Virus record (IMG/VR): IMGVR_UViG_3300028025_000606
Coordinates: 1-31,272 of that record
Strand: one strand, 5' to 3'
Origin: a virus
Length of the DNA stretch: 31,272 bases
Below, piece after piece: positions 1 through 31,272 of the stretch; the first letter of the stretch is position 1; every line of letters begins with the position of its first letter. A model generated the notes under the pieces. The model saw nothing but the letters and a program-made list of their open reading frames with translations. It was not told where the DNA came from and ran no database searches. The translations under genes were made by a program, and so were the position numbers.

Positions 1-133
1 GACATACGATCTTGTCGTTGAAGTCTTAGTAGATGGTGAGTGGACATACTATCAAGGCTTCAATACGCTTTCTAACGATTACGCATACTCAGAAGCTCGT
101 GCAGCAGAAAACCGCGCAAAGGCTGAACAATGA
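1..133 (+). CDS. C-terminal end of an unknown protein (partial)
   Basis: An open frame enters from the left edge in frame 2 and stops with TGA at 131-133. The visible end reads TYDLVVEVLVDGEWTYYQG and finishes SEARAAENRAKAEQ, so it is a beta-strand-like segment followed by a charged Ala-rich helix. The stop overlaps the ATG of the next gene at 130 in an ATGA arrangement, which supports real coding and translational coupling. No family is recognised and the start lies outside the window. Confidence 0.6.
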   Translation, partial: TYDLVVEVLVDGEWTYYQGFNTLSNDYAYSEARAAENRAKAEQ

Positions 134-327
134 AAACTAATATGCACAATTGGGAAGTTGCGGAAATTGTCTATGCCTTGCGATTACTGGCTGATAACTT
201 AGACAAGAAACCACGCACTACTCAGGAGCAGGAAATACTAGAGATTGCATACGAAGCCTTACTGGTAGCTCCTAGAGAAATTCACGAACTTGTTAATATT
301 TTAGAATCAAATGATAACTATGAATAA
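130..327 (+). CDS. hypothetical small protein, 65 aa
   Basis: A predicted all-helical acidic protein with no recognised family. The ATG at 130 overlaps the previous stop (ATGA) and has an AAAGG ribosome-binding site about eight bases upstream, so this start is preferred to the in-frame ATG at 142. It lies at the head of the visible early cluster upstream of the ERF annealing gene. Its 3' end overlaps the start of a tiny membrane-peptide gene at 320. The function is unknown. Confidence 0.6.
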   Translation: MKTNMHNWEVAEIVYALRLLADNLDKKPRTTQEQEILEIAYEALLVAPREIHELVNILESNDNYE

Positions 328-418
328 ATTGCTCAACACTAATGATTATTTTGCTCGTAAGCCATTACTTTGTGGTGTAATAATGGTTCTTCTATATATC
401 CTTGCGTGTTCATTATGA
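320..418 (+). CDS. tiny membrane peptide, 32 aa
   Basis: A short frame that encodes MNKLLNTNDYFARKPL followed by a hydrophobic stretch (LCGVIMVLLYILACSL), giving one probable membrane helix at the C-terminus with basic residues before it. The ATG at 320 overlaps the upstream stop by eight bases, and its TGA at 416-418 overlaps the next ATG at 415 (ATGA). The double overlap is the main reason for calling it. It has no ribosome-binding site of its own and probably depends on coupling. Function unknown. Confidence 0.45.
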   Translation: MNKLLNTNDYFARKPLLCGVIMVLLYILACSL

Positions 419-585
419 CCGATGAAAAGAACATTTTATACAAGAAAGACTACGTTACGGCTGCTAAGACGGACATTAGAAAGACTTTCGCTAAATATAG
501 AAAGGAGCAAAAACAGACTCAGAAAATATCAACTATTGAGAAAACACAACCTACCAATATTGTTCAGTATAAAAAATTCAGATAA
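415..585 (+). CDS. hypothetical basic protein, 56 aa
   Basis: Begins MTDEKNILYKKDYVTAAK and is rich in Lys, Gln and Thr, with no cysteine pairs and no membrane segment. An upstream in-frame codon at 370 would add 15 residues, but the ATG at 415 overlaps the preceding stop in an ATGA junction and is the better start. It lies 13 bases before the ERF gene, probably in the same transcript. No family is recognised; the charge suggests nucleic-acid contact, which is only a guess. Confidence 0.5.
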   Translation: MTDEKNILYKKDYVTAAKTDIRKTFAKYRKEQKQTQKISTIEKTQPTNIVQYKKFR

Positions 586-598
586 ATAGGAATCTACT

Positions 599-1261
599 AT
601 GAATAACGACTATCAATTACAAGAGCAGCACGAGCAGCAGCAATGGCACGTTTACAGCAAACTACAAAAAGCCAGAGTATTACTACAAGAACAGCCATTA
701 AAAAAGTCAGGCTTTAACTCATTCGCAGGATTCAAATACTTTGAACTTGCAGACTTCCTGCCTAGCATTAACGTCATCTTTGACAATCTAGGTCTATGTT
801 CAGTCTTTAGCATAATTGATGGTAAAGCTACCCTTCGTATCGTTGACTCAGAGTCTGGTGGAGTGATTTACTTTTCTAGTCCTATAGCAGAAGCAGGAGC
901 AGGTAAAGCACCTCCTATACAGGCTCTAGGATCGATGCATACATACCTTCGTCGTTATTTGATGCTCAATGCGCTAGAGATTACAGAACATGACGCTGTG
1001 GACGCTACGATCAAGAAAGACGAACCTAAGTCAGCCAAGCCCATTACCGTAGATGTATTCGATAGCATGGATGATAAGACTAAAGAACTCATTGAAAACA
1101 TAGCTATGGATGTACGTATGCTTATGGAACGTAATGATATGCAAGGAGTCATTGATTACATTAATCTGCAAGAGTTTGATGCAGATTCTAAGACAGCATT
1201 TTGGAGTAGGCTAGAAAGTAGTGAACGCAGCAAAATCAAGAAATTTTCAACAGGGAAATAA
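599..1261 (+). CDS. erf: ERF-family single-strand annealing protein
   Basis: Phage recombinase that anneals complementary single strands during replication, repair or genome circularisation. Residues about 20-140 follow the ERF pattern: helices around KLQKARVLL, a core GFKYFELADFLPSINVIF with DNLGL, a beta section (ATLRIVDSESGGVIYF), then PIQALGSMHTYLRRYLML and a closing EHDAVDA. The remaining 80 residues form a charged helical tail. The ATG has TAGGA eight bases upstream. It stands one base before a gene with an SSB-like tail, making a recombination pair. The family call is by residue pattern only, but the pattern is typical in length and order. Confidence 0.85.
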   Translation: MNNDYQLQEQHEQQQWHVYSKLQKARVLLQEQPLKKSGFNSFAGFKYFELADFLPSINVIFDNLGLCSVFSIIDGKATLRIVDSESGGVIYFSSPIAEAGAGKAPPIQALGSMHTYLRRYLMLNALEITEHDAVDATIKKDEPKSAKPITVDVFDSMDDKTKELIENIAMDVRMLMERNDMQGVIDYINLQEFDADSKTAFWSRLESSERSKIKKFSTGK

Positions 1262-1262
1262 T

Positions 1263-1520
1263 ATGACTGAATACGATAATACAGACCGTGGTGTTTTATA
1301 TCGCAATGAGAATAAAACCTCTGAGAACCATCCAGACTACTCAGGTAGCGTTAATGTAGCTGGTGCTGATTACTGGCTATCAGGCTGGCTTAAAGAGTCT
1401 AAGAAAGATGGTAAGAAGTTCTTTAGCTTGTCGGTACGTCCTAAAGGTGATCTTAAGCCAGTAAACAAGCCAGTTAAAACTGCTGAACCGGATGACTTTG
1501 ACCAAAGTATTCCCTTCTGA
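1263..1520 (+). CDS. small OB-like protein with SSB-type acidic C-terminus
   Basis: 85 residues. The middle (GSVNVAGADYWLSGWLKES, then KKFFSLSVRPKGD) looks like a compact beta-barrel of the DUF736-like kind found beside phage recombination genes. The last residues, EPDDFDQSIPF, mimic the acidic tip of bacterial SSB, which ends in DDDIPF and docks partner proteins. A role as ssDNA-binding partner of the ERF protein is inferred from the tip and the position. The ATG at 1263 is preceded by AGGGAAA; the in-frame start at 1221 lies inside erf and is not needed. A rho-independent terminator follows. Confidence 0.7.
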   Translation: MTEYDNTDRGVLYRNENKTSENHPDYSGSVNVAGADYWLSGWLKESKKDGKKFFSLSVRPKGDLKPVNKPVKTAEPDDFDQSIPF

Positions 1521-1526
1521 TCTCTC

Positions 1527-1544
1527 GCCACTCTCCTCCGTGGC
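1527..1544 (+). promoter_or_regulatory. small stem-loop with pyrimidine-rich loop
   Basis: GCCAC and GTGGC form a five-base-pair stem around the eight-base loop TCTCCTCC. It lies just after the SSB-like gene and just before the terminator. The loop CTCC is complementary to the GGAG ribosome-binding site of the next gene at 1580-1583. Whether it folds in RNA or regulates anything is unknown. Confidence 0.3.
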
Positions 1545-1548
1545 TTTA

Positions 1549-1574
1549 ACAGGGGCTTCGGCTCCTGTCTTTTT
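1549..1574 (+). terminator. rho-independent terminator with UUCG loop
   Basis: ACAGGGGC and GCTCCTGT pair over eight positions, one of them G-T, and close a TTCG tetraloop flanked by C and G, the especially stable cUUCGg form. One C and then five Ts (1570-1574) follow. This is a strong intrinsic terminator for the plus-strand transcript through erf. The HTH gene starts 15 bases later, so the terminator must either leak or be followed by a separate promoter; no clear promoter is visible in the gap. Confidence 0.85.
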
Positions 1575-1588
1575 ATTCTGGAGTAACT

Positions 1589-1780
1589 ATGAAATTATTA
1601 GATTTTATTAAAGAACGCTATAAAGTAAAAAACGATGCTGAACTTAGCCGTTTATTAAAAACAAAAGCACCGACAATAAGCAAGATTCGTAGCGGAGCAG
1701 TTAATGTTTCATCAGATATGATTTTAAGAATCCATGAGACATTTAAAATTCCAGTTAAACAAATACGTGAATTGTTATGA
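1589..1780 (+). CDS. Cro/C1-type HTH protein
   Basis: 63 residues, almost entirely a helix-turn-helix domain: DFIKERYKVKNDAELSRLL, then TKAPTISKIRSG as turn and recognition helix, then SSDMILRIHETFKIPVKQIREL. This resembles single-domain phage Cro/C1-like DNA-binding proteins. The start has GGAG five bases upstream. It directly follows a strong terminator, so it heads a new run of small genes. It may regulate phage promoters, but no operator is identified, and nothing else in the window indicates lysogeny. Confidence 0.75.
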   Translation: MKLLDFIKERYKVKNDAELSRLLKTKAPTISKIRSGAVNVSSDMILRIHETFKIPVKQIRELL

Positions 1781-1971
1781 AAGTGCTAACGTATTTAATA
1801 GCGTTTTTAGGGGCTATATGGCTGTTTTCTAGCATAGCCACTACCAAAGCTCAGGAAGCCTATAGAAAAGGCTACAGGGACGGTTTTAATGCGTTGGCGG
1901 TGGATAATCAATGCGCTGCATGGCTAATGACATCTAATATTAAAGAAGCTAAAGAGAGAATATGTAAATGA
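1777..1971 (+). CDS. small single-TM protein, 64 aa
   Basis: An N-terminal hydrophobic helix (about residues 3-20, VLTYLIAFLGAIWLFSSIA) is followed by a soluble segment with AYRKGYRDGFNAL and two cysteines. It could be an anchored inner-membrane protein facing the periplasm or a secreted one. The ATG overlaps the stop of the HTH gene (ATGA), and its own stop overlaps the next ATG, so it is probably translated by coupling. Function unknown. Confidence 0.6.
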   Translation: MKVLTYLIAFLGAIWLFSSIATTKAQEAYRKGYRDGFNALAVDNQCAAWLMTSNIKEAKERICK

Positions 1972-2186
1972 ATTGTCCTGACTGCAATAATAAATCTTAT
2001 GTATTAGAAACTAGGAAAAGAAAAAATTTTATGTCGAGACGTTATGAATGTGCTAATTGCAAACAAAAATTTATAACTCACGAAACCATTTCTACAGTTG
2101 GAATTAGAGTTACTAATCGAATATACACAAAAGAACACATGGAAGCTATGCGATCAAAAAGCACAAGGGGGAAAGTTGTTAACTAG
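1968..2186 (+). CDS. NrdR-like zinc-ribbon protein
   Basis: 72 residues. Two CxxC knuckles (MNCPDC at residues 3-6 and CANC near 28-31) surround a basic segment ETRKRKNFMSRRYE and lead into QKFITHETIS. This matches the zinc-ribbon found at the N-terminus of the ribonucleotide-reductase repressor NrdR and in small phage regulators; the ATP-cone domain of NrdR is absent. Likely a nucleic-acid-binding phage regulator. The ATG overlaps the preceding stop, and the 3' end overlaps another zinc-finger gene in a different frame. Confidence 0.65.
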   Translation: MNCPDCNNKSYVLETRKRKNFMSRRYECANCKQKFITHETISTVGIRVTNRIYTKEHMEAMRSKSTRGKVVN

Positions 2187-2373
2187 ATTCTGTACTAATT
2201 GCCAATCAACTAGAGATGTACAAGGTGGCACTTTCCGCAAGACTAAGACAAGTGGTCGTTGGTTATGTCAGCCATGTTCTGAGCGTAAGACCGAAAGCAT
2301 TTATACAAATAAGTCTGGCAGGGTTGCTGATGTAAAAACTATTATGGAAAAACTATATCGGAGAGCAGCATGA
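2176..2373 (+). CDS. second zinc-finger protein, TTG start
   Basis: Reading from the TTG at 2176 the protein is (M)LTRFCTNCQSTRDVQ... with CTNC and CQPC forming a four-cysteine zinc site around GGTFRKTKTSGRW, then a basic tail to KLYRRAA. An ATG-started frame at 2098 exists, but its first 26 codons lie inside the preceding gene. The TTG has an AAGGGGGA ribosome-binding site four bases upstream, so I prefer it. The two neighbouring zinc-ribbon genes overlap by 11 bases. Probably nucleic-acid-binding; exact role unknown. Confidence 0.6.
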   Translation: MLTRFCTNCQSTRDVQGGTFRKTKTSGRWLCQPCSERKTESIYTNKSGRVADVKTIMEKLYRRAA

Positions 2374-2567
2374 CATGGGTTAAGACGTATTCAGGCGGTA
2401 AGCCTAACTATACTGAGCCAAAAGAATGGGTTGGGCTGACGGATGATGAGGCTGATGTATTAATAGTTAATGCTGGATTTACTAAAGAAGATTTATTAAG
2501 ACTTGGTTCTTTAATAGCAGAACTTACAATTGATGTTGAAGAAAAGCTAAAAGAAAAAAATGCCTAA
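2370..2567 (+). CDS. hypothetical acidic protein, 65 aa
   Basis: Begins MTWVKTYSGGKPNYTEPKEW followed by VGLTDDEADVLIVNAG and an amphipathic helical end rich in Glu and Lys. The start overlaps the previous stop (ATGA) and has GGAGAG upstream. The stop lies inside the next gene by eight bases. No family is recognised. It is one of several short soluble proteins between the HTH gene and the MazG-like gene. Confidence 0.6.
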   Translation: MTWVKTYSGGKPNYTEPKEWVGLTDDEADVLIVNAGFTKEDLLRLGSLIAELTIDVEEKLKEKNA

Positions 2568-2790
2568 GAAAAAGATTGATTACGACTGGCAAGCCGTTAT
2601 AGATGGCAACCGTACAGGTATCATTAACGTCATTAACGGTATTCGTAGGGGTGAAGTTGATGAGCTAGAACTAGAAAAACTTAACAATTTTGTTCAGTTT
2701 TCACTAGCGTTAATGCAGTTGTCAGGTCCTACTAAATGGGCGCAAGCTAAGTTAAACGCTGAAATGATGCATTACTTAAAAGGAGAGTAA
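2560..2790 (+). CDS. hypothetical helical protein, 76 aa
   Basis: Starts with the basic run MPKKKIDYDW, then IDGNRTGIINVINGIRRGEV and a long helical half (LEKLNNFVQFSLALMQLSG). No cysteines or membrane helices and no recognised family. It overlaps the upstream gene by eight bases, and its stop is one base before the TTG start of the MazG-like gene, so expression is probably coupled. Confidence 0.6.
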   Translation: MPKKKIDYDWQAVIDGNRTGIINVINGIRRGEVDELELEKLNNFVQFSLALMQLSGPTKWAQAKLNAEMMHYLKGE

Positions 2791-2791
2791 C

Positions 2792-3112
2792 TTGAGTTGG
2801 AATATTATTGAAATGGACGTTATTCGGTGGTCTGAAGAACGTGGAATTATCCCGAATAGCACATCAGTAGCTCAATATCGCAAAGCCCAAGAGGAGATGC
2901 ATGAACTACACACAGCTCTTATCAACAGAAACCGCGCAGACATTATTGATGGACTTGGCGACGTTCTTGTATGTCTCATTAATGTTGCTGCTCTTGAGAA
3001 TGTCGATCTAACCCATTGTTTAAAGTCTGCTTACGATGAGATTAAAGATCGTAAAGGACACATGAACGCAGGTGGTATCTTCGTCAAGGAACCTCAATCA
3101 CCTGACCTCTGA
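2792..3112 (+). CDS. MazG-like nucleotide pyrophosphohydrolase
   Basis: All-alpha NTP pyrophosphatase fold. An EExxE motif at residues 34-38 (QEEMHEL), the DGLGD motif at 53-57 followed by VLVCLINVA, and KDRKGHMNAGGIFVKE at 86-100 are the metal- and substrate-binding signatures of MazG/dUTPase-type enzymes. Such phage enzymes hydrolyse nucleoside triphosphates or alarmone-like nucleotides; the substrate here is unknown. The start is TTG, preceded by AGGAGAG within the end of the previous gene. It is the last plus-strand gene, and its final 29 bases overlap the opposite-strand phosphoesterase gene. Confidence 0.75.
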   Translation: MSWNIIEMDVIRWSEERGIIPNSTSVAQYRKAQEEMHELHTALINRNRADIIDGLGDVLVCLINVAALENVDLTHCLKSAYDEIKDRKGHMNAGGIFVKEPQSPDL

Positions 3113-4040
3113 AGTACACTAGACCCTCGGAGATAACCTCGCATAGTTCTGGAGGCATGAGCTTTCCCTCCCAAAAGGTGAGAACAGCAAAACCTGACCG
3201 CCAGTTCTTAGGGTTATCCTCCGCATAATCAAACGCAGGATCATCTAAGTTAGCCATAGTGCCTGTATCTACACCGTATCTCGTACCATTGTAGTCAGTC
3301 CACGGAGTTACCTTTAAACTATGAAGATGCCCTGTGACTATAGACGTACCTGATTTCAACGCATTGTTATATACCGCATGGATGCCATTATGATAACGAT
3401 GCTTAATCATTGTATGCTCGTTGACCATTAATGACGTAGAGAACTTCCATCGAGGAAAGTGATCCGCTAGGTTCATTCCTTTAACGCCTTCAAATGCAGT
3501 CCCTACCTGAGACGCTAGACGAGTGTTAAAGCGTAGATCGTGATTACCCCATGTCCAATGTAGTTTGGCACTCTTAGATGCGCTCTCAATCTCGTATAGA
3601 CGATCTGTACACGCTTCTAGTTCTTGTTTTACGCTAGGAGTAGAGTTCCAACCTATCGGACCATAACGACTAATACCAGCACCGTCAAATACATCGCCAT
3701 TCATAACGATCATCTTCGGCTTTAATTCAGGTATTAACTTAACGAAAGCCTTATGAGCCGTTGATATAATTCCAGGATAATAATGGCAGTCTGAAGCTAC
3801 CATAATCACGCCATTTTCTAGCTCTGCTTTAGTTCTAATCCCATTGCCAGCATACATAATCTTAAAGTCTGGACTTCTTGGGCTATTGCCAACAAGCATT
3901 TTCCCTGTTTTTGCTTCTAGTTTTCTTCGTCTGGCATTAACGCCTCTAAGACTCATGCCTGATGCTTTACTCACTTCATTTGCGCTACCGAATTTATCCC
4001 AAAACCCCATAAATTCTTCATCAGTCAATTTAACAGACAT
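3084..4040 (-). CDS. HTH plus calcineurin-like metallophosphoesterase
   Basis: 318 residues in two parts. Residues about 6-45 form a putative helix-turn-helix (FWDKFGSANEVSKASGMSLRG then VNARRRKLE). From about 77 onward is a metallophosphoesterase: DCH at 84-86, GDVFDG at 115-120, GNHDLR at 165-170, and GHLH at 237-240, the standard dimetal ligands of the calcineurin fold. Phages use such enzymes in DNA processing or phosphate removal; the substrate is unknown. The start has AAGGTGA upstream, and its ATG overlaps the stop of the preceding Cys-rich gene (TAATG). It is the last gene of the minus-strand block and converges on the MazG-like gene. Confidence 0.85.
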   Translation of the reverse strand: MSVKLTDEEFMGFWDKFGSANEVSKASGMSLRGVNARRRKLEAKTGKMLVGNSPRSPDFKIMYAGNGIRTKAELENGVIMVASDCHYYPGIISTAHKAFVKLIPELKPKMIVMNGDVFDGAGISRYGPIGWNSTPSVKQELEACTDRLYEIESASKSAKLHWTWGNHDLRFNTRLASQVGTAFEGVKGMNLADHFPRWKFSTSLMVNEHTMIKHRYHNGIHAVYNNALKSGTSIVTGHLHSLKVTPWTDYNGTRYGVDTGTMANLDDPAFDYAEDNPKNWRSGFAVLTFWEGKLMPPELCEVISEGLVYFRGQVIEVP

Positions 4041-4240
4041 TAGTTCACCTTACGAATAAATTCACCACACCAATCGGTACGCTCAGTCACAGGAAAGCAA
4101 CTCTCAAAGTTACCTTCTATTTCCATTAACGTAGGTGGGTATCGGTTGCAATAACCTAAGTCATCTTTAGGTTCGCAAGTATAGAAAGCGCAGCTAATAC
4201 ACGCTGGCATGCAGTCATCAGGGATTTTCTTAGTAGCCAT
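4040..4240 (-). CDS. Cys-rich small protein, 66 aa
   Basis: Seven cysteines in the order CMPACISC, then YTCEP, GYCNRYPP, SCFPV and DWCGEF. The C...CxxC...CxRYPP...DWCGE layout recurs in small phage and bacterial proteins thought to bind metal, but I know of no defined function. It is read after a 75-base AT-rich gap and directly before the phosphoesterase gene, whose start overlaps its stop. Confidence 0.65.
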   Translation of the reverse strand: MATKKIPDDCMPACISCAFYTCEPKDDLGYCNRYPPTLMEIEGNFESCFPVTERTDWCGEFIRKVN

Positions 4241-4315
4241 TACTTTAATAAGTTGTCACTAAGTATCAGAGCATATACCACAAGTGATATAAATTACAAT
4301 ATTAAAATGATGACA
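4241..4315 (-). promoter_or_regulatory. AT-rich intergenic gap, possible weak promoter
   Basis: This 75-base gap is among the longest non-coding stretches in the minus-strand block. On the minus strand it contains TTGTAA, 16 bases, then TATATG, a poor sigma70-like pair, ahead of the Cys-rich gene. There is no clear terminator. The match is weak and in AT-rich DNA could easily be chance. Confidence 0.2.
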
Positions 4316-4786
4316 TTATTTAATTAAGGCTTGTCTGGCTGCTTCGTATTGGCTGTAGCATTGTTTGAGGCTGGCTCTGAGTTCGTCTGCTTCTCTAGCG
4401 ATCCCGATAAGAACAGCCCCATCCTCTCTGTAAAGCTCTTTTCCGGTACAACCGTCTTTTCCATTACTGGCAGTCGTGGACACTCCACTACTCTCGGTGC
4501 GGTTGGGACGGTGCTGCAAGCTGTTAAGCAAAGCGGTATTACGAGCATTAACTTCTCTAAGTTCACGGTTCTTATCCTCTCGTAGCTTGTCTGCATTACC
4601 TTGCATTACCTGTTCTTTTTCCCGCATTAAAGCCACATTAGCAGCGTATTCCTCAGCTAACTTAGCCTTCTCTTTATCCCATTGAGCCTGAACCTTAGCT
4701 TGACCAGCCTCATCACCTTGCCAATGACCTGCACCATAAGCAAAGACTACTGCTAAGACTGATCCAGCTATGAAGTACGGATTCAT
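4316..4786 (-). CDS. Rz: Rz-like inner-membrane spanin
   Basis: Inner-membrane half of the spanin pair that fuses inner and outer membranes at the end of lysis. Residues 4-20 (YFIAGSVLAVVFAYGAG) form one N-terminal membrane anchor; residues 30-95 are a charged coiled-coil region (AQWDKEKAKLAEEYAAN, REKEQVMQGNADKLRED); two cysteines lie in the periplasmic end. Length (156) and layout match Rz proteins. Its ATG overlaps the stop of the 52-residue secreted peptide gene (ATGA). The whole o-spanin gene lies inside this gene in another frame, as in lambda. Confidence 0.85.
   Translation of the reverse strand: MNPYFIAGSVLAVVFAYGAGHWQGDEAGQAKVQAQWDKEKAKLAEEYAANVALMREKEQVMQGNADKLREDKNRELREVNARNTALLNSLQHRPNRTESSGVSTTASNGKDGCTGKELYREDGAVLIGIAREADELRASLKQCYSQYEAARQALIK
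4324..4566 (-). CDS. Rz1: Rz1-like outer-membrane spanin, nested in Rz
   Basis: Outer-membrane lipoprotein spanin. From a GTG at 4566 the protein begins (M)NLEKLMLVIPLCLTACST, a short lipoprotein signal with an LTAC lipobox, then a proline-containing periplasmic part (PTAPRVVECPRLP). The GTG has GAGAGGA about eight bases upstream. The ATG-started frame at 4596 would place ten extra polar residues before the signal and looks wrong; an ATG at 4548 would remove the basic n-region. The gene is entirely inside Rz, a recognised spanin arrangement. Confidence 0.8.
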   Translation of the reverse strand: MNLEKLMLVIPLCLTACSTVPTAPRVVECPRLPVMEKTVVPEKSFTERMGLFLSGSLEKQTNSEPASNNATANTKQPDKP

Positions 4787-4941
4787 TTAGTCGGAACCTT
4801 AGTACCTTCTAATTTCTTATGAACCTTAATTGTCTTACATACTTCCTTACCTTTTTCCTTGTGGCAGACTTTCTTCATTTCACCACCAGCAAAGGTTAAG
4901 TTTACAGTCAGCATCAGTAAAGTTATCAATGCAATTTTCAT
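4783..4941 (-). CDS. short secreted cationic protein, 52 aa
   Basis: Translation gives MKIALITLLMLTVNLTFAGG, then EMKKVCHKEKGKEVCKTIKV and HKKLEGTKVPTK. The first 18 residues look like a Sec signal peptide with cleavage after TFA. The mature part, about 34 residues, is strongly basic and has two cysteines that could form a disulphide in the periplasm. The ATG is two bases after the upstream stop with GGAG eight bases before it, and its TGA overlaps the Rz start. The position between a holin-like gene and Rz suggests a lysis-related role, but no family is recognised. Confidence 0.7.
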   Translation of the reverse strand: MKIALITLLMLTVNLTFAGGEMKKVCHKEKGKEVCKTIKVHKKLEGTKVPTK

Positions 4942-4943
4942 AA

Positions 4944-5354
4944 TTAAATCTCCGGTTGTGGTGCAGCAGGTGGAGCAGCTTTACCGCCAAAACCAACAGA
5001 TACAGCAGACGATAAAGGCTCTAACGATGGCTCTTGACGCACTACAGTCGTAGTCGTTGTCACTATAGGCTTAGGAAGCTCAGCCTGTTTCTCTATGCTC
5101 GATGGTGGTGGTACGAACTGAGGCAATGCATCCTTACCTTTGACAGCGATTAACGTAGCCAAAGCACCGAGAATGTACTTAGACATATCCGATAGCAATA
5201 GGAAGAACTGCTTATCTGCTGGAGCCATACCTGACATTGGCTGTGTCACAAATACAACGCTATACATAGACAGACTAGCCATCATCATTAGGATCATGCA
5301 AAAGCAGATACCAATGGCAAACTTTAGCCAAGCATTTAGACTTTCTTCGTTCAT
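4944..5354 (-). CDS. holin-like membrane protein
   Basis: 136 residues with two probable membrane helices, about residues 10-34 (LKFAIGICFCMILMMMASL) and 50-71 (FLLLSDMSKYILGALATLI), joined by QPMSGMAPADKQ, followed by a long Pro/Thr/Val-rich soluble tail. Size, helix number and position beside the endolysin and spanins fit a holin. I recall similar two-helix proteins in lysis regions of aquatic phages, but no diagnostic motif exists. Its ATG overlaps the stop of the lipoprotein gene. It is the best holin candidate here. Confidence 0.6.
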   Translation of the reverse strand: MNEESLNAWLKFAIGICFCMILMMMASLSMYSVVFVTQPMSGMAPADKQFFLLLSDMSKYILGALATLIAVKGKDALPQFVPPPSSIEKQAELPKPIVTTTTTVVRQEPSLEPLSSAVSVGFGGKAAPPAAPQPEI

Positions 5355-5557
5355 TTAGCCACCTTCTCAGGTTTAGTTACATCGTCAGGACAGGTTTGAG
5401 TAGCCGTACATATAGGTGGCTTACAATCTGTGGCTTCCCAGTTAGCAGGGTCTTGACACTTATATCGAAATCTATCCTGACAAGCACTAAGCACCAAGCA
5501 CATGGAGAGCATGGTCATAATGTTTCTTACGATCTTCGAGTCCAATTGTGCCCCCAT
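5351..5557 (-). CDS. Cys-rich phage lipoprotein
   Basis: A basic n-region (DSKIVRN), a hydrophobic core (IMTMLSMCLVL) and the lipobox LSAC mark an outer-membrane or periplasmic lipoprotein. The mature part has four more cysteines (YKC, DCKPPIC, QTC) and begins QDRFRYKCQDPANW, a pattern I associate with small proteins beside lysis genes of aquatic podoviruses. Start uncertain: the ATG at 5557 has no ribosome-binding site, a TTG at 5545 has GGGGG five bases upstream, and the ATG at 5518 loses the basic residues. It overlaps the endolysin 3' end. Function unknown. Confidence 0.65.
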   Translation of the reverse strand: MGAQLDSKIVRNIMTMLSMCLVLSACQDRFRYKCQDPANWEATDCKPPICTATQTCPDDVTKPEKVAK

Positions 5558-6107
5558 TAATGCGTTTAGTTAATGTAAGAATGTCACCAGCATCAGCCCA
5601 TTGATTGAGCTTATTCGTCTCCCAAAACCAACAAGCAGACTGAGCAGCACCTTCAAACGTAGCTAGATACTCAGGGACATCGTTAATATCCATCTCTAAC
5701 GAGTCAGCAAAAGATTGATAATTAGACTTGCCAGTCAACTGAATTAATCCTCGTCCGCAAAATTTCCAACCCTCTTGACTAGCCTCATCACCATTACCCA
5801 TACGGTTAGCGTAAACCTTAGACGCTATGGCAACCTGCTTATTAGGACGAGATGCGTAATCATTCGCTATCTGATCGTTAGGGAAATACTTAGGGAATAT
5901 CTTACGGAGAGTAGCAGCCTTATAGTTTAGATTCTCTTTAAGAACCATAAAGCCACCAGACTCATGAGCGCATTGAGCGATAAACGCAGCCATCCTTCTC
6001 GGCGTATTAATATCGTAATCGGGGAATAGTTGTTCTAGCGCATGATGCCAATGTTCAACGTAGGGATTCTTCGGTAGGAGTTGTTTTAACTGGCTCAGAG
6101 TTAGCAT
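5487..6107 (-). CDS. endolysin, GH19 chitinase-like muramidase
   Basis: Glycoside hydrolase family 19 lysozyme that cuts peptidoglycan. From the ATG at 6107 (206 aa): CAHESGGF with catalytic Glu49, LKENLNY with Glu58, FPKYFP at 71-76, YANRMGNGDE at 99-108, GWKFCGRGLIQLTGKSNY at 113-130, and RINGGTIGLEDR at 182-193. All are core GH19 signatures. An ATG at 6125 exists, but the one at 6107 has GAGGA five bases upstream. There is no signal peptide, so export depends on a holin. It overlaps the lipoprotein gene downstream and the preceding membrane-protein gene. Confidence 0.92.
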   Translation of the reverse strand: MLTLSQLKQLLPKNPYVEHWHHALEQLFPDYDINTPRRMAAFIAQCAHESGGFMVLKENLNYKAATLRKIFPKYFPNDQIANDYASRPNKQVAIASKVYANRMGNGDEASQEGWKFCGRGLIQLTGKSNYQSFADSLEMDINDVPEYLATFEGAAQSACWFWETNKLNQWADAGDILTLTKRINGGTIGLEDRKKHYDHALHVLGA

Positions 6108-6315
6108 TTTTGTCCTCAAGTTCACGCAGCATTAAGTTGCGTATTCTTCTCATACGATCTATTTCAACGATAGCAGCATTAGTAGCATTGTTCATATCCA
6201 TGTACATAATGCCCATTACTGGTAAAGCAATCACTAGCACAAGACACAAGACCACCACGGCGATGAGGAGGCTCCACGGTACGTCTCGCTCATTCTTATC
6301 ATTATCATTAGCCAT
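6055..6315 (-). CDS. single-TM small protein, lysis-region
   Basis: From the ATG at 6315 the 86-residue protein begins MANDNDKNERDVPWSLL, with one membrane helix at about residues 15-37 (SLLIAVVVLCLVLVIALPVM), then a basic coiled segment (VEIDRMRRIRNLMLREL) and a polar tail. An in-frame ATG at 6399 would add 28 polar residues, inside the upstream gene. Neither start has a good ribosome-binding site; the shorter one resembles the start of related phage proteins I recall. It overlaps the endolysin start. Possible holin or antiholin partner, unproven. Confidence 0.6.
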   Translation of the reverse strand: MANDNDKNERDVPWSLLIAVVVLCLVLVIALPVMGIMYMDMNNATNAAIVEIDRMRRIRNLMLRELEDKNANSEPVKTTPTEESLR

Positions 6316-6944
6316 AGAAACCAACACGTTATGAACAGCACCGCGACTACTGATGTCATTTGTTTCTTGATTCTTCTTCTTATATTTTCCCGTTGGCATT
6401 TTGCTATATTAGCCAATCTAAGTTCTTCAGCGTGAGCAATTTCCTGTTCTGCAACAATCTTCTCTACTGTCTTTTCATACTTATGCCAAAGTGACCCTAG
6501 TTCTGCTGGAGCCTGATACACCATCATTTCACGTAACTCAGACATCATTGAATCAACTCTAGCTTCAATAATAATCTTACGTAATGCTCTGCGACCTACT
6601 GATTCTTCACCTTTATAGGCAGTCTTAATCTGTATTTCTTCTGCGAGTAAAGCCTTACCTAACTGATCCTGTGCATCTAATAACGCACCTAACTGATTAC
6701 CAATATCGGTAAATACATCGTTAGGATCAGCCTTAGCTATCTCCTGAATCCTAGCAACTTCTTGGTTATATTGAACTACCTGAGCATTAGAAGGATTAGG
6801 TATCTTATGAAACTGAGTTCTTAGATCATCTAATACTTCCTTAACGTCTCCTGCTGCACCTTTAATATCTTTGTATAACTGGCAACCCTTCTTTACAGCC
6901 GCTACAGCAGCATTAGCTAACGCTAGAAGTGTAAGTGGGTCCAC
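6234..6944 (-). CDS. membrane-anchored helical phage protein
   Basis: 236 residues from a GTG start (6944). The N-terminus MDPLTLLALANAAVAAVKKG is hydrophobic and amphipathic, the middle (30-190) is mostly charged helix, and a membrane helix lies at about 197-217 (SVVAVLFITCWFLWLMIMI). This layout recurs in podoviruses of aquatic bacteria just before the lysis genes; its function is not known to me. The last residues (ETYRGASSSPWWSCVLC) overlap the next gene in another frame by 82 bases or more, so the C-terminus may be less constrained. Confidence 0.6.
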   Translation of the reverse strand: MDPLTLLALANAAVAAVKKGCQLYKDIKGAAGDVKEVLDDLRTQFHKIPNPSNAQVVQYNQEVARIQEIAKADPNDVFTDIGNQLGALLDAQDQLGKALLAEEIQIKTAYKGEESVGRRALRKIIIEARVDSMMSELREMMVYQAPAELGSLWHKYEKTVEKIVAEQEIAHAEELRLANIAKCQRENIRRRIKKQMTSVVAVLFITCWFLWLMIMIRMSETYRGASSSPWWSCVLC

Positions 6945-6945
6945 A

Positions 6946-7131
6946 TCACTTAGGTAACTGACCGTTACCAGCCATCCAGAACATTAAACCTAGAGCACCA
7001 GCACCAACAATCCAGAATATCTTTTTAACAACTGACCGACCTACTTCTTCGTAAATCTTCTTAAAAGCCACTTCAGCAGCTTTCTCAGCAATATGGTCAA
7101 TTTGCTCATCGGTAAGTTGTATTTTGTCCAT
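6946..7131 (-). CDS. small single-TM protein, 61 aa
   Basis: An acidic amphipathic helix (QLTDEQIDHIAEKAAEVAFK) leads to one membrane helix at about residues 38-55 (IFWIVGAGALGLMFWMAG) and a short tail. It follows a fibre-like gene and precedes another membrane-associated protein, at the upstream edge of the lysis region. Its stop is separated by one base from the GTG of the next gene. Function unknown; a minor role in lysis is possible from position only. Confidence 0.6.
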   Translation of the reverse strand: MDKIQLTDEQIDHIAEKAAEVAFKKIYEEVGRSVVKKIFWIVGAGALGLMFWMAGNGQLPK

Positions 7132-7133
7132 GA

Positions 7134-8432
7134 TTATTCGTAGATAATGTTGATTGTTCCAGCATCAAAAGTATTTACACCGCCTACTGTAGTTATACGG
7201 ATACGATCTAATGTAGCTGACAATGCTTTATATCCACCGCCAACAATACCGCCAGCAGTATCATGCCGTCCACCACTAACAGCACCAACCCAAGTATTAG
7301 TAGCAGAATCTTGCAGAGTGAAAACCATTGAACCACTAGCGATAAGAGCAGCAGACCAAGTTCCGAGAATTGGGAATCCTGCCGTAGAAGAAAATGTTCC
7401 GGTTGCTGAAGTTATTGTAGATGCTGCTGCAACATATCCAGTAGTCTCTATTCCACCAGAATCCCCTAATTGCATTATTACATCAGAAGTACCACTAATT
7501 GATAAACCAGCAAACATAACTGTAATTCGTTTAGCAGTTGACGGAATATCGGTAAAATCAACGCTAGTACCGGATGCAGATACTATGGTTTTATTAGTAA
7601 TAGTAGAACTAAAAGAAGGAGGAGCATCACCATTAGATATTAAAACTTGACCTGCTGTGCCGTAACTTGTCGATCCAGAACCAAAGGAAAAACCACCTTT
7701 AGGAGTAATAAGTAAACGCTGAGTTAGCGTATTAGCAGTCGAGCCTGATGATCCTACATCAGCAGTCTTAAATACAAGATTTCCTGAACCACCAGTACCA
7801 GTACCATTACCTGCTTGAATCTCAAAGTTAGTTCCAGCTATATTCGTTCCAGATGCACTAGGAGCGCGTAGGACGTTACCAGATACAGACGTAGTAGCCT
7901 CACCAGAACCAATGATTAAAACACCGCTAGAGTTGATTCTGAAGCGTTCTGTGCCACCAGTAACTAACGCCAACGTATCAGCAGTAGGACGATAGATACC
8001 AGTATTCGTATCACCACTCCACGATAATGGAGGAGCAGCAGAAGTTGTAGCAGCAGCATCTAAATACAATACTGATCCGCTAGTCTGTGTGACTGAACCA
8101 CTTAAAATAGTAGAACTTGTCGTAGTGCCAATGTTATTAGTGCTACCAGTTAATGAAGCAACACCACTAATGCCTACTGTGCTACTCATTACTACAGAGC
8201 CAGAGAATGTCGTGCCTGAACTAAATACAGCACCACCAGATGAAGTAAACGCACCACCTACTGTAAAGCCATCACCATCAGTACCAGCTTGCTGATCTTT
8301 AAGCTGTGCCATTAGCTCACGTATAGCATTGTTTATCCCCGAAGGAGCACAACCTTCAGCTATGTTAATACCGCCAATATCCGTGTTATTGGATGCTGTT
8401 GCGCTGTATTCACTAATCTTGTTCTTTGCCAT
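7134..8432 (-). CDS. tail-fibre or appendage structural protein
   Basis: 432 residues, low in charge and rich in Ser, Gly, Thr and Ala. The N-terminus (MAKNKISEYSATASNNTDIG then EGCAPSGINNAIRELMAQ) resembles the virion-attachment start of many phage fibres. Repetitive beta-rich sections follow (SGGAVFSSGTTFSGSV, TGSTNNIGTTTSS), then a segment with WSGDTNTGIYRPTADTLALV and GGTERFRINSSG, a motif common in fibre shafts. The last 150 residues look like a distinct beta domain. Likely a receptor-binding or fibre protein. No chaperone or peptidase motif is visible. Confidence 0.75.
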   Translation of the reverse strand: MAKNKISEYSATASNNTDIGGINIAEGCAPSGINNAIRELMAQLKDQQAGTDGDGFTVGGAFTSSGGAVFSSGTTFSGSVVMSSTVGISGVASLTGSTNNIGTTTSSTILSGSVTQTSGSVLYLDAAATTSAAPPLSWSGDTNTGIYRPTADTLALVTGGTERFRINSSGVLIIGSGEATTSVSGNVLRAPSASGTNIAGTNFEIQAGNGTGTGGSGNLVFKTADVGSSGSTANTLTQRLLITPKGGFSFGSGSTSYGTAGQVLISNGDAPPSFSSTITNKTIVSASGTSVDFTDIPSTAKRITVMFAGLSISGTSDVIMQLGDSGGIETTGYVAAASTITSATGTFSSTAGFPILGTWSAALIASGSMVFTLQDSATNTWVGAVSGGRHDTAGGIVGGGYKALSATLDRIRITTVGGVNTFDAGTINIIYE

Positions 8433-8434
8433 AA

Positions 8435-9985
8435 TTATTGTCCATATATCTGTTGAAGTTGCTCAGAAGTTACATCCAATGGAACCTGAGGAGATATTAA
8501 ACCTCTGCCACCAGTAATTGCTGAAACAGGCATTTGTCTTGGAACTGGAGCACCTAAACGCATCATGTCAGCTAAACGCTCTACAGATTGCCTACGAAGT
8601 GCAGTAGCACCACCTCTAGCAGCAGTAGCTCCAAGAGCTAACGGTATTCCGACAGTAGGCTCATAAACTGTTGCACCACCAGCAAATGCGCCACTAACAG
8701 GACCTGTAGGAGCAAACCTACCGAAGAACTTTAAGAGATTTTGAGCAGTTGTACCTTTAGCAGCAGCAGTAATTTCAGCTTGTTCAGCCTTAGTAAATAA
8801 CCGCATTTTCTTGTCATTTTTAGCTAACTGACGAAGCTGTTGAGCCATAGAGTTTTCAGCACCAGAAGCCGTAAATTTACTTGCATCAAGTTTAGCGTTT
8901 TCAAGCATAGTTTCAAATACGTCAGCTTTCATCAGCTTAGAATATTCGCCTCTAGCTTGTTTCCATAGTTCTGTACCAGTTTTAGTATTTGCTCCAAGAA
9001 TATCGCTACTAGGAGCACTAGAAACATACTCATCAAACTGATCTTTTAATATTGTTGCCATTCTACGTTCTTGTGGATCAATACTAGCTTGAGCAGATTG
9101 AATGGTTTTGCGTAAGTTAGAAAGACCTGTGAAATCTTTAGGCGTAGTTGGATCAGTCAATCGATTAAGTGCAATATCTAGTTTTGGATATGCAGTACCA
9201 GCTTCATAGCCTTCATCTCTTAGGCTATTCATAACGCCTGTCATCTTGTTTGCAAACTTAGGAGCATTAAACATTACGCCAGATTCTTTAGCTCGTTCAA
9301 ACAATTGACTAGACTTAGTAGCCAAATCTTCAGCAGTAGGACCAACTCTAGGACGACCACCAACACCAAACGGAGCACCAACAGCCATACCAGCAGCAGC
9401 ACCAGCTAACGGACCAAACTCCTCGCCTACACCCTGAGCAGCAACCGCAGCAGGAGCAGCAGCAGCTAATTGCCTACCCGGAGCCTGAGATAACATTTCT
9501 GATATACGACGACCTAAATCAGTAGTTGCTGTTTTAGCTAATCTAGCAGCACCAGCAATTTGACTTCCAGCACCACCTAAAGCACCAACAGCAGCTTGAC
9601 CCATACGTTCAGCCGTTGTTTCTGCTTGTGGTAATCCAATGCGAGTCATTAGATTCTCTACAGCACCAGCAGGAGATGGTATTTGATACTGTTGCGGTAA
9701 TACGACATTAGCAGCTTGTGTAGCTAATTCAGCAGTAGGTAAAGCCAATGTGCCAGCCATAACGCCTACAGGACCAAATGGAGCACCCATAGCAGCACCA
9801 GTAGCCACAGGAGTAAGACCTCTAGCCGCAATACCTAAACCACGCTGTACTTCCTGCCCAATAGTTCTAGGCGGCATTGATTGAAGCGCATAATCATACG
9901 CTTGCTGATCTGTAAGTTCTGTATCTGAATTAACCTCAAATGAACCAGAACCGGGAATATTGACATCGTAACTAAACTTAGCCAT
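8435..9985 (-). CDS. internal virion (ejection-type) protein
   Basis: 516 residues. The N-terminus YDVNIPGSGSFEVNSDTELT then DQQAYDYAL is a short motif often found at the start of phage internal virion proteins. Ala/Gly-rich hydrophobic stretches follow (GAAMGAPFGPVGVMAG, LAAAAPAAVAAQGVG), and residues about 220-400 are helical and charged. Such hydrophobic, Ala-rich proteins are typical of the ejection proteins that short-tailed phages send into the cell envelope. This is inferred from composition and from neighbours of the same type; no enzyme motif is visible. Confidence 0.6.
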   Translation of the reverse strand: MAKFSYDVNIPGSGSFEVNSDTELTDQQAYDYALQSMPPRTIGQEVQRGLGIAARGLTPVATGAAMGAPFGPVGVMAGTLALPTAELATQAANVVLPQQYQIPSPAGAVENLMTRIGLPQAETTAERMGQAAVGALGGAGSQIAGAARLAKTATTDLGRRISEMLSQAPGRQLAAAAPAAVAAQGVGEEFGPLAGAAAGMAVGAPFGVGGRPRVGPTAEDLATKSSQLFERAKESGVMFNAPKFANKMTGVMNSLRDEGYEAGTAYPKLDIALNRLTDPTTPKDFTGLSNLRKTIQSAQASIDPQERRMATILKDQFDEYVSSAPSSDILGANTKTGTELWKQARGEYSKLMKADVFETMLENAKLDASKFTASGAENSMAQQLRQLAKNDKKMRLFTKAEQAEITAAAKGTTAQNLLKFFGRFAPTGPVSGAFAGGATVYEPTVGIPLALGATAARGGATALRRQSVERLADMMRLGAPVPRQMPVSAITGGRGLISPQVPLDVTSEQLQQIYGQ

Positions 9986-11947
9986 TTATTTCCTCTTTAC
10001 CGTTACACCACGAGGTAGTCCGCTAGGCTGCTGTTGTACAACTCCACCTTTAAGAATATCGTCAAACTCACCGTTATATCCATAAGTACGGGCATATTCG
10101 TTAGGAATAGTCTTTAATGCACGATTAGCACTATTAATATATTGCTGTAATTGCTTTCTAAGTACGTCTTCTTTTAAACCTGCTTTTAATGAAGCCTGAA
10201 TATTAGACAATGCACCCATTTCTTTTTCAGTAACACTACCAACAGCACCACCAGTAGGAGATGCAGCTCTCATTTTCTGAATTTCACTAACAAATGAACG
10301 TGTTTGCAAATTTTCTAACTTTGCAGCACCAGTAAAAGCATCAGTACCCGGCACTCTAGCTACTGCTGGACCTGTAATACCTGAGATAGCTTTTAGTTCT
10401 CTTGGGTTATTAAGCAATGCCTGAGCAGCATCTCTAGCGTCAACAAGCTGAGTTACCGTATAGTTTACTAACCCAATTGTTGCAGGTTGAGCAGCGATTA
10501 TCTTTTGTTTCTCTCTTGGAGGAACTTTTGCATCAGGCTGTTGTACTAATGGAGTAACTTTGCCAATATTCACTACTGGCTTTGCTTTTGGAGCTTGTGG
10601 TGCTTGTGGCTGAACACTAGGAGCAATAGCTTGAGGCTGCCTAATAGTAGGAGCAACTGCTTGTGGCTGAACCTGTCTAATAGTTGGCGCTACTACTGGT
10701 GGCTGAACTGCTTGTGGTTGAGCAACAGGAACCTCACCAGCACGTTGCAATTCTGGAGCAACCATAGGAGCAGGAGGCTGTGCCATTGGCTCTAATGCAC
10801 CTCTAATACGTGGTGCAGTTTGACCTTCCATAGGAGCAGGAGCAGGAGCAGCTACTTGACCTTGTATAAACTGTTCACGAGACATAGGTAATGCAGGAGC
10901 AGTACCAGTTTCAAACTTTAGCTTTTGAGCATCAATAGCAATCTTTGTTTGATCTGCCTGAGTAGGAGCATTAGCGTATGCCAATATATTACGATTTTGA
11001 TCTGGATTTAGTTTAGTCGCATCATTAGTACCAAACATTTGATACGCATATTGACCAGTAATTCCATCGTAGCGATATTGTTTACCAGACTCTAATACAG
11101 CAGTATCAACCTTCTGAATAGCATCGAGTAATTCTTTACCTTTAAGAACACCAGTTTCTTTTAAATCTGCAATAGTCTTATATTGCGGCTTATATGTATC
11201 TGGAGCATTTTTAATACGGTCACGAATATCAACTTCACCAACCAATAAACTAGCCTGACGTTCACGTAATTTCTCAACAGAATCTAATGCAGATTTTTGT
11301 TTAGCAGGATCACGACGAGCACCATAAGCAGCAGCATCAGCCATCGTATTCTGAATCTGTTGCTCTAGCATGGCTATCTCTGAATTACCTTGCGCTCCTT
11401 GTGTTGGCAATGCAGCACCTTCAACTGAAACACCTTGAGCCGGAGCAGGTTGAGTACCAAACATAGATTGTCTAGTAGCTTCACGCTCTCTCTGGAACGC
11501 CTTCTGTTGTGCGTATTCTTTAATAGCATCAGCAGGGTTACTACGAATGTATGCAATAGCTAGTGGATCATTAGCAATAGCAGGATCATTTAGCATATTG
11601 GTAATAGATTGCTGCGTAGCTGTATTTTGCTGCATTTGCAACTTCATTTGAGCTAACTTCTGAGCATTAACCATTTGCTCAATACCGCCTTGATACGCTT
11701 GTCCAGCAGCACCGTAACCAGTACCTAATGCACTCAATATATTCTGTGTAGCAGAACGTCTAGGACCTTGTGATCCCATGCCTTGAGCAATAGCCGCAGC
11801 AGTTCCTAATAGACCAGCAATGTTAGATCGTTTAGATAATGCAGCCGCATCTTGTGGTTCTAAAAGACCAGAATACGCAGAGTTTTCTATGCCGAATACA
11901 TTAAGATTCGCTGGGTTTAGATAACTTAAATAATCAGAAATTGCCAT
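9986..11947 (-). CDS. large internal virion protein with Pro/Gln-rich linker
   Basis: 653 residues. The N-terminal 160 are Ala/Gln-rich helices (GLLGTAAAIAQGMGSQ, MKLQMQQNTATQQS). Residues about 365-457 are a Pro/Gln/Ala-rich linker with repeated APTIRQ and QPQA units (bases 10577-10855). The last 170 residues form a helical domain (AISGITGPAVARVPG, RSFVSEIQKMRAASP, GSVTEKEMGALSNIQASL) that recurs in virion proteins of several podoviruses. A role in DNA ejection or the internal core is inferred from the neighbourhood. The stop abuts the next gene's start. Confidence 0.6.
   Translation of the reverse strand: MAISDYLSYLNPANLNVFGIENSAYSGLLEPQDAAALSKRSNIAGLLGTAAAIAQGMGSQGPRRSATQNILSALGTGYGAAGQAYQGGIEQMVNAQKLAQMKLQMQQNTATQQSITNMLNDPAIANDPLAIAYIRSNPADAIKEYAQQKAFQREREATRQSMFGTQPAPAQGVSVEGAALPTQGAQGNSEIAMLEQQIQNTMADAAAYGARRDPAKQKSALDSVEKLRERQASLLVGEVDIRDRIKNAPDTYKPQYKTIADLKETGVLKGKELLDAIQKVDTAVLESGKQYRYDGITGQYAYQMFGTNDATKLNPDQNRNILAYANAPTQADQTKIAIDAQKLKFETGTAPALPMSREQFIQGQVAAPAPAPMEGQTAPRIRGALEPMAQPPAPMVAPELQRAGEVPVAQPQAVQPPVVAPTIRQVQPQAVAPTIRQPQAIAPSVQPQAPQAPKAKPVVNIGKVTPLVQQPDAKVPPREKQKIIAAQPATIGLVNYTVTQLVDARDAAQALLNNPRELKAISGITGPAVARVPGTDAFTGAAKLENLQTRSFVSEIQKMRAASPTGGAVGSVTEKEMGALSNIQASLKAGLKEDVLRKQLQQYINSANRALKTIPNEYARTYGYNGEFDDILKGGVVQQQPSGLPRGVTVKRK
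10577..10855 (-). repeat. Pro/Gln/Ala low-complexity repeat in virion protein
   Basis: Codes for residues 365-457 of the large internal virion protein. Units such as QPQAV, VVAPTIRQ and PQAIAPS recur with 11 to 17 residue spacing. It is probably an unstructured linker between two helical halves; such tracts are prone to length change by slippage. Confidence 0.6.
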
Positions 11948-11954
11948 ATTTCAC

Positions 11955-12575
11955 CTATAGCAAAGAAATTGGTTGCGGACGCATAACAGACTGACCTTGT
12001 GGATTCAGTAGGCTCATGTAATCCATTGGCTGAATCTGACCACGTTGAACTTGACCGGGTTGAGCGTATTGAACTTGTGGTTCTTGCATCAAACTACTAG
12101 CAGTCTCCATACCTAATCGCGTAGTAACAGGGTTTTGGTTTGCGAATGTATTAATTCCTTTAATACCTTCCATTACGCCCTGACCAACTCCGCTAATAGA
12201 AGGATCAAATCCAAATAATGATTCACCACCAGCACCATATCCACCACCAGCACTAGGAACACCAACACTTCCATAACCACCACCACTAAGCGGGTTAAAT
12301 CCACCACCAGAGCCAGCAAGAGCAGCAGCGTTCATAGCCAAACCTTTAGCTGGATCACCACCAGCAGCAACATTTGTGCCTATACCATTAAGTATTGAAC
12401 CTAAACTAAATGGACTTGATGAGCCACCCATAGCACCTCCGCTAATACCACCACCAATACCGCCAGTAAGCCCACCCATTAATGCACCCTCAATAGGGTT
12501 TTTACCTCTAAGAGCAGACGTTCCACCACCTAAAGCAGCACCTATCATCATCCCTGTGCTAATTGGCTCACCCAT
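11955..12575 (-). CDS. Gly-rich virion protein, ejection-type
   Basis: 206 residues. The first half is Gly/Ala/Met-rich with glycine-zipper-like segments (MMIGAALGGGTSALRG, GALMGGLTGGIGGGISGG), which commonly insert in membranes; the second half is Gln/Pro-rich (VQYAQPGQVQRGQIQP). It sits between other ejection-type proteins. The composition suggests a small membrane-active ejection protein, analogous in position and size to P22 gp7 but without recognisable similarity. Its start overlaps the previous stop by one base. Confidence 0.55.
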   Translation of the reverse strand: MGEPISTGMMIGAALGGGTSALRGKNPIEGALMGGLTGGIGGGISGGAMGGSSSPFSLGSILNGIGTNVAAGGDPAKGLAMNAAALAGSGGGFNPLSGGGYGSVGVPSAGGGYGAGGESLFGFDPSISGVGQGVMEGIKGINTFANQNPVTTRLGMETASSLMQEPQVQYAQPGQVQRGQIQPMDYMSLLNPQGQSVMRPQPISLL

Positions 12576-13309
12576 TATTTGCCTCCTGTCGGCGTAGCAG
12601 TCTGCGTAGTCGTACTTCCTTGAGGAACACTAGAGAATAGATTCGCAAACTGGCTTAGTTTCATTTGTGGCAAGTTCTGTTCATAGTTAAAGCGATTAAT
12701 GTCAGCTTGCAACTTAGCTGTATCGTAGCTTTCACCAGCTTGACCAGTTTTCAATAACTGATTAATGTCAAAGTAATCAGCATTAGCCATATTTGCAGCA
12801 TTATTAACTGCCGCCATTTGACGAGCACGTTCAGCCTCAGCAGAACCATACGCTAACTGACCGCCTTGTTCCGCTAGAGCACGAGCAAAGATGTCCTGAG
12901 CTTGACCTGCTTGTTGACCCATAGCACTAGAGCCATAACGACCAGCAGAGGAAGCCTGAGATTGCAACCCTTGAATGTTTCGGTTGTACTGCTCACCAGC
13001 TAATCGATTCGTCTGCTCTAAAGCACCCGCTAGGAATGGATTAACGCCTCGTCCTGCAATCGTATCTAGTGTCTCTTGTTGTGCAGCCTTAATGAGTGGA
13101 GAACCGCCTAGAGCACGTTCCCTAGCCATTTGGAGCGATTGCTGAGTAGCTTCCGAAGGAGACACATACGTCTGCCCTTGAAAGTATTGTGGACCAGTAC
13201 CTTGATAAAGACGTTTAGCTTCTTCTAAGCCATACGTTACATACGGAGCAATTGAAGGATCAATACTCGTCGTTGTTGTACTTTTTTGACTACCGCCGCC
13301 ACCACCCAT
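12575..13309 (-). CDS. conserved virion-associated protein
   Basis: 244 residues starting MGGGGGSQKSTTTTSIDPSI, then PYVTYGLEEAKRLYQG and TYVSPSEATQQSLQMARERA, with a long Gln/Ala-rich helical middle (EQYNRNIQGLQSQASSAG, RYGSSAMGQQAGQAQ) and a Thr-rich end. A Gly/Ser/Thr-rich start followed by SxAT-type helices is frequent in structural proteins of podoviruses next to ejection genes. The exact virion location is unknown. It is encoded directly downstream of a GNAT-like gene. Confidence 0.55.
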   Translation of the reverse strand: MGGGGGSQKSTTTTSIDPSIAPYVTYGLEEAKRLYQGTGPQYFQGQTYVSPSEATQQSLQMARERALGGSPLIKAAQQETLDTIAGRGVNPFLAGALEQTNRLAGEQYNRNIQGLQSQASSAGRYGSSAMGQQAGQAQDIFARALAEQGGQLAYGSAEAERARQMAAVNNAANMANADYFDINQLLKTGQAGESYDTAKLQADINRFNYEQNLPQMKLSQFANLFSSVPQGSTTTQTATPTGGK

Positions 13310-13311
13310 AA

Positions 13312-13710
13312 TTACACCTCACAAATCCATTGTTTCGGACGGAATCCATAACTAGCCGCCCTTTTAGCCCAACCTCGCCTATGGCTAGAAAATGTTATGT
13401 ATTTGACGTTAGCTTCAGCAGCCATGCCCTTTATGTATTTTAAGGCATTTTCGACAACATCATAACTATTTTCTAACGAATAAGCAGCCCATAAATGCAT
13501 TGTTTCGCCTTGTGGCTGTAAAACAAAGAATCCAGCGTAATGGTTGTTCTCTATCAGCACAAATAACAGACTCTTTTGATTGAAACAGTCCGTATATACA
13601 TCTTCAACTATCCAGTTTTCTGGACTCCTACTTTTAATCTTCTCTAAGCCTAACTTAACGCTAGACCACCAATTACGTAGTTCCTGTGGAGCAATATATC
13701 GATACTCCAT
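13312..13710 (-). CDS. GNAT-like protein among tail genes
   Basis: 132 residues. Strands WIVEDVYTDC, SLLFVLIENNHYAGFFVLQ and LWAAYSL, a helix DVVENALKYIKGMAAEA, then KYITFSSHRRGWAKRAASYG and FRP resemble the second half of a GNAT acyltransferase, ending with the usual YGF after the last helix. The acetyl-CoA loop (R/QxxGxG/A) is not clear, so it may be a non-catalytic version. Small GNAT-like genes recur in podovirus tail regions. The target is unknown. Its start overlaps the previous stop (TAATG). Confidence 0.5.
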   Translation of the reverse strand: MEYRYIAPQELRNWWSSVKLGLEKIKSRSPENWIVEDVYTDCFNQKSLLFVLIENNHYAGFFVLQPQGETMHLWAAYSLENSYDVVENALKYIKGMAAEANVKYITFSSHRRGWAKRAASYGFRPKQWICEV

Positions 13711-14498
13711 TAGCCCACCACAATGTAGCCATACGTCTTGTCTGCCGTACTATTAGCCCAATGATTCAAAGTAGCACTTCCTTGCGTTCTATTAGATACA
13801 TATATATTAGATGAAGCATTAGGAGAAATATAATTTACCGTCACAATAACAGCAGGTATTACTGGTCTAGCCGGAGTTGTTGATGCCGCATAACTAATTA
13901 ACGATACATTGGTTGATGATACTAACCCAGCAATTTCTACATAATCATTAGCAGCAAGATCAATAAATATATTTACCGTTCCAATTACATGACTAGGATC
14001 AGTAGATGATTTTCTAATAGGCAAGTCAAATCTACTTGCACTTCTAACAACATCTACACCATTCTTTCTAAACCAAACATCAGCATATTGCAGAGCATTA
14101 TCAAGACTAGCTAATTGAATAGAAAACTGCACGTTATAAACGCCAGCATTTCTAACATTTAACCGACTATTGTTAGAAAGATAAACACCATTAGATTCTT
14201 CAGTAGTATCAAATTCAATTGCAGCAGGAGTATTTGCTGAACTTACAGTCTGGCTTGTATTACGAGTAAACTCCCCATAAGGAGCCGTATCAACATTAGC
14301 AGCAGCAGATATAGGAACTAAGAAAATAAGGCTGTCGTAGCCTATACGCTCGTCGTATAACGTAGTCGTAGTAGCGTTTCCTGTCGCTAGTGTAATGGAG
14401 CCAGTATTGTTAGATTTACCGTCCATAAGACCTCTAACAACATCAGCCACAGAACGAACATCAGCACCAGCAATAGGTAATGTACGAAACTGAGTCAT
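13710..14498 (-). CDS. structural protein with jelly-roll-like domain
   Basis: 262 residues. The N-terminal 50 (RTLPIAGADVRSVADVVRGL) look like a virion-binding segment. The middle holds a C1q/TNF-like beta pattern: LNVRNAGVYNVQFSIQL, ADVWFRKNGVDVVRS and FIDLAANDYVEIAGL, the order found in trimeric jelly-roll heads of phage appendages. A role as a tail or head decoration protein or receptor contact is inferred. The start overlaps the P22 gp10-like gene's stop (ATGA). Confidence 0.6.
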   Translation of the reverse strand: MTQFRTLPIAGADVRSVADVVRGLMDGKSNNTGSITLATGNATTTTLYDERIGYDSLIFLVPISAAANVDTAPYGEFTRNTSQTVSSANTPAAIEFDTTEESNGVYLSNNSRLNVRNAGVYNVQFSIQLASLDNALQYADVWFRKNGVDVVRSASRFDLPIRKSSTDPSHVIGTVNIFIDLAANDYVEIAGLVSSTNVSLISYAASTTPARPVIPAVIVTVNYISPNASSNIYVSNRTQGSATLNHWANSTADKTYGYIVVG

Positions 14499-16144
14499 CG
14501 AGCACCCTGCCCAACAATCTCTATTTCAGTCGCTACTGCCGTTTTCCATGACGTGCTAGTAGGACTCATCTTAATCCTATGATAACGACCAGCAGACCGT
14601 AAAGGAACTCCACCTTCACTATTAGCTGCTACTGGTGAACTAAACGAAATACCATCTTCTAGCAGTTCTCTACTAGCCACCGATACAGTACCAGTTCCAT
14701 TGTCAATGACTGGTCTAGCAAATGTGATAACAGACCTGCCAACATCTATATCACCTGACGTTATAGCAGCAGGTTTAAACTGACCTGAGAAAGAGATAAT
14801 CTTTTGTCCTGTAACACCCATGAAGATAAGTATTCCACCAGCCCAAACACGAGAATCTAACGGTGTATCTTCTGACGTAAGATCAAGATTAGGAAATGTT
14901 ATTGTGCAGTTTGAACTGGTTATAGTCGCACTTGCCGCAGCTTGGAATGTAAACGAGTTAGCATTAACTCTAGTAACTGCAAATGTCCCATCTACACCAG
15001 CACCAGACGTTGCATCAAACCTCATTTGACCATTAGTCTCTAATCCATGATCTGTTACATTAACAGTAACAGTATTTCCACTTTGTGTGTACGTTCCAGT
15101 TCTTGTAGCATCAAGAAAGTAAATATCAAGCTGCTCTAACGTAGCACTAGGAGTTAAACCATACGCAACTGACGTAGCAGTAGTCTCTGCATAGCTCCAA
15201 CGACCTAAATCAATGGAATACATCAGCAAATAACGACTACCAAACGTATTTTTAAAGTTCCATGCAATTAACTTACGCACAGGATCAACCGTAGCACTCA
15301 TTGAAGTACGTATTTCACTAGGAATAGCGTTATCAAAGAACCAACGATTTACTTTTTCAGCACCAATGCTCTTAGTGCTCTGTCCATCACAAGCATAAAA
15401 GCCATCATCCGATAAAAAGTACGTAATTCCACCGAATTGAGCGATAGAACCGTTAGTAGAGCAGCCTAATGTGCGAGAAATAGCGTCAAATTGGAAGAAA
15501 AACGGAGAACCTACGTAAGTCATACGATAGATAGCTCGTTCCATGAAGATTAAGCCAGTCTCACCACCCGCTAGACCTGTAATATCTCCACCATCAGGAA
15601 GAATCTGCGTATCTGATTGACTAGCAGCACCCGGAGTCCAGTCAGTTTCATCGTTAATGTCAGACCAGTAAACCTTGTTATTGTCGCTACCATCATCAGC
15701 AGCCACAACAAAGTCACGTACTACTGTTACATACTTAGTAACAGGAGCAGCAGCAGCCAAATCTGCAAACGATGACCCACCAGACATATCGTAGGCTTGT
15801 AACTTATTCTTTCCATTGGCAATAATCATCTTAGAGCCAAACTGAGTCACATCCCATGACTCTGTGGTCGTATACGTAGTGCTTACAGAATCTAACGCTG
15901 TACTGCTAGAGTTGTACTTATAAACCTGAGTAGCACCAGCCGCAAATAGGTTAGTAACTCCTGCATACTTACCAGCAAAGGTAATGAGTAAATCCTGACT
16001 TGCATTAGCCGAATAGTCAGCTTCCTGCCTAAATGGAGCATATCCGTTAGTTACAGGATAGCAATTAATAGCATCCGTTACCGCACCAGTTACACCCGGC
16101 TGATCTGGTAGCCATTCTCCGAAGATAATCTTTTGCTTTGCCAT
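14495..16144 (-). CDS. P22 gp10-like neck/stabilisation protein with inserted domain
   Basis: 549 residues. N-terminus IIFGEWLPDQPG and AINCYPVTNGYAPF, then beta-propeller-like blades (WDVTQFGSKMIIANG, RDFVVAADDG, YWSDINDETDW, GLIFMERAIYRMTY, TYFLSDDGFYACDG). This resembles the packaged-DNA stabilisation (gp10-type) proteins of short-tailed phages, which close the portal channel. Residues about 350-415 look like an inserted Ig-like module (TYTQSGNTVTVNV, DHGLETNG, TRVNANSFTFQ) of a kind seen in many unrelated phage proteins. The family link is by layout and motifs; moderately sure. Confidence 0.65.
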   Translation of the reverse strand: MAKQKIIFGEWLPDQPGVTGAVTDAINCYPVTNGYAPFRQEADYSANASQDLLITFAGKYAGVTNLFAAGATQVYKYNSSSTALDSVSTTYTTTESWDVTQFGSKMIIANGKNKLQAYDMSGGSSFADLAAAAPVTKYVTVVRDFVVAADDGSDNNKVYWSDINDETDWTPGAASQSDTQILPDGGDITGLAGGETGLIFMERAIYRMTYVGSPFFFQFDAISRTLGCSTNGSIAQFGGITYFLSDDGFYACDGQSTKSIGAEKVNRWFFDNAIPSEIRTSMSATVDPVRKLIAWNFKNTFGSRYLLMYSIDLGRWSYAETTATSVAYGLTPSATLEQLDIYFLDATRTGTYTQSGNTVTVNVTDHGLETNGQMRFDATSGAGVDGTFAVTRVNANSFTFQAAASATITSSNCTITFPNLDLTSEDTPLDSRVWAGGILIFMGVTGQKIISFSGQFKPAAITSGDIDVGRSVITFARPVIDNGTGTVSVASRELLEDGISFSSPVAANSEGGVPLRSAGRYHRIKMSPTSTSWKTAVATEIEIVGQGAR

Positions 16145-16674
16145 TACTGTCTAACCCATGTATTTGATTCAGAAGATACCGTTTGCCAAGTATTAGCATT
16201 AGGGCTTACATCAGTCCAATCATCACCTTCAGGAATTACATCAACCCACTCATAGCCAGATACGTTAATAATTTCTAGTGTACCAGTCCCATTAACTCTA
16301 GCAATTCCACCATAGATAACACCACCTAAAGCAGAGAAAGCAGCATTACCAGTTATTGATGCGTTTGCTAGTGTTACAAATGCACCGTTAGCCGTAACTG
16401 TTGCTTCACCAGTAATCGAAGCATTGCCAATTATAATATCTTGTATATTTATTTCTAATTGAGCATTGCCTGTAATTGCAGCAGAGCCTAATCTATTTCT
16501 TATAGCATTAGCAACAACAGTCGCAGTAGCAGTTATAGACGCAACTGACGTTTCATCTTCGTACTCTGCGTAACCATCTACCCAATAACCTTGAACTACA
16601 TAGCGATCTGGCTGGCTTAGATCACCTTGACCATATCCTTGTATCCAATAGTCATAATCGACGTAATTAGCCAT
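16144..16674 (-). CDS. repeat-built structural protein (20-aa and 10-aa units)
   Basis: 176 residues in three sections. Residues 1-40 are Tyr-rich (DYWIQGYGQG, VVQGYWVDGYAEYED). Residues 45-135 contain five units of exactly 20 residues beginning at 45, 65, 85, 105 and 125 (ASITATAT, AAITGNAQ, ASITGEAT, ASITGNAA, ARVNGTGT). Residues 141-176 have tryptophans at 143, 153, 163 and 173, an exact ten-residue period (EWVDV, DWTDV, TWQTV, TWVRQ). Probably a beta-rich virion or fibre-associated protein. Its neighbours are tail genes, with ATG/stop overlaps on both sides. Confidence 0.6.
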   Translation of the reverse strand: MANYVDYDYWIQGYGQGDLSQPDRYVVQGYWVDGYAEYEDETSVASITATATVVANAIRNRLGSAAITGNAQLEINIQDIIIGNASITGEATVTANGAFVTLANASITGNAAFSALGGVIYGGIARVNGTGTLEIINVSGYEWVDVIPEGDDWTDVSPNANTWQTVSSESNTWVRQ

Positions 16675-17029
16675 TTACTTCGATCCACGAAGTAGTTTCC
16701 TCATTCCATGAATACTTTTTGTCATCCGTTGGCATATCAACAGGAGCCTTCCATTGGCAGGTTTCCTCTATCAAAACCCAACTTGCATAAGGCTTAGGAG
16801 GAATAAACGCATCTCTAGTAGAGTCAAATGTATAACCTATGCCAGCGTAGTTCTTACGTAAGTTGCCGTTATAACTTGTCTGCTTCCATGTACCACCGAA
16901 TAGACGCTCACAGAACGCAGCTCCGATATACTCTTTCTCTACGCCATTAGCATCAGCCGTATCTTTGTTATCAATAACAATGACCTGAGTGACTACGTTA
17001 TTTGAATCAAGCTGTGCATAATGCGCCAT
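16667..17029 (-). CDS. conserved aquatic-phage protein, 120 aa
   Basis: Begins MAHYAQLDSNNVVTQVIVI and continues with FGGTWKQTSYNG, NYAGIGYTFDSTRDAFIPP and KPYASWVLIEETCQWKAP, ending in YSWNEETTSWIEV. I recognise this small beta-rich family from cyanophages and other aquatic phages, where it lies near tail-fibre genes. Its biochemical role is not established. The start overlaps the stop of the oxygenase gene (TAATG), and its 3' end overlaps the repeat-protein gene by eight bases. Confidence 0.65.
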   Translation of the reverse strand: MAHYAQLDSNNVVTQVIVIDNKDTADANGVEKEYIGAAFCERLFGGTWKQTSYNGNLRKNYAGIGYTFDSTRDAFIPPKPYASWVLIEETCQWKAPVDMPTDDKKYSWNEETTSWIEVNG

Positions 17030-17637
17030 TATTCTTCCCCTAAATGCAAACCTGTCAGACTTTCATCCGAGCCTATGTAACCTTTTAGAAACGTATTAAA
17101 CGCTATGCTAATGCGTGTATTGTCATCTTCTTTAGTCTGAACCATGTGCGTTAGATGCGATGGGAATAGAATCAAGTCACCAGCACCAACCTCAAACCAC
17201 CACGATTCAGAATTATAAGGATTGTATTCAGCAGCAGGAATCTTAATGCGCTCGTAGCCATCTTTGTAAAAGTAAATCTTATCTACTTTACTATCAGTCT
17301 GTGGATAAAACACACCAGACACTACGCTATTAGGATGCGCATGCTTATGGTGGTACTGACCAGCTTGCGTATAGTTAGCCCAACTTTGCGTTAAATATAA
17401 ACTCACATCAAACTTAGGTGCGTGTATTGCTTTAAAGTATTCCAACATTGAATCTTCAATAAACTCACGTATCTCTGTCAGTTCTTTATTCTTTAGTATC
17501 TTTCTGTCTTTGCTAGTCGTATTACCTTCATTAGCGTAATGATCTTGACCTTTTATAAACTCTAGTTCTACTTCAGTCAGATCACGACCAAACTTAAAGA
17601 ACGCTACAGGAGTCGGGAATAAGTTATTTATATTCAC
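17029..17637 (-). CDS. putative 2OG-Fe(II) oxygenase (TIGR02466-like)
   Basis: 202 residues. NLFPTPVAFFKF opens the protein; the core is SWANYTQAGQYHHKHAHPN followed by SVVSGVFY (residues 85-111), then FEVGAGDLILFPSHLTHMV (148-166) and RISIAFN (175-181). The HxH at 99-101, a distal His at 161 or 164 and Arg175 are candidate iron and 2-oxoglutarate ligands of a double-stranded beta-helix hydroxylase. This family is common in cyanophages near structural genes. The substrate is unknown. It is coupled to the preceding small gene by an ATGA overlap. Confidence 0.75.
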   Translation of the reverse strand: MNINNLFPTPVAFFKFGRDLTEVELEFIKGQDHYANEGNTTSKDRKILKNKELTEIREFIEDSMLEYFKAIHAPKFDVSLYLTQSWANYTQAGQYHHKHAHPNSVVSGVFYPQTDSKVDKIYFYKDGYERIKIPAAEYNPYNSESWWFEVGAGDLILFPSHLTHMVQTKEDDNTRISIAFNTFLKGYIGSDESLTGLHLGEE

Positions 17638-17888
17638 GCAACCGCCTTTTCAAATTCTTCAACTTCACCCTGCATACGCTTTAAATCTTCATCAAGCCAT
17701 ATCGTAGGAATACTGTCCTCAAACTCACGAATCTTATCCATTACCCAAACTACCTCATCCCAACTAGGGCATGGTCTAGGATCATCCCAACGAGTAAATA
17801 TCGTATTAGATATTTCCCACTTAGCATTAGGACGCAATAACGACATTGCCATATCAATGCCATACATTCTGTAGAGTTTAGTTTCCAT
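17634..17888 (-). CDS. conserved small protein, 84 aa
   Basis: Reads METKLYRMYGIDMAMSLLRP, then NAKWEISNTIFTRWDDPRP, CPSWDEVVWVMDKIREFED and an acidic helical end. The RWDDPRPCPSWDEV element recurs in short proteins beside fibre genes of aquatic phages; I know no function. It lies four bases after the glycine-rich adhesin gene and overlaps the oxygenase gene start, so it may belong to the same appendage module. Confidence 0.6.
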   Translation of the reverse strand: METKLYRMYGIDMAMSLLRPNAKWEISNTIFTRWDDPRPCPSWDEVVWVMDKIREFEDSIPTIWLDEDLKRMQGEVEEFEKAVA

Positions 17889-17892
17889 GTGT

Positions 17893-19491
17893 TTATTGGT
17901 TAATTTTAATAATTACGATGCCAGAGCCACCAGTTCCACCAATATAATTTTGCCAGTTGGTTGAATTTCCAGAACCAGCTCCACCACCACCACCGCCTGT
18001 ATTTGTTGAACCATTAACACCATTTGCGGCAGAACCTTTTCCTGCGCCACCGCCACCTGTGCCACCGGTACTATCTAAATTGCTGTTATACGAACCACCA
18101 CCACCACCACCCGCATAAGTTACGCTTGAACCGCTAATACTTGAAGCAGTTCCATTCCCACCATTTCCACCAGCACTTGCGGCTGACGCACTTCCACCAA
18201 CAGCACTAGCTCCACCGCCACCGCCTGAACCAAAATATGCGCCTGCTGTATAAGCTGCACCCCCATTACTACCTTGACTTGGAGATGTTGATGGACTATT
18301 TCCGGTTCCACCTGTTCCTGTTGTTTGATCGCCCCCACCACCAGAACCACCATTTTTATTTGGAGCTGAATTTCCTCCTCCTCCACCACCGCCAGAAGAT
18401 GTTATTGAAGAAAATATAGAGTCAGATCCTTTTGTCCCACCAGTTAAACCTGTTTGTCCTGAACCTCCAGCACCTACGGTAATCGTATATTCTGTTCCAG
18501 CAGTAACAGATAATGCAGACCCTGTTCTAAATCCACCAGCACCGCCACCTCCAGCATATCCACCACCACCGCCACCACCAGCAACGACTAAATAATCAAC
18601 GCTAGTCACACCTGTTGGTGCTACCCATGCAGTAGATGATTTAAACGTAAATACTGTTTGTGATGCTACGGTGTAAGAAAGAATGACTATGCCGGAGCCG
18701 CCTGTACCTGCATTATTAGAAGCATTTGAAGCACCACCACCACCACCGCCTTGATTTGCTGGAGCAGAAGCTCCACCTGCTGCCCCTCCACCAGTTCCAC
18801 CTGTTCCAGCAGTTCCGAGGTATCCTCCAGCGCCGCCACCGCCAGCATAAGTTACTGAAGAACCTGATATGGATGATGCAGTTCCATTGCCGCCATTACC
18901 ACCTACATCTGAAGGAGCAGTGCTACCAGCAGTTCCTGTAGCAGAAGCACCACCACCACCGCCTCCAACGCCACTACCTACACCACCAGCGCCACCATTA
19001 CTTCCTTGTGATGGAGTAGTTGATGGCGTATTTCCAGAGCCTCCAGATTGACCTGTAGCTGGACCAGCACCTCCCCCACCGCCAGAACCACCATTAAGAC
19101 CAACGGAACCACCTCCCGGTCCCGGAGCACCACCACCACCACCAGCAGCAGAAGTTATAGAGCTAAATACAGAATTTGTTCCAGAAACACCGCTTGTTTG
19201 CAATGCTCCGCCAGTACCACCGCCACCTACTGTAATAGTGTAATCAGTTCCAGCAGTAACACTTAATCCTGTACCAGTGCGAAAACCACCAGCACCACCA
19301 CCTGCTCCACCACCGCGAGTGTTAATAAATCCACCGCTACCACCACCACCGCCAGCCACAACAAGGTAATCAACGCTAGTCACACCTGTCGGAGCAGTCC
19401 ACGTTCCAGAAGCAAGAAAACGCTGAATGACGGTGTAATTACCGCCACCACTTACAGCCAACGCTTGCATTAACTTAGTATAAGCAAACAT
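17893..19491 (-). CDS. glycine-rich adhesin with duplicated domain
   Basis: 532 residues, very rich in Gly with long G-runs. A module begins ASGTWTAPTGVTSVDYLVV, then a poly-Gly section, GGFRTGTGLSVTAGTDY, TITVG, SVFSSITS, more poly-Gly, SSISGSSVTYAGG and finally GSGIVILSY. It occurs twice (about residues 27-272 and 285-532), offset by 258 residues. This matches glycine-rich domains of phage adhesins and fibre tips, where Gly tracts pack as polyglycine-II helices and loops bind receptors. Likely a host-recognition protein. No catalytic motif. Confidence 0.75.
   Translation of the reverse strand: MFAYTKLMQALAVSGGGNYTVIQRFLASGTWTAPTGVTSVDYLVVAGGGGGSGGFINTRGGGAGGGAGGFRTGTGLSVTAGTDYTITVGGGGTGGALQTSGVSGTNSVFSSITSAAGGGGGAPGPGGGSVGLNGGSGGGGGAGPATGQSGGSGNTPSTTPSQGSNGGAGGVGSGVGGGGGGASATGTAGSTAPSDVGGNGGNGTASSISGSSVTYAGGGGAGGYLGTAGTGGTGGGAAGGASAPANQGGGGGGASNASNNAGTGGSGIVILSYTVASQTVFTFKSSTAWVAPTGVTSVDYLVVAGGGGGGGYAGGGGAGGFRTGSALSVTAGTEYTITVGAGGSGQTGLTGGTKGSDSIFSSITSSGGGGGGGNSAPNKNGGSGGGGDQTTGTGGTGNSPSTSPSQGSNGGAAYTAGAYFGSGGGGGASAVGGSASAASAGGNGGNGTASSISGSSVTYAGGGGGGSYNSNLDSTGGTGGGGAGKGSAANGVNGSTNTGGGGGGAGSGNSTNWQNYIGGTGGSGIVIIKINQ
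18594..18615 (+). repeat. direct repeat copy, adhesin domain 2
   Basis: A 22-base segment beginning AATCAACGCTAGTC is identical to the segment at 19368-19389. The copies are 774 bases (258 codons) apart, in frame, and mark the same position in the two glycine-rich domains, evidence of an internal duplication of the coding sequence. Confidence 0.75.
19368..19389 (+). repeat. direct repeat copy, adhesin domain 1
   Basis: Partner of the identical 22-base segment at 18594-18615. It encodes the GVTSVDYL part of the first domain. The surrounding sequence has diverged at the DNA level while the protein pattern is kept, so the duplication is not recent across its whole length. Confidence 0.75.
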
Positions 19492-19500
19492 TCTTACCCT

Positions 19501-20280
19501 TTATGGTGTAAAGTTTTGAATAAAACTTCCGTACCAATTAGTTCCGTCAGCCGTAAATGTCAAAATATCCATTCTTCCAGCCGTAGCTGTAATCGTCGGA
19601 GCAGTACCACCAGAAAATTTAACGCCAGTAAACGTAGCCGTACCATTACCAGTAGATGCAGCCTGTTTCAGTAACAATATGAATGATTTACCTGCTGTAG
19701 CTGTAGGCATAGTAAACGTACACGCTGTAGAAGCTGTAAGCGTAGCTGTCTGAACTGTACCGTTAGTCAAAGACAATGTGTTGGATGTCGTGACCGTACC
19801 AATAGCCACAACAGACTCAACGTAGTTAGTGATTGTCGGATTATTGACAGTTGGAGATGTAGCAAATACAAGCGATCCTGATCCAGTTTCATCAGTAACA
19901 GCAGCAATCAAGTTAGATGATGATGGAGTAGCCAAAAAAGTAGCTACATTACTTCCCAATCCACTTACACCAGTCGATATTGGCAATCCAGTAGCGTTAG
20001 TCAACGTACCAGAGCTAGGAGTACCCAATGCTCCACCATTAACCACAGCAGCACCAGCAGAGCCTACATTGACCGCTAAAGCTGTTGCTACGCCTGTTCC
20101 TAGTCCACTTACACCAGTAGAAATAGGTAGACCAGTACAGCTAGTTAATGTGCCTGAAGCTGGAGTACCTAAAGCACTACCAGACTGATATTTGTCTGTG
20201 TTTAGATTCGTAAAGTTATTATCAACCTCGGTATAACTTAGTGCCGAACCTTTACCAGCACGAGTGACAATTGTTGACAT
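19501..20280 (-). CDS. fibre-shaft-like structural protein with repeats
   Basis: 259 residues. The N-terminus (IVTRAGKGSALSYTEVDNNF then TNLNTDKYQ) is a common virion-binding start of phage fibres. Two copies of ALGTPxSGTLTxxTGLPISTG plus VSGLG follow at residues 36-69 and 84-117. After them come AAVTDETGSGSLVFATSPT and a beta-rich end (TFTMPTATAGKSFILLL, DILTFTADGTNWYGSF). These motifs are widespread in podovirus fibre and appendage proteins. Likely a fibre or adaptor for the adjacent glycine-rich adhesin. Confidence 0.7.
   Translation of the reverse strand: MSTIVTRAGKGSALSYTEVDNNFTNLNTDKYQSGSALGTPASGTLTSCTGLPISTGVSGLGTGVATALAVNVGSAGAAVVNGGALGTPSSGTLTNATGLPISTGVSGLGSNVATFLATPSSSNLIAAVTDETGSGSLVFATSPTVNNPTITNYVESVVAIGTVTTSNTLSLTNGTVQTATLTASTACTFTMPTATAGKSFILLLKQAASTGNGTATFTGVKFSGGTAPTITATAGRMDILTFTADGTNWYGSFIQNFTP
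19930..20175 (-). repeat. two 34-residue coding repeats in fibre-like gene
   Basis: Units at 20074-20175 and 19930-20031 encode residues 36-69 and 84-117, each ALGTP, SGTLT, TGLPISTG, VSGLG, VAT. The offset is 48 codons. The DNA copies differ at many third positions, so conservation is at the protein level. Confidence 0.65.
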
Positions 20281-20288
20281 AATTTACC

Positions 20289-20675
20289 TTACGCTAAAGT
20301 GACTGATAAATTACCAGCAGTTATCTTAAATATATCGCCATTTGCAATTACTTTACTGGTATCCAATGCTGTGTGATAAAGCAGATTACCGCTAGTCAAC
20401 GCATCACGGATACCTACATAAGCAACAATGCCCCAATCAGCCGTAGCCTGTGAGAACTCGATAGATGCGCTATTCGTTGATGCACCATTACTAGGAGCAC
20501 CCATCGTAATAGGCTGACGAGTATATGACCCACCAGATACCTCTGTGCCTGTATCTGCATCAGTAGGATCAGACGTATATAACGCCAAATAAGTCGTAGT
20601 CGGACTTGTATAACTTGTATTGCGTAAAGTCGCATTAATTAGAGCGTTCTCTAAAAAATTACTCATTTCAGCCAT
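20289..20675 (-). CDS. small structural protein, 128 aa
   Basis: Begins MAEMSNFLENALINATLRNT followed by TYLALYTSDPTDADTG, SGGSYTRQPITMGAP, ASIEFSQATADWGIVAYVG and IRDALTSGNLLYHTAL. The xYLALYTSxP and DWGxVxYVGI elements are hallmarks of a small beta-rich family found among tail genes of many phages. The precise virion role is not established. It lies between the adaptor gene and the fibre-like gene. Confidence 0.65.
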   Translation of the reverse strand: MAEMSNFLENALINATLRNTSYTSPTTTYLALYTSDPTDADTGTEVSGGSYTRQPITMGAPSNGASTNSASIEFSQATADWGIVAYVGIRDALTSGNLLYHTALDTSKVIANGDIFKITAGNLSVTLA

Positions 20676-20678
20676 GAT

Positions 20679-21293
20679 TTACCTCACAGACATTGACATA
20701 GGTTGACCGCCATATTCACTACTCTGGTCAGCCACATTGATTGTTGAAATTGCACGATCATACAAAGCACCCCAAGTCTGGAGTCTTGCATCGTTCATTA
20801 GGTACGGTTCAGCCTCTCCCAATGCTGCATATAACAGAGCATCAGGATAGTTAGCTAAAAATACATTAGAAGCATTGGTGTCACTTAGACCTACAGGCTT
20901 GTAGTAATACAGCATTTGTGCGCTATAAGCCGTATCAGGAATAGGAGCAAACTGAATCTCTGAGGAGAGAATCGTATAGTTTATAGGCTTACCTGAATCA
21001 TTCGTTCTCGCTGTTGCATAAAAAGCATTAGGAGATAGATACTTTATTGGAGAAGTAGGGATAGTGCGTAAATGCACATCTCGCATCTCTAGGAAGTCGT
21101 TAGGAAGCCCTAACGTCTCTGTACCTGCTACGGTATCAGCACGAGCCACAACGAGCATCTTGCGCGTTCTAAGCTCTCTGGAAAGCCTTGCCTCAGCCAG
21201 AGCAATAAAGTCTGGTATCTGTGTTGTTAGGTCACTACGAGCTAGATAGTTTGCTATCGTAGTCTTTAAATCGCTGTAGCTCGTAAATGCCAT
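20679..21293 (-). CDS. portal-to-neck adaptor protein (SU10-like)
   Basis: 204 residues from the ATG at 21293: MAFTSYSDLKTTIANYLARS, then IPDFIALAEARLSRELRTRK, LGLPNDFLEMRDVHLRT and YYYKPVGLSDTNASNVFLAN, PDALLYAALGEAEPYL. This order is typical of the head-tail adaptor ring of short-tailed phages such as SU10. A longer frame from 21347 would add 18 residues that overlap the glycosyltransferase gene; the ATG at 21293 has AGGGAAA upstream and is two bases after that gene's stop, so it is preferred. Confidence 0.8.
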   Translation of the reverse strand: MAFTSYSDLKTTIANYLARSDLTTQIPDFIALAEARLSRELRTRKMLVVARADTVAGTETLGLPNDFLEMRDVHLRTIPTSPIKYLSPNAFYATARTNDSGKPINYTILSSEIQFAPIPDTAYSAQMLYYYKPVGLSDTNASNVFLANYPDALLYAALGEAEPYLMNDARLQTWGALYDRAISTINVADQSSEYGGQPMSMSVR

Positions 21294-21295
21294 CG

Positions 21296-21982
21296 CTATT
21301 TCCCTGAGTTGTGTCTCTCCACAGCCCCATCTTCTACATCTTCCCATCGATACTCATACGTACCAATGTGACCAATATGCATAGACAGACTGTGATCTAC
21401 ATACGTCTGGAATCCGTTATCTAAGGCTTTGACACAGAAATGTACATCCTCGCCAATAATGCCCTTAGAACCCCATCCAACGTCATACCACGGCTTTTTA
21501 GTAGCCTCGAATACATCTTTGTGAATCATTACTACACCACCACCTACAGCCGTACAAGGCTCGATACCTTCTTTACCTTTAGAGTCTATTTTATGCCAAG
21601 CGTGATTAATAATCTTGCCATCTTCGTCTTTTTCGATCTCTAAATTCAATGCTGTTGGCAGCGTAGGCTTGCGTCTAGTTACTGCATTAACTCCGACAAT
21701 TGGTACATTCCTGCTTAACAATATCTCTATCGTATCGCTAGGAAACCGCATATCTGAATCAATGAACAGAATGTAGTCACAGCCATCAGCTAACGCAGCT
21801 TCAACCAGCTTTTCTCTCTGGTCAAATATCAGCGTTCCTGCCATTGTGTATAACTTCAGTCCATTCTCGCCAGTACCACAGCGAAACTTAGAATCCCTGC
21901 CTACCATCTTCGCAAAATCAAACGCAAATCCGGTGTGAACTTCATCCCTAGCAGGAACACATACACCAACTGTTATACCCAT
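21296..21982 (-). CDS. GT-A-type glycosyltransferase
   Basis: 228 residues. TVGVCVPARDEVHTGFAF opens a Rossmann-like domain; REKLVEAALADGCDYILFID leads to DSD at residues 75-77, the metal- and nucleotide-sugar-binding DxD motif, then NVPIVGVNAVTRR, CTAVGGGVVMIHKDVFE and GEDVHFCVKALDNG with a late acidic residue as candidate base. Found between capsid and adaptor genes, it may glycosylate virion proteins, DNA or host surface sugars; the target cannot be told from sequence. No signal or membrane segment. Confidence 0.75.
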   Translation of the reverse strand: MGITVGVCVPARDEVHTGFAFDFAKMVGRDSKFRCGTGENGLKLYTMAGTLIFDQREKLVEAALADGCDYILFIDSDMRFPSDTIEILLSRNVPIVGVNAVTRRKPTLPTALNLEIEKDEDGKIINHAWHKIDSKGKEGIEPCTAVGGGVVMIHKDVFEATKKPWYDVGWGSKGIIGEDVHFCVKALDNGFQTYVDHSLSMHIGHIGTYEYRWEDVEDGAVERHNSGK

Positions 21983-22278
21983 TAAATAGTACCCCTATAG
22001 ACCTTGTATTGCGCGTTATCAGAGTTATTAAGCCATTGAGCAAATGCAGGTTCATCAACGATAACAAAACCTCGCATAATTCCCTTTTTATTCAAGTCAT
22101 CAATGACTGTATTAGGAATTCGAGCTACGTGGTGCAAATCGTTTAAATGTCCTCGCCTTGCTTTGTCTGCCTCTCTGATATGGTTATTACTTTCTAATAT
22201 CTCAGTAATATCCTGTTTAGTCTCGATGATAATGCCACCATCACCGTCCGCGTGCACAATTTGTTGTCTATAGTCCAT
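21982..22278 (-). CDS. conserved head-associated small protein
   Basis: 98 residues: MDYRQQIVHADGDGGIIIET, then HLNDLHHVARIPNTVIDDLN and KKGIMRGFVIVDEPAFAQWL, ending VYRGTI. I recognise the HHVARIP...DLNxKGIMRGF element as one that usually follows a DUF5309-type capsid gene in podoviruses. Its role (head completion or unknown) is not established. It lies immediately after the UUCG hairpin that follows the capsid gene, and its stop overlaps the next gene's start. Confidence 0.6.
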   Translation of the reverse strand: MDYRQQIVHADGDGGIIIETKQDITEILESNNHIREADKARRGHLNDLHHVARIPNTVIDDLNKKGIMRGFVIVDEPAFAQWLNNSDNAQYKVYRGTI

Positions 22279-22292
22279 AAGTCCTCATAAAT

Positions 22293-22316
22293 GCCCCCAA
22301 TCCGAAGATCAGGGGC
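22293..22316 (-). terminator. UUCG hairpin after major capsid gene
   Basis: On the minus strand GCCCCTGATC, TTCG, GATTGGGGGC form a ten-pair stem (two of them G-T) with a cUUCGg tetraloop. It lies eight bases after the capsid stop and before the ATG at 22278. Only ATTTAT follows, so a full T-run is missing. It is probably a partial terminator or an RNA-end stabiliser that raises capsid mRNA relative to downstream genes; this is inferred from structure and place. Confidence 0.75.
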
Positions 22317-22323
22317 TATTCAA

Positions 22324-23286
22324 TTACAGGTCCATATTCAAGTCAGCAACGATGCCATGAGCAGCTTCGTTCTTAACTTCCAGCGTTACTTCGACCAGAA
22401 CCTGAGTCTTGTCAGAGTCACCAGCTTTTGCAAGCTCGTTAGTCTGGAATGGACGCAGATAAGCCAATGCAGCGTACTCAGGATCAAGTACCAATGCATC
22501 ACGTGTACGCATGAAACGGTTAGGAACAACGCTCATTGAACCGAAGTCCGACAAGTAAACGTCAGCAGCACCAACGATAGTAGCCTGACCAACAGAACCA
22601 CCACCACCAGCATTGACGTTATAACGATAAGCCGACAGACCTGTGAAGCTAGATACTTTCTGTTTACCAGTAGCACCAACCATCAGAATCTTAGGTACGC
22701 CACCCGAAGCAAATACCTCAGCCACTACAGTTTTCAGCAGAGTCTCGGTAAATGTACGTGTGTTACCGTCTGTACGAGTCGATACACCGATAGTTGTAGG
22801 ATCGCCACCGTTAGTCTGAACTGACGAGTTGGTCTTAATCCATGACAGCAACGAACCCATCTTACGAGCAGTAGAGTTAGTTGTACCAGCCGAACGACCT
22901 TGATTAGCCAAGAGGATAGTTTCTAGATCACGCTTTAGCTCTTGTGAAGCCTTAGCCAACTGGTATGCCTTCTCAGACTTACGACCAGCTTTATTAACTG
23001 CATCCAGAGTGCCAGAGACTTTGATAGTCTTTTGCAGAATCTGTGTGTAGTTACCCAAGCGAGTAGTAGGCGACAGTGTGGCGTCAGACGCATCAGCACC
23101 CTCAACAGCAGCGTTGTTGGTAGTTGCAGCAGCCAACGAGTCAGTTTGCCACTCGTGATAAACAGCAGTTGCTTTAGTCTTGCCGATAGAACTCATGAAT
23201 GGAGTTTCAGTAGGCGAGATGTCGTAAATGATGTCGGTCAAATCTTCACGCTGACCGATTGCGTCATAAGCATTATAAATTGCCAT
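22324..23286 (-). CDS. major capsid protein, DUF5309 / SU10-like HK97 fold
   Basis: 320 residues starting MAIYNAYDAIGQREDLTDII, then YDISPTETPFMSSIGK and AVYHEWQTDSLAA, GRKSEKAYQLAKASQELKRD (the spine helix), VAEVFASGGVPKILMVG, and a C-terminal AALAYLRPFQTNELAKAGD with LEVKNEAAHGIVADL. This matches the DUF5309 family of HK97-fold capsid proteins, normal length for the family. The order scaffold, capsid, hairpin is as expected. The start has AAGGAATT upstream. It forms the icosahedral shell. Confidence 0.88.
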   Translation of the reverse strand: MAIYNAYDAIGQREDLTDIIYDISPTETPFMSSIGKTKATAVYHEWQTDSLAAATTNNAAVEGADASDATLSPTTRLGNYTQILQKTIKVSGTLDAVNKAGRKSEKAYQLAKASQELKRDLETILLANQGRSAGTTNSTARKMGSLLSWIKTNSSVQTNGGDPTTIGVSTRTDGNTRTFTETLLKTVVAEVFASGGVPKILMVGATGKQKVSSFTGLSAYRYNVNAGGGGSVGQATIVGAADVYLSDFGSMSVVPNRFMRTRDALVLDPEYAALAYLRPFQTNELAKAGDSDKTQVLVEVTLEVKNEAAHGIVADLNMDL

Positions 23287-23297
23287 GATTCAATTCC

Positions 23298-24254
23298 TTA
23301 TAAAAAGCGTTCAAATACACTTGCTGCGTCTCGTGGACTTCCACTAGCTTTAGCTCGTGCCTTTAGTTTCCGTATTTCTTCAGCATTACTATCTCTAGGT
23401 TTGCTTACGCCTGACTTAATCGCTTTAGGAGCCTCATTAACCTTCTTGGTGATAGCTGGCTTACTTGCGACTAACTTGTCGTACTGCATAGCCTTATACA
23501 GAGTTAGTACCGCACGACTATCATAGACAGCCGCTAATTCATTATCTGAGAATCCTAACTGCTTACCAAAGGCACGAATATCATTTCTGATAGCCTCACC
23601 CTTAGCAGGATCAGTAAATTCAGGGATAGCAGCAGACAATTTCTGCATTTCCTCAGCCACTACGTGCTGCATCTGTGCTTGTCTATCTTGCTCCTGTTGC
23701 TGTTGGATTCGACTCCGTTCAGCTTGTACAGCAGCGAGTTGCTTCTCCTTCTGAACCATCTCAGCGACCTTTACAGAGTATCCAATAGGATCAGTCTCTT
23801 TCAGGTACTCTAAGTTTTCTTCTTGCTGCGGCTGTAGCATCTGTTCAATCATCTCTAACCGTTGCGCGTACGTATCACGTAACTGTTTAGCTTCTTGAAC
23901 CGCTTGACGCTCAGACTCTACAGCCTTGCGTTCCTCTGCTACAGCTTGCGATTTCTTGGTGTAATCAGTGCCAAGTTGATAAGACTTGATAAGCTCATCA
24001 AGCGTTACCTCACGTTCTTCTCCGGCTGCTTTCACCAGATACGTGGGCTGCTCTTGCTCCTCACCGTCATCTTCCTGTTCTACCTCAGACTCATAGTCTG
24101 ATTCGGCATCGCTTTCGTTAGCTTCTGAAGCGGATTCTGGTTGTTCCTTGTCGGAGCCATCATCCCGATCCATCATGCTCAAGAAAGCGTTAGCTGCACC
24201 TTCTACCGTTAACTCACCACTACCTTGCGGTGTCGTGTTCTGAGTATCGCTCAT
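23298..24254 (-). CDS. capsid scaffolding protein
   Basis: 318 residues, highly charged. The first 75 are acidic (ESDAESDYESEVEQEDDGEE), followed by TYLVKAAGEEREVTLDELIK then SYQLGTDYTKKSQ, a segment typical of podovirus scaffolds, and a long coiled-coil (AVAEERKAVESERQAVQEAK, QAERSRIQQQQEQDRQAQ). A basic C-terminus (SGVSKPRDSNAEEIRKLKAR) would contact the capsid protein. Encoded directly before the capsid gene. The role is to guide shell assembly and then exit. A TATAAT-like hexamer lies upstream but without a -35 box. Confidence 0.8.
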   Translation of the reverse strand: MSDTQNTTPQGSGELTVEGAANAFLSMMDRDDGSDKEQPESASEANESDAESDYESEVEQEDDGEEQEQPTYLVKAAGEEREVTLDELIKSYQLGTDYTKKSQAVAEERKAVESERQAVQEAKQLRDTYAQRLEMIEQMLQPQQEENLEYLKETDPIGYSVKVAEMVQKEKQLAAVQAERSRIQQQQEQDRQAQMQHVVAEEMQKLSAAIPEFTDPAKGEAIRNDIRAFGKQLGFSDNELAAVYDSRAVLTLYKAMQYDKLVASKPAITKKVNEAPKAIKSGVSKPRDSNAEEIRKLKARAKASGSPRDAASVFERFL

Positions 24255-24294
24255 TTATGTTTCCTTAATTATATCGCCAACCGGACGATTCGGA

Positions 24295-24525
24295 CTACAA
24301 AATCTTTAACTTTTTTTCATCTATTAGCTTCTGATCTGCCAATCCTTGAATATGATTATCAATGGATTCTAGGACTCTAAGACGTAGATACGCTTCTTCT
24401 CGTGTCTCTATATCCCCATAGCCGCTATTCAGAAACTTAGCTATCTCCATACCTCGGAGTTCTTCCATCATATCGATGAAGTAATCGTCTCTTAATAGGT
24501 TATTTGCCCAATCTGATTTCTTCAC
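24295..24525 (-). CDS. small protein between portal and scaffold, 76 aa
   Basis: A helical, charged protein: MKKSDWANNLLRDDYFIDMM, then EELRGMEIAKFLNSGYGDIE and TREEAYLRLRVLESIDNHIQ. It begins inside the portal gene's end (ATGA overlap). The position between portal and scaffold is commonly occupied by small proteins in podoviruses; the helical character suggests a morphogenesis helper, but no function is known. Confidence 0.6.
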   Translation of the reverse strand: MKKSDWANNLLRDDYFIDMMEELRGMEIAKFLNSGYGDIETREEAYLRLRVLESIDNHIQGLADQKLIDEKKLKIL

Positions 24526-26624
24526 GACATACCCTTAGTCAATGCACCTAATTCACGTAAAGCCTTGAGTGTTAGCTCAGTCTGCTTGTTCTTTGTATCC
24601 TCGTCAGCCAAGTCCATAGCCAGTACAGCTTGCAATTGCTTAACTGCTAACTCAGCTTCTTTAATACGAATCTCAGCAGAATCCTTCTGGTTCTTCATAT
24701 TAATTTCTATGCCCTTTCGGGTAAATTCGGCTTCAAGCATTTGCCTCTCAAGGTCAAGTTTCGCCGCATCGATCTGGCTCTTAGCCTGTGTCTTTTCTCT
24801 TTCCACCTCTGCCAACATCTTAGCAACCTCTGCTTGGGCATCCGGGGATGGAGGCTGCGGCTGAGACAATGCAGCATTCTGTTCTGGAGTGATCTCATTC
24901 ATAAACTCGTTAGCATCTTTGAAACCTGCCGATTCAATGAACTTCGCTAGAGTATTGCGATACTGACCGATAGATACCAAAGGATTAGACGGACCATATT
25001 GCTGAATGATCTGCTCTTGCTTCGATAGAATCATTTGCAACATAGCTAACTTCTGCTCTCTGTCACCTGAACCTAGACCTACGTTAATCGTAATGTCGTA
25101 CTCGTTAGCCCATGTTCTAGGGTCAAACGTCACGTACTTACCACGCATACGAACGACTTTAGGCTTGTCTTGATACTTGCCCAATAGATGCAAAATACCC
25201 TTGAACAACGACTTCATGCCTGTTTCAGCAAAGATACGAGCGATCAGTTCTAGCTTGCCAGTATTAGACTTCATCATGGCAGCTACAGCCGTAGCCGTAA
25301 CATTACTCAATACATCAGGGTCCATACCTGCCTGAGCATCGCTAACGCCAGTACGTTTAGCCTGAACTGCATCCAAGTATTCCAACATTGGCATGGCTTG
25401 ACCGAACGTGCTCTGTACCGTTAGTGGAACCAAAGCATTAGGATTCTTTAAGCGGATAACTCCACCCGGCGTAGCGTTAAGCAAGTCATCCATATTGACC
25501 TGACCATCTACTGCACCGACTCGGTTGTTGTTAGTTAGATACAGATTGTCCAAGCTCTGACGAGTAATCGTGGACTTCTGTAGCTGAATATCCATTGTTC
25601 TGTCAGCCAACGATTGACCAAAGAACTTGTGCGGAATGGGAATAGGACAGATAGAGTGGAACGGAATGTAGTCACACTCCTCATCTTCTAGGATTTCAGA
25701 GCCAACATAAACGATACGGCGTAACTCAGCAATACCGTCCTCATCTTCATCAATACGGATATAGCACTCGTACACCTCAACCGTCTGCATGCTGAAGTCT
25801 AGGCTAGTGTTCTCGTCTGGCTGTTCACCGTTAGGGAATCGTGCAATACGCTCAGGACTGAACTCTAAGTCATTGTATGTTGCTAGATTGTCAACAACAT
25901 CTTTATCGTAGCCCATAGCAATCAACTCACTACGAGGCATCAAGCGACGATGAGCCACGAACGTAGCTTCTTCGATATTACGAGCAGACTTGGAGATTAG
26001 GAATTCTTCAGGAGGAACATTCTCAATACGTACCTGACCTGATTCTTCAGTACGTTGTACATACACCTCATAACTAGGAACTTGTATAACATTCCCCATC
26101 ATGTCCGACATTTCCGTATATTCTATTTCCTGCTTGACAACTTTAAGCGACTGATCCGATAGCAATAGAGCCAGTTCATCTTCAGTCAGGTTCTTATATT
26201 CTTCCTTACGTACATCGACTCGTTCATCCCAATACGATTTAACGACACCTACCTTTTGCAGCAGGGCATCTTTAAACCAATTGTGCAGGATAAGCATCCC
26301 ATCATTCTCACGATAGAAAGCCCAGTTACAGTAATCCGTAGCCTGTTGAGCAGATTCTTCGTCTCTCGGACCTTTAGGCTCAAAGTAAACAATGTCCTCA
26401 GTAGTCGTAAATACTCGGATAAGCTGCGGTAAAGCACCGTCAATAGCCTCAGCTACCTCACCTGTGACGATAGTGCTGCGACCTTCCTGCTCATTACCGT
26501 AAGGTTGACGTAAGTAATACTCTAGTGCTCTCTTACGATCTTCGGTAGTCTCTGAGTCGATATAGCCTATCGAGTTATCAATCTCATTCTCGATAATGCC
26601 TTTAACTGTGCCTTCGTCCATCAT
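24522..26624 (-). CDS. portal protein, P22-like
   Basis: About 700 residues, close to the 725 of P22 portal. From MMDEGTVKGIIENEIDNSIG: NEQEGRSTIVTGEVAEAIDG, ALPQLIRVFTTTEDIVYFEP, a wing region, CDYIPFHSICPIPIPHKFFG, QSLADRTMDIQLQKSTITRQ, a DAQAGMDPDVLSNVT loop, and a C-terminal coiled coil (EVAKMLAEVEREKTQAKSQ). The 12-fold ring forms the DNA gate. A longer frame to 26714 overlaps TerL; the ATG at 26624 has AAGAGGGAA upstream and is preferred. It overlaps TerL by none with this start. Confidence 0.88.
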   Translation of the reverse strand: MMDEGTVKGIIENEIDNSIGYIDSETTEDRKRALEYYLRQPYGNEQEGRSTIVTGEVAEAIDGALPQLIRVFTTTEDIVYFEPKGPRDEESAQQATDYCNWAFYRENDGMLILHNWFKDALLQKVGVVKSYWDERVDVRKEEYKNLTEDELALLLSDQSLKVVKQEIEYTEMSDMMGNVIQVPSYEVYVQRTEESGQVRIENVPPEEFLISKSARNIEEATFVAHRRLMPRSELIAMGYDKDVVDNLATYNDLEFSPERIARFPNGEQPDENTSLDFSMQTVEVYECYIRIDEDEDGIAELRRIVYVGSEILEDEECDYIPFHSICPIPIPHKFFGQSLADRTMDIQLQKSTITRQSLDNLYLTNNNRVGAVDGQVNMDDLLNATPGGVIRLKNPNALVPLTVQSTFGQAMPMLEYLDAVQAKRTGVSDAQAGMDPDVLSNVTATAVAAMMKSNTGKLELIARIFAETGMKSLFKGILHLLGKYQDKPKVVRMRGKYVTFDPRTWANEYDITINVGLGSGDREQKLAMLQMILSKQEQIIQQYGPSNPLVSIGQYRNTLAKFIESAGFKDANEFMNEITPEQNAALSQPQPPSPDAQAEVAKMLAEVEREKTQAKSQIDAAKLDLERQMLEAEFTRKGIEINMKNQKDSAEIRIKEAELAVKQLQAVLAMDLADEDTKNKQTELTLKALRELGALTKGMS

Positions 26625-26652
26625 AATGCGTTCCCTCTTAGGATTTTCGCAA

Positions 26653-27924
26653 TTATACAATCCATTTCGTGTTAATAGGTAAATCTGACTGCCACGAAGT
26701 AGTGTCTTGGTCAAGGCTTATCGCTAGGTATCTAAAAGCGTCCGAAGCATGGCTAGACCAATCATGTAACGGCTTGTCATAGAACACTTGCTGACGCTCG
26801 TTATATTCCCTACGGTAGTTCCTAAGAGCATCTAGACCTGTCTTAGTCTTATGATCGAACCAACATTGCGGCAATAGCCTTCTAACGGCTTGTATGCCGT
26901 CTGCAATCGATAAACGAGGAGCTACTGTTATATCGAGTCCTGCTTCCTGTAAAACCTCTTTACGGCTCTTTCCTGTTCCTAGCTCTCTTACTTCCACATC
27001 GTGAGGAAGGAACTGCGTGAAGCCTTCGTAGCCGTTATCTTTGAGCCAGCGTACATACCAGTCCAGACCGACTCCGTGGTTTTCCGTGAAGTTAATAAGT
27101 CGAACTTCTTTTCCCACAGTCTGAGCAACCCACAGAGAAGTAGAATCGCTAATCCCCAAATCCCAAGCAACATAAGACTTACATAAGTCATCACGCTCAA
27201 TGGTAGTGATTCGGTTCTTCGCCTCAAGATCGTTGATAATCTGACCATAGTAGCTCCCTTGAATAGCGGCATCGAAGCTGCACTCGAATTCCTGAAAATA
27301 CCTATCGTCGCCCATCTCCTGACGAGCAGCCCATAGTTCCTTATCACTAAGAATCTTAGTCTCACTAGCCTTGAACTCTAATAATGCCCATCCTTCAGCA
27401 GTCTTAGCTCTATCGCGGAAATCGAGGAAGTGATTTTTACCTTTCGGTGTGCCAATGAATAAGCACCACGTAGGAGCCTCGTCAGTATTCCTATCCGCTA
27501 ACGCTGGACGTATAACCTCATTCCATATCTTAGGATTCTGATCCCCTATTTCATCAAGAATAACGCCATCAAAATACTGCCCGCGCAAGCTATCAGCGTT
27601 ATCGCTACCGTAAAGGCTAATCCTACGACCCCAAAAGTCAACTCTAAGCTCTGAGATATTAGCAACAGCCCCAAGAGGACGAGTAAATTCCAGCAGGTAA
27701 TCCCATGCCACACGTTTGGATTGAGCATAAGTCGGAGCAATATAGGCAAATCGTGGGTTTTGTTTAGTGCACTCAATAGCAGCCTTGATTAGATGGTTAA
27801 TCGCACAGACACTTTTGCCCATACGTCTGTGGGCAACTACTACGGTAAATCGGTGTGACGCAACAGCATCATGGATTTGTAGTTGCTGCTCTCTAGGTCG
27901 ATACGGAATTACTATATCTGCCAA
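26653..27924 (-). CDS. terL: terminase large subunit
   Basis: ATP-driven DNA packaging motor and nuclease. 423 residues: Walker A AHRRMGKS at 31-38, Walker B VILDE at 121-125, motif III FIGTPKG at 157-162, and the RNase H-like nuclease aspartates D255 (VAWDLG), D309 (PHDV) and D395 (SHASDAFRY). Full length. The start codon is TTG (27924) with GGAAGG about five bases upstream; both lie inside the 3' end of the HNH gene, so TerL translation is tied to that sequence. The portal gene follows after 28 bases. Confidence 0.93.
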   Translation of the reverse strand: MADIVIPYRPREQQLQIHDAVASHRFTVVVAHRRMGKSVCAINHLIKAAIECTKQNPRFAYIAPTYAQSKRVAWDYLLEFTRPLGAVANISELRVDFWGRRISLYGSDNADSLRGQYFDGVILDEIGDQNPKIWNEVIRPALADRNTDEAPTWCLFIGTPKGKNHFLDFRDRAKTAEGWALLEFKASETKILSDKELWAARQEMGDDRYFQEFECSFDAAIQGSYYGQIINDLEAKNRITTIERDDLCKSYVAWDLGISDSTSLWVAQTVGKEVRLINFTENHGVGLDWYVRWLKDNGYEGFTQFLPHDVEVRELGTGKSRKEVLQEAGLDITVAPRLSIADGIQAVRRLLPQCWFDHKTKTGLDALRNYRREYNERQQVFYDKPLHDWSSHASDAFRYLAISLDQDTTSWQSDLPINTKWIV

Positions 27925-28397
27925 TTTTTACCTTCCCAAATACGATAAACAGCAGACTTACTAACGCCAAACTTTCTAGCTAATGCAGTACCAGTACCTT
28001 TTTTGCCGCCTTTAGCTTGCTTAATTTCCTTGACCTGTTCTTCGTTTAACTTTGACCAAGTTGCTTTAGTGCCTCGGTTATCTGGCTGATAGTGCCTACC
28101 CATGCGCACCATATCTTGACTGTTTTCTTTATGCGTACCAGCCTCTAAATGCGATGGATTAACGCAAATAGGGTTTCCGCACTTGTGCAGGATTATCTTT
28201 CCTTCTGGAATTTCACCACGATAAAGACGATAAGCAACTCTATGAGCTTTGTCATTACCAGTACCTCTAGCTCCACGACCAATAACGCCATAGCCATGTT
28301 CGTTCAAAGCACCAGTCCATACCCAGCAATTCATAAATGGGATGCGCTCTACTTTAGCCTCAAATCTGTCGGCTTGAGATTGTCTCATTTCTGCCAT
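27912..28397 (-). CDS. HNH homing-type endonuclease with HTH tail
   Basis: 161 residues. CWVWTGALNEHGYGVIGRG, then AHRVAYRLYRGEIPEGKIIL, HKCGNPICVNPSHLEAGTHK and ENSQDM form an HNH_3-type domain with its His and Cys metal residues. Residues about 114-160 are a helix-turn-helix (KLNEEQVKEIKQ, ALARKFGVSKSAVYRIWEGK), as in NUMOD-tailed homing nucleases. The gene sits between terS and terL, overlapping terS by 13 bases and the terL start by 13. An alternative start at 28388 gives an ATGA junction with terS. It probably behaves as a selfish element and looks intact. Confidence 0.85.
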   Translation of the reverse strand: MAEMRQSQADRFEAKVERIPFMNCWVWTGALNEHGYGVIGRGARGTGNDKAHRVAYRLYRGEIPEGKIILHKCGNPICVNPSHLEAGTHKENSQDMVRMGRHYQPDNRGTKATWSKLNEEQVKEIKQAKGGKKGTGTALARKFGVSKSAVYRIWEGKNWQI

Positions 28398-28708
28398 GTG
28401 ACCACGTGCTGCTGAGGAGCACCATCAACGCCACTTATCTCAGTCCTAGCCAGCTTAGGTATATGGTACTCACTCATTTTCAGCATAATATCTAATGCTT
28501 TGTAAGGATCAGGCTTTAGTCCTAAGACTTCATCGCCTTCAGCAACCCTTTGTAGCCACCTGTCCATGTAAGCACTATTGCGATTTAATAGTTCTGCAAT
28601 AGCCTCTCTTACGACCTTAGTAGACTTATTAACGGCTCCTTTAGGTCTGCCTTTGCCAAATCCACCATCTTGGCTTTCATCTTGTATTTTATGATCTTCT
28701 GTTTCCAT
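28385..28708 (-). CDS. terS: putative terminase small subunit
   Basis: 107 residues: acidic start METEDHKIQDESQDGGFGKG, then GRPKGAVNKSTKVVREAIAE and LLNRNSAYMDRWLQRVAEGD, DPYKALDIMLKMSEYHIPKL. The GRPKGAxNKxT motif followed by helices is seen in small DNA-binding proteins that stand before terL, including terminase small subunits. Position supports TerS, though the HNH gene now separates it from terL. The family is not firmly identified. The DNA recognised is unknown. Confidence 0.6.
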   Translation of the reverse strand: METEDHKIQDESQDGGFGKGRPKGAVNKSTKVVREAIAELLNRNSAYMDRWLQRVAEGDEVLGLKPDPYKALDIMLKMSEYHIPKLARTEISGVDGAPQQHVVTWQK

Positions 28709-28735
28709 TTTTGCATTATCCTCTGGATGTCATGC

Positions 28736-29455
28736 TTACTTTACTGATTCTCTATACATTGTTTCTCTGGTAGAAAAATCTTTGTTCTTACCCTTGTTTT
28801 CAATAAAACCAAACTGCTTATAAAAGTCTTTAAGTCTTGATACTGAAGTTCCACCAAAGTCTGTAGATGGAGTTAATGTAATTTTTGATCCAGTTGCATC
28901 AGCGTAATCAACTAACTGTTTCATTATTCCAGAGCCTACGCCAGTTCCTCTTTGCTCTTTTGGAACAACTATTCTTGATAAATTGATAACTCCATTTTTT
29001 TCTGCAATATCTAAGTTCACATTAGAATTCTTAGCATTTTGCATAACTTGGTCTAATGATGGAGCATTAGCAATTCTAGATGGATTATCTGCTAAAGGAT
29101 TATTTACCCAAGATAAGTCAGTAGGTACTCGTTCTGCTGACATCTTACGAATAGCATTCATAGCTTCTTTACTTGCTTTAGTAGCTCCAAGTAAGCCAAT
29201 TGTTTTAGCTGCTCCTGCTGGATTCATTGCGCTAGATACAAGCTCGGCAGTTTGATTCAATAATCCTTGTTGCTCAGGAGGAAGCAATCCCTTAGATGTC
29301 AGATACGCTGTTGATCCTACGGCTTGTTCTGGCTTTAGTAATCCTGTGGCTGTAAATGGCAATGCAGCTAAATCCACAAAACCAGTAGCTAACTGAGGAA
29401 TACCCCTCGCTGCTGACAACCCTAAACTTCTTAGCGTTTCTTCAAGTGTTGCCAT
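28736..29455 (-). CDS. virion-like protein with C-terminal GNAT domain
   Basis: 239 residues in two parts. Residues 1-100 resemble internal virion proteins: SLGLSAARGIPQLATGFVDL, AALPFTATGLLKPEQAVG and GLLNQTAELVSSAMNPAGA are hydrophobic or Ala-rich. Residues about 145-235 are a GNAT acyltransferase: LSRIVVPKEQRGTGVGSGIM with the acetyl-CoA loop QRGTGVG at 168-174, KQLVDYADATGSKITLTP, and FYKQFGFIENKGK. If packaged, it could acetylate a host target on entry, which is conjecture. It overlaps the glycosyltransferase gene by 14 bases. Confidence 0.65.
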   Translation of the reverse strand: MATLEETLRSLGLSAARGIPQLATGFVDLAALPFTATGLLKPEQAVGSTAYLTSKGLLPPEQQGLLNQTAELVSSAMNPAGAAKTIGLLGATKASKEAMNAIRKMSAERVPTDLSWVNNPLADNPSRIANAPSLDQVMQNAKNSNVNLDIAEKNGVINLSRIVVPKEQRGTGVGSGIMKQLVDYADATGSKITLTPSTDFGGTSVSRLKDFYKQFGFIENKGKNKDFSTRETMYRESVK

Positions 29456-30158
29456 AGAAAACCTCGTACATATCCGGTCTGTTAGTCTTTATCCACTCTC
29501 TTGGTTCTTCATGGCATTTCTTAAAGTCATTTCCTACCGTCTGACTTCCTGCATGATGAACGTATCCACGACTAACAAAGTGAAAATACCCTGCTTTGCC
29601 TAAGTCATGACATATTATATTGTCTGAATACCAATTAGTGCTAGGGAATTGTGCTACATCCCACGCTTCCTTACTTATAGCTGCAAATATAGGGGCGATC
29701 ACATCAGTCATCTTAATGTGCAATTCGCTTTCCCACTTTAACGCTGAGAATACGTCATCTTCCTCTGCTACTCGTATATTCTGTGCTGGTAGTATGTAAT
29801 CTGATCGTGCGCCTAAGAAACCCGTCTTAAACTCACGGTTGACATACTTCCAATCCTCTTGCATCTTCTCAATAGTATCGGGAGCCAATACTACATCGTC
29901 ATTAGCAATGATTAGTGAATCGTAGTTCCCATCGGCAAAGGCATAAGAGACAATTGCATTATACGCATCTCCGAAATTGGCAGATAAATTTGGTCGGAAT
30001 ATGACTCGATTATTTTTAAGTCTGCCTCTAACTTCTCCCCATAACTCCACACTATTTCCACTAATGTAAACTGGCAAGTCTCTTGCATATTGATTAATGC
30101 TCTCCAATAGTACGTGGATGCTTGGACTATCTACAGTAGCGATTACTATTGCTTGCAA
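29442..30158 (-). CDS. family-2-like glycosyltransferase
   Basis: 238 residues. AIVIATVDSPSIHVLLESIN, then VYISGNSVELWGEV and FRPNLSANFGDAYNAIVSYA resemble a GT-A Rossmann fold; SLIIANDDVVLAPDTIEKM carries the acidic NDD (86-88) expected to bind nucleotide-sugar and metal. Later WYSDNIICHDLGKAGYFHFV contains acceptor-side acidic and His residues. It overlaps the adjacent SAM methyltransferase gene by 13 bases, suggesting a joint glycan or nucleic-acid modification step. Target unknown. Confidence 0.7.
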   Translation of the reverse strand: MQAIVIATVDSPSIHVLLESINQYARDLPVYISGNSVELWGEVRGRLKNNRVIFRPNLSANFGDAYNAIVSYAFADGNYDSLIIANDDVVLAPDTIEKMQEDWKYVNREFKTGFLGARSDYILPAQNIRVAEEDDVFSALKWESELHIKMTDVIAPIFAAISKEAWDVAQFPSTNWYSDNIICHDLGKAGYFHFVSRGYVHHAGSQTVGNDFKKCHEEPREWIKTNRPDMYEVFYGNT

Positions 30159-30679
30159 AGGATCACCTTCATAGAATCTACTGCTCTAGGAGTACGTAAG
30201 ATTTCGCTATCAGGAGTACCTTTATCTAACAACTCCTGACCAAACTCTGACAGCTTAAACTCCATCGACGTTAGGTTAAACCGATCTTCCCAACCTAAAT
30301 ACCAGTGCCAATCTGTGTAGTACAGCCAACTATTCTCGTTAAACGCTCTAACATGAGTCGGGTCTTGCCAAGCACCTAAAGATAGTTCATACGGTACGTT
30401 AATGTGAAACTCACCACCAACCTCTAGCAAGTCCTTACAGTTAGTCATTGCTTGAATTAAGTCAGGTATATGCTCTAAAACGTCATTTGCAACGATTTTC
30501 TTAAACATTCCCTTCTCTATCGTAACCTTGCCAAATCTAGGACTGTCTATAACCTGACCAAACTCTACCTTAGATATGTCGCACCACCAGTCAGGATTAA
30601 CTCTGAGTAATATATCAGCATTAAAGTAAGAATCGTTCCAATCCTTACCAGAGCCTAAATTTAACGTCTTAGGAATCAT
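30146..30679 (-). CDS. class I SAM-dependent methyltransferase
   Basis: 177 residues. Motif I is LNLGSGKDW at 6-14; an acidic end of strand 2 is ADILL at 21-25; ANDVLEHIPD at 64-73 and DLLEVGGEFHINVPY at 83-97 are the standard methyltransferase motifs IV to VI. The protein is small, like methyltransferases linked to glycan synthesis. It overlaps the DUF6321-like gene upstream (ATGA) and the glycosyltransferase gene downstream. The substrate is unknown; no DNA-methylase catalytic motif (DPPY/NPPY) is visible. Confidence 0.75.
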   Translation of the reverse strand: MIPKTLNLGSGKDWNDSYFNADILLRVNPDWWCDISKVEFGQVIDSPRFGKVTIEKGMFKKIVANDVLEHIPDLIQAMTNCKDLLEVGGEFHINVPYELSLGAWQDPTHVRAFNENSWLYYTDWHWYLGWEDRFNLTSMEFKLSEFGQELLDKGTPDSEILRTPRAVDSMKVILCKQ

Positions 30680-30975
30680 TTCTTCTTGTTTCGTGCGGAT
30701 ATTGCAGCAGCCTTCTTCTTAGCATCAGCCTTTGAAGTAGCGCCCCATGCCTGTAGGCTTAGAAGCAGTCTAGTAGGCTCACCATCAGGTTTGCGCTCAG
30801 GACCAGCCATGTTACCCATCCTAGCCAAGAAAGACGCTCTACGTGGGTTATCGCCACTTTTAACAGGAGCCTTTAGGTCTGAGCCAAGATTAGCCGCCTC
30901 ATACGACTTACGACCTTTCTCGTTAAGCCCACCTTTAGGGTTCTTGCCAGCTTTCTTAGTCCATGCCGCACTCAT
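30676..30975 (-). CDS. small basic protein, DUF6321-like
   Basis: 99 residues: SAAWTKKAGKNPKGGLNEKG, then RKSYEAANLGSDLKAPVKSG and DNPRRASFLARMGNMAGPER, ending in a Lys/Arg-rich tail (DAKKKAAAISARNKKK). The opening AWTxKxGKNPxGGLNEKGRKSYE is typical of the DUF6321 family, common in phages of aquatic bacteria; its function is unknown, but the charge suggests DNA or RNA contact. Its start overlaps the previous stop (ATGA), and its stop overlaps the methyltransferase start. Confidence 0.75.
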   Translation of the reverse strand: MSAAWTKKAGKNPKGGLNEKGRKSYEAANLGSDLKAPVKSGDNPRRASFLARMGNMAGPERKPDGEPTRLLLSLQAWGATSKADAKKKAAAISARNKKK

Positions 30976-31124
30976 TTCTTAACCTTTTTAGCAGTCTTAG
31001 CAGCTTCTTTAAAGTCAGCCTTAGTTGGCGCACCTTTAGCACCAACCTTTTTCATCTTCTCGCCAGAACCTTCGGCTATACGCTTACGTTTAGCATGGAT
31101 ATTACTGTAAAGTCCTGTTTTCAT
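30972..31124 (-). CDS. small basic protein, 50 aa
   Basis: Translation gives MKTGLYSNIHAKRKRIAEGS, GEKMKKVGAKGAPTKADFKE and AAKTAKKVKK. About a third of residues are Lys or Arg. The GLYxNIxAKRKRIAxGSGEKM...GAKGAPT pattern is one I recognise from cyanophages and other aquatic phages, without known function. ATGA overlaps join it to both neighbours, so the three basic-protein genes form a tightly coupled chain. Confidence 0.75.
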   Translation of the reverse strand: MKTGLYSNIHAKRKRIAEGSGEKMKKVGAKGAPTKADFKEAAKTAKKVKK

Positions 31125-31272
31125 TTCTTAGCCTTGTTCTTTGCTGTACGTTGACCACGCATAGGCATCTTTGCTTCGCTAAGAGCAATAGCAACTGCCT
31201 GTTTCTGAGACTTAACCACAGGACCACCTTTGCCAGAGTGCAATGTACCTTTACCGTACTCACCCATGACTT
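31121..31272 (-). CDS. small basic protein, DUF6496-like (partial, 5' end missing)
   Basis: The frame enters from the right edge and ends with TGA at 31121-31123. The visible part reads VMGEYGKGTLHSGKGGPVVK, then SQKQAVAIALSEAKMPMRGQ and RTAKNKAKK. The S-x-KQAVAIALSEA element is the signature of DUF6496-type small phage proteins. The ATG at 31268 could be internal, because family members usually have a short basic segment before this point, so the gene is called partial. It overlaps the next start (ATGA). Confidence 0.7.
   Translation of the reverse strand, partial: VMGEYGKGTLHSGKGGPVVKSQKQAVAIALSEAKMPMRGQRTAKNKAKK

Follow-up and report, generated by a model that had tools for sequence, protein, structure and literature searches.

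A conserved, putatively secreted mini-protein paired with a C-terminal tail of holin-type proteins in uncultured tailed phages

The viral record IMGVR_UViG_3300028025_000606 of IMG/VR, analysed here over positions 1 to 31,272 (the window), has in its lysis module an open reading frame (ORF) of only 52 codons, and this ORF is a real gene of the lysis modules of uncultured tailed phages. The gene follows the holin rather than Rz, and it is found together with a short C-terminal tail, of the kind GK.xP.Q..QPE[IL], that ends holin-type proteins encoded near the peptide. This pairing extends across two unrelated membrane-protein families and is well supported, if little corrected for kinship and linkage. 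Computation supports three points: the frame is conserved, its mature part is under selection, and the peptide co-occurs with the tail in both membrane-protein families. The product would be a small periplasmic partner of the tailed holin, and the likeliest role for it is regulation of hole formation in the manner of RI of phage T4, a reading that is given a probability of roughly 0.45.

The peptide gene and its lysis cassette

The peptide gene is read from the minus strand, with an ATG start at 4941-4939 and a TGA stop at 4785-4783, and it is strand-specific in that the plus-strand translation of 4783-4941 gives stops (Table 1). The signal peptide, predicted by sequence rule only, is MKIALITLLMLTVNLTFA, and its residues and those of the cleavage site are visible in the window peptide and appear to be kept across relatives. 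The mature part, GGEMKKVCHKEKGKEVCKTIKVHKKLEGTKVPTK, is hydrophilic, with 11 Lys among 34 residues, a net charge of +7 and 2 Cys, and carries the motif IKVHKKLEGTKVP after a predicted beta hairpin. On reading the peptide for features of a spanin, neither a Cys at the cleavage site nor a hydrophobic segment after the signal was found; the hydrophilic mature part also has no transmembrane segment of the sort that a holin would require.

A preliminary description of this DNA, made from the letters alone, had proposed a small, easily missed peptide with a Sec signal, a basic mature part with two cysteines, a good ribosome site and ATGA coupling to Rz. These features can be recognised in the sequence, where the signal is of predicted Sec type, a GGAG lies 8 nt before the ATG and the TGA overlaps the ATG of 4316-4786, which matches Rz-like spanins. 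No trustworthy match to the peptide was returned from Pfam, NCBIfam, PHROGs, PADLOC or PDB. Of 20 members, 14 weakly match phrog_24206 (best E 0.002) and 5 weakly match NF040554 (best E 0.0009); these hits were set aside as the matching of Lys/His-rich sequence.

Table 1. Features of the lysis cassette in the window
Feature	Positions	Strand	Basis
Putatively secreted mini-protein gene, 52 residues, stop included	4783..4941	minus	Translation; relatives
GGAG ribosome site, within final codons of upstream gene	4950..4953	minus	8 nt before ATG
ATGA overlap of peptide stop and Rz start	4783..4786	minus	Kept in 137 of 143 loci with window-type Rz family
Putative Sec signal peptide (residues 1-18), with Ala at -1	4888..4941	minus	Sequence rule; AlphaFold2 helix 2-17
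Mature basic part, residues 19-52	4786..4887	minus	Alignments; AlphaFold2 strands; pN/pS 0.087
Rz-like inner-membrane spanin, 156 aa	4316..4786	minus	PHROG Rz-like spanin, best E 5e-6
Rz1-like lipoprotein nested in Rz, lipobox LTAC, putative start	4324..4548	minus	Sequence reading
Holin-like protein (FVTQP type), two hydrophobic segments, Pro-rich linker, C-terminal tail	4944..5354	minus	phrog_25359, E 1e-7
Conserved C-terminal tail of holin-like protein, VGFGGKAAPPAAPQPEI	4947..4997	minus	Sequence
Small lipoprotein-like protein rich in Cys, whose start probably lies further inside the frame	5351..5557	minus	In 189 of 235 sources
GH19 endolysin	5487..6125	minus	Pfam PF00182, E 6.9e-8; phrog_181, E 3.4e-75
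Small membrane protein opening the cassette	6055..6399	minus	In 143 of 235 sources

The PHROG matched by the holin-like protein is of unknown function, and its relative in the annotated record L237 has a weak hit to a holin PHROG (E 0.074; loci are numbered L throughout). The nested Rz1-like frame recurs in 143 of 235 sources; in the window its longer form, 4324-4596, has a weak PHROG match (E 0.079), and the short form, 4324-4548, has none at E 0.1. The Cys-rich protein, 5351-5557 in the window, has no match in Pfam or PHROGs. Its family, with a pattern of about RYxCQDPxNWxxxxCxPPxC...C, stands directly before the holin. Inspection by eye also shows it in phage records with annotation (L236, L237 and L238), among them Actinomycetia phage DSL-LC01.

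Two main cassette types share a core of endolysin, Cys-rich protein, holin-like protein and peptide. In the type found in the window, Rz and Rz1 come after the peptide, generally with the -4 ATGA overlap listed in Table 1. In the second type, the gene before the peptide is often that of another small membrane protein, holin92, and a different protein follows, with an upstream gene pair that weakly matches Rz-like spanins (first member E 2e-4 in L082; first member E 0.03 and lipoprotein partner 2e-5 in L139). This second, weakly Rz-like family is present in 51 of 235 sources. In large contigs, of up to 353 kb, the peptide comes after a different membrane protein and before a gene that looks DnaJ-like by eye. 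Hence, while the sequence features and the Rz coupling given in the preliminary description stand for the window, its emphasis on Rz is not general, since the downstream neighbour is not Rz in the second cassette type or in the large-contig loci.

Family size, conservation and predicted structure

One IMG/VR scan, with the peptide as query, yielded 509 confirmed matching stretches, and the best 80 of 509 were carried forward; after two more scans, which used distant members as queries, 234 loci had been retained, including one GTDB locus and some contigs twice. The peptide ORF was recovered by profile in 233 of these 234 loci, the exception (L149) being cut by the contig end. Among the 229 sources matching the first profile there are 155 distinct stretches of peptide DNA; with all scans together, the peptide is present in 311 loci and 221 distinct DNA stretches. 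No peptide was detected by tblastn in 50,697 phage records, a set that may leave out records very near the window, or in 72,556 plasmid records. GTDB contigs gave one match, L082, on a 5.2 kb scaffold with a phage-like lysis cassette. This scaffold is named as a Sphingobacteriales MAG, perhaps through a binning error.

The preliminary description had stated that its proposal would fall if no conserved frame were found in relatives with the same synteny; the search was carried out and the frame is strongly conserved, and a chance ORF is excluded because of this conservation. Purifying selection on the mature part is strong, with pN/pS values of 0.087 (n=53 sequences, 8 residues between the Cys) and 0.185 (n=41, 14 residues). 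The hydrophobic signals diverge widely; of their three length groups, the two larger ones give 0.455 and 0.587 (n=15 and 16) and the third gives 0.217 (n=7). All of these ratios are rough, because pS was left uncorrected and is close to saturation, and because similarity at the protein level was how the loci had been found. Every one of the 137 distinct mature peptides of the first set has exactly 2 Cys and a net charge of +4 to +10. The spacing between the two Cys varies from 8 to 22, and CK.[IV]K.HKK.EG is nearly fixed. Among 192 distinct C-terminal 45-mers, found by profile, HKK is present in 185 and HKKx[ED]G in 177. Two relatives from later scans, L443 and L449, are without the Cys part and retain the Lys-rich HKK-EGT part only, EVKKHKKAEGTKVP, and both adjoin weak GK tails. 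As the Cys part can be lost while this part is kept, the HKK-EGT motif looks like the working end of the peptide.

AlphaFold2, run with the window peptide and 90 relatives, predicts a signal helix at residues 2-17 and strands at 21-29 and 32-40 (mean pLDDT 66.5, pTM 0.27), in which C26 would stand opposite C35 if the strands pair symmetrically. In a relative with a longer loop the predicted strands are 21-27 and 46-52 (pLDDT 59.5), and symmetric pairing would again set the two Cys, 25 and 48, opposite each other. The models, which are of low confidence (pLDDT 66.5 and 59.5), have no helix in the mature part and give a weak hint of a disulfide-linked hairpin there.

Such a small cationic product of a lysis module might instead act on the envelope directly, binding lipopolysaccharide, the outer membrane or peptidoglycan and helping to break the outer layers in addition to the spanins, in the manner of a disruptin. 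According to PMC12819732, the archetype disruptin of phage phiKT (Holt et al. 2022) is a short amphipathic helix that was found via spanin-less phages. The peptide likewise is small and cationic (net +7 in the window) and belongs to a phage lysis setting, and its signal peptide, the consistent positive charge of the 137 mature forms and the retention of the Lys-rich part in the Cys-less L443 and L449 would all suit an envelope effector. Unlike the disruptin as described there, however, the window peptide has a signal and a predicted two-Cys hairpin, the low-confidence models showing no helix after the signal, and it has spanins alongside, Rz downstream and the nested Rz1-like frame. The presence of Rz and Rz1, in the window and in the 143 sources already mentioned, together with the second, weakly Rz-like family in 51, makes a disruptin-like role less likely. 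Moreover, conservation of the motif residue by residue (HKK in 185 of 192) exceeds what bulk charge would need, and an envelope effector does not predict the tie to the holin tail. An envelope role is considered rather unlikely and ranks second, behind the T4 RI-like reading.

Co-occurrence of the peptide with the holin tail

The annotated records L236, L237 and L238 have the same Cys-rich and holin genes, lack the peptide and encode a holin without GFGGKxAPxxPxQPEI. The co-occurrence was quantified by two further IMG/VR scans, one querying with the holin's membrane part and the other with the complete, tail-less protein of L238; neither query contained the peptide or the tail, and 80 loci were kept from each scan. 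A tail matrix, trained on the peptide-scan loci only, was then applied to these 160 loci of the FVTQP type, 159 of which have a usable ORF. The tail scores at least 22.8 in 25 of 25 loci with the peptide, including L298, which repeats a training contig, whereas only 2 of the 134 loci without it score at least 12 (L282 and L316, at 35.3 and 40.2) and the others remain at or below 10.3. Within the diverse subset L274-318, at a cut-off of 12, the tail is present in 25 of 25 loci with the peptide versus 2 of 20 without. No peptide follows the holin in L282 or L316, and a search of their contigs (53.5 and 20.8 kb), which had no positive control, was empty.

The second membrane-protein family, referred to as the GTA-holin type, is the one found in the large contigs. 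The L139 protein, the sole member of this type scanned, matches GTA_holin_3TM (PF11351) with an E of 1.6e-6 and 29.0 bits against a cut-off of 24.8, and also a holin PHROG. One of the two tail-bearing families is therefore like GTA_holin_3TM, judging from this one member, but the tailed protein matches only positions 58-122 of the 123 in the profile and adds a long linker and the tail. The scan for this family gave 80 loci with 78 recognised ORFs. With the peptide present, 39 of 51 score at least 20, while 12 have a weaker version of the tail, for example SGKKIVPTDDPVL; with the peptide absent, 26 of 27 score below 20, the tailed exception, L477, being on a contig cut 195 nt after the stop.

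A looser tail pattern, written after the 12 GTA-type tails scoring below 20 had been seen by eye, fits all 51 of the GTA-type peptide loci. Over the three holin scans together this pattern finds the tail in 76 of 76 loci with the peptide versus 7 of 156 without (67 of 67 versus 6 of 138 when distinct proteins are counted), and five of the seven tailed loci without a peptide have a related ...PMPSRPP or ...PAPSRPP form. The counts of 76 and 156 leave out the cut loci without a peptide (L322, L343, L384, L457 and L477, the last of these tailed) and three loci with no recognised holin ORF (L372, L456 and L473); L473 holds the peptide beside a protein with a tail-like ending, SGKLGPAPQQDPVL, that scores 7.8. 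Loci sharing contig or peptide DNA with the training set, namely L298, L399-402, L410 and L478, were retained.

In the reverse direction, 213 of 217 peptide loci have a gene for a tailed holin-type protein upstream of the peptide, as do 141 of 145 with distinct peptide DNA. The exceptions are L106, L123 and L125, which are without such a membrane protein, and L107, which has a divergent tail; L127 is also without an upstream tailed protein, but its contig is short upstream. The FVTQP holin was absent from the contigs of L106, L123, L125 and L127 in a search in which three control contigs were positive. The pairing suggests that the peptide and the tailed holin jointly control when or how the host bursts.

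Specificity of the association and the contribution of linkage

As a control for specificity, all gene clusters within 2.5 kb of the holins were compared (13 and 21 clusters in the two sets). The peptide cluster is the most tail-associated in both, with p values of 5e-8 and 3e-14 against 2e-3 and 4e-6 for the next cluster, and with tailed versus tail-less loci numbering 25 versus 1 in the FVTQP set and 48 versus 0 in the GTA set. The single tail-less locus is probably L277, which is similar in the signal part only. The second-placed cluster of the GTA set is the GH19 endolysin (33 tailed versus 1 tail-less, p 4e-6). Apart from the holins, only 4 of 2989 other ORFs score at least 12 on the tail matrix, and one of these 4 is in fact a holin-like protein that the name pattern had failed to pick up. 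Natural empty sites agree with the pairing. In the peptide-less loci L319-398 the Rz start lies at most 40 nt from the holin stop in 76 of 79, 59 of them with the same -4 overlap, and L403, L404, L411 and L466 have neighbours of the large-contig type, no peptide and other or altered tails.

The tail is conserved at the protein level. Its GK codons have pS values of 0.59 and 1.40 and pN values of 0.03 and 0.01, so that a cause at the level of DNA is ruled out for GK, where synonymous sites vary freely. Part of the conservation of PE[IL] may be at the DNA level, because PE[IL] overlaps the GGAG in the window.

A different tail, ...RN[TSV]RND, ends members of the same two membrane-protein families in the peptide-less loci L281, L296, L302, L435, L440, L452 and L470, and in L281 both membrane proteins stand in tandem, each with this tail. 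At L277:3824-4144 a peptide of secreted type with a similar signal and a different mature part, DCTQKKNATKLEC, comes after the endolysin, and the holin is without the GK tail. The linkers of tailed GTA-type proteins (L139, L151, L159 and others) are rich in Gly, Ala, Ser and Pro, with about 4 FG pairs per 100 residues, and resemble low-complexity sequence of the nucleoporin type.

It is conceivable that the peptide has a job unrelated to the holin, for instance against an incoming second phage, and that the tail shares its history merely through adjacency. The tail and the peptide adjoin in most loci, so joint transfer explains part of the association, and recombination in the low-complexity linker would move both together. 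The tree built for the holin domain, from 71 columns and with 5 starred branches, has 2 supported independent pairs, and 5 on the best tree, against the 6 or more that a sign test needs; it neither proves nor refutes independent joint change, and the kinship-corrected test of joint change is weak. A match to the Cor superinfection exclusion protein (phrog_1119), by 2 of 20 peptide members with a best E of 0.11, is not significant, although it points in the same direction. Linkage by itself does not readily account for a tail on two unrelated membrane-protein families, which in L134, L301 and L318 stand in tandem pairs with similar tails, or for the many second-type loci in which holin92 lies between the tail and the peptide. 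No distant copy of the tail in the same genome, which would have broken the linkage, was found in searches of 26 and of 20 contigs, where matches fell at places already known (L143 and L150, 2 of the 26; L107, L133, L160 and the tandem of L301, 4 of the 20). An explanation by linkage alone is judged unlikely in comparison with a functional partnership of the peptide with the holin.

Proposed mode of action

For the T4 RI-like reading, the peptide would be made in the cytoplasm, exported by Sec and shortened by cleavage to a basic mature form of some 34 residues. This protein may fold as a disulfide-linked hairpin that would present K-[IV]-K-x-H-K-K-x-E-G-T-x-V-P to its partner, the holin with the matching tail at the end of a long linker, with which it would make direct contact. 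Hole formation could in this way be tuned from the periplasmic side, and the action of the endolysin and Rz/Rz1 would be timed correctly. The peptide would delay lysis, and delay is chosen over promotion because of the T4 RI precedent only. Of the two roles that the preliminary description offered for the peptide, binding of lipopolysaccharide or peptidoglycan and regulation of lysis timing, the second fits best because the peptide co-occurs with a holin-type C-terminal tail.

The predicted topology places a constraint on such a contact. In the GTA type the mean number of Lys and Arg is 4.2 before the first transmembrane segment, 0.3 in the loop and 2.3 after the second, and the tail is predicted from this charge to be cytoplasmic; the FVTQP type is ambiguous. 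With a cytoplasmic tail, an exported peptide could meet it only after the hole opens or the tail flips. A GTA-type relative in Pseudomonas phage PA5oct (L479, 212216-212542) is annotated as structural by mass spectrometry, among other proteins detected by mass spectrometry, and the holin role of the GTA-type family is not settled in view of this annotation.

A peptide that is needed for hole formation by the tailed holin, or that speeds it, draws on the same tail association, and the peptide seems to depend on the tail rather than the reverse, since there are tails without the peptide and hardly a peptide without the tail; such a promoter is the least likely of the readings, as the tailed holins of L282 and L316 have no adjacent peptide, which thus seems not strictly required there, and the literature looked at offers no precedent.

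The delaying partner proposed here may also be part of something broader. It is a tentative possibility that the tail and the peptide form a portable two-part module, in which a short tag on unrelated holins is matched by a secreted mini-protein, shared by phages on small contigs and by phages on contigs several hundred kilobases long. Other tags, such as ...RN.RND, may then have other partners, and the tags could serve as interchangeable control addresses.

Relationship to known systems

RI of T4 is an antiholin of the periplasm whose signal peptide is cleavable (PMC8385771), and it is thought to block oligomerisation of the holin (PMC11413866). The peptide is like RI, which partners holin T, in being a small phage protein with a Sec signal, a pairing with a holin and a connection to lysis timing, the signal and the periplasmic site being predicted here (PMC8385771; PMC11413866). 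The holin association that characterises an antiholin of RI type was found both in the upstream genes (213 of 217) and in the peptide-independent scans (76 of 76). In sequence, BLASTP gave no alignment of T4 RI with the window peptide at E values up to 100. Among the matches listed in a search of the open-licence literature, the peptide is not described in titles or abstract openings. As far as these searches go, a secreted holin partner is of a known kind, and the family and its pairing with the tail are new.

Significance for phage lysis

To our knowledge, secreted partners of holins have been worked out in very few phages, with T4 RI as the model. The tail and the peptide together provide a marker for annotating lysis modules. 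Hundreds of matching stretches, tied to a readable tag on the holin and with none in the isolates and plasmids searched, would suggest that secreted control of holins is common in nature. Moreover, the general question of how lysis can be timed by a protein in the periplasm is made testable with two short synthetic genes.
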